DNA from: Streptomyces zhaozhouensis
Lineage (GTDB): Bacteria > Actinomycetota > Actinomycetes > Streptomycetales > Streptomycetaceae
NCBI RefSeq assembly: GCF_900230195.1
Contig: NZ_OCNE01000005.1
Location: forward strand, 124,001 to 188,000
Reading direction: 5' to 3'
DNA: 64,000 bases
The translations under genes were made by a program, and so were the position numbers. Under the pieces are notes generated by a model that saw nothing but the letters and a program-made list of their open reading frames with translations, was not told the DNA's origin and ran no database searches. Numbering within the stretch: the first letter of the stretch is position 1; every line of letters begins with the position of its first letter. Of this stretch, positions 1 to 64,000 are shown piece by piece.

Positions 1-387
1 TTCCACCGCACCGGCGACCTGGTGCGGCGCACGGAACGCGGCGACCTGGTGGTGGTCGGCCGGGTCAGGCGTCAGATCAACAGGGGCGGCCAGCAGTTCG
101 CGCCCGAGGAGGTCGAGAACCACCTGCTGGCCCACCCGGCCGTGTACGACGCGCGGATCGTCGGCGTCCCCGACCCGTCGCTCGGCGCCCGGGTCGGAGC
201 CCAACTCGTCGCACGCCCCGGCGCGACACCGCCCTCCCGGGATGTTGTCCGGGCGTTTCTGCGGGACCGCGGCCTGGCCGAGTACAAGATCCCCGAGCGG
301 GTCGAGTGCCTGCCCGCCCTCCCGCACGCCGATCCACCCCCCACCCCCCGGGCCCTGACGGGGACCGCGCCGGCGGGCCGACCCTGA
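1..387 (+). CDS. Aryl-acid (DHB/salicylate-type) AMP ligase, C-terminal part
   Basis: This is the 3' end of an adenylate-forming enzyme whose start lies left of the window; the frame is open from base 1. The visible part begins with FHRTGDLVRR (the RTGD core motif) and continues with GRVRRQINRGGQQ and EEVENHLLAHPAV, the A8 hinge and C-terminal subdomain of EntE/DhbE-type 2,3-dihydroxybenzoate or salicylate ligases. These enzymes activate an aryl acid with ATP and load it on a carrier protein for siderophore or antibiotic synthesis. AEYKIPERVE matches the family as well. The last motif is odd: where relatives carry the catalytic A10 lysine (GK), this protein reads ADPPPTPRALTG, with no lysine up to the stop. 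It may be a degenerate or specialised ligase. The family is clear; the substrate is inferred. Confidence 0.75.
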   Translation, partial: FHRTGDLVRRTERGDLVVVGRVRRQINRGGQQFAPEEVENHLLAHPAVYDARIVGVPDPSLGARVGAQLVARPGATPPSRDVVRAFLRDRGLAEYKIPERVECLPALPHADPPPTPRALTGTAPAGRP

Positions 388-640
388 GGCCGCCGGCGGG
401 AGGAGACCCGAACATCGGCGAACTCCCGTACCCGGCAAGTCCGTTCACGCCAGGCCCACGCCATGGAACTGGCACACGGAGGGGCCCAGACGCCCCGTAC
501 CGCCACCCCTCCGGGGGACGCGTCCGCACCCCCGCCCCGGCTACGGTTCCCGGGTCGCGCACCGGTGCACCAGGCGACGTCCCGGCCCGCGCCGCCCGTC
601 GGCGACGCGGTGCGAATATCCGTACGAGAAGGGAAGAACT

Positions 641-877
641 GTGCCCATGGTGTTCGAGAACGGCGGTCCTTCGGACCGCATCAGCGGTGTCACGTGGGTC
701 AAGAGCGCCGCGAGCGCGGGCGACGGCAACTGCGTCGAGCTGGCGGCGCTCCCGAACGGCGAGGTCGCGGTCCGCAACTCCCGCTTCCCCCAGGGACCGG
801 CGCTGGTGTACACGCCCGCGGAGATGCGGGCCTTCGTCTCCGGGGTGCGGTCGGGCGATTTCGATTCGCTGCTGTGA
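641..877 (+). CDS. DUF397 domain protein
   Basis: A small protein of 78 residues. The motifs VTWVKSAASAGDGNCVEL and VAVRNSRFPQGPAL are the hallmark of DUF397 (W-x-KS, CVE, then VR[ND]S). DUF397 proteins are nearly always encoded beside an XRE/DUF5753 regulator in actinomycetes, and the pair is thought to work as a regulator and partner in development or antibiotic control. Here the DUF397 gene comes first and the regulator follows after a hairpin. AAGGGA at 629-634 fits the GTG at 641; ATG 647 is the alternative start. Confidence 0.85.
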   Translation: MPMVFENGGPSDRISGVTWVKSAASAGDGNCVELAALPNGEVAVRNSRFPQGPALVYTPAEMRAFVSGVRSGDFDSLL

Positions 878-895
878 CGACCCGGTGAGGACCTG

Positions 896-920
896 AACCG
901 CCCTGCCCCGCAGGGCGGTT
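896..920 (+). terminator. Hairpin between DUF397 gene and XRE regulator
   Basis: AACCGCCCTG (896-905) and CAGGGCGGTT (911-920) form a perfect 10-bp stem around CCCCG. It starts 18 nt after the DUF397 stop. No T-run follows, as is usual in streptomycetes. It separates the DUF397 transcript from the regulator and probably attenuates read-through. Confidence 0.65.
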
Positions 921-984
921 GCGCGGACAGCCGCACTTCCGTCGGGGATACTGAACGTCGACATCCCTACCACGGAGCGTGCCC

Positions 985-1938
985 ATGTCCGTTAGCGGTC
1001 CCAGCCGACTCACCGTCGCCGCCTCCGGCGACCCGTGCGCCACGCGCTGGGGCACGCCGGAGGCGGCGCAGCGGGTGCTGGGCGAGAGCCTGCGCCAGCT
1101 GCGCCACGACGCCGGGTTGACGTTGCGGGAGGTCGCCGAGCCACTGCGGGGCTCGGAGGCCAAGGTGAGCCGGCTGGAGCGGGGCGCCGGCTCGCCCAAG
1201 GAGCGCGACATCGAGGACCTGATCGTCTTCTTCCGCGTCCCCGACGAGAAGGCCAGGGAGATCCGGGCGCTGCTGCGGCAGGCCAGGGAGAGCCCCTGGT
1301 GGTCGCAGTTCAGCGACGTGACGCCCAGCTACCTGCGCCGGCTGATAGGGCTGGAGGGATCGGCCGCCGGCATCCACACCTACGAGAACCACGTGGTGCC
1401 CGGCCTCCTCCAGACCGAGGAGTACGCCAGGGCCGTGATCAGGGCGGCGCTGCCGCAGGCCGACCTCATGACCGTGGAGCGGAAGGTCGAGCTGCGGGTC
1501 TCCCGGCAGAAGGTGCTCCAGTCGGCGCAGCCTCCGATGGTCCGCGCCCTGCTGGACGAGGCGATCCTGCGCCGCCCGGTCGGCGACTACGGCGTGATGT
1601 GGCGGCAGTTGCGCCATCTGCGGGAGGTCGCGCGGCGCCCGTCCGTGCGGCTGCGGGTCGTGGAGTTCGAGCAGGGCACCGGGCGCGTTCCGCACTACCC
1701 CATCACCCGGCTGCACTTCGGGGACGGCGGGCCTTCCGAGCTGGTCTACGTGGAGCATCTGGAGAGCGCGACCTATGTGACGCGTCCCACCGAACTGGAG
1801 CGCTACCGCAGCCTGTTGGAGGAGGTCGGCGAGGCGGCCTCCGGCTGGGAGCGCACCGAGGAGCTGCTGACCGGGGCCATCGAGGAGTACCGGCGCAAGG
1901 ACCTGGGGGACCGGCGGGCCCGCGGCCGCGCGCGGTGA
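985..1938 (+). CDS. XRE-family regulator with DUF5753 (Scr1-type) sensor domain
   Basis: A 317-residue regulator. A helix-turn-helix occupies roughly residues 30-85 (LRQLRHDAGLTLREVAEPL, then EAKVSRLERG). The rest is the DUF5753 domain, recognised by VPGLLQTEEYARAV and RQKVL. Actinomycetes carry dozens of such proteins, each usually beside a DUF397 gene as here, and they act as DNA-binding regulators of differentiation or secondary metabolism. ATG 985 was preferred over GTG 979 because GGAG at 974-977 is 7 nt from the ATG but only 1 nt from the GTG. The target genes are unknown. The DUF574 methyltransferase on the opposite strand ends 6 nt past its stop. Confidence 0.88.
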   Translation: MSVSGPSRLTVAASGDPCATRWGTPEAAQRVLGESLRQLRHDAGLTLREVAEPLRGSEAKVSRLERGAGSPKERDIEDLIVFFRVPDEKAREIRALLRQARESPWWSQFSDVTPSYLRRLIGLEGSAAGIHTYENHVVPGLLQTEEYARAVIRAALPQADLMTVERKVELRVSRQKVLQSAQPPMVRALLDEAILRRPVGDYGVMWRQLRHLREVARRPSVRLRVVEFEQGTGRVPHYPITRLHFGDGGPSELVYVEHLESATYVTRPTELERYRSLLEEVGEAASGWERTEELLTGAIEEYRRKDLGDRRARGRAR

Positions 1939-1944
1939 GCGGGG

Positions 1945-2691
1945 TCAGGTCGCGGCGACCCCGCACCAGCCGGTCCACTCGTCGGTGCGCTGCGGCGGCT
2001 GGAGCCGGTCGTCCGGGCGCCAGTGGCGCACGTCGGTCAGCCCGGGATCCAGCAGCCGCGTCCCGGCGAAGTACCCGGCCACGTCGGCGCGTTCCCGCAC
2101 CCTGCCCCAGCGGCCCCCGGTCAGCTCGGCCATCAGCGCGGTGATCCGGCGACGGACCAGCGCGTCGTCGCTGACCAGGTGCGAGAGGGCGACGAAACTG
2201 CCGGGTGGCAGCCGGGCGCTGACGTCGGCGACCAGTTCGGCGGGGGCCTGGGCGTCCGTCAGGCAGTGCAGCACGGAGCCGAAGAGCGCCGCCGTGGGCT
2301 CGGCGGCCAGCAGCCGGCGGACCCCGGGGTCGGCGAAGACGCGCTCCGGGCGCGTGATGTCGGCCCGCACGACCAGGGTGTCCCGGTCCTCCTCCAGGAC
2401 CAGCCGGCCGTGGGCGACGGCCATGGGGTCGATGTCCACGTAGACCACCCGGGCGCCCGGCACGTGCCGCCTGGCGATCTGGTGGACGTTCTCCCTGGCC
2501 GGCATCCCGACGCCGAAGTCGATGTACTGGGTGACCCCGTGGTCCCTGGCGAGCACCCGGACGGCGCGCTCCAGGAAGGCCCGGCAGTTGCGGACCACGG
2601 CGACGCTGCTGGGGGCGAGGGCGAGCAGCCGGGCGACGGCCTCCCGGTCGGCCCTGTAGTGCTCGGCGCCGCCCAGCAGGTAGTCGTGCAT
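1945..2691 (-). CDS. DUF574-type SAM-dependent methyltransferase
   Basis: A DUF574 (S-adenosyl methyltransferase-like) protein. Visible motifs are ARMHDYLLGGAEHY at the N-terminus, YIDFGVGMP (SAM-binding loop), YVDIDPMA (acidic residue for the ribose) and VLHCLTD. The family is abundant in streptomycetes; its substrates are unknown. ATG 2691 is the first standard start but lies inside the conserved N-terminal motif. Codons for the usual family prefix (ARIDTTTPSVAR) continue upstream in frame for about 14 codons without any ATG, GTG or TTG, then reach a stop. A GGGAGG sits 6 nt before an in-frame ATC (2731-2733), so the true start may be non-canonical. Confidence 0.85.
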   Translation of the reverse strand: MHDYLLGGAEHYRADREAVARLLALAPSSVAVVRNCRAFLERAVRVLARDHGVTQYIDFGVGMPARENVHQIARRHVPGARVVYVDIDPMAVAHGRLVLEEDRDTLVVRADITRPERVFADPGVRRLLAAEPTAALFGSVLHCLTDAQAPAELVADVSARLPPGSFVALSHLVSDDALVRRRITALMAELTGGRWGRVRERADVAGYFAGTRLLDPGLTDVRHWRPDDRLQPPQRTDEWTGWCGVAAT

Positions 2692-2943
2692 TCGCGCGAC
2701 GCTTGGCGTGGTGGTGTCGATCCGCGCGCTGATTCCCCGCCTCCCGTTCCCTCACCGCTCTCACCGGGGCAGGCCCACCGAGGGCGCCGTGGGGGCCGAC
2801 TGTAGTGCACGTCCCCGCCCGATCTCAGGTGTTCACGGGGGGAGTTGGCGGGCACACCCCCGGGGCGCGCGACGCGGCGGGGGGCGCACGTCGTGGGCCG
2901 CGCCGTGGCGGCGTCGTCGAAGCGCGCCTCGGCCCCCCGGCAA

Positions 2944-2962
2944 GGTGACAGGGTGTGTCACC
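2944..2962 (+). promoter_or_regulatory. Dyad operator upstream of the WYL regulator
   Basis: GGTGACA (2944-2950) and TGTCACC (2956-2962) are perfect 7-bp arms around GGGTG, ending 22 nt before the WYL regulator start. The position suggests autoregulation. Confidence 0.6.
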
Positions 2963-2984
2963 TGCCGCGGGGAGAATCGCCACC

Positions 2985-3962
2985 ATGCAGAAGACCTCCG
3001 CACGCCTGCTGGCCCTGTTGTCACTGCTGGGGACCCGTCGCGACTGGCCTGGCGCCCTGCTGGCCGAGCGGCTCGACATCAGCCTGCGCACCGTGCGCCG
3101 CGACATCGACCGGCTGCGCGAACTCGGCTACCCCGTCTCGGCGACCAAGGGCCCCGAGGGCGGCTACCGCCTCGCGGCCGGCGCCGACCTGCCCCCGCTG
3201 CTGTTCGACGACGAGCAGGCCATCGCCCTCACCCTCGCCCTCCAGATCGCCGCCACCACCGAGGGCAGCGGCCACGCCGAGCCGGCCGCCCGTGCCCTGC
3301 GCACCGTCCGCCAGGTGATGCCCGCCCGGCTGCGCAACCGCGTCGACGCGCTGCGGGTCACCGCCGTCGAACGCCCCACCGCGCGACCGGCCGCGCCCGT
3401 CGGCGGCGACGTGCTGCTCGCGCTCAGCGCCGCCGCCCACGCCCACGAGGTCCTGCGCTTCGACTACGGCCCGGGGGAACCCGACCGGCCCCCGCGACGC
3501 GTCGAGCCCCACCACGTCCTCACCCGGGACGGGCGCTGGTACCTCGTCGCCTTCGACCTCGACCGCCAGGACTGGCGTATCTTCCGCGCCGACCGGATCA
3601 CCCCGCGCGTCCCGAACGGGCCCCGCTTCAGCCCGCGACGACTGCCCGGAGGCGACGTGGCCACCTTTGTCACCGGCCGGTTCCGCGGCGCCACCGACAC
3701 CACCGGCGACTGGCCCTGCACCGGCACCGTCGTCCTCGCGCTGGGCGCCGCCGCGCTGGCCCCCTACGTCCGGGACGGCGTGCTGGAGGAGATCGGCCCG
3801 GACCGTTGCCGCCTCACCCTCGGATCGTGGTCCTGGACCAGCCTCGCCGCCGACATCGCCCGTTTCGACGTCGACACCACGGTCGTCGGCCCGCCAGAAC
3901 TGACCCACGCGTTCGCACACCTGGCCCGCCGGTGCGCCGCCACGACCGGCCAGGCCACGTAG
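2985..3962 (+). CDS. WYL-domain (YafY-type) transcriptional regulator
   Basis: A 325-residue regulator. It begins with an HTH_11 winged helix (RLLALLSLLGTRRDWPGALLA, then DISLRTVRRDIDRLRELGYPV) and the typical GPEGGYRL wing. The middle and C-terminal parts are a WYL ligand-sensing domain: GRWYLVAFDLDRQDWRIFRADRI carries the W-Y-L residues and the basic contacts. WYL proteins sense nucleic acid or nucleotide ligands and often control DNA repair or defence genes; the ligand here is unknown. ATG 2985 follows a GGGGAG, and a perfect dyad lies just upstream. The next gene on this strand is an AlkZ-like winged-helix protein, a possible repair-linked target. Confidence 0.88.
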   Translation: MQKTSARLLALLSLLGTRRDWPGALLAERLDISLRTVRRDIDRLRELGYPVSATKGPEGGYRLAAGADLPPLLFDDEQAIALTLALQIAATTEGSGHAEPAARALRTVRQVMPARLRNRVDALRVTAVERPTARPAAPVGGDVLLALSAAAHAHEVLRFDYGPGEPDRPPRRVEPHHVLTRDGRWYLVAFDLDRQDWRIFRADRITPRVPNGPRFSPRRLPGGDVATFVTGRFRGATDTTGDWPCTGTVVLALGAAALAPYVRDGVLEEIGPDRCRLTLGSWSWTSLAADIARFDVDTTVVGPPELTHAFAHLARRCAATTGQAT

Positions 3963-3965
3963 CGG

Positions 3966-4058
3966 AACGCGGGAGCACGGGAGCACGGGCTCGAGAGGAC
4001 GCGGGAACAGGGGAACGCGGGAGTGCCGGACAGAAAACGCGGGAGTGCCGGACAGAAA
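3966..4058 (+). repeat. Short repeat tract with an exact 22-bp tandem duplication
   Basis: Bases 4015-4036 and 4037-4058 are two identical adjacent 22-bp copies (beginning ACGCGGGAGTG and ending CCGGACAGAAA). The preceding 50 bp hold degenerate copies of the ACGCGGGAG / GGGAGCACGG theme. It lies between the WYL regulator stop and the AlkZ-like gene. Confidence 0.85.
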
Positions 4059-4182
4059 CTGACCGCTGCGCCGGGCAGCATCCCCGACCATGGCGCACTC
4101 CTCCTCCGCACCCGTCCCCGCCGCCTCCCCCCGCGGGAGGCCGCGCGGCCTCCGTCCCCTCCCCGCCGCGCCGGTCCGCCGT

Positions 4183-5331
4183 GTGACCGACCGGGAACGC
4201 CGCGCGCGGCTCGCCACGAGGCACGCGCTGGCCCCCGCCCACCGGGTCGGGTCGCCGTCGGCCGTCGCGCGGGCGATGACCGTGCTGCACGCGACGGAGC
4301 CCGCCACCGTCCCGCTGTCCTGCCACGCCCGGATGCACTCGCTGACGATCCGGGAGGTGGACCGCGCGCTCTTCACCGATCGCGGCCTCGTCAAGCAACT
4401 CGCCATGCGCCGCACGCTGTTCGCCTTCCCGCGCGACCTGCTCCCCGCCGCCTGGGCGGGCGCGTCCGCCCGCGTCGCGGCCGTCGAGCGCGCCCGCGTC
4501 ACGCGGGACGTGGTCGCGGCCGGCCTCGCCTCCGACGGGGACGACTGGCTCGACCGCGCCCGCGGCGAAGTCCTCGCCCTCCTGGCCGACCACCCCGACG
4601 GGCTGACCGCACGCGAGATCCGCGGCGCCGTACCGAGGATCGACGTGCGGGTCGCGGTGCGGCCCGGCGATCCCTGGACGGCCTCGCGCGTCCTCACCCA
4701 GCTGGGCGCCACGGCCGACCTGGTCCGCGGCACCAACACCGCCGACTGGTACGTCTCCCGCCCCCGGTGGACGCGCACCCGCGACTGGCTGGGCGACACG
4801 CCCGCGCCGATGACCGCGGCGGACGGCTACCGGGAGATCACCCGCCGCTGGCTGTACAGCTTCGGTCCGGGAACGGAGGACGACCTCGTGTGGTGGCTCG
4901 GCGCCACCAGGACGATCGTCCGCGAGGCGCTCGCCGCTCTCGGCGCGGTGCCCGTCGCCCTGGACACCGGGGCGATCGGCTGGCTGCTGGCCGACGACGT
5001 GGACGAGCTCGCCGATCCGGGCCCCTGGGCCGCGCTGCTGCCGGTGCTGGACCCGACCGTGATGGGGTGGCGGGCCCGCGACTTCTATCTCGGCCCGCAC
5101 CGGGAGCCGCTCTTCGAACGCCGCGGCAACGCCGGGACGACCGCCTGGGTCAACGGCCGGGTGGTGGGCTGCTGGGTGCAGGACGAGGCGGGCCGGGTGC
5201 GCGTGCGCCCGCTGGAGCGGTTGTCGGCCGACGAGGAACGCCTGCTCGGCGCGGAGACCGAGCGGCTGACCGCCTGGCTCGCGGGCTTCCGTGTCCCCAC
5301 CGGCTACGTCTCACCCGCGATGAGGCCCTGA
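4183..5331 (+). CDS. AlkZ/YcaQ-like winged-helix (HTH_42) protein
   Basis: A 382-residue protein of the HTH_42/DUF1006 superfamily. The family includes the DNA glycosylases AlkZ and YcaQ, which unhook alkylated bases and interstrand crosslinks. Features that fit are AMTVLHATEPATVPLS near the N-terminus, REVDRALFTDRGLVKQLAMRRTLFAFPRD (tandem winged-helix signature), RRWLYSFGPGTEDDLVWWLG, and the C-terminal VMGWRARDFYLG, GNAGTTAWVNGRVVGCW. The catalytic QxD-type motif of AlkZ is not evident; HATE occupies the corresponding place, so activity is uncertain. I chose GTG 4183 because the family starts close to RLATRHALAP. ATG 4090 would add 31 proline/arginine-rich residues. Neither start has a strong ribosome binding site. 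Confidence 0.78.
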   Translation: MTDRERRARLATRHALAPAHRVGSPSAVARAMTVLHATEPATVPLSCHARMHSLTIREVDRALFTDRGLVKQLAMRRTLFAFPRDLLPAAWAGASARVAAVERARVTRDVVAAGLASDGDDWLDRARGEVLALLADHPDGLTAREIRGAVPRIDVRVAVRPGDPWTASRVLTQLGATADLVRGTNTADWYVSRPRWTRTRDWLGDTPAPMTAADGYREITRRWLYSFGPGTEDDLVWWLGATRTIVREALAALGAVPVALDTGAIGWLLADDVDELADPGPWAALLPVLDPTVMGWRARDFYLGPHREPLFERRGNAGTTAWVNGRVVGCWVQDEAGRVRVRPLERLSADEERLLGAETERLTAWLAGFRVPTGYVSPAMRP

Positions 5332-5383
5332 GCGCCGCGGCCCCGCCCCGGGCCTGCGCGGGGCCGCCGGCCGCGACGCGCGC

Positions 5384-5770
5384 TCAGGCGCCCCGGCCGG
5401 CCCGCGCGGCGTCGTGGGCCTCGCGGGCGTCGAGCAGTTCGTCGACGTGCGCGCGCACCCAGTCGCAGACCTCCTCCAGCGGCTCCAGCAGCCCCCGGCC
5501 CAGGGGTGTCAGCCGGTACTCGACGCGCCGCCCCCCGGCGCCGTGCTCCTCGGAGCGCGCCACCAGCCCGTCGCGTTCCAGGGCACGCAGCGAGGCGGTC
5601 AGCACCTTGGGCGTGACCCGCCGCAGCGGCACCCGCAGCTCGGAGAAGCGGCGGGGCCCTCCGGCCAGGCAACGGAGCACCATGAAGCCCCACTTGTCGC
5701 CGACCCGCACCGGGCTGAGCGTGCTGGGGCACACCTCGTCGAACAGGTCGGCGGGCAGGGGTTCCCTCAT
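5384..5770 (-). CDS. HxlR-family transcriptional regulator
   Basis: A 128-residue HxlR-type winged helix. The diagnostic segment is EVCPSTLSPVRVGDKWGFMVL followed by GGPRRFSELRVPLRRVTPKVL and LRALERDGLVAR. The cysteine at residue 14 matches the position that serves as a redox or electrophile switch in some HxlR regulators such as HypR. The gene is divergent from an NAD(P)H-binding oxidoreductase 104 bp away. That arrangement usually means HxlR controls the neighbour in response to aldehydes, quinones or oxidants. Confidence 0.9.
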   Translation of the reverse strand: MREPLPADLFDEVCPSTLSPVRVGDKWGFMVLRCLAGGPRRFSELRVPLRRVTPKVLTASLRALERDGLVARSEEHGAGGRRVEYRLTPLGRGLLEPLEEVCDWVRAHVDELLDAREAHDAARAGRGA

Positions 5771-5874
5771 GTCCCCGGACGATAGCCGGTATCCGGGAGG
5801 TAACCACCACCCCCGCTAACGTCCTGGCCACCGGCCGGCGCACGGGCGTCGGCCCGGACGAGAGGAGTCGCGCG

Positions 5875-6507
5875 ATGCGGATCGTGGTGTTCGGGGGCGG
5901 CGGGCGCGCCGGGCGGGCGACGGTGGCCGAGGCGCGGGCGCGGGGGCACGAGGTCACCGCCGTGGTACGCGATCCACGGCGGCACCCGGAGCTGCCCGCG
6001 ACGCGAACGGTGGCCGGCGACGTGACCGTCGTCGAGGACGTGCGGCGGGCCGCCGAGGGGCAGGACGCGGCGATCAGCGCGGTGGCCGACCTGACGGTGC
6101 CGGCCGACGCGTTCTACACCGGCGCCGCCGACGCCCTGACGGCCGGGCTCCGCACGGCGGGGGTGGGGCGGCTGCTGGTCGTCGGGATCGCCTCGGTGCT
6201 GCCGGGGAGGTCGGGTGCCCCGCTGATGGACGAGCCCGGCTACCCGCGTGAGCACCGCGCCTTCCTGCTCGGGCACGCGGCGGGGCTCGCCCGGCTGCGG
6301 GAGGCGGCGCTGGACTGGGTGTACGCGGCGCCGGCCGGCGACTTCGACCACGAGGGCGGGCGGACGGGACGCTATCGGCTCGCGGAGCACGGCGCGGCCG
6401 AGGACCGGATCTCCTACGCCGATCTCGCGGTCGCCCTGCTGGACGAGGTGGAGAGGCCGGCCCACCACCGCGCCCTGCTGGCCGTCGCGGGGGACGGCGA
6501 CCGCTGA
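5875..6507 (+). CDS. NAD(P)H-binding SDR-like oxidoreductase (YwnB/NmrA type)
   Basis: A 210-residue Rossmann-fold protein. The cofactor loop is MRIVVFGGGGRAGRATVAEA, followed by GHEVTAVVRDP (arginine that selects NADP). Later segments GRLLVVGIASVLPG and YADLAVALLDEVE fit the atypical SDR group that includes YwnB and HSCARG/NmrA-like proteins. Some members are sensors rather than enzymes. It is divergent from the HxlR regulator, which probably controls it. The shared intergenic DNA contains CCGG-tat-CCGG (5787-5797) as a possible binding site. The substrate is unknown. Confidence 0.82.
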   Translation: MRIVVFGGGGRAGRATVAEARARGHEVTAVVRDPRRHPELPATRTVAGDVTVVEDVRRAAEGQDAAISAVADLTVPADAFYTGAADALTAGLRTAGVGRLLVVGIASVLPGRSGAPLMDEPGYPREHRAFLLGHAAGLARLREAALDWVYAAPAGDFDHEGGRTGRYRLAEHGAAEDRISYADLAVALLDEVERPAHHRALLAVAGDGDR

Positions 6508-6519
6508 GCCCCTGCCCTG

Positions 6520-6558
6520 CCGGTCCCGCCGGGCCCGCGACCGGATCGGCGGGACCGG
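6520..6558. terminator. Bidirectional terminator (12-bp stem)
   Basis: CCGGTCCCGCCG (6520-6531) pairs perfectly with CGGCGGGACCGG (6547-6558) around a 15-nt loop, between the convergent oxidoreductase and EamA transporter genes. Confidence 0.75.
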
Positions 6559-6568
6559 GCCCGTGCCG

Positions 6569-7567
6569 TCAGGGCCGCCGCGCCCGGGGCACCGGCGGGC
6601 CCTCCCCCGGGCTCCGGTCGCGGACCAGCACCCCGACGGCGACCAGCGCCACCACCCCCAGCACGCCGCCCAGGGTGAGGGCGGAGAACCGCAGCCGCCC
6701 GTCGCCGAGCTGGAGCAGCAGCGCGAAGAGCGGCGAGAGGCAGAGCAGGAGGGAGGTGGTGATGGGCTCGGTGTGCCGCACCCCGACCTGGAGCGCGCAG
6801 AGCGGGACCCCGACCCCTATCACCGCGACCACGACGCCCGGGACCAGCGCGGCCTCCAGCCCGGGGCCGCCCTCCAGGGCGACCAGCGCCCAGGACGCCG
6901 CCCCGATCAGTACGAAACGGGTGGCCAGCGCCGTCCCGGGGGCGCAGCCCGCGTCGTTCAGCCGCTTCATGTAGAGGATGCTGGCGGCCGACCCGGCGGC
7001 GCAGGACAGGGTGAGCCCCAGGCCCCAGGCCGCGTCGCCGGCCCCGATCTCGCCCAGGCCGCTGCGCCCGCTGAACGAGCCCCACATCAGCACGCCCAGC
7101 AGCCCGCAGATGGCCGCCGAGACCACGATCTCCGCGCGCAGCACCCGGCTCCGCCGGCGCAGCAGCGGGCCGGCGAACACCGTGATGACCGGGCCGAGCG
7201 CCAGACTGACGACGTTGACGATCGCCGGCTCCAGATGGTCGAGGGCGTAGAAGGTGCTCAGCCAGGTGACGGCCGTCGTGACGTTGAGGGCGACCAGGTC
7301 GGGGCGGTGCCGCGCCCACGCGCCGGGCGCGGCGGGGCGCAGCCGGCGGCGGGCGGCGTCGGCCGCGGCGAACACGGCCACCGCCAGGGTGAAGGCGACG
7401 GCGGCGACCGCGGCGGGGCTGACCACCTCGAAGCGGTTGCCCGCGTAGACGTCCATGGCGGCGGCGAGCACGGCGTAGACCAGCAGCGGCAGCACGCCCC
7501 GCCGGGGCCCGGCGCCGGCGAGGCCGGGGACGCCGGGTGCGGCGGGCGCGGACGGGGAAGCGGTCAC
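6569..7567 (-). CDS. EamA/DMT-family transporter
   Basis: A 332-residue membrane protein with about ten hydrophobic segments and the duplicated EamA layout, for example YAVLAAAMDVYAGNRF, STFYALDHLEPAIVNVVSL, and in the second half SASILYMKRL and VRHTEPITTSLLLCLSPLFALLLQ. DMT/EamA proteins mostly export amino acids, metallophores or small metabolites. GTG 7567 is the start because its GTGA overlaps the TGA of the upstream gene by 4 nt, so the two are translationally coupled. That coupling suggests the transporter moves the product of the saccharopine-dehydrogenase-like enzyme. The substrate is unknown. Confidence 0.87.
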   Translation of the reverse strand: MTASPSAPAAPGVPGLAGAGPRRGVLPLLVYAVLAAAMDVYAGNRFEVVSPAAVAAVAFTLAVAVFAAADAARRRLRPAAPGAWARHRPDLVALNVTTAVTWLSTFYALDHLEPAIVNVVSLALGPVITVFAGPLLRRRSRVLRAEIVVSAAICGLLGVLMWGSFSGRSGLGEIGAGDAAWGLGLTLSCAAGSAASILYMKRLNDAGCAPGTALATRFVLIGAASWALVALEGGPGLEAALVPGVVVAVIGVGVPLCALQVGVRHTEPITTSLLLCLSPLFALLLQLGDGRLRFSALTLGGVLGVVALVAVGVLVRDRSPGEGPPVPRARRP

Positions 7568-8718
7568 ACGGCACCGTCGCCGCGGAAGGTGGCGACGATC
7601 CCCCGGGCGGTGAGGAACGTCAGCCAGCGACGGACGGCCTCGGGGTCGTCGGTGGCCTGGTGGAGCCCCGGCGGCACCCGGCCGGCCGCGACGTCGAGCA
7701 CGGCGCAGGCCAGCGGCACGGAGACCAGCCGCGCGGTGGCGGACTCCCGGGCGTCGCCCACCGTGTCCAGGCTCCACTCCCCCGACCAGTCGGTGCCGTC
7801 GTCGGTGTGGACGCTCAGCCGCACGGACATCACGACTCGGTCGCGGTCAGCGTCCGTGCCGGGCTGGCGGGCCGCGAGCCGCTCGGCGAGGGCGGCGACG
7901 CCCGCCTCGTCGGCCTCGGCCAGCTCGGCGAGGACCGGCTTCCACGCCGCGCTCCAGCCGTCAGGCCGCAGCGTGCCGCGCGCGAAGCTCTCCAGCCGCC
8001 AGGTGGCAGGCAGCCCGTAGGTGGCGAGGAACGGCAGGCTGTCCCGGCCGGGATGGGCCTCGAACGTCTCGTCGCCGACGGTCAGTCGGCGGGTGTCCTC
8101 CCAGGGCCGGGCGACCAGTCGCGGCAGCCCCTCGGCGATCGTCCGGGCCGGGGTGAGCAGCGCGGTCAGCGCCTCGTGCGGCGAGCGGTCGAAGCGGTGG
8201 CGGAAGGCGTCGGGCGCCGCCGGGCCGCTTCCGCTGTGGGAGGCGAAGTCCGCCACGGCGGGGCGGTCGCCGAGGGTGGCCCGCGCGGCGCCGACCAGGT
8301 CGTGGGCGAACAGGTGGTCGACGCCGGGGGCGAGGCCGACCTCGGTGAGCAGCACGGAGCCGCGCTCGGCCGCCCGCCTGGCGTGGGGGGTGAGCCCGGG
8401 GTCCGCGTAGCCGGGGCTGACGAGATGGGCCGCGCCGGCCAGCGCCGCCTCGGCGAGCGCGGGATGCCCGGCGGCGGGCAGCATCGCGACGACCACGTCG
8501 CCGGGCACGATCTCCCGGGCGAGGGCCCCGGGCTCCAGGGCGCGCGGCTCGGCGCCGCCGGTGAGGCCGAGCCGGTCCAGGTGGGACTCGGCCCTCGCGA
8601 CGGTGCGCCCCCACAGCAGGGTGGCGGCCTCGTCGCAGACGAGCCCCAGGCCGCTGCCGGTCGCACGGCCCGTGCCGATCCAGTGCACGCGGCCGGTCGG
8701 TGGGATCAGGTCAGCCAT
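7564..8718 (-). CDS. Saccharopine dehydrogenase-like NADP-binding protein
   Basis: A 384-residue protein with an N-terminal Rossmann segment (GRVHWIGTGRATGSGLGLV) of the saccharopine-dehydrogenase NADP-binding type. Further fits are GDVVVAMLPAAGHPALAEAAL, SPGYADPGL and the LTEVGLAPGVDHLFAHDLV loop. Relatives couple an amino acid to an oxo acid to form an opine-like secondary amine, or run the reverse, in lysine metabolism and in some siderophore pathways. It is the first gene of a two-gene operon with the EamA transporter. No nicotianamine-synthase-like or racemase gene is nearby, so a metallophore role is only a possibility. Confidence 0.8.
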   Translation of the reverse strand: MADLIPPTGRVHWIGTGRATGSGLGLVCDEAATLLWGRTVARAESHLDRLGLTGGAEPRALEPGALAREIVPGDVVVAMLPAAGHPALAEAALAGAAHLVSPGYADPGLTPHARRAAERGSVLLTEVGLAPGVDHLFAHDLVGAARATLGDRPAVADFASHSGSGPAAPDAFRHRFDRSPHEALTALLTPARTIAEGLPRLVARPWEDTRRLTVGDETFEAHPGRDSLPFLATYGLPATWRLESFARGTLRPDGWSAAWKPVLAELAEADEAGVAALAERLAARQPGTDADRDRVVMSVRLSVHTDDGTDWSGEWSLDTVGDARESATARLVSVPLACAVLDVAAGRVPPGLHQATDDPEAVRRWLTFLTARGIVATFRGDGAV

Positions 8719-9308
8719 CGGTCCTCACTCGCGGGTCGTGCGGTGGTGTGGAGCGGTCATCCCCCGGGGCGGGGCGACCGGACGAACTCCCCTCGGCGCG
8801 CGGCGCCTTCCGCCCACGCGCACCCGCGTCCCTCGCCGCTCCGTATCCCGCGCCCCGCTTCCCGCGCATGGCACCACTCCCCTTTTCCACGCCCGTCACC
8901 AGCGGGAATCCCGCCGGGTACCGGACGTTGGGCAGAATGCGCCGGGACACGAAAGGGTGTCAAGGAATACCCGGCGCCAACCCCTGGGAAGGCGAAAGGA
9001 ATTGACTGTTGCCGATCGGATAAGGCTTCGCTTTATCGGGACCCAACCGATCAATCGATCGAGATAACCAGCAGTCCGACCAGCACCCCCACAAAAGACC
9101 ACCGCCGATGTGATCTGACTCACCGTCACCCGGGGAACGCGCACCGTGGAACGCGGCTCCACCTCAGGGAGCACCCTCACCAACCGCCCCACCCTCGCCC
9201 CAGTCCTCCGCTTTCACTTTCGAAAGCACCCGAAACCAGGGGAAGGGTGCCGCGCCCCACCTCCGCACCCCTCGACGAGGCGCCGCCGCGCTCCCCCGCC
9301 CCCGCACG
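8719..9308. other. Intergenic region with structured AT-rich segments
   Basis: No convincing gene. The right half is unusually AT-rich for this DNA. GATAAGGC (9019-9026) can pair with GCTTTATC (9030-9037) with one G-U pair, and GATCGG (9014-9019) with CCGATC (9047-9052). CTTTCGAAAG (9217-9226) is a perfect 10-bp palindrome, flanked by GCTTTC (9210-9215) and GAAAGC (9222-9227). The region is the leader side of the saccharopine-dehydrogenase-like operon, so these may be regulatory. Confidence 0.5.
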
Positions 9309-9359
9309 CCCGAGGGGCCCGCGCACGGGGGAGTTCCCCCGTGCCACGGACCCCTCGGG
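9309..9359 (-). terminator. Nested double-stem terminator
   Basis: An inner 10-bp stem GCACGGGGGA/TCCCCCGTGC (9323-9332/9335-9344) lies inside an outer perfect 9-bp stem CCCGAGGGG/CCCCTCGGG (9309-9317/9351-9359). It lies just past the stop of the DUF3068 gene on the minus strand. Confidence 0.75.
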
Positions 9360-9378
9360 TCGGCGCGGCGCGGTCCGC

Positions 9379-10422
9379 TCAGGCGGTGGCCGGCGGCGGG
9401 TCGGCGGCCGGGGGCTCCTGGCCCCCGGCGTCGCGGCCGCGGCCGCTCAGCTCGCGCCAGACGGCGAGCACCACCAGCAGCGCGGCGACGATCCCGAGGC
9501 CCAACGGGATGGCCATCCGCACCAGCCAGAGCATCTGGGAGTTGGAGTCCGCGTCGTCGGCCCGCTCCTTGGTGCCCTCCTCGGTCCCCTCGACCGCCAG
9601 CGCGTTGACCGGCGCCAGGTCGACCGGCCCCTCCGGCCCCTGGATCTGGGCGACCACGGCCTGGTCCAGCGAGCCGTTGAGGACCGCGCCGGTCTCGGAG
9701 TCGACCCACGCGACCCGCGAGACGCTGGCGGCGTAGGTCAGCGGCACCTCGTCGGGCAGCTGCCCCAGCAGCTCGGGCGGCGGCTGCTGCTCGGCGGGAA
9801 GGGTCTGGGCTATGCCCGCCAACACGTCCTTGGGCAGCGCGGCGGGGAAGCGCTCCGTCATGGCCGGGTCGGCCAGCGGCCCCGCGGCGTCCATCGTGTA
9901 GACGTAGGCGGTGCGGCCCTCCACGTCCTCGGTCCGGTCGTAGACGGCCGGCACCTCGGTGGCGGTGGTCGGGTCCCAGAAGGTGTAGTCCTTCTCCTCC
10001 GGGTCCAGCGGCCAGGAGATGACGAGCCCCTGGTGCTCCTCCGCCTCCGAGCCCTCCGGCGCCTCGACGTTGACCAGGTCCTTCCGGTCCACGGCCCAGC
10101 GGTGGCTGGTGGTGGACAGTTCGGTGCCGTCCTCGCCGGCCACCGTGACGTCGTCGGTGACGACGGCGGTCGAGCCGTCGGTCTCCACGACCTTGACGTG
10201 GCGGTCGAGGCTGATCGGGACGTCGCGGAGGAAGGCGTTGGCCAGGTCCCCGCTCTCGATGGCGGCCGCGTTGAGCAGCGTCGCCGATCCGGTGTACTCG
10301 AAGGTGGTGTCCGTGTCGTCCGGAAGCTGGTGGACGGACGGGTAGACCACGAGGCGGGTCACGACCGAGGCGGCCACCAGCACGGCGGCCGATCCGGACA
10401 GGACCCAGGTGCTTCTGCGCAT
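9379..10422 (-). CDS. DUF3068 (PorA-like) membrane-anchored protein
   Basis: A 347-residue actinobacterial DUF3068 protein. There is an N-terminal transmembrane anchor (TWVLSGSAAVLVAASVVTRL), a large extracytoplasmic domain of about 270 residues with EYTGSATLLN, TSHRWAVDRKDLVN, YTFWDPTTATEVPAVY and AYVYTMDAAG, and a second membrane helix near the C-terminus (WLVRMAIPLGLGIVAALLVV) with a short cytoplasmic tail. Family members are described as PorA-family or unknown. A strong promoter lies 47-75 bp upstream. Confidence 0.83.
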   Translation of the reverse strand: MRRSTWVLSGSAAVLVAASVVTRLVVYPSVHQLPDDTDTTFEYTGSATLLNAAAIESGDLANAFLRDVPISLDRHVKVVETDGSTAVVTDDVTVAGEDGTELSTTSHRWAVDRKDLVNVEAPEGSEAEEHQGLVISWPLDPEEKDYTFWDPTTATEVPAVYDRTEDVEGRTAYVYTMDAAGPLADPAMTERFPAALPKDVLAGIAQTLPAEQQPPPELLGQLPDEVPLTYAASVSRVAWVDSETGAVLNGSLDQAVVAQIQGPEGPVDLAPVNALAVEGTEEGTKERADDADSNSQMLWLVRMAIPLGLGIVAALLVVLAVWRELSGRGRDAGGQEPPAADPPPATA

Positions 10423-10439
10423 GGCATCTCCCGGTTACG

Positions 10440-10457
10440 CGCACACGACATTGTGCG
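10440..10457 (-). promoter_or_regulatory. Dyad in the DUF3068 leader
   Basis: CGCACA and TGTGCG are 6-bp arms around CGACAT, between the promoter and the DUF3068 start codon. Confidence 0.4.
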
Positions 10458-10468
10458 ACGGCTGGGTC

Positions 10469-10497
10469 AACCTATGGTCGGCACCAGTGCGGGTCAA
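10469..10497 (-). promoter_or_regulatory. Vegetative-type promoter for the DUF3068 gene
   Basis: On the minus strand, TTGACC (-35, 10492-10497) and TAGGTT (-10, 10469-10474) are separated by exactly 17 nt. This is close to the streptomycete housekeeping consensus TTGACN / TAGRRT. Confidence 0.75.
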
Positions 10498-10513
10498 TAA
10501 ACTTCCGACAACA

Positions 10514-10531
10514 GGTGAACGACTGTTCACC
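10514..10531. promoter_or_regulatory. Operator-like dyad GGTGAAC-GACT-GTTCACC
   Basis: Perfect 7-bp arms with a 4-nt spacer, just behind the -35 element of the DUF3068 promoter and upstream of the divergent GH128 gene. A repressor or activator site is plausible; the regulator is unknown. Confidence 0.55.
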
Positions 10532-10625
10532 CCGACTCGCGCCCCCGTCACCGCCCCCGCGCCCCCGGCGTCCGGAACGCGCCGTCCCGTTGACGCCCCT
10601 CCGGCACCGTGCCAGCATCCCGACT

Positions 10626-10637
10626 GAGAGCGCTCTC
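10626..10637 (+). promoter_or_regulatory. LacI-type operator GAGAGCGCTCTC
   Basis: A perfect 12-bp palindrome centred on GCGC, 92 bp before the GH128 gene. It resembles the CebR/CelR-type boxes (TGGGAGCGCTCCCA) that control glucan-use genes in actinomycetes. No LacI-family gene is present in the window, so the repressor would be encoded elsewhere. Confidence 0.65.
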
Positions 10638-10729
10638 CGGCTCAACTCGCCCCCCGCGGAAGGCGCGTTGCCCGGCGGTCGCCAGCATCCCGCACGGACT
10701 CCCCCATCCCCCACCGGAAGGTCCAGGCG

Positions 10730-11572
10730 ATGTCCCTCGTGCCCCGCGTGTTGACCGGCGTGATCGCGTTGCTGCTGGGCGCCGGCGCCCCCACCCTGGC
10801 CGGCGCCGCGCCCGCGGACACCGGAGGACCGACGCCCGCCGCCTCCGCCAAGAAGGGCGTCAGCGCGACACCGGTCGCCGGCGCCTCGGAGGCACTCGCC
10901 GACGTCGACGTCTCCTGGCACTACGGCTGGGCGTCGGGACCGCGGGGTGTCGCGACGCCCGAGGGCGCCGAGTTCGTCCCGATGATCTGGGGCGCGGACT
11001 CCGTCACGGACGAGGCGCTGGCCGAGGCGGCGCGGGAGGGCGAGCAACTGCTGGGCTTCAACGAGCCCGACCTCCCGGAGCAGGCGAACATGTCGGTGGA
11101 GCAGGCGCTCGACCTGTGGCCGCGGCTGGAGTCCACCGGGCTGCGCCTGGGCGCGCCGGCGGTCGCCTACGGCGGGGACACCCCCGGCGGCTGGCTGGAC
11201 CGCTTCATGACGGGCGCCGAGGAACGGGGGCTGCGCGTCGACTTCGTCCCGGTGCACTGGTACGGCTCGGACTTCGGACCGGACGCGGTGGAGCACCTGC
11301 GGGGCTATCTCCAGGCGGTGGCGGACCGGTACGGCAAGCCGGTGTGGCTGACCGAGTACGCGCTGATCGACTTCACCGGCCCGACCCCGCGCTACCCCGG
11401 CGAGCAGGAGCAGGCGGACTTCGTGCGGAACTCGACGGCGATGCTGGAGGAGCAGCCGTACGTCGAGCGCTACGCCTGGTTCACCCTCTCCACGGGCACC
11501 CACGCGACCGGGCTCTACGAGGGGACGACACCCAACGCGAGCGGGCTGGCCTACCGGGAGGCCGGCTCCTGA
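10730..11572 (+). CDS. Secreted GH128 glycoside hydrolase (putative endo-beta-1,3-glucanase)
   Basis: A 280-residue protein: a Sec signal peptide (about residues 1-26, ending TLAGAA), a short Pro/Ala linker, then an Asl1-like GH128 catalytic domain. The two GH128 signatures are present: QLLGFNEPDLPEQANMS, with E112 as probable acid/base, and KPVWLTEYALIDF, with E209 as probable nucleophile. VDFVPVHWYG is another family segment. The fold is a TIM barrel that cleaves laminarin-type or fungal beta-1,3-glucan outside the cell. A LacI-type palindrome upstream suggests induction by oligosaccharides. GGAAGG before ATG 10730 supports the start. Confidence 0.85.
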   Translation: MSLVPRVLTGVIALLLGAGAPTLAGAAPADTGGPTPAASAKKGVSATPVAGASEALADVDVSWHYGWASGPRGVATPEGAEFVPMIWGADSVTDEALAEAAREGEQLLGFNEPDLPEQANMSVEQALDLWPRLESTGLRLGAPAVAYGGDTPGGWLDRFMTGAEERGLRVDFVPVHWYGSDFGPDAVEHLRGYLQAVADRYGKPVWLTEYALIDFTGPTPRYPGEQEQADFVRNSTAMLEEQPYVERYAWFTLSTGTHATGLYEGTTPNASGLAYREAGS

Positions 11573-11581
11573 GGCGCCGCC

Positions 11582-12304
11582 TCACGGGCGCCAGTACCCC
11601 AGCGCGTGCAGCCGGCTTCTGGGGATCCCGACCTCCCGGCGCAGGAAGGAGGCCAGCGCCCGGGTGGTGACGGTGTCACACGTGACCCAGGCGTAGACGT
11701 CCGCCGGGTCCCGGACCAGCGCGGGCAGCTCGGCGCGCACCCGCCGCACCAACCCGGCGCCGCCGTCGACCCGTTCGACCAGCCGCAGCTCGTGGCGGTC
11801 GGGATCCAGCCGGAAGGGCAGCACCCGGTCGCCCAGGTGCGGGGTCTCGAACCAGAGGGTGGCGGGGGTGTCGGGGTGGTCGGCGAGCAGGGAGACGACG
11901 GCGGGCAGCGCGGCGGGGTCGCCGACCACCAGCAGCCGCCCCGGGGCGGGCGCCGGTCGGGTGTAGCCGGAGCCCTGGAGGGTCGCGTCGACGGTGTCGC
12001 CGGGGCGCGCGCTCCTGGCCCAGTCGCTGGCCGCGCCCGAGTGCAGCGCGAACTCCAGGCTCAACGCGCCGGCGCGCGGGTCCGGGTCGACCAGGGTGAA
12101 CGCGCGCTGGTGCGGCTTGCCGCCGCGGTCGAACCAGAGCCTGACCCACATCGTCGGGTGCGGCGGAACGGCCGCGAGCAGCCCGCCGTCCGTGACCCGC
12201 ACCCGGCGGTAGCGGTCGGTGATCCGCTCCACCCCGGTCACGGTGAACGTGAAGTCCCTGCCGCGGAACAGCCTCAGGACCGCCCCCTCCCAGCCGTGCC
12301 CCAT
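11582..12304 (-). CDS. Siderophore-interacting protein (FAD-dependent ferric-siderophore reductase)
   Basis: A 240-residue flavoprotein of the ViuB/YqjH family, which reduces Fe(III)-siderophores in the cytoplasm. FTFTVTGVERITDRYRRVRV and WVRLWFDRGGKPHQRAFTLVD (RxFT, FAD binding) form the N-terminal flavin domain. GDTVDATLQGSGYTRP and RLLVVGDPAALPAVVSLLAD with LWFETPHLGD are the SIP NAD(P)H domain, and the tail HALGYWRP is the conserved end. The gene is preceded by a near-consensus iron box, so it is probably repressed by a DmdR/IdeR regulator when iron is sufficient. It fits functionally with the aryl-acid ligase at the left edge. Confidence 0.92.
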   Translation of the reverse strand: MGHGWEGAVLRLFRGRDFTFTVTGVERITDRYRRVRVTDGGLLAAVPPHPTMWVRLWFDRGGKPHQRAFTLVDPDPRAGALSLEFALHSGAASDWARSARPGDTVDATLQGSGYTRPAPAPGRLLVVGDPAALPAVVSLLADHPDTPATLWFETPHLGDRVLPFRLDPDRHELRLVERVDGGAGLVRRVRAELPALVRDPADVYAWVTCDTVTTRALASFLRREVGIPRSRLHALGYWRP

Positions 12305-12341
12305 CGCTCGCGCCGCCTCTCCGTGCCGACAACCGGCGCAC

Positions 12342-12388
12342 CCCGCACCGTGAAGTTAGGCTAGCCTAAGCTAAGTTCACGGTGCGGG
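12342..12388 (-). promoter_or_regulatory. Iron box inside a 13-bp inverted repeat
   Basis: TTAGGCTAGCCTAA (12356-12369) is a perfect palindrome, and the 19-mer ending GCTAA (12356-12374) matches the DmdR/IdeR iron-box pattern. It is framed by CCCGCACCGTGAA (12342-12354) and TTCACGGTGCGGG (12376-12388), perfect 13-bp arms that overlap the stop codon of the upstream DUF4037 gene. The element can serve as operator for the siderophore reductase and as terminator stem for DUF4037. Confidence 0.85.
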
Positions 12389-13504
12389 ATGCCGGCCCTC
12401 CCCGGCCTCCCCCGTCAGCGCCCGCGCGGCGGCCAGCAGCGCCTCGGGGTGGTGGATCAGGTCGGTGTTGTCGGCCCACTGGTCGACCGCGCCGGTCAAC
12501 GGCCAGGCGCGGACCGCCGGATCGGTCAGCGTGCCGGCCAGCGCACCGGCGAGGCGCTCGGCGTGCAGCACCCGGTACGGACGGCTGTGGTAGTCGCGCG
12601 GGGTCGGGTCGACGTGCGGGGCGAGGCCGGTCGCGTTCTGCAGGCGCGCGACCCGTTCCCACGCGCGGCCCAGCGCCGCCTCGCGCTCCGGGTAGTCGTC
12701 CGCGCGCTGCGCGGCGCGCAGGTCGGGCGTCAGCTCGCGGGCCACCGGCAGCCGGGCGAAGGCGCTGCCCAGCCACTTGCTGTAGGGCGCGTAGCGGCGG
12801 GCCAGCAGCAGGCACAGCCGCATCAGGTCGCGCACCAGCCGGCCGGCCACCACGGCGGAGCCCAACTCGTCACCGACCTCGGCGCAGCGGCCGACGAACG
12901 CCTCCTCCTGGGAGACCCGCTGCCACTGGCAGGCGAGTTGGTAGCGCCAGAGCTCGTCCGGGTACCAGTCCAGACGGCGGCGCGCCGCCGTCAGCGTGCC
13001 GAGTCCGTCGTGGAAGACCGCGCCGCCGGTGACCTCGGCGAGCCGTTGCTGCGGCATCGCCAGCCACTCCACCGGGGTGGGCGGGTCGCTCACCCCGCCA
13101 GGGCCGAGCTGCCGCCGCAGCCAGGCGTCCACGGTGGTGACCGTCACCCGGTGGTCGACCGGCCCCTCGGTGGGGGTCATCAGGCCGACCGGATCGGTCT
13201 CGGCCCGTTCGAAGTGGGTGGGCCAGCCCCTGACGTGCTTGGGCAGCCGCCGGGCGAACAACTCCACGAGCTCCGGCGCGCGTTCCGCGTCCGCGGGCGC
13301 CAGGAAGAGTTCCAGGCGGGGACCCCACTCGTGGTCGGCGGAGCGGGCGGTGTCGAAGCCCAGCACCTCCGAGCCCGCGCCCACGCGGGCGGCGGCGTGC
13401 GGCAGTCCTGGTCGCGCCTCGGCCAACAGCGGCGCGACCGCCTCGTGGTAGAGGACGCGGGAGAGTTCGAGGCCGGGAAGGAAGGCGGCGGGGGGTGTGG
13501 TCAT
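12377..13504 (-). CDS. DUF4037 protein (nucleotidyltransferase-like)
   Basis: A 375-residue DUF4037 protein of unknown function. Near the N-terminus, ARVGAGSEVLGFDTARSADH leading into EWGPRLELFL resembles the pol-beta nucleotidyltransferase core, with a G-S pair followed by acidic residues. Further conserved-looking segments are FARRLPKHVRGWPTHF, DAWLRRQLG, EWLAMPQQRLAEVTGGAVFHD, YPDELWRYQLACQWQRVSQEEAFVGR and YAPYSKWLGSAFARLP. A nucleotide-transfer role is inference only. ATG 13504 starts the conserved region (FLPGLELSRVLYHEAV). It stands alone between the phosphatase and the siderophore reductase. Confidence 0.75.
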   Translation of the reverse strand: MTTPPAAFLPGLELSRVLYHEAVAPLLAEARPGLPHAAARVGAGSEVLGFDTARSADHEWGPRLELFLAPADAERAPELVELFARRLPKHVRGWPTHFERAETDPVGLMTPTEGPVDHRVTVTTVDAWLRRQLGPGGVSDPPTPVEWLAMPQQRLAEVTGGAVFHDGLGTLTAARRRLDWYPDELWRYQLACQWQRVSQEEAFVGRCAEVGDELGSAVVAGRLVRDLMRLCLLLARRYAPYSKWLGSAFARLPVARELTPDLRAAQRADDYPEREAALGRAWERVARLQNATGLAPHVDPTPRDYHSRPYRVLHAERLAGALAGTLTDPAVRAWPLTGAVDQWADNTDLIHHPEALLAAARALTGEAGEGRHPAP

Positions 13505-13524
13505 GGCGCCACTCTCACCCGGCG

Positions 13525-13560
13525 CGCGGGCCCGGGCCAGCGAATTAGGCCGGGCCCGCG
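13525..13560 (-). terminator. Hairpin after the phosphatase gene
   Basis: CGCGGGCCCGG (13525-13535) pairs with CCGGGCCCGCG (13550-13560), 13 nt past the phosphatase stop and before the DUF4037 gene. Confidence 0.6.
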
Positions 13561-13572
13561 TCGCGCGGCCGT

Positions 13573-14880
13573 TCAGTCCTCGACGACCCGCTTGCCGTCC
13601 GCGTCGCGCACCACGGTGAAGGCGTCGACGACCGTGCCCTCCTCGGTCCTTGACTCGTAGCGCAGGCTGTCGGTGGTCACGTCGACGACCTGGTAGGTCT
13701 GGGTGTCGCCGTGCTGGACGCGGACCTCGGCGCCGGCCGCTTCCCAGTCCTCGGGGCTGGGCTCGTACATCTTCGGTCCGGCGACCGAGACGACGTAGGC
13801 GGGTCCCGTGGTGACGTCGGGGTCGTCGGTGCGGCGGTCCAGCAGGTTGCCCCGGCCGTAGGAGTGGTCGTGGCCCTGGAGCACCAGGTCGACGTCGTGC
13901 TCCTCCAGGACGTCGAGAAACGCCTCGCGCACGGCGAGCCCGCTGCGGCCCTCGCTGTTGGCCATGACCGGCTGGTGCAGGGTGACGACGGTCCAGCGGT
14001 TCGGGTTGTCGCTCAACACCCGCTCCAGCCAGACCTTCTGGTCCTCCAGCCAGTCGACCGCGTCGAACCAGGGCGCGTTGGTGTAGTTGCTGTTGAGCGA
14101 GACGAAGCGCACGCCCTGGTAGTCGGTGTAGTGCGCGGTGCCGTCCAGGTCCTCGTCGTCCGGGCCGTTTCCGGCGCCGGGGAACTGGCGGGTCCAGTGC
14201 GCGGACAGCTCCCAGCCGTCGTACTCGTGGTTGCCCGGCGTGGCGAACTGCGGGTGGGTGGCGGTGTGGCCGGTGCCGAAGGCGTCGAACCACTCGGCCC
14301 ACTCGTCGTCGGCGTCGGCGTTGTTGACCAGGTCGCCGGCGTGCACGGTGAACGCGGCGTCGGGGACGGCGGCCCGCGCGGCGTGGACCAGCGGCGCGGC
14401 GCCGGTGGTGATGTCGTTCTGGATGTCGCCGAAGTACAGGAAGGAGAACGGGTCCCCCGCCGCGCCGGCGGTGCGGAAGGTGATCCACCCGCTCCATTCG
14501 GTGCCGTCGCCCACGCGGTAGCGGTAGGCGGTGTCGGCGGTGAGACCGGTGAGGTCGGCACGGTGGTAGTGGCCGCCGGCGACCTCGCCGGTGGCGACGG
14601 CCGGCACGGTCACGGCGGTACCGCCGTCCGCCGGCTGGTACTCGACGGCGGGCGCGGCCGAGGCGGCGTCGGCGCGCCAGGTCAGGGTGGCCGCGGTGTC
14701 GGGGGTGGCGGTCGCGGAGAGCACGATCCGGTCGAAGCCTCCCGCCTCCGTGGCACGCGCGTGGTCCTGCGCGCCGGCGGGTGCTCCGGCCAGGCCGGCG
14801 AGCACCAGCGCCGCGGTCGCGGGCAGCGCCGACCTGCGGGCGCCGCGCGGCAGGCGGCGCGGCCGTGCGGTGGATGTCAT
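13573..14880 (-). CDS. Secreted purple-acid-phosphatase-type metallophosphoesterase
   Basis: A 435-residue exported enzyme. The N-terminus has twin arginines and a hydrophobic core ending GAPAGAQ (signal peptide to about residue 38). A fibronectin-like purple acid phosphatase N domain follows (VLSATATPDTAATLTW, VEYQPADGG). The metallophos core then shows every metal-ligand block in order: FLYFGDIQND, TVHAGDLVNN, TPGNHEYDG, VVTLHQPVM and LVLQGHDHSYGRG. It should hydrolyse phosphate esters outside the cell with a dinuclear metal centre. ATG 14880 follows GAGGAG at 7 nt. Regulation by phosphate is likely, but no clear PHO box was identified. Confidence 0.88.
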   Translation of the reverse strand: MTSTARPRRLPRGARRSALPATAALVLAGLAGAPAGAQDHARATEAGGFDRIVLSATATPDTAATLTWRADAASAAPAVEYQPADGGTAVTVPAVATGEVAGGHYHRADLTGLTADTAYRYRVGDGTEWSGWITFRTAGAAGDPFSFLYFGDIQNDITTGAAPLVHAARAAVPDAAFTVHAGDLVNNADADDEWAEWFDAFGTGHTATHPQFATPGNHEYDGWELSAHWTRQFPGAGNGPDDEDLDGTAHYTDYQGVRFVSLNSNYTNAPWFDAVDWLEDQKVWLERVLSDNPNRWTVVTLHQPVMANSEGRSGLAVREAFLDVLEEHDVDLVLQGHDHSYGRGNLLDRRTDDPDVTTGPAYVVSVAGPKMYEPSPEDWEAAGAEVRVQHGDTQTYQVVDVTTDSLRYESRTEEGTVVDAFTVVRDADGKRVVED

Positions 14881-15096
14881 GCGGACTCCTCGTGGGGCGG
14901 CGATCCGTGAGGGCCGGCCCGGCGGCGCCGGGAGGGCCCCCGCCAGCCTGCCCACCGCACCTGGCATGTGCGTGAACGCCAGGCCAACGTCACCGCCCCG
15001 GAGCAACGTCACCACCCCCGGCCGGCGTCGCCGCCCCCGCCCGCACGCGCCGCGGTGGCGGCCCGGCCGGCCGCCACCGCGGTCACCCGGCCGCCG

Positions 15097-17922
15097 TCAC
15101 CCGGCGAGCACGCCGGCCAGCGCCTCGGCCGTCGCCGGGTGGGCCGTCACCAGCGCGCCCGCCGGTCCCGCCGGGGGCGGCGCCTCAGCCCACTCCACCG
15201 GCAGTCCGAGCAGCGCCGTCCACGCCTCGCATCCGGCCGGGTGGGCGGCCAGCAGCCCGCCCGCCGGCCCGGCGTCGGGCGCGAGCCGCGCCGGCGCGGT
15301 CGCCGGCGGCGCCTCCCACGGCGGCACCAGCGCGTCCAGCGCCGGCAGCGCCCCGGGGAAGGTCCGGCCCGCCTCCCGCACCAGCACCGGCAGCAGCTCC
15401 GCCGCCTCCCGCCGCAGCGTCATGATCAACCGCGGCAGCCAGGGCAGCAGCACCTCGTCCGGCAGCCGGCCGAACGCCCCGGACAACTGCTCCACCACGA
15501 ACGGCGCCAGCGAGGGCACCGGCTCCAACGCCTGCACGAAACCGCTGACATAGCGCGGGAACGACGGCACCACCAGCGGGTTGGCCAGCAGCTCCGCGCA
15601 CCGCTCCCGCAGCTCGGACAGCGGCAGCAGGTCCAGCCGGTGCTCCGCCGCCCACAGCAGCGCCGTCCGGTCCGGCCGCGCCGGATGGCACTGCCGCACG
15701 GCCAGCTCCAACTGCGCCCGGTCACAGCCCAGGGCCAGCGCGAAGCCCTCAAGGCCGAACAGGAAGCCCAGCATCGCCGCGACCTGCCGCGCCCCGACCT
15801 CCTCGTCGGTGAACGCCGTGGGCAGCAGCGTGCAGTAGTGCGCGTAACCGGTGGTCACGAAGGTCTCGGCCCAGGGCGGCGGCCCCGCCTCCGTGGTGCG
15901 GTAGTACGCGAGCAGCCGGCGTATCCGGCGCAGCACCAACGGCGCGCCGTCCACCGTGCGTTCGGCCGCCAGCAGCGCCACGGCACGGGCGCCGAGGTCG
16001 TCGACCAGCCGGCCGGGGCCGAGGTAGACCAGCGCCTCCTCGACGGCCTTCAGCGCGGTCGCCGCCGTGGCGTCGGGCTCGCGCACCGCGCGCCGCAGCC
16101 GCTGCTCCAGCACCTGCTCGACGGTGACGCCCTCGTAGCCGAGCTGCACCAGCGCCCGCTGCTCGCGGCCGAGCGCCAGGTCCCAGCTCTCCTGGATGGC
16201 GCGCTCCCCCAGGGTGCGGTCCCCCATCACCGGGCGGACCACGTCCCCCAGCAGGCGGCGCAGCATCCACAGCACGTCAGAACAGGGCCGCAGCTCCGGT
16301 CTGCCGGCCAGGTCCAGCAGGGCGCGCTGCTGGGTGCGGGCGGTGAGGTTGAGCCCCAGCGGCTCCAGCCGGTCCAGCACGTCGCGCGCCAGCGGCGGCA
16401 GCGCGTCGTAGCCGACCGTGCCGATCCGGTCCCCGCCCAGCAGAATCCCGCACAGCCGGCGCACGTCCCGCTTGCCGGGGACGGTGTCCTTCTCGACGCA
16501 GGTGACCGCCGCGTCCTCGAAGTCGTACGGCGTGGGCCTGGCCCGGCCGCGCATCCCCGCCAGCAGCACCGAGGTCTCGAAGACGGCGATGGCGTCGGCG
16601 GTGCTGGCCAGGTAGCCGTTGCGGCGGGCGAGCCGGACCAGGTCCACGCACCAGCCGCGCAGCTCCTCCTCGTCCAGCGCACCCGGCACGGGCGACCGGT
16701 CCAGGAACGGCGACAGCCGGTCGCCGCCCGCCTCGCCCGCGCCGCCCGGGGAGGGGGCGCGCTTACGGGCCTTCGGCTTCCCGCGCCCGCTTTGCTGACC
16801 CGCCAGCCGGAACGGGGTCAGCCGCTCCGCCGTCAGCGTGCGCGACCAGGTGGCCGCCGCCAGCGAGACGGCGCCGGGGGCGAGGCCGAACTGCGCCTCG
16901 ATCGCCGAGTGGCTGGAGGGGATCAGCCCGTACCGCCAGGCGGTCCCGGTGCGCTCCGGTATCGGGAACGGCTCCGCCTCGGAGGCGAGGCCGAACTGCT
17001 CGACGCGGCTGGCCGCGTGGAACGCCCCGCAGACGTGGAGCGCGGTCGCTGGGTCGGCGCCGGAGGAGGCCAGATGCTCCTTGATCCGGGTCCACATGTA
17101 CCGCTCGCGGTCCTCGTCGACCGCCAGCCGCGCCCGCCGCTCGGGCCGCAGCCTGCGGAAGAGGCTGCCGATCATCACCATGACCTGGCGGTACGTCCGG
17201 TAGTCCGCGCCGGCCAGCGGCTGCTCCACGTACTGGTCCCACCACTCGGACCAGTGCCTGACCTTCCCGTGGTGCAGCAGGTAAGCCTCCAACTCGGCGA
17301 AGCCGGGCCGCAGCCGGCCCACGCCGACGCCGAGGGCGTCGCCGTGCAGCCCCGCCGCCTCCTCCGGCTCCTGCCCCTCGCCGTCCGCCGCCGGATCCGC
17401 GCCCGGGGGCTCCTCCCGCTCCCGCCACTGGAGGACGTGGTCGGCCGACCGGTCCACCAGCACCAGCTCGACGTCGGGGGTGTCCAGCGCGTAGGCGATG
17501 GCCTGGTACTCGGCGGACGCCTCCGTCAGGGGCGCCACCACGCTCAGCGGCGCCCAGTCGGAGGGGAAGCCGTCCAGCTCGGTGGCGAACGCCTGGAGCG
17601 CGACGGGCAGCCGGCAGTTGCGCAGCTCCTCCAGCAGCGGGGCCAGGTCCTCCGGCAGCTCCAGGTAGATCACCCGGGGCTGCTTCTCCGCCAGCCGCCT
17701 GGCCATGGCCAGCGCGGAGGCGGGTGAGTGGTGGCAGACCGGGAAGATCTCCAGCTCCTCGGCGAGCGCCCGGTCGACGTCCTCGACCATCCCGGCCAGG
17801 ATCTCCGGCACCGCGTCGTCGGCCCCGGCGAACTCCTCGGCCGCCGCCCGCAGCCGCTCGCGCAGCGGGCCGAGGTCCCCGGCGGGCCCGGCGACCGGGC
17901 CCGCCGCGACGGGGGCGCTCAC
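15097..17922 (-). CDS. DUF5682 family protein
   Basis: A 941-residue protein, last gene of a five-gene operon. GTG 17922 overlaps the MoxR stop as GTGA. The first ~320 residues show a pattern like the TraB/EreA-ChaN hydrolases: PVCHHSPASALAMARRLA (H64/H65), RVIYLELPEDL (E88), VELVLVDRSADH (D157), DRERYMWTRIKEHL (E273, R274) and LHVCGAFHAASR (H302). A charged, low-complexity stretch of about 30 residues follows, then a long helical C-terminal half of about 550 residues without obvious motif. The family travels with MoxR/VWA genes, so it is probably a client or effector of that chaperone pair. The enzymatic inference is mine and untested. Confidence 0.8.
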   Translation of the reverse strand: MSAPVAAGPVAGPAGDLGPLRERLRAAAEEFAGADDAVPEILAGMVEDVDRALAEELEIFPVCHHSPASALAMARRLAEKQPRVIYLELPEDLAPLLEELRNCRLPVALQAFATELDGFPSDWAPLSVVAPLTEASAEYQAIAYALDTPDVELVLVDRSADHVLQWREREEPPGADPAADGEGQEPEEAAGLHGDALGVGVGRLRPGFAELEAYLLHHGKVRHWSEWWDQYVEQPLAGADYRTYRQVMVMIGSLFRRLRPERRARLAVDEDRERYMWTRIKEHLASSGADPATALHVCGAFHAASRVEQFGLASEAEPFPIPERTGTAWRYGLIPSSHSAIEAQFGLAPGAVSLAAATWSRTLTAERLTPFRLAGQQSGRGKPKARKRAPSPGGAGEAGGDRLSPFLDRSPVPGALDEEELRGWCVDLVRLARRNGYLASTADAIAVFETSVLLAGMRGRARPTPYDFEDAAVTCVEKDTVPGKRDVRRLCGILLGGDRIGTVGYDALPPLARDVLDRLEPLGLNLTARTQQRALLDLAGRPELRPCSDVLWMLRRLLGDVVRPVMGDRTLGERAIQESWDLALGREQRALVQLGYEGVTVEQVLEQRLRRAVREPDATAATALKAVEEALVYLGPGRLVDDLGARAVALLAAERTVDGAPLVLRRIRRLLAYYRTTEAGPPPWAETFVTTGYAHYCTLLPTAFTDEEVGARQVAAMLGFLFGLEGFALALGCDRAQLELAVRQCHPARPDRTALLWAAEHRLDLLPLSELRERCAELLANPLVVPSFPRYVSGFVQALEPVPSLAPFVVEQLSGAFGRLPDEVLLPWLPRLIMTLRREAAELLPVLVREAGRTFPGALPALDALVPPWEAPPATAPARLAPDAGPAGGLLAAHPAGCEAWTALLGLPVEWAEAPPPAGPAGALVTAHPATAEALAGVLAG

Positions 17923-19046
17923 GACAGCGTCGCGATCGCCTCGCGGCCACCGTCCAGGAAGTCCCGCCAGGGACCGCCCTGTTCGCCCTCGCTGCGGGGC
18001 TCGACGACGCCGTGCCAGAACTTGTTGAGGATCGCCAGGTCCTCCGGTGCGCGCCGGGCGAGCGAGCCGACCAGCGAGCTGGCGAGCGTGTGGGCGCCCA
18101 GCTCCTTCTCGCCGAAGAACTGGCTGTGCAGCACCGCGTCCTCCAGGACGCCGATCTGCTCGGCGGTGGAGAGCGCGGACTCCAGCCGCTCGTCGTCGCT
18201 GGCCGCGTTGGCCGCCGCCGCGCGCAGGTCGGCGAAGCTCTGGAGCAGGATGTCCAGCAGCGTCGGCGGCACCTCCACCTCTATCCGGTGGCGGCGCAGC
18301 AGCTCGCTGGTGCGGAACCGGACGATCTCCGCCTCGCTGCGCTTGTTGGTCACCACCGGCACCCGGACGAAGTTGAACCGGCGCTTCAGCGCGGACGACA
18401 GGTCGTTGACGCCCCGGTCCCTGCTGTTGGCGGTGGCGATGATCGAGAACCCGGGCTTGGCGAAGACCGTGTTCTCCCCGTCGGCGCCGTCGAGTTCGGG
18501 GATGGAGACGTACTTCTCGGACAGGATCGAGATCAGCGCGTCCTGCACGTCGCTGGTGGAACGGGTCAGCTCCTCGAAGCGGCCGATCACGCCGGTCTCC
18601 ATCGCCGTCATGATCGGCGAGGGGATCATCGCCTCGCGGGACTGTCCCTGGGCGATGACCTGCGCGACGTTCCACGAGTACTTGATCTGGTCCTCCGTGG
18701 TGCCGGCGGTGCCCTGGACCACCAGCGTCGAGTTGCGGCAGATCGCCGCGGACAGCAGCTCCGCGAGCCAGCTCTTGCCGGTGCCGGGGTCGCCGATCAG
18801 CAGCAGGCCCCGGTCGGAGGCGAGGGTGACGATGGAACGCTCCACGAAGGCGCGGTCGCCGAACCACTTCTGGGGGATCTCGCGGTCGAGCCCGTCGGCC
18901 CGCTCGGACCCCAGGATGAACAGCCGCACCATCTTCGGGCTCAGTCGCCAGGAGAACGGCTTGGGCGCGTCGTCGACGGACTCCAGCCAGTCCAGCTCCT
19001 CGGCGTACTTCACCTCGGCGGGCGCGCGCAGCAGATTGTCGGTCAT
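17919..19046 (-). CDS. MoxR-type AAA+ ATPase
   Basis: A 375-residue MoxR/RavA-clade AAA+ ATPase. Walker A is LLIGDPGTGKSWLAE (residues 85-92). Sensor 1 is IIATANSRDRG and the arginine-finger region SSALKRRFNFVRV. The Walker B position reads VIGRFEELTRSTSD, so the usual DE is EE (158-159). MoxR ATPases work with VWA partners as chaperones that insert metals or remodel complexes. The VWA gene lies immediately upstream with an 8-nt gap, and DUF5682 overlaps the stop by 4 nt. ATG 19046 follows a GGAG at 7 nt and begins the conserved N-terminus. Confidence 0.92.
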   Translation of the reverse strand: MTDNLLRAPAEVKYAEELDWLESVDDAPKPFSWRLSPKMVRLFILGSERADGLDREIPQKWFGDRAFVERSIVTLASDRGLLLIGDPGTGKSWLAELLSAAICRNSTLVVQGTAGTTEDQIKYSWNVAQVIAQGQSREAMIPSPIMTAMETGVIGRFEELTRSTSDVQDALISILSEKYVSIPELDGADGENTVFAKPGFSIIATANSRDRGVNDLSSALKRRFNFVRVPVVTNKRSEAEIVRFRTSELLRRHRIEVEVPPTLLDILLQSFADLRAAAANAASDDERLESALSTAEQIGVLEDAVLHSQFFGEKELGAHTLASSLVGSLARRAPEDLAILNKFWHGVVEPRSEGEQGGPWRDFLDGGREAIATLS

Positions 19047-19054
19047 CGGGACTC

Positions 19055-20407
19055 CTAGGCGAGGAAGTTCTTGAGTTCGAACACGAGCTTGCGGATGTGG
19101 CCGGAGATCACCGGCGTGCCCAGCTCCTTGAGGTGCTGGCGGAACGTCGGGTTGACGCTGCCGCGCCCCGAGCTGTTGACGGAGCCGACCGGTATGAGGC
19201 GGGCCCCCGAGCGGTGCACCGCCCGGAAGTCGTTCATCAGCGCCGGGTTGTCGTAGAAGTCGGAGATCCACACCAGCACCGTGTTGTCCGGGTCGGTGAT
19301 CTTCGGCCGGGCCAGGGCCATCGCGGCCGTGCCGTCGGTGCCGCCCCCGAGCCGGGTGCGCAGCAGTACCTCGAAGGGGTCGTGCACCCAGGGCGTCAGG
19401 TCCAGCGCGCGGGTGTCGTAGGCGACGAGGTGGACGTCGACCTTGGGCAGCCCGGCGAAGATCGAGGCCAGGATGGTGCAGTTGACCATCGAGTCCACCA
19501 TCGAGCCCGACTGGTCGACGACGACCACCAGCCGCGCCGGCGTCGTCCGGCGCGCCGTGTGCCGGTAGTAGAGCCGGTCGACGTAGAGCCGCCGCTGCTC
19601 GGGGTCGTAGTTGGTCAGGTTCTTCCAGACGGTGCGCTGGACGTCCAGGTTGCGGAAGACCCTCTTGGGCGGCACCGAGCGGTCGATGGTGCCGGCGCTG
19701 GTCTTCTCCACCTGGGTGCGCAGCACCTCGGCCACCTCGTCGACGAAGCGGCGGATCAGCGCCCTGGCGCTGGCCAGCGCGGTGCCCGAGAGGTTGTCCT
19801 TGTCGTGCAGCAGCTGCTCGATCAGCGACATGCTCGGCGTGAGCGCCCGGGCGCGCGCCGGGTCGGCGAGCACCTCGCGCAGATGCATCCGCTTGACCAG
19901 GTCGCCCTCCAGGGCCGACAGGTAACCGGAGAGCTCGCCCCGTCCGCCCTCGTCGCCGCCCAGCGCCTGCCGGCACCATGAGGCGTCCCGCTGCCAGTCG
20001 TTGAACCGGGCGGCGGAGACCGCGCCCGTACCGGTGGCGAACGTGTTCAGCAGCAGCTTGGTGACCAGGGCCGCGCGGCGCACCGAGCGCTCCGGGTCCT
20101 CCTCCGCGCCGCCCCCCTCCGCGCCGTCCTCCTCCCGCCCGCCGCGCAGCGCGGCGAACTCGTCGGCCAGCTCCGGGAAGCGCTGGATCAGGTTGTCCAC
20201 CGAGACGCCCGGGTCCAGCAGCGCCGGCGGGAGTCCGAGGTCCTCGGCGACGGCCACGCCCGCGCTCTCCAGCGCGGGCTGCTCCTCGCCGTCGAAGAGG
20301 CGGGCCAGCAGCCGCCAGTACAGCACCTGCCGGCGGTTGCCCATGGCCCGCGCGTGCGCCGGGTCGCCGGCCCGCGGCGCGCTCGTCTCGTGCTCGGTGT
20401 CGGTCAT
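19055..20407 (-). CDS. VWA-domain protein partner of the MoxR ATPase
   Basis: A 450-residue protein. A helical N-terminal half (about residues 20-280) precedes a CoxE/ViaA-like VWA domain with an intact MIDAS: VVVVDQSGSM (D298, S300, S302), GGGTDG (T357) and WISDFYD (D383). Proteins of this type bind their AAA+ partner and a substrate through the metal site. The ATG overlaps the DUF5691 stop as ATGA, so the two are co-translated. Residues 86-106 are a Glu/Gly-rich linker. The substrate is unknown. Confidence 0.92.
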   Translation of the reverse strand: MTDTEHETSAPRAGDPAHARAMGNRRQVLYWRLLARLFDGEEQPALESAGVAVAEDLGLPPALLDPGVSVDNLIQRFPELADEFAALRGGREEDGAEGGGAEEDPERSVRRAALVTKLLLNTFATGTGAVSAARFNDWQRDASWCRQALGGDEGGRGELSGYLSALEGDLVKRMHLREVLADPARARALTPSMSLIEQLLHDKDNLSGTALASARALIRRFVDEVAEVLRTQVEKTSAGTIDRSVPPKRVFRNLDVQRTVWKNLTNYDPEQRRLYVDRLYYRHTARRTTPARLVVVVDQSGSMVDSMVNCTILASIFAGLPKVDVHLVAYDTRALDLTPWVHDPFEVLLRTRLGGGTDGTAAMALARPKITDPDNTVLVWISDFYDNPALMNDFRAVHRSGARLIPVGSVNSSGRGSVNPTFRQHLKELGTPVISGHIRKLVFELKNFLA

Positions 20408-21798
20408 GCGCGCAGCAACCGTCCCGCGCGCTCGCGCAGCACCGCGAGCGGGTCGCCCCACCTGGCCTCGGACTTGGCGGCCTTCGGGTCCGTCGGCCCG
20501 TCCGCCCAGTCCCCGGTGTGCACCTCGACCTCCTGCCGCCGCACGGTGGCCCGCACCCCGAGGGGCCGCAGCGTCCAGCCGTCGGCCTCCCAGCACAGCA
20601 GCCCCAGGCACGCGGTGGACGCGCCCACCAGCTGCGGTGTCAACGGGCCCGCCGCCGGCAGGTGCTCCACGTCCAGCCGCAGCGCGTGACCGTCGAGCGT
20701 GAGCACGTCCTTCTTCACCCGGTACCCCTCCAGCCACACCGGCTCGGCGAGCTGCACCGGATGGCGCCGCAGCGGCGGCACCGGCGCGGCGACCGCGCCC
20801 GCCAGCTGGGTGCGCGCGGTGACGAACGGATCCGCCGGCTCGTCGAGCGCCACGGCGGACTCGTCCCACAGCAGCTCGCCGCCGCCCAGCGGCGTCAGCC
20901 CGGTCGCGCTCAGCGCCCGGCGCTCGGCCAACGCCCGCAGCAGCACGGGGAACCGGGCCAGCAGCCGCCACACCGTCGGCCCGGTCAGCGTCTCGACCTT
21001 GGCCGCGCCGACCCCGAACCGCACCAGCCGCGCCGGCCGGTCGCCGCCCTCCTCCAGCAGGGCGTGCACGACGAGCTGAACGGCGGTGGGATGCTCGTGC
21101 AGCTCGGCGCCCAACGGCAGCAGCCGGCCGCTCACCGGGGCCGCCGGCGCGTCCGCCGTCCGCAGCACGCCCGGCTGGCACAGCAGCAGCGCCGCCGCCC
21201 ACAGGTCGGCCCAGCGCCGCACCGGCAGCCGCTCCCAGGTGGCCAGCGGCAGGCAGGCGCGCAGCTCGCCGGCGAGCCCGTCCAGCAGCACCGCGAGCCT
21301 CCGGGCCGCCGGCTCCGCCCACAGCGCCGTCAGCGCCTGGTCGACGCCCCGCAGGGAGTCGTCCGTGAGGCCCCGCCAGCCGACCAGCGCCAGCTCCCGC
21401 AGCCAGGAACGCGCCCCCTCCAGCAGCCGGTCCGGCAGCGGCTCCCCGCCGCCCGCCTCCGGCCACTCCGCGCGCTGACGCCCCAACGCCGCGTCCAGCG
21501 CGGCCAGTTGGCCGTCGTGCACCGCGCCCAGCAGCGCGGCCCTGGCAGCGGCCAGCACGACCAGCCGCTCGTCGGAGACGGAGCCGGCCCGGACCTTCTC
21601 GGCGGCCTCGGTGGCCGCCGCGCCAAGCGGCGACGCGGAGACCGTGCCGGCCAGCGCCGACACCGCGCCCGCCTGCTCCGGGGTGAGCCGGCCGAGCCCG
21701 CCGACCAGCGTCCGGTCGAAGCCGTCCACCGCCTCCAGCGCCTCGGACACCCCGTGCGGCTCGTTCGCCAGCAGCTCGGCGAGCTGAATGCCCAGCAT
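20404..21798 (-). CDS. DUF5691 family protein
   Basis: A 464-residue protein of unknown function. It is mostly alpha-helical by composition, with repeated leucine/alanine-rich stretches (ERLVVLAAARAALLGAVHDG, LLQ-type segments) and a more ordered C-terminal third (PVWLEGYRVKKDVLTLDGHALRLD, WEADGWTLRPLGV). I assign it to DUF5691 from its length, style and fixed position between the SWIM and VWA genes. ATG 21798 overlaps the SWIM stop as TGATG and its own stop overlaps the VWA start. It may be an adaptor that brings substrates to the MoxR/VWA machine, which is inference. Confidence 0.72.
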   Translation of the reverse strand: MLGIQLAELLANEPHGVSEALEAVDGFDRTLVGGLGRLTPEQAGAVSALAGTVSASPLGAAATEAAEKVRAGSVSDERLVVLAAARAALLGAVHDGQLAALDAALGRQRAEWPEAGGGEPLPDRLLEGARSWLRELALVGWRGLTDDSLRGVDQALTALWAEPAARRLAVLLDGLAGELRACLPLATWERLPVRRWADLWAAALLLCQPGVLRTADAPAAPVSGRLLPLGAELHEHPTAVQLVVHALLEEGGDRPARLVRFGVGAAKVETLTGPTVWRLLARFPVLLRALAERRALSATGLTPLGGGELLWDESAVALDEPADPFVTARTQLAGAVAAPVPPLRRHPVQLAEPVWLEGYRVKKDVLTLDGHALRLDVEHLPAAGPLTPQLVGASTACLGLLCWEADGWTLRPLGVRATVRRQEVEVHTGDWADGPTDPKAAKSEARWGDPLAVLRERAGRLLRA

Positions 21799-22298
21799 CA
21801 GCGCACCGCCCCCGTCGCCGGGAACCACCGCAGCTCAGGCAGCGGCGCCGCGCTCTCCGGCACCTCCAGATAGGCGAGATGCCGCAGGAAGCGGCTGAAC
21901 ACCTCGGCCGCCGGGCGGTCGTGGTTGACCCCGCCACCGCGCAGCCGCGACGCCAGGTCGCCGTCCCCCGGCTCCGCCCGCAGATAGCGGCCGACCCGCT
22001 CCTCCCCGTACTGGAGGACGGCCTCCTTCACCAGCGCGTCGACGTGCTTGCAGCCGCCCGGCCGCGCGCCCCCGCAGGGCCGGTTGTTGTTGGTGCCGCA
22101 GCTGACGTCGTGGCTGCCGGCCTCGATCGCCGACACATAGACCCGGGCGATGTCGGAACCGCTGGACACCACTCCCTGCAACCTGCCGTCGGCCAGCTCG
22201 ACGAACGGCACCTTCACCACCTTGCGGGGCCTCGCCCCCGGAACGACGCGCGCCGTCGCACGCCGCTCCCAGCGGATCGTCTCCGCGTTCTCCACCAT
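21798..22298 (-). CDS. SWIM zinc-finger protein
   Basis: A 166-residue protein, first gene of the operon. It carries a SWIM-type zinc finger at residues 67-85: SCGTNNNRPCGGARPGGCKH, with C67, C75, C83 and H85 as ligands (C-x7-C-x7-C-x-H). A preceding segment GRLQGVVSSGSDIARVYVSAIE is the beta-hairpin that usually leads into SWIM. SWIM modules bind DNA or protein. ATG 22298 has GGGGAGAG 5-9 nt upstream; earlier in-frame codons give atypical sequence. Four more genes follow with overlaps or gaps under 10 nt, so this promoter probably drives the whole system. Confidence 0.85.
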   Translation of the reverse strand: MVENAETIRWERRATARVVPGARPRKVVKVPFVELADGRLQGVVSSGSDIARVYVSAIEAGSHDVSCGTNNNRPCGGARPGGCKHVDALVKEAVLQYGEERVGRYLRAEPGDGDLASRLRGGGVNHDRPAAEVFSRFLRHLAYLEVPESAAPLPELRWFPATGAVR

Positions 22299-22498
22299 CG
22301 TCTCTCCCCTGACTGTGCGCCGGGGCCGGGCCGTTTCCGCGCAGGCCCCATCAGCCCTCACGGGCAGCCGGAACCAGAGGAACCCCCAGCCCAGAGGGCC
22401 GTTGCGACCCTCTGTGGCGATCTGGGGAACAGCATGGCCCACACCACTGACAATCGCCGAAACGGCCGTGCCCGCCCGCCTCTGCTAGCGTCCGAGGC

Positions 22499-22912
22499 AT
22501 GATCACGGACGGCTCCCCGACCCAACTCATCGACCTGGCCGCCTCGGTGCTCCACCCGCACCGGGTGGGGGACCGGCTCTTCGGCGACGTCGCCTCCGCG
22601 CTGCTGACCGCCGGCGGCAGCCTCCACACGGGCGTGTGCATCGACACCGGCTCGGGCACCGGCTTCTGCGCGGAACACGCGGCGATCGGCGCGATGGTGA
22701 CGGCCCGCGAGTACCGCATCGCCCGCATCGTCGCCGTGTGGCGCAGCGACGAGGGCGTGCTCCACGTGCTGCCCCCGTGCGGCCGCTGCCGCGAGTTCAT
22801 CCGGCAGATCGACCCGGCCAACCTGGACACCGAGGTCGTCCTGAGCCGCACGGAGGCCCCACCGCTGCGGGACCTTCTCCCGGCCCACGCGTGGCCGTCC
22901 CCGCTGGACTGA
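22499..22912 (+). CDS. Cytidine/blasticidin-type deaminase
   Basis: A 137-residue zinc-dependent deaminase. The catalytic motifs are FCAEHAAIGAMV (C-A-E: zinc ligand and proton-shuttle glutamate) and VLPPCGRCREFIRQID (P-C-x2-C), in the order and spacing of small tetrameric cytidine deaminases and blasticidin S deaminases. GVCIDTGSGTG precedes the first motif. It could recycle cytidine or detoxify a nucleoside antibiotic; the first is the family default. It is divergent from the SWIM operon, with about 200 bp between starts. Confidence 0.85.
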   Translation: MITDGSPTQLIDLAASVLHPHRVGDRLFGDVASALLTAGGSLHTGVCIDTGSGTGFCAEHAAIGAMVTAREYRIARIVAVWRSDEGVLHVLPPCGRCREFIRQIDPANLDTEVVLSRTEAPPLRDLLPAHAWPSPLD

Positions 22913-22936
22913 GGCATCGGGGACCGGCCGCGGCCG

Positions 22937-23212
22937 TCAGTCCAACTCCCGGTACTCCTCCGGCGGGTGAACCAGCTCGGGGTGGGTGGACGCGTAGCGG
23001 TCGCCGTGGATCACGCGCATCGCCCAGTGCCACGCCTCGTCATGGAAGACCAGGCCCCGGAAGGGCGCGTCGGCCGGCTCGTACGGGTAGTGCTCCCGCG
23101 CCACCGCCCGCGCCTCCTCGGGGGTCAGCCCGCCGTGGCGCGCCAACACCCAGGCGTAGCGGCGCCGTTCGGCCAGCAGATAGGCGACGTACTCCGTCTC
23201 GCTCCATGTCAT
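22937..23212 (-). CDS. Hypothetical small protein
   Basis: A 91-residue protein that I do not recognise. It is acidic and aromatic-rich (TWSETEYVAYLLAERRRYAWV, FRGLVFHDEAWHWAMRVIHGDRYAST, HPPEEYREL), soluble, with no signal or membrane segment. ATG 23212 follows a GA-rich GAGGGGGCGGGG. It is transcribed in the same direction as, and 10 nt after, the HisC-like aminotransferase, so the two may be cotranscribed. Confidence 0.6.
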   Translation of the reverse strand: MTWSETEYVAYLLAERRRYAWVLARHGGLTPEEARAVAREHYPYEPADAPFRGLVFHDEAWHWAMRVIHGDRYASTHPELVHPPEEYRELD

Positions 23213-23222
23213 CCCCGCCCCC

Positions 23223-24317
23223 TCACACGGGCATTCCACCACGGACCGGCCCCGTCGGGGCGTCCTCCGACGCGGTGTGCAGGACCAGGTCGTTGATCCC
23301 CGGCGTGCCCAGGGAGATCCGCAGGCCGTCCTCGCCCAACAGACGTGTCGTCAGGCCGTTGGCGCGCAGCCGCGCGGCCAGCTCCCGGGTGCGGGGGCCG
23401 GGCGGCAGCCAGACGAAGTTGGCCTGGCTGGGCGGAACCTGCCAACCTGCCGCCCGCAGCCCGGCGACGAGCCTGTCCCGCTCGCCGCGGGCCCGCTCCA
23501 TCCGGTCGGCGAGCTCGTACTCGGCCCGCAGGGAGGCCACCGCGGCCGCCTCGGCGAGCGCCGTCACGCCGAACGCGGGGCGCAGCCTGGTCAGGGCGTC
23601 GACCATCGCCGGGTGCGTCACGGCGTAGCCGACCCGCAGCCCGGCGAGCCCGTGCGCCTTGGAGAAGGTACGGACGACCGTCAACCCCGGGTGCTCCGCG
23701 ACGAGTTCGACGGCACGTGGCGCGGCGGGGTCGTCCACGTAGTCGATGTAGGCCTCGTCGAGCACGACGTGCACCCGCTCCGGAACGCGCTCCAGAAACG
23801 CGGCCAGCCGGTCGTGGGTGACGGTGGTGCCGGTCGGGTTGTTGGGCGAGCAGACGAAGACCAGCCGGGTGCGCGGAGTGATCGCGGCCGCCATGGCCGG
23901 CAGGTCGAGGGCGGCGCGGCGCAGCGGCACGGTGACCGTGCGGGCGCCGTTGGCCCGGATCGCCAGTGGATAGCCCTCGAAGGAGGGCCATCCCGTCACG
24001 ACCTCCTCGCCGGGCGCGGTGGTGAGCCGCACCAACTGGTCCAGGAGGGGGGTGGCGCCGGGGCTGACGAACAGCCGCTCGGGCGGCACGGAGAGCCGGC
24101 GGGCGAGCGCCCCGACCAGGGCGGAGTTGGCGAGGTCGGGATAGCGGTTGATCCGGCGGGCGGCCTCGGCGAGGGCGGCGCCGACGGCCGGCAGCGGCGG
24201 CTCCGGGTTCTCGTTGGAGGAGAGCTTGTGGGTGGCGGCGAGCGAGGCGGGCTCGCCCGCGGCGTAGGCGGGAAGGGACAGGAACTGCTCACGCACGGTG
24301 GGTGGTCGGGAAGGCAT
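23223..24317 (-). CDS. HisC-like PLP-dependent aminotransferase
   Basis: A 364-residue class I/II aminotransferase of the histidinol-phosphate/aromatic type. Motifs are LSSNENPEPPLP near the N-terminus, VSPGATPLLDQLVRL, VFVCSPNNPTGT, VVLDEAYIDYVDD, RTFSKAHGLAGLRVGY (catalytic PLP lysine) and LRISLGTPGIND at the end. Members convert imidazole-acetol phosphate, phenylpyruvate or related oxo acids to amino acids. Downstream of a BacA-like gene on the same strand, it could transaminate an unusual prephenate-derived oxo acid. No other his gene is nearby, which argues against histidine synthesis. Confidence 0.88.
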   Translation of the reverse strand: MPSRPPTVREQFLSLPAYAAGEPASLAATHKLSSNENPEPPLPAVGAALAEAARRINRYPDLANSALVGALARRLSVPPERLFVSPGATPLLDQLVRLTTAPGEEVVTGWPSFEGYPLAIRANGARTVTVPLRRAALDLPAMAAAITPRTRLVFVCSPNNPTGTTVTHDRLAAFLERVPERVHVVLDEAYIDYVDDPAAPRAVELVAEHPGLTVVRTFSKAHGLAGLRVGYAVTHPAMVDALTRLRPAFGVTALAEAAAVASLRAEYELADRMERARGERDRLVAGLRAAGWQVPPSQANFVWLPPGPRTRELAARLRANGLTTRLLGEDGLRISLGTPGINDLVLHTASEDAPTGPVRGGMPV

Positions 24318-24389
24318 GGTGGTTCCCTCCGCTCGGCGCGCCCGCCCCGCGCCGGGCGGTGCGGGGCCGGGTCGCGGCGCGTGGCCTGC

Positions 24390-24812
24390 TCAGGCGTAGT
24401 AGCTGAACTTCTTCGTCAGCGCGCGGACGGCCGGATCGGGGCCGGTCACCCCGGTGGCGATGATCTCCAACTGGGCGGCCTCGGAACCGGCCACCTCCGC
24501 GCGGTACTTCTCGAACTCGTTGCTCCAGCTCCGACCCCGGTCGGAGAAGACGGCATGGAGCAGCCCCTCCTCCCGGGCGGCGGCGGCGAGCTTCCCCACC
24601 TGGGCGGGCCTTCCGGTGAGCACGACCACGTTGTCGCGGATGGTGGCGTGCTCGTTGCCCGACAGGTCCGCCAGCCGCTCCGCGCCGTAGAGCGCGGGCC
24701 GCCGGGTCGCGAGGTGGCCCATGAGCACGGCCGTGGCGTTGGCGACGACGCCGGGCGGCAGGTGCTTGGCGACCACGAGGGCCGTGCGAAGTCCGGTGTC
24801 CTGCGGGGTCAC
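24390..24812 (-). CDS. DUF2000 family protein
   Basis: A 140-residue protein that looks like DUF2000: LRTALVVAKHLPPGVVANATAVLMGHL, then VVLTGRPAQVGKLAAAAREEGL and FEKYRAEVAG. DUF2000 has a peptidyl-tRNA-hydrolase-like fold and no assigned reaction. GTG 24812 overlaps the stop of the BacA-like gene as GTGA, so the two are translationally coupled and probably act together. Confidence 0.72.
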   Translation of the reverse strand: MTPQDTGLRTALVVAKHLPPGVVANATAVLMGHLATRRPALYGAERLADLSGNEHATIRDNVVVLTGRPAQVGKLAAAAREEGLLHAVFSDRGRSWSNEFEKYRAEVAGSEAAQLEIIATGVTGPDPAVRALTKKFSYYA

Positions 24813-25396
24813 TCGGGTTTCCTCTCGAAGACGATGAAGGCCATGGACGTCCCGCGCGCGAGGACCTGGACCACGTCGAGCCCGTGGTGCTCGGCGACCA
24901 GCCTGTTGGTCACCGCGAGCGTGTCGGGACGGCCCTGGACGATATCGCGCACCGCCGTCGTGTTGGACGTCGCCGGGAGGACCTCGTCGAAGGACTTGTC
25001 GATCTGGTCGAGGAGCCGCAGGGTCGCGGGCTGGTGGCACAGCCTGCGGTAGGAGTCGGCCTTCCCGCCGTCGGAGGCCACCAGGACCATGTCGGGCAGC
25101 CGGCTGAGGAAGGCGCCCACGGCGACCAGCTCCGGGTCGAAGAAGAACCCGCGCACCTCGGCGTAGGCGCCGGGGACCAGCAGCGCGTCCTCCTGTCGCC
25201 GCTTCACACTGTCCGCGGCGAGTTCGAAGGAGGGATAGCCGGAGAGCCGCTCGGCCAGCCCGGCGAAGTATTCGGTACCGACGGCGACGCTGCACGTGAG
25301 TCCTTCCGGCTCGTCGGCCAGCGTCGCGACAGAACGATATCGATAACGCGGCAGAAGCCTCGTGTGATAGGCCGCACGCACCGCTGTCTCGGTCAT
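24809..25396 (-). CDS. Prephenate dehydratase/decarboxylase-like protein (BacA-like)
   Basis: A 195-residue protein. By eye it resembles BacA, the non-aromatising prephenate decarboxylase of bacilysin synthesis, and the prephenate dehydratase fold generally. The matching blocks are VATLADEPEGLTCSVAV (against NTLGPEGTSSEYAA), ALLVPGAYAEVRGFFFDPEL (against VPHAYDGIKHFYMRPDL) and TAVRDIVQGRPDTLAVTNRL with AEHHGLDVVQVLARGTSMAF (against ALTNELARQKYGLTFVKTF). Such enzymes decarboxylate prephenate to dihydro-hydroxyphenylpyruvates. It is followed by DUF2000 (4-nt overlap) and an aminotransferase, with a LysE exporter upstream, which fits a small amino-acid analogue pathway. The remembered alignment needs confirmation. 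Confidence 0.55.
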   Translation of the reverse strand: MTETAVRAAYHTRLLPRYRYRSVATLADEPEGLTCSVAVGTEYFAGLAERLSGYPSFELAADSVKRRQEDALLVPGAYAEVRGFFFDPELVAVGAFLSRLPDMVLVASDGGKADSYRRLCHQPATLRLLDQIDKSFDEVLPATSNTTAVRDIVQGRPDTLAVTNRLVAEHHGLDVVQVLARGTSMAFIVFERKPE

Positions 25397-25477
25397 CGTT
25401 TCTCAGTTCTCCTGACGGTTTCGGAGGAAAGACGACACGGGGGGGGCGAAAGGCGGAAAGAAAGAGGGCGCGTGCGC

Positions 25478-26137
25478 TCAGGGAGCGTCGAACGCGACTC
25501 TGATCCCCAGGGCGAGCAGGACACCGCCGGTGAGGCACTCCAGTCGGGCGCGCACCCGGGGCCGGGTCAGCCAGCCGTGCAGCAGCCCGACCAGCGAGGA
25601 GGTCAGCCGCCACCAGACCAGCGCCACCCCGACGAAGGCGAACGTGAGCACGAACGAGGTGCGCACGCGGGGCTCCTCGGGCCCGATGAACTGCGGCAGG
25701 AGGGTCAGGAAGAGGACGGCGATCTTCGGGTTCAGCAGGTCGTTGAGCACGCCCTGCCGGAAGGCGACGGCCCGGGTGAGCGGCGCCCGGACCGTCCCGA
25801 CCGAGGTGAGCGGCTCGGCGGCCGCCCGGACGGCCCGCCGCCTCCCGCGCCAGACGCCCCACAGGGTGCCGGCGCCGAGCCACAGGAGATAGAGCGCCCC
25901 GGCCAGCTTCAGCCCCGCGTACGCGGTCGCGGAGGCGGCGAACACGGCGGAGAGTCCGAGCGTCGACACGGTGGCGTGCACCAGCAGTCCGCTGCACACC
26001 CCGAGCCCGGTCCACCACATGGCCGAACTGCCGCCCCGCAGGCTGTTACGCAGCCCGAGCGCGGTGTCCGGCCCGGGAATGACCGTCAGCACGATCACGA
26101 CAAACAGAAACGGGATCAGTTGTTCCGGCAATGCCAC
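25478..26137 (-). CDS. LysE/RhtB-family amino acid exporter
   Basis: A 219-residue membrane protein with about six helices. VIVLTVIPGPDTALGLRNSLRGG carries the LysE signature PGPD, followed by GLGVCSGLLVHATVS, AGLKLAGALYLLWLGAGTL, and FRQGVLNDLLNPKIAVLFLTLLPQF. LysE proteins expel amino acids and derivatives. GTG 26137 is the only start after an in-frame TGA five codons upstream. It lies 81 bp upstream of the BacA-like gene, same strand, and may export the product of that pathway or give self-resistance. Confidence 0.9.
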   Translation of the reverse strand: MALPEQLIPFLFVVIVLTVIPGPDTALGLRNSLRGGSSAMWWTGLGVCSGLLVHATVSTLGLSAVFAASATAYAGLKLAGALYLLWLGAGTLWGVWRGRRRAVRAAAEPLTSVGTVRAPLTRAVAFRQGVLNDLLNPKIAVLFLTLLPQFIGPEEPRVRTSFVLTFAFVGVALVWWRLTSSLVGLLHGWLTRPRVRARLECLTGGVLLALGIRVAFDAP

Positions 26138-26254
26138 AGCCCATTCGACTCACTGCGCCCCCCTTTGGGCCACTGCGGCGGACCGGCCTTCGTGTACGCG
26201 GGAACGCACTGCACCCCACCCCGCGCATCACGGCCGCCCGCCCTTCTCCCCCAA

Positions 26255-26284
26255 ACCCTAGAGGCGCCCGAGTTATCCCGACAA
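26255..26284 (-). promoter_or_regulatory. Promoter for the LysE operon
   Basis: On the minus strand, TTGTCG (26279-26284) and TAGGGT (26255-26260) are spaced by 18 nt, a good match to streptomycete vegetative promoters. The predicted leader before GTG 26137 is about 110 nt. Confidence 0.6.
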
Positions 26285-26415
26285 TTACCTGATCGGGTGA
26301 AGCCGAATGAGCGTCGGAGAGGCCGCCCCGAAGCGGCGACAAAGGAAGGAAGAAGGGCGGGAAAGGGCGCGGCCACAGCCCGCCCGCCGCGCGTCCCCCG
26401 GGAACGGGGGCGGGG

Positions 26416-27270
26416 TCACACGCCTCGGCCGCCGGACCGCGCCTCCCTCTCCACGACGGCGCGGAAGGCGCCGGGAGGGCGTCCGGTGAGGCGCCGCACG
26501 GTGTCGGTGACCCGGTCCTCCGCGCCGTCCGCGACGGCGCGGTCCAGGCCGGCCAGCAGCGCGGCGAACTCGGCGGGGAGGGACGCCGCGAGCCGTGCGC
26601 GCATGTGCTCGTACGACAGGTTCCGGTGCGTCACGGGCCGGCCCGTGACCTCGGTGAGGATCGCGGCGATGTCGTCGTAGCCGAGCGCCTCGGGGCCGGT
26701 GAGGACGAGATCGGTGTTGGGCGCGCTCCGGTCCGTCAGGGCGCGGACGGCCACGGCCGCGATGTCCTCGGCGTCGACGAAGCCGACCCGGCCGTCCCCG
26801 GTCGCGGTCCGGATGACGCCCTCGTCGCGGATGCTGTCGGCGTGGACGTGCGCGCCGGTGAAGTTCTGCATGAACCACGAGGGCCGCAGCACCGCCCACT
26901 CCCCGAACAGGCCGGGCAGCGCCGCGTGCACCTGACCCACCGCCGGGCCGCCCTCGGGGATGGCCGAGGCGCTCAGCAGCACCGCGCGGCGCACCCCGGC
27001 GGCGCGGGCGCGCCGGAGGAACGCCAGCATGAGCGGCGCCGGGTCGGGGTCGCCCACGGGCGGCACCAGGTAGACGCGCTCGACGCCGTCGAGGGCGGGC
27101 CCGTGGGTGGTTGGCGCGTACCAGTCGAACGCGACCGGCTCGGCGCCGGCCGACGGGGCGGCCCGGCGGCTGGCGGCCCTGACCCGGTGCCCCTCGGCCG
27201 TCAGTCGCGCGACGGTGCGGCTTCCTGTGGTGCCGGTCGCGCCGATGACCAGCGTGGCGGCGGCGCTCAT
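26416..27270 (-). CDS. NmrA-like NAD(P)-binding protein
   Basis: A 284-residue Rossmann protein. The cofactor site is AAATLVIGATGTTGSRTVARL followed by GHRVRAASR. The segments FDWYAPTTHGPALDGVERVYLVPP, VLLSASAIPEGG and FGEWAVLRPSWFMQNFTGAH are typical of the NmrA/ergot-alkaloid-type SDR subgroup. No catalytic YxxxK is obvious, as is common in this group. The ATG overlaps the NTF2 gene stop as ATGA. The two are probably controlled by the divergent TetR regulator. Substrate unknown. Confidence 0.84.
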   Translation of the reverse strand: MSAAATLVIGATGTTGSRTVARLTAEGHRVRAASRRAAPSAGAEPVAFDWYAPTTHGPALDGVERVYLVPPVGDPDPAPLMLAFLRRARAAGVRRAVLLSASAIPEGGPAVGQVHAALPGLFGEWAVLRPSWFMQNFTGAHVHADSIRDEGVIRTATGDGRVGFVDAEDIAAVAVRALTDRSAPNTDLVLTGPEALGYDDIAAILTEVTGRPVTHRNLSYEHMRARLAASLPAEFAALLAGLDRAVADGAEDRVTDTVRRLTGRPPGAFRAVVEREARSGGRGV

Positions 27271-27692
27271 CGGCCGCCGCCGGCGAAGTCGGTGCCCGGC
27301 TGCTGGACGGCGAGCGGGTTCCAGTAGTCGCGGCAGGAGGCGATGAGCCCGTCCTCGACGGTCACCACGGCGACGTAGGACGCGTCGAAGGGCGCCCCGG
27401 TCTCCACCACGCGGCCGACGCCGCGCATCTCGACCACGACGGTGCGCGGGTCGGTGGTCTGGTGGACGCGCAGGTCGGGGAAGTCGCGCAGGTCGATGTG
27501 GTCGGGGTAGTGGCGCATGTAGGCCGCGACCTCCTCCCTGCCCTCCAGGCGCCGGGGCCAGCCTTCGGGGGCGAAGGGGAACTCCAGGACCCCGTCCTCG
27601 GCGAAGAGCGCCGCCCACGCGGCAATGTCCTTGTCGAGCAGCAGTCGCAGGCCGTGGCGGAACAGCTCCGCCGGAGAGGTCGGCGTGGGCAT
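27267..27692 (-). CDS. NTF2-like (SnoaL-type) protein
   Basis: A 141-residue NTF2-fold protein. SPAELFRHGLRLLLDKDIAAWAALFAEDGVLEFPFAPEG is the classic N-terminal helix and cone entrance. MRGVGRVVETGAPFDASYVAVVTVEDGLIASCRDYWNPLAV is the C-terminal sheet. Such proteins act as cyclases, isomerases or ketosteroid-isomerase-like enzymes, or as binding proteins. GGAGG 6 nt before ATG 27692 confirms the start. It is first in a two-gene operon with the NmrA-like protein, divergent from the TetR gene. Confidence 0.85.
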   Translation of the reverse strand: MPTPTSPAELFRHGLRLLLDKDIAAWAALFAEDGVLEFPFAPEGWPRRLEGREEVAAYMRHYPDHIDLRDFPDLRVHQTTDPRTVVVEMRGVGRVVETGAPFDASYVAVVTVEDGLIASCRDYWNPLAVQQPGTDFAGGGR

Positions 27693-27711
27693 GGGTATCC
27701 TCCAGTGACGT

Positions 27712-27770
27712 ATCCGGACCCGCGGTCCGGATCGAGAATACGGACCGAGGGTCCGCTTTTCAAGCGGACC
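27712..27770. promoter_or_regulatory. Three-palindrome TetR operator array
   Basis: Three dyads share one design, arms containing GGACC/GGTCC around a 3-nt spacer. O1 is ATCCGGACC-CGC-GGTCCGGAT (27712-27732). O2 is CGGACC-GAG-GGTCCG (27741-27755). O3 is GGTCCGCTT-TTC-AAGCGGACC (27750-27770), which overlaps O2. They fill the gap between the NTF2/NmrA operon and the TetR gene. Confidence 0.8.
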
Positions 27771-27786
27771 GTGTGGAGGGAGCACC

Positions 27787-28383
27787 ATGGCCGAACCCAG
27801 GGCCCGCAAGGATGCCGCCCGCAACAGGGAGGCCGTCCTCGCCGCCGCCGACGCGCTCTTCTCCCGTCGGGCGAGCCCGGAGGACGTCACCATGGCCGAG
27901 GTCGCGGCGGCGGCCGGCGTCGGAAAGGGAACGCTCTTCCGCGCGTTCGGGGACCGCGCCGGACTGCTCCGCGCGCTCTACGAGGCCCGGCTCGAACCGC
28001 TCAGGGCCGCCATCGAGAGCGGCCCGCCGCCCCTGGGCCCCGCGACACCGCCGCGCGAACGCGTCCCCGCCCTGCTCGACGCCGCGCTGTGCTTCAAGCT
28101 CGACAACCGGAGCCTCGCGATGGCCCTGGAGGAGAGCGGGGGCACCAGCCCGTACCGCACGGAGCACTACGCCCGCTGGCACGCCATGCTCCGTGACCTG
28201 CTGGAGCGGATCCCCGGCCTGGGCGACGGCGACTTCCCCGCGCACGCCCTGCTCGCCGCCACCCGGGCCGACCTCGTCGAGCACCTCGCGGGAGAGGGGC
28301 GGGCGCCACGCGAGAGGCTGCGGGAACGGTTGGCGCGCTACGTGGAGAGGTTCCTCGACTCCGGGGCGCCCGTGGAGAGGTGA
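27787..28383 (+). CDS. TetR/AcrR-family regulator
   Basis: A 198-residue TetR regulator. DNA-binding helices are at residues 13-60: REAVLAAADALFSRRASPEDVTMAEVAAAAGVGKGTLFRAFGDRAGLL, with the GxGKGTLFRAF recognition helix. The C-terminal ligand domain is not diagnostic. It is divergent from the NTF2/NmrA operon across a three-palindrome operator and probably represses both directions. A GGAGGG precedes ATG 27787. Confidence 0.93.
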   Translation: MAEPRARKDAARNREAVLAAADALFSRRASPEDVTMAEVAAAAGVGKGTLFRAFGDRAGLLRALYEARLEPLRAAIESGPPPLGPATPPRERVPALLDAALCFKLDNRSLAMALEESGGTSPYRTEHYARWHAMLRDLLERIPGLGDGDFPAHALLAATRADLVEHLAGEGRAPRERLRERLARYVERFLDSGAPVER

Positions 28384-28389
28384 CCCGGG

Positions 28390-28437
28390 GGAACGGCGCG
28401 CCGGGGGCTCCGGTACCCGCCCCCGGCGCGCCGTTCC
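28390..28437. terminator. Bidirectional terminator with 18-bp perfect stem
   Basis: GGAACGGCGCGCCGGGGG (28390-28407) pairs perfectly with CCCCCGGCGCGCCGTTCC (28420-28437) around a 12-nt loop, between the convergent TetR gene and the ABC permease. Confidence 0.85.
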
Positions 28438-28443
28438 GCGGGG

Positions 28444-29700
28444 CTACGCGGCGCGGCCGTGGGCGACGCGGGAGCGGCGGGCCACGGAGTCGAGGGTGAC
28501 GGCGAGGGCCAGGACGAGGCCGGTGATGATGAACCGGAAGGAGGAGTCCAGGTCAAGCAGCGTCAGGCCGTTGGAGATCGACTGGATCACCAGGATGCCG
28601 AGCAGCGCGGAAAACGCGCTGCCCCGGCCGCCGAAGAGGCTGGTGCCGCCGATGACGGCGGCGGCGATGGCGTTGAGGTTGACGTCGCCGGCGCCGGTGG
28701 CCTGGTTGGCGGCGGCGAGGCGGGCCGCCGCGATCATGCCGCCGAGGGCGGCCAGCGTCGAGCACAGCACGAAGACCGAGGTGTAGACCCGGCGCACGTT
28801 GATGCCCGCGCGCCGTGCGGCCTCCGCGTTGCCACCGACGGCAAAGACCGAGCGCCCCCAGCCGGTCCGCGTCAGCGCGTAGTGCAGCAGCAGGACCAGC
28901 ACCACGAAGCTGACGAAGAGCCAGCCCACGCCCCGCGCCCGGTTGAGGTACCAGACGGCGAAGCCGAGGCCGAGCAGCACGGCGGCGCTGCGGGCCACCA
29001 GCAGGGAGGTGGAACGGGCCGAGAGGCCGGCGGCGCGGCGGGTCCTGGCCAGGCCGTAGCCGGTGGCGAAGAGCCAGCCGGCGGCCACGACCACCAGCAC
29101 ATAGGACAACCACTCGGGCAGGAAGGCGAGTTGGGCGAAGTGCACCAGGTCGGACTCGAACGGCAGGTTGATCGCCCCGGTGTCGCCGAGCAGCCACAAC
29201 TGGATGCCGAGGAAGCTGAGCAGGCCGGCGAGGGTGGCGACGAAGCTGGGCACGCCGAGCCTGGTCACCATCTGCGCGTAGACCACGCCGATCAGCGCGC
29301 CCGCGCCGAGCGCCGCGGCCATGGACAGCGGCAGCGGCCAGCCGTGGCTGACGAAGGTGACGGCGGTCAGCGCGGCGGAGAGCCCGCTGACGGAGCCGAC
29401 CGACAGGTCGATCTGCCCGACGAGCAGCACGCAGACCACGCCGAGCGCGATGATGCCGACGGAGGCGGACTCCATCAGCAGGTTGACCAGGTTGGCGCTG
29501 GAGAGGAAGACGGAGTTCAGCGACTGGAAGACCGTCCAGATCACGACCAGCCCCAGGACGATCGGCAGCACGCCGAGGTCACCGGAGCGTACGCGTCGCC
29601 ACAGCCCGCCGGCCACGGACCTCCACCCGTCGCCGCGCCGCAGTCGTTCGTCGAGCAGGTCGAGCGGGGCCGCCGTCTCGGCCGCCTTGACGTCGGCCAT
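28444..29700 (-). CDS. Xylose/ribose-type ABC importer permease
   Basis: A 418-residue permease of the RbsC/XylH/AraH family with about ten to twelve membrane segments. Diagnostic parts are GVLPIVLGLVVIWTVFQSLNSVFLS, NLLMESASVGIIALGVVCVLLVGQIDLSVGSV, and GRSVFAVGGNAEAARRAGINVRRVYTSVFV with IGGTSLFGGRGS. Its length exceeds the ~320 residues of RbsC because of extra helices in the middle, as in XylH. It is last in the importer operon; its ATG follows the stop of the ATPase gene with a 1-nt overlap. Confidence 0.92.
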   Translation of the reverse strand: MADVKAAETAAPLDLLDERLRRGDGWRSVAGGLWRRVRSGDLGVLPIVLGLVVIWTVFQSLNSVFLSSANLVNLLMESASVGIIALGVVCVLLVGQIDLSVGSVSGLSAALTAVTFVSHGWPLPLSMAAALGAGALIGVVYAQMVTRLGVPSFVATLAGLLSFLGIQLWLLGDTGAINLPFESDLVHFAQLAFLPEWLSYVLVVVAAGWLFATGYGLARTRRAAGLSARSTSLLVARSAAVLLGLGFAVWYLNRARGVGWLFVSFVVLVLLLHYALTRTGWGRSVFAVGGNAEAARRAGINVRRVYTSVFVLCSTLAALGGMIAAARLAAANQATGAGDVNLNAIAAAVIGGTSLFGGRGSAFSALLGILVIQSISNGLTLLDLDSSFRFIITGLVLALAVTLDSVARRSRVAHGRAA

Positions 29701-30512
29701 CAGGCTTCCCCCTTCACGGAACGGGCGCGCCCCGCGCGGCGGGAGACCACGTTGTCGCTGGCGCCGATCATCGCGGCGACGATCTCCTCGCTGGGCGCCT
29801 CGGCGGCGAAGACGCCGTTGTTGCGGCCGAGGCGCAGCACCACGACGCGGTCGGCGACGGCCCGGACGTCCTCCATGTTGTGACTGATCATGATCACGCC
29901 GAGCCCGCGTTCCCTGAGGCGTTCGATCAGGTTCAGCACCTCGGCGGTCTGGGCCACCCCCAAAGCGGCCGTCGGTTCGTCGAGAACGATCACCCGGGGG
30001 TCGCCCAGCAGCGTGCGGGCGATGGCGACCGTCTGGCGCTGGCCGCCGGAGAGGGAGGCGACGGGCACCCGGACGGTGGGGATCTTCGCCGACAGCTGGC
30101 GCAGCAGCTCCCAGGACCTGATCTCCATCGTGACCTCGTCCAGCCGGGCACGGCGCAACTCGCGGCCGAGGAAGAGGTTCTGGATCACGTTCAGGTTCTC
30201 GCACAGCGCCAGGTCCTGGAAGACGGTGGCGATGCCGAGGGCGTGCGCGTCGGCCGGGCTGGCGACGGTCACCTCGCGGTCGGCGAAGGTGAGGGTCCCC
30301 GCGTCCGGGCGGTGGACGCCGGCGAGGACCTTGACCAGGGTGGACTTGCCGGCGCCGTTGTCGCCGACGACCGCCACCACCTCGCCGGGTGAGACGTCGA
30401 GGTCGACGTCGGTGAGCGCGGCGACGGCGCCGAAGTTCTTGCTGATGCCGCGCAGCGACAGGATGGGCCGCCCGCCCGGGGCCGCGGCCGGCTCCTTGAC
30501 CGGGTCGTTCAT
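29700..30512 (-). CDS. Sugar ABC importer ATP-binding protein (single NBD)
   Basis: A 270-residue ATPase. Walker A VVGDNGAGKSTLVKVLAG, Q-loop VFQDLALCENLNV, signature SLSGGQRQTVAIAR, Walker B VIVLDEPTAALG and switch histidine MISHNMEDV are intact. Sugar ABC ATPases of the RbsA type have two NBDs; this protein has one, as is common for actinobacterial xylose-type systems, so it must act as a homodimer. It lies between the lipoprotein and permease genes with a 1-nt gap and a 1-nt overlap. Confidence 0.93.
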   Translation of the reverse strand: MNDPVKEPAAAPGGRPILSLRGISKNFGAVAALTDVDLDVSPGEVVAVVGDNGAGKSTLVKVLAGVHRPDAGTLTFADREVTVASPADAHALGIATVFQDLALCENLNVIQNLFLGRELRRARLDEVTMEIRSWELLRQLSAKIPTVRVPVASLSGGQRQTVAIARTLLGDPRVIVLDEPTAALGVAQTAEVLNLIERLRERGLGVIMISHNMEDVRAVADRVVVLRLGRNNGVFAAEAPSEEIVAAMIGASDNVVSRRAGRARSVKGEA

Positions 30513-30513
30513 C

Positions 30514-31590
30514 TCACTGCTCCCACTCGATGCCGGCCTCGGCGCAGGCGTCGGCGTACTCGGGGGTGCAGACGTCGGCCGCGTCGACCTGGTCGGACTC
30601 GGCCAGGACCTCGGGGAGGTTGTCCAGGGTGACGACGGTCGGCTCGAAGAGCTGGGCGGGGGTGTCGAAGAGTTCGAGCTCCCCCTCGGGGGTCTCGCCC
30701 TGGGCGAAACGGTAGGAGACCTCGGCGGCGGCCTCCGCGACGATCTTGATGGGCTTGGAGATGGTGTTGTACTGCTGTCCCGCGACGATGCGTTGGGCCG
30801 CCGCCACCTCGAAGTCGTTGCCGGTGACCGGCGGGATCGGGACGCCGGCGGCCTGGAACGCGGCGATCGCGCCGCCCCCGGTGCCGTCGTTGGCGGCGAC
30901 GACGCCGGCGATGTCGTCCTCGAAGCGGTTGATCTGGCCGGCGACCCAGTCCTGCGCGTCGGACGGCTGCCAGCCCGGGGTGTCGAACTCGGCGAGCAGC
31001 TCGTAGCCGCTGTCGTCGACCGCGTTGTGGATGCCCTGCTTGATCAGCCCGGCGGCCGCGTCCGTGGGCGAGCCGTTGACCTGGAGGATGCCGCCCTCGG
31101 CGCCGGTCTCGTCGAGATGGTCGACGAGGGACTGCCCGATGGACTCGCCGATCGCCTCGTTGTCGAAGGATATGTAGTAGTCGGCCGGGGTGCTGGATAT
31201 CGGCCGGTCGTAGGCGATGACCGGGACGCCCTGGGAACGGGAGGCGTTGACGACGCTGGCGGCGGCGTCGGAGTCGACCGGGTCGATGACCAGCACGTCC
31301 GCGCCCTGCGCCAGCGCGGAGTTGGCCTGCTCCTGCTGGCGGGAGGCGTCGGCGTTGGCGTTCTGGTAGATGACCGAGCAGTCCGCGCACAGCTCCTTGA
31401 TCCGCGCCTCGAAGAGCGGGGCGTCCCACAGCTCGTAGCGCGGCGAGGCGATGTCCGGCATGAGGAAGGCGATGGTGGCGCTGTCCCCGCCGCCGCCGTC
31501 GTCGTTGGTCTCCTCCTCCGAGGCGCAGGCGGACGCCGAGGCGGCGGCGAAGGCGAGGGTCAGGGCGAGTGCGAGGGTGCGTCGGCTCAC
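30514..31590 (-). CDS. Xylose/ribose-type ABC substrate-binding lipoprotein
   Basis: A 358-residue periplasmic-binding-protein-1 family lipoprotein. The signal peptide ends in the lipobox SASACAS (lipidated cysteine about residue 22), followed by an acidic Gly-rich linker. The binding fold shows IAFLMPDIASPRYELWD, NANADASRQQEQANSALAQGADVLVIDPVD, VPVIAYDRPISS and VVAANDGTGGGAIAAF. PDIASPRYELWD resembles XylF-type proteins, so a pentose is likely. An additional C-terminal part holds a Cys pair (DVCTPEYADACAE). Confidence 0.92.
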   Translation of the reverse strand: MSRRTLALALTLAFAAASASACASEEETNDDGGGGDSATIAFLMPDIASPRYELWDAPLFEARIKELCADCSVIYQNANADASRQQEQANSALAQGADVLVIDPVDSDAAASVVNASRSQGVPVIAYDRPISSTPADYYISFDNEAIGESIGQSLVDHLDETGAEGGILQVNGSPTDAAAGLIKQGIHNAVDDSGYELLAEFDTPGWQPSDAQDWVAGQINRFEDDIAGVVAANDGTGGGAIAAFQAAGVPIPPVTGNDFEVAAAQRIVAGQQYNTISKPIKIVAEAAAEVSYRFAQGETPEGELELFDTPAQLFEPTVVTLDNLPEVLAESDQVDAADVCTPEYADACAEAGIEWEQ

Positions 31591-31611
31591 GGTGCGTTCC
31601 CTTCGGGCGGG

Positions 31612-32238
31612 TCAGGCTTGCAGGGGGTGGTTCAGCGAGAGCAGGGCGGCCGGGTGGGCGGGGTCGTCGGGCAGCCGGATCTCGGTCACCGCGACGTTCT
31701 CGACCCGGGGGAAGAGCCGCCGGTAGTGGGTGTGGGGCAGTCCCAGCAGCGCGCACAGTCCCAGGCGGAGCGCCGTGCTGTGTGCGACGACCAGCACGGT
31801 GCGCCCGGGGAAGCGCGCGCCGATCGCGCGGAGCGCGGCGCTCACCCGGGCGGCGACCTCGTCCGGCGGTTCGGCGCCGGGGAACGGGTGGGCGGCCGGG
31901 TCGGCGACGAACCGGCGCACCGTCTCGGGGTCGGCCTCGGCCCTGGTGCGTCCCTCCAGTTCGCCGAAGTCGGCCTCGCGCAGGCCCGGTTCACGCAGCA
32001 GTTCGACGCCGAGCGCCTCGGCGGCCGGGGTCGCGGTGCGCACGGCGCGGCCCAGCGGCGAGCTGACGACGGTGTCGACGCCGGCGGCGACGGCACCGCG
32101 CGCGAGTGCCGCGACCTGGCGCAGGCCGTTGTCGGTCAGGTCGGGGTCGGTGCGGGCGCCGGCGTAGCGGTTCTCGGCGTGCCAGACGGTCTCGGCGTGC
32201 CGGGCGAGCAGCAGCCGCGCGGGCGTCGGGGTGCTCAT
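31612..32238 (-). CDS. Histidine phosphatase (phosphoglycerate-mutase-like)
   Basis: A 208-residue histidine phosphatase. LLLARHAETVW carries the phospho-accepting histidine, VVSSPLGRAVRTATPAAEAL the arginine, LREADFGELEGRTRAE the substrate glutamate region, and VLVVAHSTALRLGL the second catalytic histidine. Members dephosphorylate sugar or alcohol phosphates. It overlaps the dehydrogenase stop as ATGA and precedes the ABC importer genes, so it is part of the catabolic operon. It may relieve sugar-phosphate build-up or take part in the pathway itself. Confidence 0.9.
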   Translation of the reverse strand: MSTPTPARLLLARHAETVWHAENRYAGARTDPDLTDNGLRQVAALARGAVAAGVDTVVSSPLGRAVRTATPAAEALGVELLREPGLREADFGELEGRTRAEADPETVRRFVADPAAHPFPGAEPPDEVAARVSAALRAIGARFPGRTVLVVAHSTALRLGLCALLGLPHTHYRRLFPRVENVAVTEIRLPDDPAHPAALLSLNHPLQA

Positions 32239-33308
32239 CGGGCCTCCAGGACCTCGGGGTTGGCGCAGTGCAGCGGCGCGTCGCCGCGCAGCCAGCGGCC
32301 GGCCTCGGCGGCGACCATGGTGGCGGCGCGACGGGCGGTGGCGCGGCTCGCGCCGGCGAGATGGGGGCTGAGGACCGCGTTGGGCGCCGAGCGCAGCGGG
32401 TGGTCGGCGGCCAGCGGCTCCTCGTCGAAGACGTCGAGCCCCGCGGCGAAGAGGTGTCCGTCGGCCAGCGCGGCGGTCAGCGCCTCGTAGTCGAGGAGGC
32501 CGCCGCGCGCGCAGTTGACCAGCACGGAACCGCGCGGCATGGCCGCCAGCGCGGCGGCGTCGATCAACCCGGCGGTCTCCTCGGTCAGTCGGGCGTGCAG
32601 GGAGACGACGGAGGAGGAGGCCAGCAGCTCCGGCAGCGAGACCAGGCGGGCGCCGGGCGGCAGCGCGGCCGGGTCGGTGTAGGGGTCGGCCACCAGCACC
32701 TCGGCGCCGAGCGCGTGCAGCGCCCTGGCGACACGCGCGCCGACCGCGCCGCAGCCGACCAGGCCGACGACCGAGCCCGCGATCTCCAGGCCGGTGGCGT
32801 CGTAGGCGTAGAAGCCGCTGTCCCAGCGCCCGGCCCGCATACTGTCCTGGGCGTGCGGCACCCGGCGCATCGCGGCCAGCATCAGGGCGAGGGTGTGCTC
32901 GGCGGTGGACTCGGCGTTGCGGCCGGGGGCGAACGTGACGCGCACCCCGTGGGCGGTGGCGGCGGCGAGGTCGGCGTTGACGGGGCCGCCCCGGGAGACG
33001 GCGAACAGCTCCAGCTCGGGACAGGCGGCCAGGACCCGTGCGGTCAGCGGCGCCATCTGGGTGAGGCAGACCCGCGCGCCGGCCAGCGCCTCGATCATCG
33101 CCTCCTCGCTCCCCGACGCCTCGTCGACCTCCGCGACGGGCCCGAACGGCACGTGCGGCCAGGGGAGTTCGAGTGTGCGCGCGTCCCAGGACGAGGGGCC
33201 GCTCTGGGCGTGCAGGGCTTCGAGGAGCAGGCTGTTGAGCACGAAGTCGTCGCCGGCGAGCAGGACGGGGACCGGTCGGCCTGCGGCCTCGTCGCGGGGG
33301 TGGCTCAC
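32235..33308 (-). CDS. SerA-like D-2-hydroxyacid dehydrogenase
   Basis: A 357-residue NAD-dependent 2-hydroxyacid dehydrogenase. NAESTAEHTLALMLAAMRR, VVGLVGCGAVGARVARAL (NAD loop), LPELLASSSVVSLHARLTEET, AMPRGSVLVNCARGGLLDYEAL (catalytic Arg), AGLDVFDEEPL (Glu) and LSPHLAGAS (catalytic His) are all intact. Two FGGY kinases are upstream, so the substrate may be a phosphorylated or free sugar acid, not phosphoserine precursor. GTG 33308 has AAAGGA 6 nt upstream. ATG 33365 overlaps the kinase stop as TGATG with a GAGGAA 8 nt before it and would add 19 Pro/Lys-rich residues, so either start is possible. Confidence 0.88.
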   Translation of the reverse strand: MSHPRDEAAGRPVPVLLAGDDFVLNSLLLEALHAQSGPSSWDARTLELPWPHVPFGPVAEVDEASGSEEAMIEALAGARVCLTQMAPLTARVLAACPELELFAVSRGGPVNADLAAATAHGVRVTFAPGRNAESTAEHTLALMLAAMRRVPHAQDSMRAGRWDSGFYAYDATGLEIAGSVVGLVGCGAVGARVARALHALGAEVLVADPYTDPAALPPGARLVSLPELLASSSVVSLHARLTEETAGLIDAAALAAMPRGSVLVNCARGGLLDYEALTAALADGHLFAAGLDVFDEEPLAADHPLRSAPNAVLSPHLAGASRATARRAATMVAAEAGRWLRGDAPLHCANPEVLEAR

Positions 33309-33364
33309 GGTGGGTCCTTTTCCTTTCGGCCCGTCGGGGGGCCCGGCGGGTGGGGCGGTCGGCA

Positions 33365-34840
33365 TCAGGGGCGTTCCTCGGCGAGGCGGGGGTCGAGCCA
33401 GCCGCGTTCCGCGAGCGCCTCCAGGAAGGCGCGGTAGCCGGGGAGCAGGGACGCGGTGCGGGCGGGGTCGGGGGTGAGCGTGCGGCGGACGCGGACCAGG
33501 CGGCGGGCGGCGGCCCGCAGGTCGCCGCCGACGGAGCCGGCGGCCAGCACGGCCATGCCCAGGGCCGGTTCCGGGGTCTCGGGCAGTCGGACGGGGAGGC
33601 CGAGCATGTCGCAGCGGAGCTGGTTCCACCAGTCGTTGCGCGCGGCCCCTCCGGTGAGGGCGACGGGCCCGTCGACGGCGCAGCCGGCGGCGGCCAGCAG
33701 CGCGAAGGAGAGCCGTTCGACGTGGGCGACGCCGGTGAGGACGGCGGCGAACGCGGTTTCGGGGTCGTCGCCCACGGCCAGCGGACCCTCCCCCAGAAAG
33801 CCCTCGGCGTCGGGGGCGACGAACGGGAACCGCTCGCCGCGCCCGACCAGCGGATAGCAGACCGGCACGGTCTCGACGCGGGCGGCGGAGGCCGTCAGCT
33901 CGGCGAGCGCCGGCTGGTCGGCGTCGGGGAAGAGGTGGCGCACGGCGGCGGCGCCGGTGGAGGAGGCGCCGCCGGGCAGCCACAGGTCACCGTGCGGGGC
34001 GCGGTGGGAGTAGACGGCTCCGGTGGGGTCGGCGGGCAGCCGGGCCTGGACGCCCTTGAGCGCGAGGGTGGTGCCCAGCACGGCGTTCCACTGGCCGATC
34101 TCCAGGGCGCCGGCGGAGAGTTGGGCGGCGCAGGCGTCCGTCATGCCGGCGACCACGGGGGTTCCGGCGGGGAGGCCGGTGGCGCGGGCGGCGGCGGGGG
34201 CGATGGTGCCGAGCACGGTGCCCGGCCGGACGACGTCGGGCAGCACGGCGGGGTCGACGCGCAGTCGGCGCAGCACCTCCTCCGGCCAGCGCAGGGCGAG
34301 CAGGTCGTAGCCGGTCTTGAGGGCGTGGCTGGTGTCGCTGGCGACGGGGTGGCCGACGAGGGCGGCGGCGACGACGTCGGGCTGGTGGGCCAGGCGCGCG
34401 CCGCCGTCGAGCAGCCCGAGGTCGCGCCACCACAGCAGCTTGGGCAGCGCCCAGGCGGGCTGCATCCGGTAGCCGAGGGCGGTCCACAGGTCGGCGCCGG
34501 CCTCCTGGGCGGTGGCGGCGAGCGCGGCGGCGCGGGTGTCGTCGTACATCACGCCGGGGGTGCGCGGGGTGCCGTCGGGGTCGGTGAGGAGCACGGTGCC
34601 GGAGGTGGCGCAGACGGCGAGCGCGCCGACGGGGCGGCCGGCCAGCGCCTCGGCGACCTCGGCCAGTGCCTCGGTGGCCAGCCGCCGCCAGTCCGCCGGG
34701 TCCTGCTCGTGCCGGACACCGTCCCGGTGGCTGGTCAACGGGCGTGCGGCGACCGCGAGTTGGCGCCCCGCCTCGTCGACGGCCAGGGCCCGGACGCTCT
34801 GGGTGCCGACGTCGACGCCGATCCAGACGGGCTCAGCCAT
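33365..34840 (-). CDS. FGGY-family carbohydrate kinase (xylulokinase-like)
   Basis: A 491-residue kinase with the two FGGY halves. WIGVDVGTQSVRALAVD is the N-terminal phosphate loop, GALAVCATSGTVLLTD and PGVMYDDTRAA are the sugar-side motifs, GMTDACAAQLSAG contains the catalytic Asp region, and VALTGGAARNDWWNQLRCDMLGLPV is the C-terminal ATP motif. The family phosphorylates xylulose, ribulose, erythritol and similar. The start overlaps the second kinase gene by 8 nt. Two different FGGY kinases in one operon suggest two substrates or two steps. Confidence 0.9.
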   Translation of the reverse strand: MAEPVWIGVDVGTQSVRALAVDEAGRQLAVAARPLTSHRDGVRHEQDPADWRRLATEALAEVAEALAGRPVGALAVCATSGTVLLTDPDGTPRTPGVMYDDTRAAALAATAQEAGADLWTALGYRMQPAWALPKLLWWRDLGLLDGGARLAHQPDVVAAALVGHPVASDTSHALKTGYDLLALRWPEEVLRRLRVDPAVLPDVVRPGTVLGTIAPAAARATGLPAGTPVVAGMTDACAAQLSAGALEIGQWNAVLGTTLALKGVQARLPADPTGAVYSHRAPHGDLWLPGGASSTGAAAVRHLFPDADQPALAELTASAARVETVPVCYPLVGRGERFPFVAPDAEGFLGEGPLAVGDDPETAFAAVLTGVAHVERLSFALLAAAGCAVDGPVALTGGAARNDWWNQLRCDMLGLPVRLPETPEPALGMAVLAAGSVGGDLRAAARRLVRVRRTLTPDPARTASLLPGYRAFLEALAERGWLDPRLAEERP

Positions 34841-36329
34841 GGTCCCGCCACTCCGCCCAGCGGGTCGCCGCGAGCGCTCTGGTGGCGAGGAACTCGGCGT
34901 GTTCCGCGTCGTGGAACCCCCGGACGCCCGTGTCCGGCGCGTAGCGGGCGCTCGGCCGGACGAGGGCACGGGCGGCGGTGGTCAGGTCGGGGTGGTCGCC
35001 GAGCGCGGTGGCGGCGAAGAGCAGGGCGCCCTTGGCTCCGACCTGGGTGTCCTCGGTGCGGACGGCCGGCACCCCGGTGATGTCGGCGATCAGTTGGCAC
35101 CACAGGTCGCTGGCGGCGCCGCCGCCGCACAGGCCCAGCTCGACCGGGCGTCCCGGCGCGGCGTCCAGGCAGTCCCTGATGACGTGGGCGAGCCCCTCCA
35201 GCACGGCCCTGGCCAGGTGTTCCCGGCCGTGGGAGAGGAGCGCGCCGGTGACCAGACCGCTGGCCGCCGGGTCGAGGAACGGGGCGCGCTCCCCCGCCGG
35301 GGAGAGGTAGGGCAGCACGCGGAGCCCCTCGGCGCCGGGGGCGGCGCGCGCGGCCAGCGCGGTCAGCTCGGCGTGGTCGCGCAGGCCGAGCAGCGCGACG
35401 AGCCAGTCGAGGACGCCGGTGCCGGCGAGCGTGGGGAAGGCCCGCATCAGGCGGCCCGGGGCGCCGAAGTCGAGGGTGAGGCCGGCGGGTCGGGCCTCGG
35501 TATCGGGCGCCTCGACCAGCATCTCGGTGCACAGCGTGGTGCCCAGCACGCAGGTCGCCCGGCCGGGCTCCGTGGTGCCGACGCCGAGGGCGGTGGAGAC
35601 GATGTCGTAGGGGGCGAGGACGACGGGGGTGGTGGGCGGCAGGCCCAGCGCCTCGGCGGCCCCGCCGGTCAGCTCGGCGATCTGCCGTTCCCCGGTGAGC
35701 AACGGGGGCAGCAGCCGGCGGTGCGCGGTCAGCCCGTAGGTCTCCAGCAGGGTGTCGGTGTAGGCGCCCGCGCGGATGTCGAGCCAGGGGGCCGACGCCT
35801 CGGACGGCTCCAGGCCGAGGACGCCGGTCAGCCGCAGGAAGAGCCAGCTGCCGCAGGTGAGCACGGAGTGCGCGGCGGCCAGCGTCTCGGGCTCCTCGTC
35901 GGCGAGGTGGCGCAGCACGGCGTTGGGCAGCCCGGCGTTGGTGAGCGAGGCGTTCACCCGGAAGGCGCGTTCCAGCACGCCGTCCTCGGCCCAGCGGCGG
36001 ACGACGTCGGCGGCGCGGCCGTCGTTCCACAGCACGGCGGGGCGGACCGGGCGGTGGTCGGGGCCGACCAGCCAGGCGCCGTCGCCCTGGGCCGTCAGCG
36101 CGAGAAACCGCACGGGCCGGCCGGCGCGGGTGACGGCCTCCCGCACGGTGGCGACGACCGCGTCCCAGACCTCGTCCATGTCCTGCTCGGCGCGGTTCCT
36201 GGCGGGGTGGTGAACGGCGGTGTCGCGCCGGGTCACCACGCGTTCCCTTCCCTCGGCGTCGAAGACCACCGCCTTGATCACGGTGGTGCCGGCGTCCACA
36301 CACACAGCGACCGGTCCGTCCGATGTCAC
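34833..36329 (-). CDS. Second FGGY-family carbohydrate kinase
   Basis: A 498-residue FGGY kinase clearly distinct from its neighbour. AVCVDAGTTVIKAVVFD is the phosphate loop, FLALTAQGDGAWLVGPDHRPVRPAVLWNDGR the sugar site, APYDIVSTALGVG the catalytic-Asp segment, and VELGLCGGGAASDLWCQLIADITGVPA the C-terminal ATP motif. GTG 36329 was chosen, with GGAAGGGG upstream; ATG 36353 is an alternative. It is the first gene of the catabolic operon, and its leader holds one copy of the ATGACTTA motif. The substrate is unknown. Confidence 0.88.
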   Translation of the reverse strand: MTSDGPVAVCVDAGTTVIKAVVFDAEGRERVVTRRDTAVHHPARNRAEQDMDEVWDAVVATVREAVTRAGRPVRFLALTAQGDGAWLVGPDHRPVRPAVLWNDGRAADVVRRWAEDGVLERAFRVNASLTNAGLPNAVLRHLADEEPETLAAAHSVLTCGSWLFLRLTGVLGLEPSEASAPWLDIRAGAYTDTLLETYGLTAHRRLLPPLLTGERQIAELTGGAAEALGLPPTTPVVLAPYDIVSTALGVGTTEPGRATCVLGTTLCTEMLVEAPDTEARPAGLTLDFGAPGRLMRAFPTLAGTGVLDWLVALLGLRDHAELTALAARAAPGAEGLRVLPYLSPAGERAPFLDPAASGLVTGALLSHGREHLARAVLEGLAHVIRDCLDAAPGRPVELGLCGGGAASDLWCQLIADITGVPAVRTEDTQVGAKGALLFAATALGDHPDLTTAARALVRPSARYAPDTGVRGFHDAEHAEFLATRALAATRWAEWRDHG

Positions 36330-36517
36330 CGTCCGGTGCCCCTTCCTGGTCATCGTCCTGGCCGAGCCCGAAGTGAGGCGTATTACAGGCAGGACCTCCG
36401 GTATTTCGCAACTTTTCACATCGATCTTGATGACACGTCACCACCGGGATGGTGAACGTCCAGGTGGGACGGCATGGTGGGAGATCTACCCCGATGGGCC
36501 AACCCCATTAACTTCAC

Positions 36518-36532
36518 ATGACTTAGCAGTGA
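36518..36532. promoter_or_regulatory. ATGACTTA-type motif, copy A (kinase operon)
   Basis: ATGACTTAGCAGTGA lies 189 bp upstream of the first kinase start. Similar sequences occur at 37428 and 38471. It is a candidate operator for the adjacent DeoR regulator. Confidence 0.55.
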
Positions 36533-36551
36533 CGGGTCTCGTGGCGGGGAG

Positions 36552-37355
36552 TCAGCCGCGCACCACGTCGACGCGGGCACCGCGCGCCCGCAGCCCCCGG
36601 ACCGTCAGCTCGGGCGTGCCGTCGTCGACGACGACGCGGTCCAGGTCGGCTATGCCCACCAGCCGGTGCTGGGCGCGGCGCTCGAACTTGGTGTGGTCGA
36701 TCATCGCGACCGTCCGCGCCGCCGAGGCGATCAGCGCCCGGCGGGTGATCATCGTGCCCAGCGACTGGAGGTAGCAGAAGCCGTCGGCGACCGCCGTGGT
36801 GGACAGGAAGAGCACGTCGGGCCGCAGCTCCGACGCGGCCTCGGCCGTGGCCCGCCCCAGGAACGAGTCGTAGGAGGCGTCGTAGCGCCCGCCCAGGCCG
36901 ATCAGCTCGATGCCGGGCTGGGCGGCCAACGCCCGCACCACCGGCAGGAAGTGGGTGACCACGGTCAGCGGCGCCCGTTCCGGGAGGAGCCTGGCCAGCA
37001 CCAGCGAGGTGGTGGAGTCGTCGAGGGCGACGACCTGCCCGGACTCGACCTCGCTCGCCAACACCTCGCGCGCTATCGCCGACTTGGCCTCGACCTGGGC
37101 CTGCATCCGGTGCTCCAGGTCGCCGTGGAAGGTGGTGGTGGGCGCGCTGGTGGCCCCGCCGCGCACCTTGTGGAGGAACCCGCGCCGCTCCAGCTCGTCC
37201 AGGTCGCGGTGGACGGTCATGATGCTGACGGCGAACTCCCTGGCCAACGCGTCCACCCGGACGAACCCGGCCTCCGCCACCCGCCGCCGCATCGCCACCC
37301 GGCGCAGCTCGGGGTTGCGGCGGGCACCCTCGGCGGCGAAGGGATCGTTGACCAC
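36552..37355 (-). CDS. DeoR-family transcriptional repressor
   Basis: A 267-residue DeoR regulator. The winged helix is at about residues 25-80 (MRRRVAEAGFVRVDALAREFAVSIMTVHRDLDELERRGFLHKVRGGA). The DeoRC sugar-phosphate sensor shows VVALDDSTTSLVLARLL, VVTHFLPVVRAL, LIGLGGRYDASYDSFLG and MIDHTKFERRAQHRLV. DeoR repressors usually release DNA when they bind a phosphorylated sugar, which fits the kinase operon next door. GTG 37355 was preferred over ATG 37424 because the 23 codons between them use many A/T third bases, unlike the gene. Confidence 0.9.
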   Translation of the reverse strand: MVNDPFAAEGARRNPELRRVAMRRRVAEAGFVRVDALAREFAVSIMTVHRDLDELERRGFLHKVRGGATSAPTTTFHGDLEHRMQAQVEAKSAIAREVLASEVESGQVVALDDSTTSLVLARLLPERAPLTVVTHFLPVVRALAAQPGIELIGLGGRYDASYDSFLGRATAEAASELRPDVLFLSTTAVADGFCYLQSLGTMITRRALIASAARTVAMIDHTKFERRAQHRLVGIADLDRVVVDDGTPELTVRGLRARGARVDVVRG

Positions 37356-37427
37356 CTCACCAGCATCGCACGCGGGCCGGAACGCACCGGCCGCCACCAG
37401 CCGTTGAACACCAAGGGTGACCATTCC

Positions 37428-37440
37428 ATGACTTACAGTG
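37428..37440. promoter_or_regulatory. ATGACTTA-type motif, copy B (DeoR/oxidoreductase gap)
   Basis: ATGACTTACAGTG lies in the divergent gap between the DeoR repressor and the quinone-oxidoreductase-like gene. A dyad CGTCCG (37454-37459) / CGGACG (37468-37473) lies beside it. Confidence 0.55.
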
Positions 37441-37490
37441 TTCGGCATGGTGTCGTCCGGCACCGTTCGGACGGATTGTGAGGGGGCGTC

Positions 37491-38435
37491 ATGCGCGCGG
37501 TTGTGATGGAGAGGTTCGGGGGCCCCGAGGTGCTGCGGGTGGTCCGCGTCCCCGAGCCCCGCCCCGGCCCGGAGGAGCTGCTGGTCGACGTCGTCCGCGC
37601 GGGGGTGAACTGGACGGACGTGCACGCCCGCACCAACTCCTCCTGGGCGCCCGTGGAGTTGCCGCACGTGCCCGGGGCGGAGGTGGTCGGCAGGACCGCC
37701 GAGGGGCGCCGGGTCGTCGGGCTCACCCTGGCCGGCGGCTACGCGGAACGGGCGGTGGTCGACCGGCGGATGGCCTGGGAGGTGCCGGAGGACATCGGGG
37801 ACGACGAGGCGATGCCGCTGCCGCTCCAGGGCCAGGCGGCCTGGCACCTCCTCTTCACGGTGGCCCGGATCCGCCCGGGACAGCGGGTGTTGGTGCCGGC
37901 GGCGGCCGGCGCGCTGGGGTCGATGGCGGTACAGCTCGCGGCCGAGGCCGGCGCCCGGGTCATCGCGCTGGGCAGCACGGAGGAGCGGCGCCAACTGGCG
38001 CTGGCCCTGGGGGCGGAGGTCGCGGTGGACTCGGCGCCCGAGGGCCTGGCCGAGCGGGTCCGCGACGCGGCGGGCGGCCCGGTCGACGTGGCGCTGGAGA
38101 TGACGGGCGGCCCGGTGCTGCACGAGACCATCGCCGCCCTGGCGCCGCGCGGCCGGCTGGTGATCTACGGCTGCGTGGGCGGTGCGCCGACGGACCTGCC
38201 GACGCGGGCGCTGATGGACCGTTCGGTCACGGTCTCCACGTTCTGGCTTCCGCACCTGCGGGAAGCCGGCGCGGCGCTGCCCACCAGCATGGCCGCGCTC
38301 TACGACGCGGTCCGGCGGGGCACCCTGCGCCCGATGAACGGCGGCGTCTACCCGCTGGGCGAGGCGCCGGCCGCGCACCGGGCGCTGACGGCCCGCACCC
38401 ACCTGGGCAAGTTGGCGCTCGACCCGTCGCGGTGA
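37491..38435 (+). CDS. Zinc-independent quinone-oxidoreductase-like MDR protein
   Basis: A 314-residue medium-chain dehydrogenase/reductase of the quinone oxidoreductase branch. MRAVVMERFGGPEVLRVVRVPEP and AGVNWTDVHART are the N-terminal domain. RVLVPAAAGALGSMAVQLAAEAGARVIALGSTEERR is the NADPH-binding Rossmann core (AAxGxxG). VDVALEMTGGPVLHETIAAL and GRLVIYGCVGG follow. No zinc ligands are seen. It is divergent from the DeoR repressor and shares its control region, so it may be part of the same regulon. The substrate is unknown. Confidence 0.9.
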   Translation: MRAVVMERFGGPEVLRVVRVPEPRPGPEELLVDVVRAGVNWTDVHARTNSSWAPVELPHVPGAEVVGRTAEGRRVVGLTLAGGYAERAVVDRRMAWEVPEDIGDDEAMPLPLQGQAAWHLLFTVARIRPGQRVLVPAAAGALGSMAVQLAAEAGARVIALGSTEERRQLALALGAEVAVDSAPEGLAERVRDAAGGPVDVALEMTGGPVLHETIAALAPRGRLVIYGCVGGAPTDLPTRALMDRSVTVSTFWLPHLREAGAALPTSMAALYDAVRRGTLRPMNGGVYPLGEAPAAHRALTARTHLGKLALDPSR

Positions 38436-38470
38436 CGCGCGACCCCTGTGGAGGGGACGCGAGTTGGGCT

Positions 38471-38484
38471 ATGACTTACCGGTG
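38471..38484. promoter_or_regulatory. ATGACTTA-type motif, copy C (GH43)
   Basis: ATGACTTACCGGTG lies 31 bp upstream of the GH43 start, between it and the preceding stop. It suggests the secreted glycosidase is coregulated with the pentose import and kinase operon. Confidence 0.55.
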
Positions 38485-38514
38485 TAGACCATTTTCCAGC
38501 CGAAGGGTCCGCCC

Positions 38515-39852
38515 ATGCGTCACCGGAGACTCGCGTGCGTGGGGGTGGTGGCGGCGCTCGGCGCGCTGCTGTCGGCCTCCCCCGCCGTCGGGACCTCGAC
38601 CACCGCGCCCGAGGAGGGGGTTTCGACCGCCGCCGTCGCCCCACGCCTCGCCATCGACGACGACTTCCCCGACCCCGACGTCATCGAGGTCGGCGACACC
38701 TACCACGCCTACTCGACCAGTTCGCGTCACGGCCGGGTGCCGCACGCGACCGCCCCCGGGCCCGACGGGCCGTGGACGATACGGGGCGACGTGCTGCCGG
38801 AGAAGCCCGCGTGGGCCGGGTCCGGCGGCTTCTGGGCGCCGGACGTCTCCCCACGGGCCGACGGCCGCTACCTGATGTACTTCACCGGCCCCGACACCGC
38901 CTCGGGGCGGATGTGCCTGGGCGCCGCGCTCGCCGACGGCCCCGAGGGACCGTTCACCGCGACCTCCGACCGCCCGCTGGTGTGCGACGCGGGTGAGGGC
39001 GGCGACATCGACCCGTCGAGCTTCGTCGACGAGGACGGCACCCGCTACCTGCTCTACAAGAACGACGGCAACGCGATCGGCCAGCCGACCGTCATCTGGC
39101 TCCAGCGCGTCGAGGCCGACGGCCTCACCCTCGTCGGCCCCCGCACCGAGCTGCTGCGCAACAACCTCCCCTCCGAGGACGGGGTGATCGAGGCGCCGGT
39201 GCTGGTCAAACGCGCCTCGCAGTACGTGCTGTTCTACTCGGCCGGCGTCTACTCCACCCCCAACTACCAGACCAGCTACGCCGTCTCGTCCTCCCTCACC
39301 GGCCCCTACACCCGCGCCTACCGCCCGCTGATGACCACGGGCAGCCTGGACGGCGCGGTCTCGGGCCCCGGCGGCGCGGACATCGGGGACGGCCGGATCT
39401 TCTTCCACGGCGCCCTCCCGGCAGGCGGGCGCGGTCTGTACGTGGCCGACCTGGGCTGGGACAACGACTACCCGGTGGTGCGCGGCAGCCGCGTCCGCCA
39501 CGAGGCGGAGCGCGGGACGCTGAGCAACGCCAGCGTGCGCGAGGCGCCCGGCGCCTCCCAGGGCGCGGTCGCCGCCGGCATCGACCACGCCGACAGCGCG
39601 GTCGACATCCGCGTCTTCGCCGCGAGCGCCGGCACCCACACCCTGCACATCGGCTACGCCGCCGGCTACGGCGAGGCCCAGCACGCCCTGTCGGTCAACG
39701 GCGTCTCGGCCGGCGCGGTGACCTACCCGGACCGGGGCTGGGAGAACTGGACGGAGGTCGCCGTCGACGTCGAGCTGAACGCCGGCGCCAACACGGTGCG
39801 CCTGGGACACCTCAGCCGCTGGGCCGAGTTGGACTACGTCGAGGTCTCCTAG
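38515..39852 (+). CDS. Secreted GH43 glycosidase with C-terminal CBM-like domain
   Basis: A 445-residue exported enzyme. A signal peptide (to about residue 26) is followed by a five-blade GH43 propeller with all three catalytic carboxylates in context: DDDFPDPDVIEVGDTYHAY (base, D53), GEGGDIDPSSFVDEDG (pKa modulator, D166) and DGVIEAPVL (acid, E226). From about residue 328 a beta-sandwich like CBM6/CBM35 follows (RHEAERGTLSNASVREAPGAS, HTLHIGYAAGYGEAQHALSVNG, LGHLSRWAELDYVEV). GH43 enzymes release arabinose or xylose from plant polysaccharides, which fits the nearby pentose-type importer. Confidence 0.9.
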   Translation: MRHRRLACVGVVAALGALLSASPAVGTSTTAPEEGVSTAAVAPRLAIDDDFPDPDVIEVGDTYHAYSTSSRHGRVPHATAPGPDGPWTIRGDVLPEKPAWAGSGGFWAPDVSPRADGRYLMYFTGPDTASGRMCLGAALADGPEGPFTATSDRPLVCDAGEGGDIDPSSFVDEDGTRYLLYKNDGNAIGQPTVIWLQRVEADGLTLVGPRTELLRNNLPSEDGVIEAPVLVKRASQYVLFYSAGVYSTPNYQTSYAVSSSLTGPYTRAYRPLMTTGSLDGAVSGPGGADIGDGRIFFHGALPAGGRGLYVADLGWDNDYPVVRGSRVRHEAERGTLSNASVREAPGASQGAVAAGIDHADSAVDIRVFAASAGTHTLHIGYAAGYGEAQHALSVNGVSAGAVTYPDRGWENWTEVAVDVELNAGANTVRLGHLSRWAELDYVEVS

Positions 39853-39864
39853 CCGGTGTCCGCC

Positions 39865-39901
39865 GACGCGCCGCCGGAGCCGTGGCTCCCGGCGGCGCGT
39901 C
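39865..39901. terminator. Bidirectional terminator after GH43
   Basis: GACGCGCCGCCGG (39865-39877) pairs with CCGGCGGCGCGTC (39889-39901). The stem continues inward through GGAGCC/GGCTCC. It overlaps the stop of the convergent hydrolase gene. Confidence 0.75.
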
Positions 39902-40805
39902 AGCCGTCCGCCAGTTCGCGGACCGCCGCGGTGACGCGCGCCCAGGACGGCTCGGGAAGCTCGTGCCCGACCCCGGGCAGCAGGACGAGACGCGCGTGCG
40001 GGATCCGGGAGGCGATCTCCTTCGCCGCGCTCGGCTTGATCAGCGGGTCGTCCGCCCCGTGCAGCACCAGCGTGGGCCGGCTGACGGCGCCGATCGCCGG
40101 GCCGTGCCACTGGGCGCCGACCTGCCGGCTCTGCGCCTGCTGGTCGAGTATGCCGCCGTCGGCGTTGCGCTCCGCCGCCTCGCGCGCGGCCCGTTCGTCG
40201 AAGGGCCGGTGCGGGGAGGCGAGGAGCCGGGAGACCGCGACCCCGGCCTCGACGGCTCCTTCCCTGGTGTCGGGGAACCTCAGCCTGGCGAAGCGGGCCA
40301 GGGTCCGTTTCCTGATGTAGCGCGCGGCCCGCAGGCCGGCGACGTCTCCGGGGACCGCCGCCATGGTGGTGAGCGTCCGCACCCGGTCGGGGTGCCGCAG
40401 CGCCACCCGCTGGACGACGCCCCCGCCGAGCGAGACACCCAGCAGATGGGCCGAACGCCACCCCAGGGCGTCCAGAACGGCGACGGCGTCGTCGGCCATG
40501 TCCTCGGCCGTGTACGCCTCGCCGCGCTTGCGGAGGAGCGCGGAGATCGGGCCGCGCGCCGCGGCGGGCGGGAGCCGGGTCGACTCGCCGCCGTCGCGCT
40601 GGTCGTAGCGGGCCACGGCGAAGCCCTCGGCCGCCAGCATCCGGCAGAGGCCGTCGGGGACCCAGTGCCGGTTGACGCCCAGGCCGGTGGCCAGCAGCAG
40701 CGGCTCCCCCTCGGCGCCCTCGGTCAGCGCGTCGAAAGCGAGCCGCACCGCGCCGTTCTCGGCCCAGCGCACCGGACTCCAGGTGCCCGTCGGGGATGTG
40801 GACAT
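39900..40805 (-). CDS. Alpha/beta hydrolase
   Basis: A 301-residue alpha/beta hydrolase. PLLLATGLGVNRHWVPDGLCRML is the oxyanion region, FAVARYDQRDGGEST the classic RxxGxS turn, AHLLGVSLGGGVVQRVALRHP the nucleophile elbow (GxSxG), PTLVLHGADDPLIKPS the acid, and PGVGHELPEPSWARV the catalytic His. It belongs with esterases, aclacinomycin-methylesterase-like enzymes or haloperoxidase-like lipases; the substrate cannot be read. It is divergent from a TetR regulator whose operator covers the shared promoter. Confidence 0.9.
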   Translation of the reverse strand: MSTSPTGTWSPVRWAENGAVRLAFDALTEGAEGEPLLLATGLGVNRHWVPDGLCRMLAAEGFAVARYDQRDGGESTRLPPAAARGPISALLRKRGEAYTAEDMADDAVAVLDALGWRSAHLLGVSLGGGVVQRVALRHPDRVRTLTTMAAVPGDVAGLRAARYIRKRTLARFARLRFPDTREGAVEAGVAVSRLLASPHRPFDERAAREAAERNADGGILDQQAQSRQVGAQWHGPAIGAVSRPTLVLHGADDPLIKPSAAKEIASRIPHARLVLLPGVGHELPEPSWARVTAAVRELADG

Positions 40806-40818
40806 GAGGACCTCCCAT

Positions 40819-40849
40819 AACTGCGATCAGTGTTCGCAGTTTCTAGGGT
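40819..40849 (+). promoter_or_regulatory. TetR operator and overlapping promoter
   Basis: AACTGCGA (40819-40826) and TCGCAGTT (40834-40841) are 8-bp arms around 7 nt. TAGGGT (40844-40849) fits a -10 element for the TetR gene, with a weak -35 at 40821-40826 at 17-nt spacing. Initiation would fall at or next to ATG 40855, so the transcript may be leaderless. Confidence 0.65.
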
Positions 40850-40854
40850 AGGCG

Positions 40855-41586
40855 ATGCTGTGGAGGAACCGAGCGACGGGTGGAGTGGTGGACGAGGAAC
40901 ACGTGGTCGTCTGGGAACGGCCCGAGCGCGGCACGCGGGGACCCGCCGCCGTGCACAGCAGGACCGAGCTGGCCGCCGTCGCCGTCACGCTCGCGGACCG
41001 GGACGGCCTCGCCTCGCTGTCGACGCGCCGGCTGGCCACGGCACTGGGCACCGGCCAGGCGTCCCTCTACCGCTATGTGGCCGGCCGCGAGGACCTGCTC
41101 GACCTGATGACGGACGCGGTGACGGGCGAGATCGACCTCGACGCCCCGCTCGACGGCGACCCCGTCGCCGACCTCACGGCCCTGGCGGTCAGGACGAGGG
41201 CCGTCTATCTGCGCCACCCCTGGCTCTCCGACGTCCCGCCGGAACCGCTCAGGCTGGGACCCAGAGGGCTGGACTACCTGGAGTACGCGATGCGGGCGAT
41301 GGCGGACGTGCGGCTGCCGGGGCGCGCCAAAGCGGAGGTCGTGGCGCTGATGAACGCCCTGGTCGCACAGTTCGCGCGGGCGGAGCCACGGGACGGCGAC
41401 GGGGGCGATGACCGGCGGGCGGCACGGGCGGGCTACCTGGTCCGCGCCGCCACCGCGGGAGACCATCCGCACCTCGCCGCCGCGCTCGCCGAGGACGCCG
41501 ACGTGAGCCCGCGGGAGACCACGGAGGAGCTGTTCGAACGGACCATGCGCCGGGTGATCGGCGGCCTGCTGTCCGGCGCCCGCTGA
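40855..41586 (+). CDS. TetR-family regulator (tetracycline-repressor type)
   Basis: A 243-residue regulator. After a short basic lead, HSRTELAAVAVTLADRDGLASLSTRRLATALGTGQASLYRYVAGREDLLDLM is the DNA-binding domain. The C-terminal domain resembles TetR_C, with PWLSDVPPEPLRLGPRGLDYLEYAM. It is divergent from the alpha/beta hydrolase and probably represses it. ATG 40855 coincides with the predicted transcription start. GTG 40885 or 40888 with a GGAG close by are alternatives. Confidence 0.88.
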   Translation: MLWRNRATGGVVDEEHVVVWERPERGTRGPAAVHSRTELAAVAVTLADRDGLASLSTRRLATALGTGQASLYRYVAGREDLLDLMTDAVTGEIDLDAPLDGDPVADLTALAVRTRAVYLRHPWLSDVPPEPLRLGPRGLDYLEYAMRAMADVRLPGRAKAEVVALMNALVAQFARAEPRDGDGGDDRRAARAGYLVRAATAGDHPHLAAALAEDADVSPRETTEELFERTMRRVIGGLLSGAR

Positions 41587-41616
41587 GCGCCCACGCCCCG
41601 GGCGGGGCGTGGGCGC
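41587..41616. terminator. Bidirectional terminator (13-bp stem)
   Basis: GCGCCCACGCCCC (41587-41599) and GGGGCGTGGGCGC (41604-41616) are separated by GGGC, between the convergent TetR and GH3 genes. Confidence 0.85.
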
Positions 41617-41621
41617 CGCGT

Positions 41622-43916
41622 TCAGCCCTTGATCGTGAAGCCGGCGCGCAGCAGCGCCTCGTCGCGGGAGGAGGGACCGACCAGCAGCTCGAACGCCCCC
41701 GGCTCCACCACCCGGTTGCCCGCCGCGTCGACCAGGGTGCAGTCGGCGGCCGGGAGTTCGAGCGCGACGGTGGTCGACTCGCCGGGCGCCAGGCGGAGTT
41801 GGCGGTACCCCTTCAGCTCCTTGGCCGCCCAGGTCACCGAGGTCACCGTGTCGCTCACATACAGCTGCACGGTCTCCAGGGCCGGCCGGTCACCGGTGTT
41901 GGTCAGGGTCACCCGGGCCCGCACGGTGTCCTCGGCCTCCAGGACCGGGGTGAGCACCTCCAGGTCCCGGTATTCGACGGTGGTGTAGCTCAGCCCCTCG
42001 CCGAAGGCGAACGCCGGGCTCTGGGTGAGGTCGGCGTAACGCGTGCCGTGCTGCCCGCGCAACTGGTTGTAGTAGGTGGGCTGCTGGCCCACGTGCCGGG
42101 CGAACGAGACGGGCAGCCGGCCGCTGGGCTCGACGAGCCCCAGCAGCATCTCGGCCAGCGCCCGCCCCCCGCGCATCCCCGGGTTGGCCGCGTAGACCAC
42201 GGCGGCGGCGTTCAGCGCCGAGGGCGGCAGCACCAGCGGCTTGGAGCTGAGCAGCACCACCACCAGCGGCTTGCCGGTGGCGGCCAGCGCGTCGAGCAAC
42301 GCGACCTGGCCGCCGACCAGTTCGAGCGTGGCGGTGGAACGGCTCTCGCCGACCAGCTCGATCCGGTCGCCGACGACGGCCACCACGTGGTCGGCCGCCT
42401 CGGCGGCGGCCACCGCCTCGGCGATCAGCGCCTCGTCGGGCTCGGCGGGCAGCACCACGTCGGGGCGCGGCTGGCCGTCGGGGAAGAACGCGCCCTCGGG
42501 GTCGCGCCCGACGGTCAGGATGTCGGCGCCCCTGGCATGGGTGACGGTCCAGTTCTCGGGGGCCACGGCGCGGAAGCCGTCGAGCACGGTCTGGGTCATC
42601 TCGCGCGGGTGCCCGTCGGGCATCAGCCAGTCGGTCTGGCCCGAGGCGCCGGCCCAGTCGCCGAGCTGGGTGTGCGGGTCGTCGGCGTTGGGCCCGATCA
42701 CCGCGACGGTGCGCGGCGCGGCGCCGTCGGCGGCGACGGCGCGGCCGTCCGCGTCGGCCGTGAGGCCGCCGTCCAGCGGCAGCGTCCCGTCGTTGCGCAG
42801 CAGCACCAGGGACCGGCGGGTGATCTCCAGGTTCAGCTCGGCGTGGGCGGCGGAGCCGATCACGGCGGCCTGGCGCTCGGGGTCGGGGTGGCGCGGGTCC
42901 TCGAAGAGCCCCAGCTCGAACTTGAGGGTGAGGATGCGGCGCACGGCCGCGTCGATGTCCGTCTCCGCCAGGGTGCCCTCGGCCACCGCGCGCAGCGCGC
43001 CCTCGTAGAACTGCGGGGTGGTCATCACCACGTCGTTCCCGGCACGCACCGCCTTGGCCGCCGCCTCGGTGTGGTCGGCGCAGATCAACTGCTCCCACAC
43101 CATCCGCCCGACGTTGTCCCAGTCCGTGACGAGCGTGCCGGTGTAGCCCCACTCGCCGCGCAGCACCTCGTTGAGGAGCCAGTCGTTGATGGTGATCGGC
43201 ACGCCGTCGATGGACTGGTAGCCGAGCATGAAGGTGCGGCAGCCCTCGCGCGCGACCCGCTCGAAGGGCGGCAGGAACCAGGAGCGCATCTTCCGTCTGC
43301 TGAGGTCGGCCTCGCTGGCGTCCCGCCCGCCCTGGGTCTCGGAGTAGCCCGCGAAGTGCTTGGCGGTGGCCAGGATGGCGGTGGGGTCGGTCAGTCCCTC
43401 GCCCTGGTAGCCGCGGACCATCGCGGAGGCGAACTCGCCGATCAGGAACGGGTCCTCGCCGAAGGTCTCGGAGACCCGGCCCCAGCGCAGGTCACGGGTG
43501 ATGCAGAGCACGGGGGAGAACGTCCAGTGGATGCCGGTGGCCGCCGTCTCCACGGCGGTCGCGCGCGCGACCCGCTCGATCAGCGCCGGGTCCCAACTCG
43601 CCGCCATCCCCAGCTGGGTGGGGTAGATGGTGGCGCCCTTCCAGAACGAGTGCCCGTGGATGCAGTCCTCGGCGACCAGCAGCGGGATGCCGAGCCTGGT
43701 CTCGGCGGCCAACGCGTTGGCCTCGACGACGCGTTCCGGCGGGGTGTGCAGGATGGAGCCCACGTGCAGGTCGCGCACCAGGTGCTCGACGCCTTCCATG
43801 CCGGACAGCTGGAGCATCTGCCCGACCTTCTCCGGCAGGGTCATCCGACCGATCAGGTCGGCGACGCGCTCGGCGACGGGCAACGCGGGGTCGCGGTAGG
43901 GCGCAGGGGAGTTCAC
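41622..43916 (-). CDS. GH3 beta-glycosidase (BglX-like), intracellular
   Basis: A 764-residue GH3 enzyme. The N-terminal barrel shows ERVADLIGRMTLPEKVGQML, GIPLLVAEDCIHGH, DLRWGRVSETFGEDPFL, AILATAKHFAGYSETQGGRD (KHF) and GTLVTDWDNVGRM with nucleophile D265. The alpha/beta sandwich domain and a C-terminal fibronectin III-like domain (ETVQLYVSDTVTSVTWAAKELKGY) follow. No signal peptide is present, so it acts on imported oligosaccharides, as beta-glucosidase or beta-xylosidase. GTG 43916 follows AAAGGA. A TetR-type operator sits in the divergent gap. Confidence 0.92.
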   Translation of the reverse strand: MNSPAPYRDPALPVAERVADLIGRMTLPEKVGQMLQLSGMEGVEHLVRDLHVGSILHTPPERVVEANALAAETRLGIPLLVAEDCIHGHSFWKGATIYPTQLGMAASWDPALIERVARATAVETAATGIHWTFSPVLCITRDLRWGRVSETFGEDPFLIGEFASAMVRGYQGEGLTDPTAILATAKHFAGYSETQGGRDASEADLSRRKMRSWFLPPFERVAREGCRTFMLGYQSIDGVPITINDWLLNEVLRGEWGYTGTLVTDWDNVGRMVWEQLICADHTEAAAKAVRAGNDVVMTTPQFYEGALRAVAEGTLAETDIDAAVRRILTLKFELGLFEDPRHPDPERQAAVIGSAAHAELNLEITRRSLVLLRNDGTLPLDGGLTADADGRAVAADGAAPRTVAVIGPNADDPHTQLGDWAGASGQTDWLMPDGHPREMTQTVLDGFRAVAPENWTVTHARGADILTVGRDPEGAFFPDGQPRPDVVLPAEPDEALIAEAVAAAEAADHVVAVVGDRIELVGESRSTATLELVGGQVALLDALAATGKPLVVVLLSSKPLVLPPSALNAAAVVYAANPGMRGGRALAEMLLGLVEPSGRLPVSFARHVGQQPTYYNQLRGQHGTRYADLTQSPAFAFGEGLSYTTVEYRDLEVLTPVLEAEDTVRARVTLTNTGDRPALETVQLYVSDTVTSVTWAAKELKGYRQLRLAPGESTTVALELPAADCTLVDAAGNRVVEPGAFELLVGPSSRDEALLRAGFTIKG

Positions 43917-44090
43917 GGGGGTCCTTTCCCGAGGTGTCGCGGGCGGGGCGCGCGGCGGGCCCGCGCCCCGGGCCCGCACCCCGTCGTGCGGACGCCGCGC
44001 GCGGCGCTGTGAACGGGGGTCACCGTGACTCCCGGGGCGAACAGTGCGGACAACCGCGCTGGTGAGGCGCTGCGACGACGCTAGCACTGA

Positions 44091-44112
44091 AAACCTCCGG
44101 ATGGAGGTTTTA
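44091..44112. promoter_or_regulatory. TetR operator between GH3 and TetR genes
   Basis: AAAACCTCC (44091-44099) and GGAGGTTTT (44104-44112) are perfect 9-bp arms around GGAT. It lies 30-60 bp upstream of the TetR start and 175 bp from the GH3 start, in otherwise GC-rich DNA. Confidence 0.75.
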
Positions 44113-44141
44113 CTGGTTCCGGGACTCCTTCCGGTACTACT

Positions 44142-44831
44142 GTGCCCCGCATGACGAAGCCCCCCGCGCCCGCCGACCCAGCGCCGCGCCGCGGCCCTTA
44201 CGCCAAGGGCGTCGAGCGGCGCAGGGAGATCCTGGACCGGGCGATCGAGGTCTTCGCCGAACGCGGCTCCGAGGGCACCTCGCTGCGCGCGATCGGCGAC
44301 GCGCTCGGCGTCTCGCACGCGGCGCTGCGGCACTACTTCTCCTCGCGCGAGGAGCTGTTGCTCGAGGTCTACCGGTACGCCGAGGAACGTTCCTCCGAGC
44401 GGGACCCGGAGGCGCCGGGCGGCTCGGCGGTGGGGATGATGACGCACGCGGCCCGCCGCAACCGTCGGGTGCCGGGGCTGGTGCAGCTGTACTCGACGCT
44501 GCTGGCCCACGCGTTGGACGACGACCACGAGGAGTCGCGGGAGTTCTTCGCCGCCCGCTTCGCCGGGCTGCGCGCGACGCTCGCCGCGCGGGTGGCCGCG
44601 GGGCAGGCGCGCGGGGAGATCCGGGGCGACGTGTCGCCGGCGTCCGTGGCGGCACTGGTCATCGCCGCCTCGGACGGGCTCCAGGCCCAGTGGCTGCTGG
44701 ACCCCGCGGTCGACGTGGAGGAGACCCTGGCGCTGCTGGAGTCGCTGCTGACGCCGGGGGGCGGTGGCGGGGAGGCGCCGGGAACGGGGCGGCCGGAGGC
44801 GGGCGTTCCCGGGGCGGGGGCGGCGGAATGA
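44142..44831 (+). CDS. TetR-family regulator
   Basis: A regulator of 226-229 residues. DNA-binding helices are VERRREILDRAIEVFAERGSEGTSLRAIGDALGVSHAALRHYFSSREELLLE, a TetR_N with the AALRHYF recognition helix. The C-terminal tail is Gly/Pro-rich and not conserved-looking. GTG 44142 and ATG 44151 are both possible starts. The gene is divergent from GH3 with a strong dyad between them, so it probably represses the glucosidase. Its stop overlaps the start of a 24-codon ORF as ATGA. Confidence 0.92.
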   Translation: MPRMTKPPAPADPAPRRGPYAKGVERRREILDRAIEVFAERGSEGTSLRAIGDALGVSHAALRHYFSSREELLLEVYRYAEERSSERDPEAPGGSAVGMMTHAARRNRRVPGLVQLYSTLLAHALDDDHEESREFFAARFAGLRATLAARVAAGQARGEIRGDVSPASVAALVIAASDGLQAQWLLDPAVDVEETLALLESLLTPGGGGGEAPGTGRPEAGVPGAGAAE

Positions 44832-44902
44832 TCTACCATGCGCGCATGGCCGCCCTCACCGACGCTCCCCCCGTGTCCGTGCCGACGGGTCGCCCGTCGT
44901 GA
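44828..44902 (+). CDS. 24-codon mini-ORF coupling TetR to MeaB
   Basis: A 24-residue ORF (MIYHARMAALTDAPPVSVPT plus four residues). Its ATG overlaps the TetR stop as ATGA, and its TGA overlaps the MeaB GTG start as GTGA. It has no recognisable product. A second in-frame ATG is at 44846. Such double coupling suggests a translational relay or leader. It could also be chance. Confidence 0.4.
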   Translation: MIYHARMAALTDAPPVSVPTGRPS

Positions 44903-45930
44903 GCCCGCCGGCACCGCCCGAGCCCGACGACTACGTCCGGGGGGTGCGGGAGGGCTCGCGCGCCTGGATCGCCCGCACCGTCACGCTGCTGGAGTCCCGC
45001 CGTCCCGACCACCAACAGCGCGCGCAGGAGGTGCTGTTGGGGCTGCTGCCGCACGCCGGGCGCTCGCACCGGATCGGGATCACCGGCGTGCCAGGGGTCG
45101 GCAAGTCGACGTTCATCGACGCGTTCGGCTCGCTGCTGACCTCCACCGGGCACCGGGTCGCGGTGCTGGCCGTCGACCCGTCGTCGACCAGGACCGGCGG
45201 CTCCATCCTCGGCGACAAGACCCGGATGGAGCGGCTGGCCACCGACGAGCGGGCGTTCGTGCGCCCCTCCCCCAGCGCCGGCACCCTCGGCGGGGTGGCC
45301 AAGGCCACCCGGGAGGCCGTGGTGGTGATGGAGGCGGCCGGCTACGACGTGGTGCTGATCGAGACGGTGGGCGTCGGCCAGTCGGAGACCACGGTCGCCG
45401 ACATGGTGGACACCTTCCTGGTCCTGGCGCTGGCCAGGACCGGGGACCAGCTTCAGGGCATCAAGAAGGGCGTGCTGGAGCTGGCCGACGTGATCGCCGT
45501 CAACAAGGCCGACGGCCCGCACGAGCGGGAGGCGCGCGGCGCGGCGCGCGAACTGCGCGGCGCGCTGCGGATGATGCAGCCCGTCGACCCCGACTGGACG
45601 CCCCCGGTGCTCACGTGCAGCGCGCGCGAGGAGGCCGGGCTGGACGAGGTGTGGGAACGGGTGCGCCGCCACCGCGGCGTGCTGGAGGCGTCGGGTCGGC
45701 TGAAGCGGCGCCGCGACGACCAGTTGGTGCGCTGGACCTGGTCGATGGTGACGGACGCGGTGCTCTCCCGGCTGCACCGGCATCCGGCGGTGCGTGAGCT
45801 GGCACCGCTGGTGGAGGCCGAGGTGCGGGACGGTTCGCTGACGGCGGCGCTGGCGGCGCGGCGGCTGGTGGCCGCGTTCACCGGGACGGAGGCGGAGCCG
45901 GAGGGCGGCACCCGGGAGCCGGGCGGCTGA
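44899..45930 (+). CDS. meaB: MeaB-type methylmalonyl-CoA mutase GTPase chaperone
   Basis: A 343-residue G3E/SIMIBI GTPase. DYVRGVREGSRAWIARTVTLLESRRPDHQQRAQ is the characteristic N-terminus. IGITGVPGVGKSTFID is the P-loop (residues 61-70), AVLAVDPSSTRTGGSILGDKTRM the Walker A'/switch region, VLIETVGVGQSE the Walker B, and IAVNKADG the guanine-binding motif. MeaB loads and protects adenosylcobalamin on methylmalonyl-CoA mutase. The mutase genes are not in this window. GTG 44899 overlaps the mini-ORF stop. Confidence 0.92.
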   Translation: MSPPAPPEPDDYVRGVREGSRAWIARTVTLLESRRPDHQQRAQEVLLGLLPHAGRSHRIGITGVPGVGKSTFIDAFGSLLTSTGHRVAVLAVDPSSTRTGGSILGDKTRMERLATDERAFVRPSPSAGTLGGVAKATREAVVVMEAAGYDVVLIETVGVGQSETTVADMVDTFLVLALARTGDQLQGIKKGVLELADVIAVNKADGPHEREARGAARELRGALRMMQPVDPDWTPPVLTCSAREEAGLDEVWERVRRHRGVLEASGRLKRRRDDQLVRWTWSMVTDAVLSRLHRHPAVRELAPLVEAEVRDGSLTAALAARRLVAAFTGTEAEPEGGTREPGG

Positions 45931-46047
45931 GCCGACCGCGTTCCCGGTGTGCGCGACGAGTGTCAACTCTCTTCCCCCGTACGGTGGTTGCCTGGATGCT
46001 GTGCTCTGCACCTTCCGCACCATCCGCCACGACGAGGGAGTTGACCG

Positions 46048-47244
46048 ATGCCCCCACCACCGGTTACCCGACGCACCGCGCTGACGCTCTTCGCCGCCAC
46101 GGCCGGCGCCCTGCCGTTCGCCGCCTCGGCCGCCTCGGCCGCCTCGGCCGCCACCGCCACCCCGGCGGCACCGGCCGCGCCGGTACCGCGCGCCGATCCG
46201 GCGCGCTGCTATCTCGGTTCGGCGCTCACCGAGATCGGGGTGGCCACTGCCGACCCCGCCACGGGCGCGCTGACGCTGGACGCGACGGTGGCGGGCAGCC
46301 GTTCCGCCTTCCTGGCCCTCTCCCCCTCCGCCGAGGCGCTGTACTCGGTGATCGACGAGGAGGGCGGCCGGCTCGACGCGTTCGCGCTCGACGCGGAGGG
46401 CTCCGTGACGGGGACGCTGGGCTCCGCCGGGGGGCTGGGCGCGGGCCCCTGCCATGTGGCGGTCCACCCGGACGGCGGCCACGCCTTCTCCGCCAACTAC
46501 AACGACGGCACCGTGGCCGTCGTCGCGCTGCGGGAGGACGGCGCCCCCGGCGAGGTGACCCAAATCGTCCAGCACACCGGCTCGGGTCCCGACCCGGACC
46601 GGCAGGAGGGCCCGCACGCGCACATGGTGCTCATCGACCGGGGCGGCGCCCGGCTGCTCGCCGTCGACCTGGGCAACGACTCGGTGTACGCCTACGCCTT
46701 CGACGCCGAACGGGGCGAGCTGACCGAGGAGCACAGGTCGCCGATGCCCCCGGGCTCGGGCCCCCGGCACATGGTGCTCCATCCGGACGGCCGCACGGCC
46801 TATGTGCTGGGCGAGTTGGACTCGACGCTCACCGCCTGCTCCTACGCCGCCGAGACCGGTGAGCTCACGCCGGGCGCGGTGGTCTCGCTGCTGCCCGAGG
46901 GCGCCGACCCGGCGGGGAACACCGGGGCGGAGGTCGTCGTCACGGCCGACGGCCGCTTCGTCTACGCCTCCAACCGGGGCGACGACAGCGTCGCGGTCTT
47001 CTCCGTGGCAGGCGACGACGAGACCGCGCCCCGGCTGGTCGGGCACGTGGACAGCGGCGGGGCGACGCCCCGCCACATCAGCCTGGGCGAGGGCGACGGG
47101 CATCTGTATGTCGCCAACCAGACGGCGGGAACGGTCGTCGTCTTCGCCAGGGACGCGGAGAGCGGCGAGCTGACCCGGGTGGGAGAGCCGCTGCCGCTGT
47201 CGGGCGTGGAGTGCGTGCTGCCGGCCGCCTCCGTGCTGGGCTGA
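46048..47244 (+). CDS. Tat-exported lactonase-family beta-propeller
   Basis: A 398-residue protein. The N-terminus carries a Tat motif (TRRTALTLF) and a hydrophobic region containing an (AAS)n tract, AASAASAASAA. The mature part is a seven-bladed lactonase (PF10282) propeller with repeating units such as GPCHVAVHPDGGHAFSANYNDGTVAVV, GPHAHMVLIDRG, GPRHMVLHPDGRTAYVLGELDS and TPRHISLGEGDGHLYVANQTAGTVVVF. Intracellular relatives are 6-phosphogluconolactonases; exported ones have less certain substrates. GAGGGAG is 7 nt before ATG 46048. Confidence 0.87.
   Translation: MPPPPVTRRTALTLFAATAGALPFAASAASAASAATATPAAPAAPVPRADPARCYLGSALTEIGVATADPATGALTLDATVAGSRSAFLALSPSAEALYSVIDEEGGRLDAFALDAEGSVTGTLGSAGGLGAGPCHVAVHPDGGHAFSANYNDGTVAVVALREDGAPGEVTQIVQHTGSGPDPDRQEGPHAHMVLIDRGGARLLAVDLGNDSVYAYAFDAERGELTEEHRSPMPPGSGPRHMVLHPDGRTAYVLGELDSTLTACSYAAETGELTPGAVVSLLPEGADPAGNTGAEVVVTADGRFVYASNRGDDSVAVFSVAGDDETAPRLVGHVDSGGATPRHISLGEGDGHLYVANQTAGTVVVFARDAESGELTRVGEPLPLSGVECVLPAASVLG
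46122..46152 (+). repeat. 9-bp tandem GCC-GCC-TCG repeat in the Tat signal
   Basis: GCCGCCTCG repeats about three times in frame and encodes the alanine/serine tract after the Tat motif. It could change length by slippage without shifting the frame. Confidence 0.7.
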
Positions 47245-47251
47245 CCGCCGG

Positions 47252-47290
47252 CGCGCGCCCCGGAGCTCGTCACGCGAACCGGGGCGCGCG
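47252..47290. terminator. Bidirectional terminator (12-bp stem)
   Basis: CGCGCGCCCCGG (47252-47263) pairs perfectly with CCGGGGCGCGCG (47279-47290) around 15 nt, between the convergent lactonase and GH95 genes. Confidence 0.85.
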
Positions 47291-47348
47291 TCGACCGGCA
47301 CGCGCGGTGGTGCACGCCGGGCCATGCGCGGGCGGGCGGCGCCCCGGG

Positions 47349-49754
47349 TCAGCGCGGCGTCAGCACGTAGGAGACGCCGGCGCGCGCCGGGAGTTCGACG
47401 ACGCCGTCCCGGTCGGCGTCGAGCACGCCGGCGCCGCCCAGCGAGTCGGTGACGCGGCACCCGTCGGCGACCAGCGCGCCGCGCACCAGGACGGCGCCGT
47501 CCCGTCCCGCCGTCAGCACCGCGCTGACCGGCCGGCCGTCGGCCCAGCCCAGGTCGACGGTGAGGTCACCGGCGGCCCGCAGCCCCGTGACCGAGCCGTC
47601 GGGCCAGGCGGCGGGCAGCGCCGGCAGCAGCTCGACCTCGTCGCGGTGACTCTGGAGCAGCATCTCCGCGATGCCGGCGGTCGCGCCGAAGTTGCCGTCG
47701 ATCTGGAACGGCGGATGGGTGTCCCACAGGTTGGGCAGCGTCGACTCCCGCAGCTGCTGGGCCAGCATCACGTGCGCGTGGTCGCCGTCGCGCAGCCGCG
47801 CCCAGAAGTTGATCTTCCACGCCTTGCTCCAGCCGGTGCCGCCGTCGCCCCGCGCCCGCAACGTCACCTCGGCCGCCGCCGCCTCGGGCGTGCCGGGCGC
47901 GATCTGGTCGGACGGGTGCAGCGCGTAGAGATGGGAGACATGGCGGTGGTCGTCCCCCGGGTCGTCCAGGTCCGCCTTCCACTCCTGGAGCTGCCCCCAG
48001 GAGCCGATCCGCAGCCCGGGGTCCAACCGTTCCAGCGTGGCGGCCAGTCGACCGCGCCACTCGGGGTCGGCGTCCAGGGTCTCGGCGGCGGCGAGGGTGT
48101 GGGTGAGGACCTCGCGGACGATCTGCTGGGACATCGAGGCGCCGGCGGTGAAGTCGCCGTGCTCCGGCGAGTAGCTGGGGCTGACGACCAGCAGCCCGTC
48201 GCGCGGGTCGGTGTGCAGGGTGTCCAGCCAGAACGCGCTGACCTCGCGCAGGACCGGATACGCCGTGCCGGCGAGGAAGTCCTCGTCCCGGGTGAAGCGG
48301 TAGTGGTCCCACAGGTGCCGCGTCAGCCAGGCGGCGGCCTCGGGGAACCAGAACGCGGTCGCCCAGTCGTGCACGCCGGTGAAGCCGTACGGGTTGGTCT
48401 CGTTGCCCACCACCCAGCCCCGCGCGCCGAAGAGCAGCGCCGCCGACTCGCGGCCCGGGGCACGCAGCGCGTCGACGAACGTGTGGAGCGGCTCGACGGT
48501 CTCCGCGAGATGGGTTACGTGCGCCGGCCAGTAGTTCATCTGGAGGTTGATGTTGACGTGGTAGTCCGCTCCCCACGGCGGCGCGGTGGAGTCGTTCCAG
48601 ACGCCCTGCAGGTTGGCCGGCAGCGAGCCGGGGCGGGAGGAGGCGATCAGCAGGTAGCGGCCGTAGGCGAAGTACAGCGTCTCCAGCGCGCGGTCGGCCG
48701 CCGAGCCGTTGCCCGCGTAGGCCGCCAGCAGCGCGTCGGTGGGCACCTCGGCCGGCATCCGGCCGCCGAGGTCGAGCGCGACCCGGTCGAAGAGCGCCCG
48801 GTGGTCGGCAAGATGGTCGGCGCGCAGCGCGTCGTGGCCGCGCGCCACGGCGGCGTCCACGGCGGCGGTGACCGGGGCGTGCGGGTCCTCACCCCGGTAG
48901 TCGGGGTGGCGTTCGGCGTAGTCGGTGCCCGCGCCCAGCACGAACCACGCGGCGTCCGCGTCGGCGACGGTCACCGTCCCGCCCTCCTCCCGGCGGCTCC
49001 CGCCCTCGGTGACCACCTGGACCTGCGCCTCGAAGCGGAGCCCGTTGTCGGCGAGCGCGCCCCGCACGGTGATCCGTCCGTCGACCGCGGTGGCCTCGGT
49101 GTCCTCGTGCGGGCCCCCGTAGCCGAGGGTGAACGCCACCTTCCCGCCGCGGTCGGCGGAGATCCGCCCCACGATGACCCGCGCGGGATGCGAGGCGAAG
49201 TACTCGCGCACGTGCGCCACCTCCCCGACGCGGTAGCTCACCCGGGCGACGGCCTCGGCGAGGCTCAGTTCGCGCCGGTAGCCGTCGGGGCGCTCGGGCG
49301 TCCCGGGGAAGTCCAGGGTCAGCTCGCCGAACGTCTGGTAGGCGCCGTATCCGGTCTTCGGCTGCCCGAGCAGGGCGACGACCTCCTCGGGGTCGGCGCC
49401 GCCCTGGGCGTCCAGGATGTCCCGCACGGTCCGCAGGGCGTCCGGCCTCGGCTCGCGCCAGTTCCCGAAGTCGTAGCCGGGTGTGCCGGGACCGCCGGTC
49501 CACAGGGTCTTCTCGTTGAACGGGAGGCGTTCGCGGGCGACCGTCCCGTAGACGGTGGCGCCCATCGCGCCGTTGCCGATCGGCAGCGTCTCGCTCTCCC
49601 AGTCGCCCGCCGGGCGGTCGTACCAGAGCGTCAGCTCCGGCGCGGCGGCGGGCGGCCGGGCGGCGGCGGCCGGGGAGACCCCGGCGACGCCGAGCGCCGC
49701 CGCGCCTCCCACCGCCGTCCTGATGACCGTCCTGCGGTTGATCCCCTGCTGCAT
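47349..49754 (-). CDS. Tat-exported GH95 glycosidase (putative alpha-L-fucosidase)
   Basis: An 801-residue GH95 enzyme. It has a Tat-like signal ([21 protein letters not shown]), an N-terminal beta-sandwich ([40 protein letters not shown]), and the (alpha/alpha)6 barrel with [71 protein letters not shown] and [21 protein letters not shown]. The NxN and D/E residues around these motifs form the inverting active site. It likely removes alpha-1,2-fucose or L-galactose from xyloglucan or glycans outside the cell. A good promoter with paired short sites is upstream. Confidence 0.93.
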
Positions 49755-49802
49755 GAAGAGCCTCCTGGGGCCGACGCGAACAACGCGGTGCCGGGCCCGG
49801 AC

Positions 49803-49831
49803 AGGCTAGACATCCCACCCCTGGGCGACAA
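49803..49831 (-). promoter_or_regulatory. Promoter of the GH95 gene
   Basis: On the minus strand, TTGTCG (49826-49831) and TAGCCT (49803-49808) are 17 nt apart. ACATCCCA (49810-49817) overlaps the spacer, and its inverted copy TGGGATGT occurs at 49888-49895, about 78 bp away. Confidence 0.6.
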
Positions 49832-49939
49832 GACCGGCGACCGGAACCGATCCCGCGCCCCGGGGCGGGCAACTCCCCTGAGCGACATGGGATGTGTGGA
49901 CGGCGCCGGGCGCCCGAGGGGGCGCCGTGGCCGTTCCTC

Positions 49940-50668
49940 TCAGGCGACCAGCCGGGTCGCGGTGCGAACGCCGGGGCTCGCCTCCGTCACCGCCTCGACC
50001 AGCGCGTCCCCGGCGGCGGCCAGCGCCGCGTCGTCCATCGCGCCGAGCGCGTCCAGCACGAAGAACGCGCGGGTCGTGGCCAGCGTGAGCTGGGTGCGGG
50101 TGCACTGCCGCCAGTTCCAGCGGCGACAGGTGACCCCGAGGTCGTCGCGCCAGACCGGCTCCCCCGGACCCGGTGACTCCACCACCGGCTCGCCGCCGGC
50201 CGTGGTCACGAACTCCTCGTCGCCGGCGGCGCGTTCGAGCCGGGGCGCGCCCCGGTAGTGGTCGAGGTCCTCACCGCCGACCGGAACGGCGTGGGCGATC
50301 GAGACCGCGTTGTAGAGGTCGGTGAGCCGGTTGATCCTGGGCAGCCCCGCGGGAACGCGGCGCAGCAGGGCGTCGGCGCTGGGGCGGGTGCGCCGCGGCT
50401 TCATCCCGGCGGCGCGGAACGCCTCGTGCCAGGCGACGACATGGGGGTCGTCCTCGTACGAGCCGTGCGCGTAGCGCTCGGTGACGGCGCGTTCGGCCGC
50501 GGCGAGCCGCCGCTCGCTGACCTCGTCGCTCGGGCCGGGCCGCAGCCCGTCGGCGACGATCAACAGCGCGCGGTAGTCGGGGCGCAGCGCGGTGATCTCG
50601 GGCGCCACCGTGGCCCGCGCCAGCCAGTCGTCGAGGGCGGTACCGGGGTGGGGGGCGGGAAGGGACAC
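49940..50668 (-). CDS. B3/4 (tRNA-binding PheT-like) domain protein
   Basis: A 242-residue stand-alone B3/4 domain, the editing-domain fold of phenylalanyl-tRNA synthetase beta chain. Diagnostic parts are MKPRRTRPSADALLRRV, GLPRINRLTDLYNAVSIAHAVPVGGEDLD and CRRWNWRQCTRTQLT. Stand-alone members are thought to clear mischarged tRNA or act on amino acid analogues; the role here is unknown. GTG 50668 follows AGGAG at 4-8 nt. It lies downstream of the tryptophan-dioxygenase-like gene on the same strand. Confidence 0.87.
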   Translation of the reverse strand: MSLPAPHPGTALDDWLARATVAPEITALRPDYRALLIVADGLRPGPSDEVSERRLAAAERAVTERYAHGSYEDDPHVVAWHEAFRAAGMKPRRTRPSADALLRRVPAGLPRINRLTDLYNAVSIAHAVPVGGEDLDHYRGAPRLERAAGDEEFVTTAGGEPVVESPGPGEPVWRDDLGVTCRRWNWRQCTRTQLTLATTRAFFVLDALGAMDDAALAAAGDALVEAVTEASPGVRTATRLVA

Positions 50669-50782
50669 ATCGCTCCTGGTGCGTGGGACGCTGACGGCCC
50701 AGCCTCTCACGAGGGCCGGGCGTCCCCCGCGGAGCGACCACCGCCCGGTACCGGTCCCGACGGCGGAACCGCGGCCGGCTCG

Positions 50783-51502
50783 TCAGTCCTGCGGCCAGGC
50801 GGCCGGGAAGAGCCGGCGCCTGGCGGCCCCCCAGAGGTAGTTGGCGCCCTCCGAACCCGCCGTCCCCGGCGCGCCGCCGAGGAACCGCTCGGCCAGCGCG
50901 GCGTGCCGCGCCCGCCACAGCGCGGCCGACTCGTCGAAGGTCAGCAGCGCGGCACGCACCCGTTCCACCAGCGCGGGCGGGCGGCCGCCCGCGCGGAAGG
51001 CGTCGAAGGCGTCGGCCACCGAGGGCCCCTCCAACCGGGCGCGCAGCCGGGCGCGGTCGGCGTCCGTGAAGCCGTGGGTGCGCAGCAGGCGCTCGTCGCG
51101 CAGCCCGCACAGGAACTCGACCTCGCGCCACTGCACCGACTGGAAGCCGCTGGTGTCCCCCAGCTCCACCCGGATCCGGCCGAACGCCTCGGGGGCCATC
51201 GTGGCCAGGGCGTCGAACTGGTCGCTGAGCACGCGCATCGCCGTCGGCAGCGGGGCGATCCGGCGCAGCGCCGCCTCGCCGTCCCCGTCGCGCAACGCCC
51301 GCCCGGCCTCCTCCAGATGGCGCAGCATGATCGCGAACCATATCTCGCACGACTGGTGCGTCGCGAGGAACAGGGTGCGGTCCACGTCGTCCTCGTCGAC
51401 CCTCGCCACCTGGAGCAGTTGGTCGAGGCGCAGGATCTGGCCGTAGGTGAGCGGGGGTTGGTCGAGCAGGTCGGCCCCGTTGCCGGTGTCGTTGACAGTC
51501 AT
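50783..51502 (-). CDS. Tryptophan 2,3-dioxygenase family protein
   Basis: A 239-residue heme dioxygenase of the TDO family. LTYGQILRLDQLLQVARV, LFLATHQSCEIWFAIMLRHLEEA, ELGDTSGFQSVQWREVEFLCG and the C-terminal WRARHAALAERFLGGAPGTAGSEGANYL correspond to the TDO blocks. The likely heme-ligand His (in WRARH), the distal His (ATHQ) and the substrate Arg (in QWREVEF) are kept. The usual GTGGSSG loop is changed to GTAGSEG. It opens the indole ring of tryptophan or an analogue. No kynureninase lies beside it, so a pathway role is open. Confidence 0.87.
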   Translation of the reverse strand: MTVNDTGNGADLLDQPPLTYGQILRLDQLLQVARVDEDDVDRTLFLATHQSCEIWFAIMLRHLEEAGRALRDGDGEAALRRIAPLPTAMRVLSDQFDALATMAPEAFGRIRVELGDTSGFQSVQWREVEFLCGLRDERLLRTHGFTDADRARLRARLEGPSVADAFDAFRAGGRPPALVERVRAALLTFDESAALWRARHAALAERFLGGAPGTAGSEGANYLWGAARRRLFPAAWPQD

Positions 51503-51699
51503 GTCCCCCAGCATCGCAGGTGGGGCGGGCGGGGTGACCGGTCGTGTGAGCGGGTGCCCGGTTGATGCAACGGGTGTTGAGCGCGGGACGGCTCGGTGCT
51601 CGGCCGGCGCGCCCGTCGCGTCGCGGAGGAAGGACGACCGCGCCTCGCCCGGGGCGCGTCGCCCCCTCCGGCGGGTGAACGTCCGCTCGGGGCGGCCGT

Positions 51700-52146
51700 T
51701 CAGACCGGCTCGGGGCGCCCCTCGGTCAGCGCCTGCTCGACGTTCCTGGCCATGGCCGCGAGGGTGCGGACCACGTCCGTGTATTGGTCGGGGCTGACGC
51801 CGGTCAGCACCTGCGCGCGGGTGCGCTGGACCTGCCGCGTCAACGCGCCGTGGACCGCGCGCCCCTGCTCCGTCAGCGCGAACGGTCCGCCCCCGCGCGT
51901 CTGCGTGATCCACCCGCGCCCGGTCAGCTCGCCGAGCGACGCTTCGAGCGTGGGCGCGCCCTCCTCCCAGAAGGGGGCCAGCGCGGTGCGCAACGCCGCC
52001 TCGTCGTGCGGCTCCCGGGCCAACGAGTTGAGCACCTGCCAGTGCCGTCGGCTCACCGAGTGGTCGGCGAGGGTGGTCTCCAGCTGGTCCTCCAGCAGGT
52101 TGTGCAGGTGTTTGAGCCAGTAGCCGATCGGCCTTTCCTTCTCCAC
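51700..52146 (-). CDS. MarR-family regulator
   Basis: A 148-residue MarR regulator. PIGYWLKHLHNLLEDQLETTLADHSVSRRHWQVLNSL is the dimer helix and HTH approach, and LGELTGRGWITQTRGGGPFALTEQGRAVH the wing. GTG 52146 has GGAGGGGA directly upstream; ATG 52179 lies behind it with no such site. A second MarR gene is divergent. The dyad CTTACATGTAAG lies between them, 39 bp from this start. Confidence 0.9.
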   Translation of the reverse strand: MEKERPIGYWLKHLHNLLEDQLETTLADHSVSRRHWQVLNSLAREPHDEAALRTALAPFWEEGAPTLEASLGELTGRGWITQTRGGGPFALTEQGRAVHGALTRQVQRTRAQVLTGVSPDQYTDVVRTLAAMARNVEQALTEGRPEPV

Positions 52147-52184
52147 GCTTCCCCTCCGTTTCCCGAACCCCCGGTGCATGTCAC

Positions 52185-52196
52185 CTTACATGTAAG
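52185..52196. promoter_or_regulatory. MarR-type operator CTTACATGTAAG
   Basis: A perfect 12-bp AT-rich palindrome between the divergent MarR genes, a good candidate for binding by one or both. Confidence 0.7.
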
Positions 52197-52288
52197 AACA
52201 CATGGAACGGGTATCCTCTCCACCGTTTGCGCGCCGGCGTGACGGATGAGGCGACCGGCGGGTCACGACGGGACGGAAGGGACGGGAC

Positions 52289-52831
52289 GTGGCGATGGCT
52301 CCGGAGCGGGGCGGTGCGGAGGAAGGCGCGGGAGAACGGGAGTTGGTGGCGATCGAGGGCGCGATGCTCGCGCTCTCCCGCGCCCGCTCACGCCGCGCGC
52401 TGGCGCGGCTCGGCCGCCGGCGGAACGCGCCGCCCGGCCGCCGCCCCGACCTGCCGAACGCGGTGTTCGAGCTGCTGGACACGGTGGCCGCCGCGACCGG
52501 GCACGGGGCGGGGCCCACGGTCGGCGAGCTCGCCCCGCTGCTGGGGGTCGACCAGCCGCGCGCCAGCCGGCTGGTGAGCCAGGCCGTCGCGGCGGGAGTG
52601 CTGCGCCGGGGCGCGGACCCGCGCGACGCGCGCCGGTCGCCGGTGGCGCTGACGTCCGAGGGGCGCCGGACGCTGACGGGCGTCAGCGCCTTCCGCCGAC
52701 AGGTGCTGGCGGAGGCGACGGCCGACTGGCCGGCCGCCGACCGCCGCGAGCTGGCCCGGCTGCTGCCCCGGCTGGTCCGGGACATGGCGGCGGTGACCGA
52801 AGCCGACCCCGTGGGGCGCGCGGGCGGCTGA
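52289..52831 (+). CDS. MarR-family regulator (second, divergent)
   Basis: A 180-residue MarR-type regulator with an unusually basic N-terminal half (RARSRRALARLGRRRNAPPGRRPDL). The winged helix is FELLDTVAAATGHGAGPTVGELAPLLGVDQPRASRLVSQAVAAGVLRRGADPRDARRSPVALTSEGRR, where DxRDxRRxxVxLT is the MarR wing signature. GTG 52289 and ATG 52295 are alternative starts. It is divergent from the other MarR gene and upstream of an ABC exporter, a plausible target. Confidence 0.88.
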   Translation: MAMAPERGGAEEGAGERELVAIEGAMLALSRARSRRALARLGRRRNAPPGRRPDLPNAVFELLDTVAAATGHGAGPTVGELAPLLGVDQPRASRLVSQAVAAGVLRRGADPRDARRSPVALTSEGRRTLTGVSAFRRQVLAEATADWPAADRRELARLLPRLVRDMAAVTEADPVGRAGG

Positions 52832-52840
52832 CGCCGAGGG

Positions 52841-52868
52841 GACCGAGGCGCGCCCGGGGCGCGCGGTC
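52841..52868 (+). terminator. Hairpin after the second MarR gene
   Basis: GCGCGCC (52848-52854) pairs with GGCGCGC (52858-52864), with an outer GACC/GGTC extension, 10 nt past the stop. Confidence 0.55.
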
Positions 52869-53008
52869 AAGGACTTCGCGCCGGCGAACAGTTGGCTTGA
52901 TGCGGACCGGGCGGAACACCCGGCCGCCACGGTCCCGCCCGCCGCGCGCGGGGCGACCCCTTCGGGGGCGGCGCGTCGGCCGGCGGAGCTCGCGAACGGG
53001 ACGGTCGA

Positions 53009-53025
53009 GAACCGGCCAACGGTTC
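53009..53025 (+). promoter_or_regulatory. Dyad upstream of the ABC exporter
   Basis: GAACCG and CGGTTC are 6-bp arms around GCCAA in the 297-bp gap. A TAGGGT at 53072-53077 may be the -10 element. Confidence 0.4.
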
Positions 53026-53128
53026 CCGGCGCACGGCGCATTCTCGGGGGACGAGTGTCAGACCTCGACTCTAGGGTGGCCGCACATCACCGAGAGTGAC
53101 GATCGGTCCGTCCGAGAGAGGCGATGCC

Positions 53129-55141
53129 ATGCGTCCGTTCCCCCGTCTCCTTCCGCGCCGCCCACGCCGTCCAGCCGCCCGCCACGCCGCCGAGCACGGT
53201 CCCGAGGTCGAGGTGTCGGCTTCCGAACGCGAGCTGTTCGGCGGTCAGCTGGTCTACGACACCTCCTGGAGCCAGCACGAGGGCTCGCGCTACCAGCTCG
53301 ACCTGCGCACGATGATCCTCGGGATGCCGAGGCTCGTCGGGCGCGCGGTCGCGCTCGCCTGGCAGGCGGACCGGCGCGCCACCGCGTGCGTCGCCGTCGC
53401 GGAGGTGGTGAGCGGGATCAGTCAGGCGCTCGGCCTGCTCGGCGTCAACTGGCTGCTGGCCACGCTGCTGGCCGGCGGCGAGATGACGGACCGGCTGCGG
53501 GACGCCGTGCCGGTGGCGGCGCTGCTCGGCGCCGTCGCCGCGCTCGGCGCGCTGTGCACCGCGCTCTCCACGCTGGCCATCGGCCCGCTGGAGCCCAAGG
53601 TGGAGCGCCTGGCGAGGGAGCGCTACCTGGAGCGGGCCTACGAGGTGGAGATGGCCGCCATGGAGGACGAGGACTTCCACCGGCTGCTGGAGTCCGCGCA
53701 GTACGGCGCCTCGTCCGCGCGCAGCATGATCCGCCACGCCGTCTCGGTGATCGCGGCGCTGCTCTCCCTGGCGGCGGCCGGCGCCGTGCTCACGACGCTG
53801 CACTGGACGCTGCTCCCGATGCTGCTGGTCATCGTGCTGCCGCGCGCCCTGGCCACCCTGACGGTCGCGCGTCGCCGGTACCGCAGCTTCCACCGCTGGG
53901 TACAGCACAGCAGGGGCGCGGGGATGCTCGCCCGGCTGATGACGGACACGGACGCGGCGGCCGAGGTCAGGGTGCACGGGGTCGGCCCGTTCATCCTGCG
54001 GCACTTCCGCGGCATGTCCGCGAGCCAGGAGGCCGAGCAGGCGCGGCTGGCCCGTCTCGCGGCGCGCACCGACCTGTTGGCCGCGTTCTGCGCGGGCGTG
54101 GCGGCGCTGGCCACCTATCTGCTGCTGGCCGGGCTGCTGTGGACCGGCTCCATGGCCCTGGCGGCGGCGGGCACCGCCGTGCTGGCCATCCGGAGCGGCA
54201 CCGCCAACCTGGACGGACTGATCCGTCAGATCAACTACCTCCACGAGGAGTCCCTGTACGTGGGCGACCTCGACCGGCTGATCGCCGAGTCGGAGCAGCA
54301 CCGGATCCCCCGGGGCGGAGCCCCGCTGCCGAGCCCGGTGCGCGCCGTCGAGTTCGACGGTGTCTCCTTCAGCTATCCGGGCGGCAGCGCCGGCGAGCCG
54401 GTGCTGCGCGACATCTCGCTGACCCTGCCGGCCGACCGCGGCGCGGTGGTGGCGCTCGTCGGGGAGAACGGCTCGGGCAAGAGCACCCTGGCCAAGCTGC
54501 TGTGCGGGCTCTATCTCCCCGGCGCCGGCACGGTCCGGTGGAACGGCGTGGACGTGCGGGAGCTGGACCGCCGGGAGATCTTCGGCCACTGCGCGATCGT
54601 CCACCAGGACCACTTCCGGTGGCCGATGACCGCCCGGGTCAACACGGTGATCTCGCGCACCGACCGGCCGGTGGACGAGGCACTGCTGGCCGCGTCGGCG
54701 GCGCACGCCGGGCTGGGCGATCTGCTGTCCGAGCTTCCGCGGGGCTGGGAGACCCTGCTCTCGCGCACCTTCCGCGGCGGGCACCAGCTCTCCGGCGGGC
54801 AGTGGCAGCGCCTGGGCATCGCCAGGGCGCACTACCGGGACGCGCCGCTGCTGGTGGTGGACGAGCCGACGGCGGCGCTGGACGCCAGGGCCGAGGCGCG
54901 GGTGTTCGCGCAGATCAGGTCGCTTGCCGACCGGGGACGGACGATCGTGCTGATCACCCACCGGATGGCGTCCGTCCGCCACGCGGACGTGGTGCACGTA
55001 CTGCACCGGGGGCGTCTGGTGGAGTCCGGGACCCCGGAGGAGCTGCTGGCCGACGAGGACGGTCACTACCGGGCGCTCCACGACCTCCAGGCCGCCCAGT
55101 TCCGGCCGGTGCCGGGGCAGTCGAAGGAGCGGTTGCCGTGA
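53129..55141 (+). CDS. ABC exporter, fused transmembrane and ATPase domains
   Basis: A 670-residue type I half-transporter. The membrane part spans about residues 70-370 with several long hydrophobic helices (EVVSGISQALGLLGVNWLLATLLAG, AALLSLAAAGAVLTTLHWTLLPMLLVIVLP). The ATPase follows with VVALVGENGSGKSTLAKLL (Walker A, about 444-452), VHQDHFRWPMTARVN (Q-loop), HQLSGGQWQRLGIARA (signature, about 553), PLLVVDEPTAALDA (Walker B) and LITHRMASVRH. It must pair as a homodimer to export a lipid, peptide or drug. ATG 53129 after GAGAGAGG was chosen; GTG 53096 would add 11 residues. Confidence 0.9.
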   Translation: MRPFPRLLPRRPRRPAARHAAEHGPEVEVSASERELFGGQLVYDTSWSQHEGSRYQLDLRTMILGMPRLVGRAVALAWQADRRATACVAVAEVVSGISQALGLLGVNWLLATLLAGGEMTDRLRDAVPVAALLGAVAALGALCTALSTLAIGPLEPKVERLARERYLERAYEVEMAAMEDEDFHRLLESAQYGASSARSMIRHAVSVIAALLSLAAAGAVLTTLHWTLLPMLLVIVLPRALATLTVARRRYRSFHRWVQHSRGAGMLARLMTDTDAAAEVRVHGVGPFILRHFRGMSASQEAEQARLARLAARTDLLAAFCAGVAALATYLLLAGLLWTGSMALAAAGTAVLAIRSGTANLDGLIRQINYLHEESLYVGDLDRLIAESEQHRIPRGGAPLPSPVRAVEFDGVSFSYPGGSAGEPVLRDISLTLPADRGAVVALVGENGSGKSTLAKLLCGLYLPGAGTVRWNGVDVRELDRREIFGHCAIVHQDHFRWPMTARVNTVISRTDRPVDEALLAASAAHAGLGDLLSELPRGWETLLSRTFRGGHQLSGGQWQRLGIARAHYRDAPLLVVDEPTAALDARAEARVFAQIRSLADRGRTIVLITHRMASVRHADVVHVLHRGRLVESGTPEELLADEDGHYRALHDLQAAQFRPVPGQSKERLP

Positions 55142-55156
55142 CGGCGGTCGGCGGGG

Positions 55157-55195
55157 GGAGGGGGACGCGGGCCGCCTCGCCGCGCGTCCCCCTCC
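55157..55195. terminator. Bidirectional terminator (13-bp stem)
   Basis: GGAGGGGGACGCG (55157-55169) pairs perfectly with CGCGTCCCCCTCC (55183-55195), between the convergent ABC exporter and ferritin-like genes. Confidence 0.85.
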
Positions 55196-55215
55196 GAGGC
55201 CCGCGCCCCGGGTCG

Positions 55216-55749
55216 CTAGATGCCGAGGAGGTCGACGAGGTCGTCGGCGTGCTCTTCCTCCTCCTCCAGGATCGACTCCAGGAGCCGCCTGGTGGTGGGG
55301 TCGTCGTTGCCGAGCCAGCGGATGATCTCCTGGTAGGTGGAGATCACGATGCGCTCGGCCAGCAGGTTGTCCTTGAGCATCCCCTTCAGGTCGCCGTCCT
55401 TGGGCGTGGTGTAGTCGGTGGTGGCGCGCTGGGCCAGCGTCTGCGGGTCGAAGTCCGGGTCGCCACCGAGCTGGGAGATGCGTTCGGCGGCGCGCAGCGC
55501 GTGGTCCAGCTCCTCCTTCGCGTGCTCGGTGAACTCGGCCGACACCTGGGCGCGGTCGATGCCGGTGGCGGCGATGGCGTGGCGGGTGTAGCGCAGCCAG
55601 CACACGACCTCGGTGGCGACCACGTCGTTGAGCACCCCGATGACCCGGTCGTGGTTGAGCCCGTAGGTGTCGGTGACCGGCCCTGCCTCCATCCGCGCCC
55701 TGGCCTCGTCGCGGATCCGGGTCACGTCGAGGACGAAGTCGTCGGTCAT
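55216..55749 (-). CDS. Bacterioferritin/ferritin-like domain protein
   Basis: A 177-residue four-helix ferritin-like protein. The diiron ligands are in VVATEVVCWLRYTRHA (Glu), EFTEHAKEELDHALRAAERI (E-x2-H), AERIVISTYQEIIRW (Glu) and LEEEEEHADDLVDLL (E-x2-H). A bacterioferritin-type heme methionine is not obvious. These proteins store iron or scavenge peroxide. The start begins MTDDFVLDVTRIRDEARARM. It stands alone, with a strong hairpin after it. Confidence 0.9.
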   Translation of the reverse strand: MTDDFVLDVTRIRDEARARMEAGPVTDTYGLNHDRVIGVLNDVVATEVVCWLRYTRHAIAATGIDRAQVSAEFTEHAKEELDHALRAAERISQLGGDPDFDPQTLAQRATTDYTTPKDGDLKGMLKDNLLAERIVISTYQEIIRWLGNDDPTTRRLLESILEEEEEHADDLVDLLGI

Positions 55750-55905
55750 GCGGGAGTCTCCTTCGTGCGGCGGGTGAGCCCCGGCGCCTGCGGTCAGCGC
55801 GGCGTTCTCCGTCCGGACAGTAGGCAGCGGCCCCGGGTGGTGGCGCCCGGCACACGCGGGGTGCCACCGGCCGCTACCCCAATGGCCCAGCCGCCCCGCG
55901 GCGGG

Positions 55906-56700
55906 TCAGGGCCGCTCGGCCGGCTGGTCGCGCGGGCACCAGACGGTGCCCCGGCCGGCGACCCGGCCGTGGGAGAGCGTGGTGCCGCACCGAGGGCAGG
56001 CGCCGGAGGGCTCGTCGCGGCGGCCGGTCAGCCAGGAGCGGCGCGGCGGCACCCGCCCGGCCTCCACCGAGACGCGCAACACCTGGCGCAACGACCGGCT
56101 GAGCCGGCCGTGTTGCCCGCGGTCGAGCCGGTCGGTGCGGAGGGCGGGATGGATGCGGGCGTGCCAGAGGATCTCGTCGGTGAGGAGGTTCCCCAGCCCG
56201 GCGACTCGGGACTGGTCCAGCAGGGTCGCCTTCAGTTGGCGCGGGCGTCCGTCCAGCGCCTCGTCCAGCTGCTGGCGCGTCAGGGAGAGCGCGTCCGGCC
56301 CCTGGTCGGCCAGGAGCCGGTCGACCGCGCCGGGATCGGGGGCCAGCCACAGCCCCTTCAGCTTGCGCTGGTCCCGGAAGCGCAGCTGCCCGCCGTCGTC
56401 CAGCCCGAGCAGCACCCGGTCGTGGGGGGCGGTCGGCTCCTCGGGATCGACGCACAGCAGCCGGCCGGTCATCCCGAAGTGGAAGAGCACGGCCGGCCCG
56501 CCGGTGTGCATGATCAGCCATTTCCCGTGCCGCTCCGGCGGCTTCACCCGGGCGTCCCGCAGGCTCCTCCGCAGCCGCCCGGCGGTCAGCCCGCCGCGCA
56601 GCACCCCGGCGTCGGTCACCCGGACCCCGGTGATCCGCCGCCCGGTCGCGCAGTCGTCCAGTACCCGCCGATACGCCTCGACGTCCGCCAGCTCCGGCAT
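55906..56700 (-). CDS. Fpg/Nei-family DNA glycosylase with altered zinc finger
   Basis: A 264-residue formamidopyrimidine/endonuclease VIII-type glycosylase. It begins MPELADVEAYRR, with the catalytic Pro2 and Glu3. RHGKWLIMHTGG holds the conserved lysine, and LDQSRVAGLGNLLTDEILWHARIHP is the helix-two-turn-helix. The zinc finger reads CPRCGTTLSHGRVAGRGTVWCPRDQ. Three cysteines are kept (235, 238, 255), but the fourth is Asp258 where the family has Cys. The Arg near GRGTVW that contacts DNA is present. It excises oxidised bases; the effect of the change is unknown. Confidence 0.9.
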   Translation of the reverse strand: MPELADVEAYRRVLDDCATGRRITGVRVTDAGVLRGGLTAGRLRRSLRDARVKPPERHGKWLIMHTGGPAVLFHFGMTGRLLCVDPEEPTAPHDRVLLGLDDGGQLRFRDQRKLKGLWLAPDPGAVDRLLADQGPDALSLTRQQLDEALDGRPRQLKATLLDQSRVAGLGNLLTDEILWHARIHPALRTDRLDRGQHGRLSRSLRQVLRVSVEAGRVPPRRSWLTGRRDEPSGACPRCGTTLSHGRVAGRGTVWCPRDQPAERP

Positions 56701-56836
56701 ACCTCCGACGCTAGGGCCGGCGGACCGGAGGTGCACGGCGAGCGTGCCCTGGCGGGTTCCCGACGCGGTCCTCGGGCACGTCCGGCGCCCGGTAACCCGC
56801 TGCCGTCGGGGACACCCCGTGCGCCACAATGGCGCG

Positions 56837-57613
56837 ATGGGCGAGGAGTGCGGACGGGACGACGACGGGTACGCGGAGCTGGTCGCCGAGGGGTTGACCG
56901 CACCGTTCGAGGGGTGGGACTTCGGCCCCTGGCAGGGGCGCCTGCCGGAGCCGGAGAGCCGGCTTCCGTGGAGCTACCGGGAGTTGGTGGGCGAACGGCT
57001 GTCCGCGGCCCGTTCGCTGCTCGACCTCGGCACGGGCGGCGGCGAGTTCCTCTCCTCGCTGGCGCCGCTGCCCGCGCGAACGGCGGCGACGGAGGAGTAC
57101 CCGCCGAACGTGCCGGTGGCCAGGCGACGACTCGCGCCACTGGGCGTCGAGGTCGCCGTCCCGGAGGGCGACGACGCGCTGCCGTTCGCCGACTCGTCCT
57201 TCGACCTGGTGCTCAGCCGGCACAACTCCTACGACCCGGACGAGCTGCGCCGCGTCATGACCGACGACGGGGTGCTGGTCACCCAGCAGGTGGGCGGCCG
57301 GGACCTGGAGGAGGTCAACGCGGCGCTCGGTTCTCCCCCGCACACGTACCGCGACTTCTGTCTCGACTCGGCGGTCGAGGAGCTGACCGAGGCCGGTTGG
57401 AGCGTCGAGTGGCGGGCGGAGACCCGGGTGGCCGAGGCGCTGGCGGACATCGGCGCGCTGGTGCTCTTTCTGCGGATCACCCCCTGGCACGTGCCGGACT
57501 TCGACGTCGAGAGGTACGACACCGCGTTGCGGGCGCTCCACCGGGAGATGCGCGCGGGCCGACCGCTGGAGGTGGGCTGTCACCGTTTCGCCCTGGTGGC
57601 TCGGCCGCGCTGA
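56837..57613 (+). CDS. Class I SAM-dependent methyltransferase
   Basis: A 258-residue methyltransferase. RSLLDLGTGGGEFLSSLAPL is motif I, AATEEYPPNVPVARRRL motif II, ALPFADSSFDLVLSRHNSYDPDELRRVMTDDGVLVTQQV motifs IV-V in the Methyltransf_11/UbiE style. The C-terminal part has TYRDFCLDSAVEELTEAGWSVEW. The substrate is a small molecule not readable from sequence. ATG 56837 starts 7 codons before the conserved region. It is divergent from the Fpg/Nei gene. Confidence 0.9.
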   Translation: MGEECGRDDDGYAELVAEGLTAPFEGWDFGPWQGRLPEPESRLPWSYRELVGERLSAARSLLDLGTGGGEFLSSLAPLPARTAATEEYPPNVPVARRRLAPLGVEVAVPEGDDALPFADSSFDLVLSRHNSYDPDELRRVMTDDGVLVTQQVGGRDLEEVNAALGSPPHTYRDFCLDSAVEELTEAGWSVEWRAETRVAEALADIGALVLFLRITPWHVPDFDVERYDTALRALHREMRAGRPLEVGCHRFALVARPR

Positions 57614-58343
57614 GCCACGGACGGCGACATCCGACGGGTGGATTTCGCGAAAAGCCCACGCGGCCCCTCCCCGGAGGGCTAGGCTTTCCCCAGCAGACGA
57701 GGAGTAGCACCTCAACTCGCCTTCCTGGCGCGCCAACTGATCATGTTGGCGGACAACCAGCCCCGGATGGCGGCGAACCGCCCGGCCTGTCCGTCATCTC
57801 GCCATCTTGGCGTGCCTACTTCGGCGCCCGATCGTCGGCTCCCCCGCTCTCCTCGACGGACGACCGACCTCCACCGCACGGGGACGGACGTGACGCCACA
57901 CCCACGTGTCACCGCGCGGGCCTCCCGCGTCGGTGGCCAGACCACCGGGAACGCGACGGCTGCCGGGTCTTCGGCCCTCGGCCCGTTCCGGGCGAAGAGG
58001 TGGACCTGGTCGGGCGTCAGGGGCGACGACGCCCGGCCGCGTTCCTCGCCCTTCGCCGGACCGGTTCGCCCAGGCGTTCCGCGACCCGACCGCCGAGGAC
58101 CGGGCGGCGGCGCCTCGGGCGCCCGGACCGCGCGGAGCCCGAGGCGGCCGTGCGTCCCGCCGGAGAAGGGGCGAGCATTCCTGATCACAGCCACGCGAGA
58201 ACGAGACACGTGCCGCAGGCCCCGTGCGGCGGAAGGGCAGGCCCAGTGAACAAGACAGCCCCGTGCGCGCGGCGGAGGGCGGAGCAGCCCGAAGACGCCG
58301 TTGCCCCTACCGCCGCGGCGGCGCGTCCCCCGGCGAGGGCCTG
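57614..58343. other. 730-bp intergenic stretch with a TGGCG/CGCCA cluster
   Basis: No gene could be supported on either strand; open frames here lack family features. CCCTCC/GGAGGG at 57665-57678 may end the methyltransferase transcript. Between 57726 and 57812 lie TGGCGCGCCA (57726-57735), CGCCAAC-TGATCAT-GTTGGCG (57731-57751) and CGCCA-TCT-TGGCG (57800-57812), all dyads of one pentamer. They suggest protein-binding sites or a structured transcript. Confidence 0.5.
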
Positions 58344-59087
58344 ATGGCGCGCGACATCACCCGCCACCTCCGGGAGGGCGTCGACGCGTGGCAGCGCGCC
58401 CGCGACCTCGCCGCACGCGGGAAGGCCGCCCGCGCGGGGCTCGCCTACCAGCGGGGGGCCAACGCGCTGCTGCTCTACCGCACCCTGCTGCGCCGCTCCG
58501 AGGCGGACGACGGCCGGCCGCGCGGCGCCGAGGGGGACGCGGCGCTCTTCGCGCTGGGTGCCCTCACCCGCGAGGGGGTTCCGCTGATGGCGCGCGCCAG
58601 GGCACCGAGGTTCGCCAGCCTGCACGCCCGAGCCGGGCTGGCGGCCGCGCACCTGGCGGACCCGAGCGGTGGCGCGCCGGAGGCCGTCGCCGCGACGCTG
58701 GCCGTCGCCCCCGAGCCGCTCCCCCGCCTGGCGCCCGAGCGGGAGCCGCCGGTGGGCGCGGCGGAGCGGATCGTCGGCGCCGCCTCCTCCCGGCTGCTGA
58801 TGGCCGGGCTGACGGCGGATCACCCCGCCGTGCTGGCCAGGGAGCGACACCGCTGGCCGGTCGCGGACGAGGAGCCGCTGCCGTTCGCCAGGGAGCGGCG
58901 CCGCTTCCGGGGCGCGCTGCTGCCCGGCTGCGCCGGCCTCGGCCAACGGGCGGAGGCCGGGCGACTGGCGCGCGAGGGTGCGCGCACGCACCGGGAGTTG
59001 CGCCGCGCGCTGCCCGCGCACGCGGCGGAGCTGGAGCGGGTCGAACGGGAGCTGGCGACGATCCTGTCCCGCCTCGGGGAGGAGTGA
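58344..59087 (+). CDS. Hypothetical helical protein
   Basis: A 247-residue protein that I do not recognise. It is Ala/Arg/Leu-rich, without signal or membrane segment, and looks all-helical, possibly with TPR-like hairpins: WQRARDLAARGKAARAGLAYQRGANALLLYRTLLRR, FASLHARAGLAAAHLAD, AAERIVGAASSRLLMAGLTADHPAVLARERHRW and AHAAELERVERELATILSRL. Codon use has the normal G/C-ending bias, which supports it as a real gene. ATG 58344 follows GAGGG. No informative neighbour lies on either side. Confidence 0.6.
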   Translation: MARDITRHLREGVDAWQRARDLAARGKAARAGLAYQRGANALLLYRTLLRRSEADDGRPRGAEGDAALFALGALTREGVPLMARARAPRFASLHARAGLAAAHLADPSGGAPEAVAATLAVAPEPLPRLAPEREPPVGAAERIVGAASSRLLMAGLTADHPAVLARERHRWPVADEEPLPFARERRRFRGALLPGCAGLGQRAEAGRLAREGARTHRELRRALPAHAAELERVERELATILSRLGEE

Positions 59088-59894
59088 GCCCGCCGCCCGC
59101 CCCGAGCCCCCTTCGCCCGCCGGGCGCCCCCTTCCGCCTTTCGTCGAAGGGGCGGCTCCCCGCCCCCTCGGCGCCGTCGACGGGACGTCGCCGAGCGGAC
59201 ACCCGGGGCAAACCCACCCGGAGCCCGCCTCCGTTTCGGCGGACTGGCATTAAAGAAGCGTTAAGATTGCCGGATTCTGGCAATGAAAAAGTCGCCTTCG
59301 AAGTGTCATCATCAAGTCACCAGCAGAAAGCGGTGGTCACGGGAGCGACGCTCCCGAGGATGGTTGCCTGATGTCGGCATGACGGCGTCAGAAACCGACC
59401 ACGGCGGGGTCTCCCGGCAGGGTGTGCGACGGCGACGTCGTGTCCGGGGGGCCGCACCCGCCGTCGCCGCGGGCGGGTCCGGCGCGCGCCGGGGGGCCGG
59501 GCCGGGCCCGCCGCTGGTGCCGCCCAGGGGGTGGGCGGCGAGGGGGGATGGGCGCGGCCCCGCGAGGGGGCCGGCCCGGCCGGGTCGGACGCCCGGCGTG
59601 ACCGGACGCGGGCCGGGAGGGGCGGACGGGGGCAGGTCCCCGTCCCCGGGCTCGGGTGGGGTCCGAGTGACGCGGGCGTCCGACGGCGGCGGCGATCGGT
59701 GGGGGCCGAACGCCGGCGCGTGGCCGGGGCGGGGCCGCGTCGAGCGCGCCTGAGCGGACGGGAGTTGAGCGGCTCCCGTCCGCCGGGGTCGGGAGGGCGC
59801 CGCCGACCGGCCGTGGCCGCCGGGGCATCCGGACGCCCGGGCTCGGCCGGCGCCGGGGCACACGGCCCGGCTCAGGGAAGGCGGCGCGCGGACG
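59088..59894. other. 807-bp intergenic stretch with an AT-rich island
   Basis: No supported gene. About 59248-59360 is markedly AT-richer than its surroundings. It holds ATTGCC-GGATTCT-GGCAAT (59266-59284) and the hairpin CGGGAGC-GAC-GCTCCCG (59340-59356). The rest (59412-59885) is extremely GC-rich and shows no pattern beyond G/C runs. A small RNA or relic insertion is possible. Confidence 0.5.
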
Positions 59895-61010
59895 TCACAG
59901 CTCCTGCTCCGGCCAGCCGAGGAGCCGCGCGCCGATCACCGCCGTCTGGAGGGTGTAGCGCTGGAAGGAGTCGGAGGGGTCGACGCCGGTGAGCTTCTCT
60001 ATCCGCTCCAGCCGATAGGTGAACGCGCGCACGCTGAGCGACAGTCGACGGGCCGCCTCGGCGGAGACGCAGCCGGAGTCGAAGTAGGCGTTCAGGGTGC
60101 GGACCAGCTCGCCCGCGCCGCCGCGCGCCCCGCGCAACGGCCCCAGCACGGTGCGCACCAGATCGGCCATGGCGTACCGGTCCCGGGTCAGCACCGGGAA
60201 GACCAGCAGTTCTGAGGCGCGCAGCACGACGGGCTCCAGCTGGAGCCGGTCGGCCAGCTCCAGCGCGCTCAACGCCTCCTCGTACGACTGCACCACCCCG
60301 CCCGGCCCCGAGTGCGCGCGGCCGATGGCGACGCGGCAGCCGTGCTCGGTGGTCCCCTCCATGGCCAGCGCCACCCTGGCCTGCTCGGCGAAGTACTCGA
60401 CCACGTCCGGCTGGTGGCCGGGAGCGACGCAGACCAGCCGCGCGTCCTTGGTGGTCAGCAGCACCCGACGCGGACCGAAGCGGGTGGTCAGCGCGGTCTC
60501 GACCCGGCGGGTCAACGGGTCGGTGTCGTCGTGCGGCTGATCGCCCCTGGCGACCGCGACGGTGTGGGTGTGGGCGAGTTGGAGCCCGAAGCGTTCGGCG
60601 CGCGCCGACAGGTCGGCCAGATCGCTGCGCCCGTGCAGCAGGTCGTCGATGAACTCGCGGCGCGCCGCCTCGTCCCGGCGCACGGCCACCAGCTGGGCGC
60701 GCTCGTATCCCTCGGCCAACGCGTCCACGGCCTGTTCGGCCGCGGCCAGCACACAGGCGGCGGCCGAGCGCACCCGGCGCACGCCCGAGGCGTCACTCGC
60801 CCCCGGCAGGTCGGGCCACGCCGTGCGGGCCGCCGCGAGATGGGCGCGGATCACCTGGCGGAGCCCCAGCCCCTCACGCGCCGCCCGCTCCCCCAGCTCC
60901 CGCAGCTCGTGCACCTCGCCCCTGGTCAACCGGCGGCCCGTCGTCGCCACTTCGGCCAGAATCTCGGCATAGCCGTCCAGATAGTGTTCCGGCACCGCGC
61001 GGTACGCCAT
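59895..61010 (-). CDS. PucR/CdaR-family transcriptional regulator
   Basis: A 371-residue regulator. The middle part has a GGDEF-like sensor region (RLVCVAPGHQPDVVEYFAEQAR, CRVAIGRAHSGPGGVVQSYEEALSALELA). The C-terminus is the PucR HTH_30: ELVRTLNAYFDSGCVSAEAARRLSLSVRAFTYRLERIEKLTGVDPSD followed by RYTLQTAVIGARLL. Such regulators control purine, amino acid or secondary metabolite genes. It is divergent from a UbiA prenyltransferase gene, with repeat-rich DNA between. Confidence 0.92.
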   Translation of the reverse strand: MAYRAVPEHYLDGYAEILAEVATTGRRLTRGEVHELRELGERAAREGLGLRQVIRAHLAAARTAWPDLPGASDASGVRRVRSAAACVLAAAEQAVDALAEGYERAQLVAVRRDEAARREFIDDLLHGRSDLADLSARAERFGLQLAHTHTVAVARGDQPHDDTDPLTRRVETALTTRFGPRRVLLTTKDARLVCVAPGHQPDVVEYFAEQARVALAMEGTTEHGCRVAIGRAHSGPGGVVQSYEEALSALELADRLQLEPVVLRASELLVFPVLTRDRYAMADLVRTVLGPLRGARGGAGELVRTLNAYFDSGCVSAEAARRLSLSVRAFTYRLERIEKLTGVDPSDSFQRYTLQTAVIGARLLGWPEQEL

Positions 61011-61170
61011 GGCTCCTCCCCCGTCCCGACCGTGACCCCCCGGGGGCGCACCGGCGCGCCCAGCCTAGTCCGCCCCTCGGCTCCGGTGCCCGGGGGCGAC
61101 CAAGGGGCGCACGTCGCTCCGCGCGCGCCCTACCTCACCACGGGTGAATGGCCCGACACTCGTCCGGGGC

Positions 61171-61250
61171 GGAACGTCCGGAACGTCCGACGCGTCACCC
61201 CGTTCGGGACAACCATGCGGGACAACTTCGGGACAACCACGCGGGACGAC
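61171..61250 (+). repeat. Tandem repeats in the PucR/UbiA control region
   Basis: GGAACGTCC occurs twice in direct tandem (61171-61188). A 24-bp unit beginning TTCGGGACAACC occurs twice in tandem (61203-61226 and 61227-61250) with 22 of 24 identical bases, giving four GGGACAAC-like boxes spaced 13, 11 and 13 bp. The repeats occupy most of the 340-bp gap and look like arrays of regulator sites. Confidence 0.75.
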
Positions 61251-61350
61251 CCGGGCCCGACGCGCGGCGCGCCGGGCCCCGGACGAACGCCCCGGACGGA
61301 CACCCCGGGCACGAGCTCCGAAGACCGAGAGACAGGGAAGAGGCGAGGCG

Positions 61351-62268
61351 ATGCGGGTGCGCACGGACAGGCACGGTGGCCGCGACGACCAGTGGGGGAC
61401 GGAACGCAGCGGACGGCGGGCGATGTCCGTGACGCGCGCCTGGGTGAGGGCGGCGCACCCCGTTCCGGTGGTGGTGGTCACCGTGTGGACGGGCTGTCTG
61501 GCCGTCAGCGTGGGGCACTCGGCGGCCTCCGGCGCACTGGTCACCCTCGCGGTGCTGACCGGGCAGCTCTCCGTGGGCTGGCTCAACGACCTGGTCGACG
61601 CCGCCAGGGACGCGCGGGCCGGGCGGGCCGGGAAGCCGGTGGCGCAGGGGAGACTGGCCCGCGCGACGGTCGCCGCGATGGTGCTCGGCTCGGCCCTGTC
61701 GGCGACGGCGCTCACCGCGCTCTGCGGGCGCGCCGCCGCGGTCGCCCATCTGCTGGCGCTGCTCTCGGCCTGGGTCTACGACCTGGGGGTGAAGGCCACG
61801 GCCTGGTCGGTGCTCCCCTACCTGGTCTCGTTCGGACTGCTGCCGGGCGTGGTCACCTTCGCACTGCCGGGAGCTCCGGCGCCCCCGGTGTGGCTGGTCG
61901 TCTCGGGGGCGTTGCTCGGTTGCGCGGCGCACTTCGTCAACACGCTGCCCGACCTGGCCGCCGACGCCAGGGTCGGCGTGCGCGGACTGCCGCACCGGCT
62001 GGGGCCCGCGGGCAGCAGCGTCGCCGCCGCGGTGACGCTGCTCGGCTCGGCGCTGGCGCTGGCCGCCGCGCCCCGGCTGGGGGGCGAGCTGCGGCTGCTG
62101 GCGCTGGCCGCCCTGCTCGCCGCCGCCCTCGCCGCCGTCGCCGGACTGCTGTGGCTCGGAGTGAGGGGCGGCGGCGCGCGGTTGGCGTTCCCCACCGTGC
62201 TGCTGGTCGCCGCGCTGGAGATGGGGCTGCTGCTGATCGCGGGCACCTCGGTGGGCGCCGCCGGCTGA
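61351..62268 (+). CDS. UbiA-family prenyltransferase
   Basis: A 305-residue membrane enzyme with about eight or nine helices. The two aspartate-rich, Mg-prenyl-diphosphate motifs are GWLNDLVDAARDARAGRAGKPVA (NDxxD, residues 79-87) and HFVNTLPDLAADARVGVRGLPHRLG. The family transfers a prenyl chain to an aromatic or polar acceptor, as in menaquinone, heme O or EboC-type pathways. No quinone genes are nearby, so the acceptor is unknown. GGAAGAGG before ATG 61351 supports this start. It is divergent from PucR. Confidence 0.88.
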   Translation: MRVRTDRHGGRDDQWGTERSGRRAMSVTRAWVRAAHPVPVVVVTVWTGCLAVSVGHSAASGALVTLAVLTGQLSVGWLNDLVDAARDARAGRAGKPVAQGRLARATVAAMVLGSALSATALTALCGRAAAVAHLLALLSAWVYDLGVKATAWSVLPYLVSFGLLPGVVTFALPGAPAPPVWLVVSGALLGCAAHFVNTLPDLAADARVGVRGLPHRLGPAGSSVAAAVTLLGSALALAAAPRLGGELRLLALAALLAAALAAVAGLLWLGVRGGGARLAFPTVLLVAALEMGLLLIAGTSVGAAG

Positions 62269-62294
62269 GGTTCAGCTGACGGCGCCCACCGAGG
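62246..62294. terminator. Bidirectional terminator (15-bp stem)
   Basis: CCTCGGTGGGCGCCG (62246-62260) pairs perfectly with CGGCGCCCACCGAGG (62280-62294) around 19 nt. The left arm overlaps the last codons of the UbiA gene. It separates UbiA from the convergent ABC permease. Confidence 0.85.
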
Positions 62295-62323
62295 CGTTCA
62301 TCCGGGGGCTCCGCCCCTTCCGT

Positions 62324-63226
62324 TCACCCCTTGACGGCACCCTGCATGATGCCGCCGACGATCTGCCGGCCGAAGACGATGAACATCACCAGCAGCGGCA
62401 ACGTGCCCAGCAGCGCGCCCGCCATGATCACCGACTGGTCGCGCACATAGCCGGCGCTCAGCCGGGTCAGCGCGACCGGCACGGTCAGGTTGGCGTCGTC
62501 CAGGGCGATGTACGGCCAGAAGAAGTCGTTCCAGGCGTGCACAAAGGTGATCATGAACAGCACGGCCATGGCCGGCCGCGCCACCGGGAGCACCACGCTC
62601 CAGAAGATCCGCAGCGCGTGCGCCCCGTCCACCCGGGCGGCCTCCACCAGCTCGTCCGGGAGCGCGTCGGCGAGGTACTGCCGCATGAAGAACACGCCCA
62701 CGGCGCTGACCAGCGTGGGGAAGATGACGGACGGCAGCGAGCCGCCGAGCCCCAGGTCGCTCATCAGCATGAACAGCGGCACCACGCCGAGTTGGGGCGG
62801 GACCATCATGGTGCCGATCACCAGCAGCAGCAGGATGTTCCGGCCCCGGAAGCGCAGCTTGGCGAACGCGAAACCCGCCAGCGTGGCGAACAGCACGGTG
62901 GAGGTCGCGATGACGGTCGCCACCACCAGGCTGTTGGCCATCGCCGCGCCCAGGCCGGCGTCCTGCCAGGCGGCCTTGAGGTTGGTGAAGAGGTTGGGCC
63001 CCGGCAGGAACGGGGGCGGGCTCTGGGTGACCCGGGTGTTGTCGGTGGACGCGGCCACCATGGTCCAGTACAGCGGGAAGAGCGAGAGCAGCGCGGCGAA
63101 GCCCAGCAGCACGTAGGCCAGCGGCCCCCCGTGGTGCTGCCGCCCGGCGCCCTGCCGGAAGCGCGGGCGCCGGCGCGCGCCCTCGGTGGCCGTCGCGCTC
63201 TCCGTCTCCTTGACGATCGTGGTCAT
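62324..63226 (-). CDS. MalG-type carbohydrate ABC permease
   Basis: A 300-residue CUT1 permease with six helices. LLGFAALLSLFPLYWTMVAAST is helix 1. MANSLVVATVIATSTVLFATLAGFAFAKLRFRGRN and the EAA loop DELVEAARVDGAHALRIFWSVVLP are diagnostic; GRQIVGGIMQGAVKG is the MalG-like tail. With the upstream MalF-type permease it forms the channel for an oligosaccharide; the ATPase is probably the shared MsiK elsewhere, as usual in streptomycetes. It is 15 nt downstream of the MalF-type gene. Confidence 0.93.
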   Translation of the reverse strand: MTTIVKETESATATEGARRRPRFRQGAGRQHHGGPLAYVLLGFAALLSLFPLYWTMVAASTDNTRVTQSPPPFLPGPNLFTNLKAAWQDAGLGAAMANSLVVATVIATSTVLFATLAGFAFAKLRFRGRNILLLLVIGTMMVPPQLGVVPLFMLMSDLGLGGSLPSVIFPTLVSAVGVFFMRQYLADALPDELVEAARVDGAHALRIFWSVVLPVARPAMAVLFMITFVHAWNDFFWPYIALDDANLTVPVALTRLSAGYVRDQSVIMAGALLGTLPLLVMFIVFGRQIVGGIMQGAVKG

Positions 63227-63241
63227 CTCGGGGCGCTCCAG

Positions 63242-64000
63242 TCAGGCTCGGCGGGACAGCACGCGCCGTAGCACGCGGTGCAGCACGAAGAGAAGGATCA
63301 GCAGCAGGAACATCGCCCACGCCACGGTGGCGGCCCGGCCCATCTGGTAGTTGCGCCAGCCCTCCTCGTAGAGGAGCAGACCCAGCGTCTGGTACTGGTT
63401 GTCCGCCCCGCCCGTCACGCCGTTGACGCCCTGCCCGAAGATCAGCGGTTCGCCGAAGAGCTGGGTCGCGCCGATGGTGGACAGCACGATGGTGAAGACG
63501 ATGGTGGGCCTGATCCCGGGGATGGTCACCCGCAGGAACTGCTGCCAGCGGGAGGCACCGTCGATCGCCGCGGCCTCGTACCGCTCGGCGGGGATGGCCT
63601 GCATCGCGGCCAGGTAGAGCAGCGCGTTGTAGCCGGTCCAACGCCAGATCACCATGCAGGAGATGGCGATCTGGGCGGGCCACTTCTCGCTCTCCCAGTC
63701 GATGTTGTCGAAGCCGAACAGGCTCAGACCCCAGTTGATCATTCCGAAGTCGCGCTCGAAGAGCATGGTGAAGACGAGCGCCGCCGCGCCGACCGAGGTG
63801 GCGTACGGAGTGAGGGCGGCCACCCGGAAGAACGCCGAGCCGCGCAGCCGGTAGTTGAGGAGGTGGGCCAGGCCCATCGCCATCAGCAGCTGGGGAACGG
63901 TGGAGATCACGCCGATGGTGAACGTGTTGGCCAGGGCGTTCCAGAACCGGTCGTCACTCCACAGCGCGGTGTAGTTGTCGAGCGACAGCCACTCCATCTT
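63242..64000 (-). CDS. MalF-type carbohydrate ABC permease, 5' end missing
   Basis: The C-terminal ~252 residues of a CUT1 permease; the frame runs off the right edge. LDNYTALWSDDRFWNALANTFTIGVISTVPQLLMAMGLAHLL is typical of the region after the first helix. PAERYEAAAIDGASRWQQFLRVTIPGIRP is the EAA loop. Complete relatives have about 300-330 residues, so roughly 60 to 80 are missing. The substrate-binding protein gene should lie just outside the window. Confidence 0.92.
   Translation of the reverse strand, partial: KMEWLSLDNYTALWSDDRFWNALANTFTIGVISTVPQLLMAMGLAHLLNYRLRGSAFFRVAALTPYATSVGAAALVFTMLFERDFGMINWGLSLFGFDNIDWESEKWPAQIAISCMVIWRWTGYNALLYLAAMQAIPAERYEAAAIDGASRWQQFLRVTIPGIRPTIVFTIVLSTIGATQLFGEPLIFGQGVNGVTGGADNQYQTLGLLLYEEGWRNYQMGRAATVAWAMFLLLILLFVLHRVLRRVLSRRA

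Follow-up and report, generated by a model that had tools for sequence, protein, structure and literature searches.

Candidate DeoR-type tandem operators upstream of a kinase/ABC operon in Streptomyces zhaozhouensis

Introduction

In the 64,000 nucleotides of the Streptomyces zhaozhouensis genome analysed here (the window, to which all coordinates refer), the 8-mer ATGACTTA occurs upstream of a set of minus strand kinase and ABC transporter genes, in the gap between a DeoR-family regulator gene and an oxidoreductase gene, and upstream of a GH43 glycoside hydrolase gene. Is this 8-mer the operator of the DeoR protein, and does it place all of these genes under one regulator, the secreted GH43 included, as the first-pass annotation of the sequence had proposed? 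None of the titles and abstract openings listed by a literature search deals with this regulator or operon in Streptomyces. The comparisons described below point to a different element at the same locus, a pair of tandem direct repeats in the leader of the kinase genes, and only one of these repeats contains the 8-mer. The pair offers a concrete and testable target for the DeoR protein and the kinase/ABC operon, and a route to the inducing sugar.

Genes of the locus

The DeoR-family gene (36552..37355, minus strand) sits upstream of the minus strand kinase/ABC genes. Its product carries the Pfam domains HTH_DeoR (PF08220, E 1.2e-11) and DeoRC (PF00455, E 9.4e-36), both over the gathering score. 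As a named NCBIfam equivalog (AgaR, GlpR, UlaR and others) it stays below the curated cut-off, the best match being AgaR with 114.9 bits against the 260 needed. The first gene of the operon encodes FGGY kinase 1 (34833..36329, minus strand; Pfam FGGY_N and FGGY_C). Its start is read here as the GTG at 36329, and the searches took 36350. The rest of the operon (28444..34840, minus strand) comprises a second FGGY kinase, a 2-hydroxyacid dehydrogenase, a histidine phosphatase, a XylF-like sugar-binding protein, an ABC ATPase and a permease. From the gene order and the small gaps we infer that the kinase/ABC genes form a single operon. The ABC ATPase (29700-30512) has 270 amino acids and a single ABC domain, and its best-matching importer ATPase models, YtfR, XylG and RbsA, are about 500 positions long.

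Two genes are found on the plus strand beyond the DeoR gene. A zinc-type or quinone oxidoreductase-like gene (37491..38435; Pfam ADH_zinc_N) has PIG3 as its best NCBIfam match, under the cut-off, and is followed by a gene for a GH43-CBM35 protein (38515..39852; Pfam Glyco_hydro_43 and CBM_35). Elsewhere in the genome there is a second GH43 of about 50% identity, and the match crosses one TGA in both L119 (G000:C16) and L120 (G683:C17). Among the NCBIfam matches listed for the island proteins (25 of 190 for the ATPase), none reaches its curated cut-off, and calling the island "pentose-type" is for this reason a guess.

The 8-mer and its rarity

The three copies of ATGACTTA reported earlier are indeed there, on the plus strand at 36518, 37428 and 38471, with no others on either strand of the window, and all three lie between genes. 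A genome-wide search, named beforehand as a check, gave five copies in 6,532,426 bases, three of them being those of the window; the surroundings of the other two (L001, L005) are unlike the three sites and these copies were set aside. The extension C.GTG, said to follow each copy, is present, but its distance floats by one base, and the fixed form ATGACTTANNNGTG is exact at sites 1 and 3 only.

By the measures of the whole window the cluster is unusual. The mean count of the 8-mer over 100 dinucleotide shuffles of the window was 0.02, and it is the sole 8-mer of the window with at least five A/T and exactly three copies, all inside 2 kb; a comparable 8-mer arose in one of 200 whole-window shuffles. 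Nevertheless, the improbability of the trio had been overstated, since the three gaps (36351-36551, 37356-37490 and 38436-38514) have 58, 64 and 65% G+C, respectively, compared with 74.7% for the window. Of 5000 trials in which each gap, with boundaries of our own choosing, was shuffled separately, 34 (0.68%) gave an 8-mer common to all three; for any two of the gaps, a shared 8-mer turned up in 31-63% of the trials. The estimate of rarity from overall G+C was consequently dropped. The three-gap coincidence is unusual, not astronomically so.

Two conserved tandem repeats in the kinase leader

The window was compared with seven orthologous loci: S. sedi (L006), NBRC 109706 (L007), S. triticirhizae (L008), MP131-18 (L009), SBT349 (L010), S. 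harbinensis (L011) and L044 (G311). Three further entries, L013, L042 and L043, are the same records as L011, L006 and L008, and were excluded from the eight-locus comparisons. Across the eight kinase leaders conserved islands stand amid drifting sequence, and two of these are 20-bp tandem direct repeats with a 10-bp period, here named site 1 and site B.

Site 1 (36509..36528, minus strand), the candidate upstream DeoR operator, contains the first copy of the 8-mer (36518-36525, plus strand). It reads TGCTAAGTCA-TGTGAAGTTA in the window, S. sedi and S. triticirhizae, TGCGAAGTCA-TGTGAAGTCA in NBRC 109706, TGCGACGTCA-TGTGAAGTTC in MP131-18, TGCGATGTCA-TGTGAAGTTC in SBT349, TGCGATGTGA-TGTGAAGTTC in S. 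harbinensis and CGTCAAGGCG-TGTGAAGTTC in L044. What is conserved at this site is not the 8-mer as such, which is intact in three of the eight loci and altered in five, while the adjoining TGTGAAGT is invariant in all of them. The claim that ATGACTTA itself is the DeoR operator is thus not supported, although the suspicion of an operator at this position gains from the tandem form and from the conserved leader sequence in which the copy is embedded. A striking shared 8-mer can lead to the right locus and yet to the wrong element.

Site B (36401..36420, minus strand), the candidate promoter-proximal DeoR operator, was absent from the first-pass annotation. It reads TGTGAAAAGT-TGCGAAATAC in the window and follows the pattern TGT(G/T)AA(A/G)(A/T)GTTGCGAA in all eight leaders. 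A probable -35 box of the kinase operon, TTGCGA (36406..36411, minus strand), falls inside site B, and a probable -10 box, TGTAAT (36382..36387, minus strand), lies 18 bp from it; both are proposed from the conserved alignment, in which they are 17-18 bp apart. The sequence TGTAATACGC is present in every leader, 32-33 nt after the start of site B. A strict scan of 36200-38700 gave no sigma-70-like promoter or terminator-like site, and no RNA element of Rfam was matched in that region at E up to 1.

When 13 sites of both kinds were aligned (site 1 of L044 and both S. sedi sites being omitted), nine of 20 columns were invariant, the pattern being TGnnA recurring after 10 bp. Both sites have the form that the relevant passages of PMC3870299 give for DeoR-family operators, two imperfect direct repeats with a 10-11 bp period. 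The candidate operators are conserved beside the orthologous regulator genes in 8/8 loci, most weakly in L044. These sequence comparisons lend good support to a conserved tandem pair in the leader of the kinase/ABC operon.

Spacing of the two sites

The start-to-start distance between sites 1 and B is 108 in the window, S. sedi, NBRC 109706 and S. harbinensis, 107 in MP131-18, 106 in SBT349 and L044, and 119 in S. triticirhizae. Seven of the eight loci thus fall within 106-108 bp, and the eighth is longer by 11 bp, roughly a helical turn. The flanking distances are less regular: between the DeoR stop and site 1 they span -15 to 40, and between the -10 box and a fixed codon of the kinase, 72 to 118. 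The spacing fits two operators that would touch via a small loop, an argument that depends on one insertion and on a set of loci in which the window and S. sedi are close relatives. With a spacing that stays constant except in one locus, where it grows by a whole turn, these leaders amount to a small natural experiment on operator looping.

Profile and model scans

A profile of site 1 trained on five other species (L007, L009, L010, L011 and L044) placed site 1 of the window first of 127,958 placements, with 32.4 bits against 12.2 for the runner-up. In the same scan site 2 (the copy at 37428) ranked fifth (10.5), site B ninth (9.5) and site 3 (the copy at 38471) 304th. A model of paired half-sites from six other loci, with S. 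sedi omitted from training and the S. triticirhizae site 1 in training identical to that of the window, gave sites 1 and B the two top ranks among 255,922 placements, in that order (32.8 and 29.3; next 12.0). No tandem direct repeat of this kind was found at sites 2 and 3, which ranked 276 and 155 in that model. With a profile of sites 1 and B from six loci, again including the S. triticirhizae copy of the window's site 1, they ranked 44 and 501, and as single half-sites 605 and 85 of 127,982.

A calibrated model, R1, which leaves out the same three sites as the 13-site alignment, recovered every expected site of the eight loci except site 1 of L044 (15 of 16), and no others at E up to 10. Over the whole genome it matched two places only, site 1 (E 0.157) and site B (E 0.17). 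Both are members of the training set (in-sample) with weak E-values, and the scoring covered 150 of 319 first-look candidates, so the scan is informative for the lack of other sites. A loose search of the genome gave 13 matches to AAGTCATGTGAAGTT with up to 3 mismatches and 9 to CACTGNTAAGTCAT with up to 2; these were rejected. Two of them whose frames were examined, L070 (bioA-like by reading) and L083, lie within long open frames, and among the matches that were given loci for comparison none outside C35 had the island DeoR or kinase genes.

The site 1-like pattern was matched in 32 of 296 genomes. Among the 30 loci kept from this search only L104, which is the same locus in an S. sedi genome, has the island DeoR and kinase genes nearby. 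At about position 1500 of four other loci (L098, L101, L106 and L109), from four Streptomyces genomes, TGTGACGTGATGTGATGT or a one-base variant stands in a common conserved context unrelated to the island proteins; this is perhaps an operator of another regulator.

The copies upstream of the oxidoreductase and GH43 genes

Site 2 (37428..37435, plus strand), in the DeoR/oxidoreductase gap, is found in S. sedi and S. triticirhizae and not in L007, L009, L010 or L011, four orthologous loci that lack ATGACTTA altogether; in NBRC 109706 an oxidoreductase (66%) occupies the equivalent place. In S. triticirhizae 8/8 bases of site 2 are kept in a gap otherwise 72% identical (P = 0.08). Site 3 (38471..38478, plus strand), upstream of GH43, is ATGACTGGA in S. 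triticirhizae, where 7/8 columns are retained in the pairwise alignment, a gap being allowed (P = 0.32). The same pairwise test of the site 1 octamer gave P = 0.12, and the case for site 1 accordingly rests on the eight-locus comparison. GH43 is present at the locus in the window, S. sedi and S. triticirhizae. The close orthologues in the eight genomes searched are these three and one in SBT349 (81%), there on another contig and with neither ATGACT nor a site 3-like sequence upstream.

What, then, do sites 2 and 3 represent? One possibility, to be taken seriously even if we do not expect it to hold, is that they share ATGACT as -10-like elements of the plus strand genes and that the match at site 1 is a coincidence. 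The boxes would be TTGAAC-17-CATGAC at site 2 and TGTGGA-17-TATGAC at site 3. Both 17-bp spacings, read off the alignments, hold in the window, S. sedi and S. triticirhizae, and the last of these retains ATGACT, not ATGACTTA, at site 3; moreover, the copy at site 1 is oriented opposite to its gene. The hexamers, however, match the consensus poorly, the strict scan returned no promoter, and an 8-mer common to all three gaps would arise by chance in only 0.68% of gap-wise shuffles.

The original proposal, that ATGACTTA is the DeoR operator and that its three copies unite the kinases, the importer, DeoR, the oxidoreductase and the secreted GH43 in one regulon, appears unlikely. It draws on the concentration of three of the five genomic copies within 2 kb and the same shuffling result, on the preservation of site 2 in S. 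triticirhizae and its fifth rank with the site 1 profile, and on the rank of site 3 as a half-site. Against this, the 8-mer is altered at site 1 in most loci, sites 2 and 3 fit neither the tandem model nor the combined profile, site 3 has a different sequence in S. triticirhizae, and the pairwise conservation of both is not significant. A single regulon that includes the secreted GH43 is not established. The DeoR protein may bind site 2 weakly; for site 3 operator function is not supported by these comparisons, and it is probably not a DeoR operator.

DeoR relatives and the identity of the binding protein

The S. sedi DeoR protein is 97% identical to that of the window. Of 52 loci that are more distant, 40 have a homologue of a kinase, the binding protein, the dehydrogenase or the phosphatase within about 1.5 kb of the DeoR gene. 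The closest DeoR relatives outside the orthologous loci (17 loci, about 50% identity) frequently have a TCACGTGAACTTAACA-type sequence in an 11-bp repeat, close to the TCATGTGAAGTTAAT of site 1, an example being GCGAACCTCAC-GTGAACTTAAC in L063. Sequences with at most two mismatches to TCAYGTGAASTTAA were found in nine of these 17 loci and in none of 13 scanned loci of other DeoR groups, a comparison that is partly circular in that the consensus was written after both groups had been read. At three mismatches the counts are 12/17 and 5/13, so this level discriminates poorly, and in five of the nearest relatives a site 1-like sequence is missing even then.

The recognition helix MTxHRDL is identical in the window, the orthologues and the nearest relatives (L062 was not aligned). 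Since the HRDL helix is shared by seven of the 13 other-group loci (L014, L018, L019, L020, L030, L036 and L040), none of which matches at up to two mismatches, the helix alone fails to predict the site. In L058 (1471-1495) and L059 (2262-2286), where the DeoR relative sits beside a kinase gene, a second 11-bp tandem repeat, TCACGTGAACA-TCACGTCGACT, is found at the opposite end of deoR, some 0.9 kb away from the first. Another DeoR group (L045-L053 and L056) has an MTIRRDL helix and is divergent from a binding-protein gene of 62-67% identity; TTCTGTGAAGTGAACA occurs upstream of deoR in most of the printed gaps of these loci.

The form of the repeat with its 10-11 bp period, together with the similar sequences beside related DeoR genes, points to DeoR as the binder of the candidate sites, and the kinase/ABC operon is likely under DeoR control. 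That sites 1 and B are instead operators of a regulator other than the neighbouring DeoR seems improbable: there is no clear conserved tandem site upstream of the DeoR gene itself and direct repeats are also used by some global Streptomyces regulators (PhoP), but the model sites are found nowhere else in the genome among the candidates scored, unlike those of a global regulator, and the repeat form and the related loci favour DeoR.

A model of control and its relation to known systems

Taken as a whole, the reading that we consider probable is that sites 1 and B are a conserved DeoR-type tandem operator pair through which the kinase/ABC operon would be repressed with the help of looping. Site 1 would be one of two operators, with a half-site of approximately TGYGAAGTNA. 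Site B would cover the probable -35 box, and site 1, starting 108 bp upstream, would lie on about the same helix face. The neighbouring DeoR-family protein is predicted to bind both sites. At site B it could block RNA polymerase, aided by contact with site 1 via a small loop, and it would presumably be released by a pathway sugar or sugar phosphate.

Parts of this model have counterparts in described systems. According to the relevant passages of PMC3870299, the motifs of the DeoR-family regulator RhaR are two imperfect direct repeats with a 10-11 bp periodicity. RhaR resembles the present case in being a DeoR-family protein that locally regulates a sugar operon and in having a direct-repeat motif of this period, but it is described there in other taxonomic groups, with another sequence and other sugar genes; the RhaR of Actinomycetales is of the LacI type in the same source. 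The E. coli DeoR protein loops DNA (as outlined in PMC8053113) and resembles the present case in family and in having several operators (O1, O2 and OE), which are approximately 300-600 bp apart in that outline compared with 106-119 bp here, where looping is a prediction. In Caldicellulosiruptor bescii, sites of the DeoR family overlap promoters or 5' UTRs, which is read as repression in the corresponding section of PMC8579813. AxgR of that organism also has a tandem-repeat site beside a sugar ABC operon, but it belongs to a different phylum, with a different sequence and locus as presented there, and in that source it is called AraC-family in one place and DeoR in another. The DeoR/kinase/ABC operator pair is an ordinary kind of system, a new example of it with a neat spacing feature.

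A wider version of the model, in which a local DeoR repressor with a short-range, helically phased operator pair is being extended in a small Streptomyces clade, the oxidoreductase and GH43 genes having arrived next to it and their promoters having gained site 1-like half-sites, seems doubtful. If true, it would mean that a regulon has been caught in the act of growing, with a secreted enzyme being added to uptake and catabolism.

One further element of the window came up in the scans. At 40819-40841, between an alpha/beta-hydrolase-like gene (minus strand) and a TetR-like gene (plus strand), there is a perfect inverted repeat, AACTGCGA-7-TCGCAGTT. It was the top background scorer of the half-site pair model and is likely an operator of the adjoining TetR.
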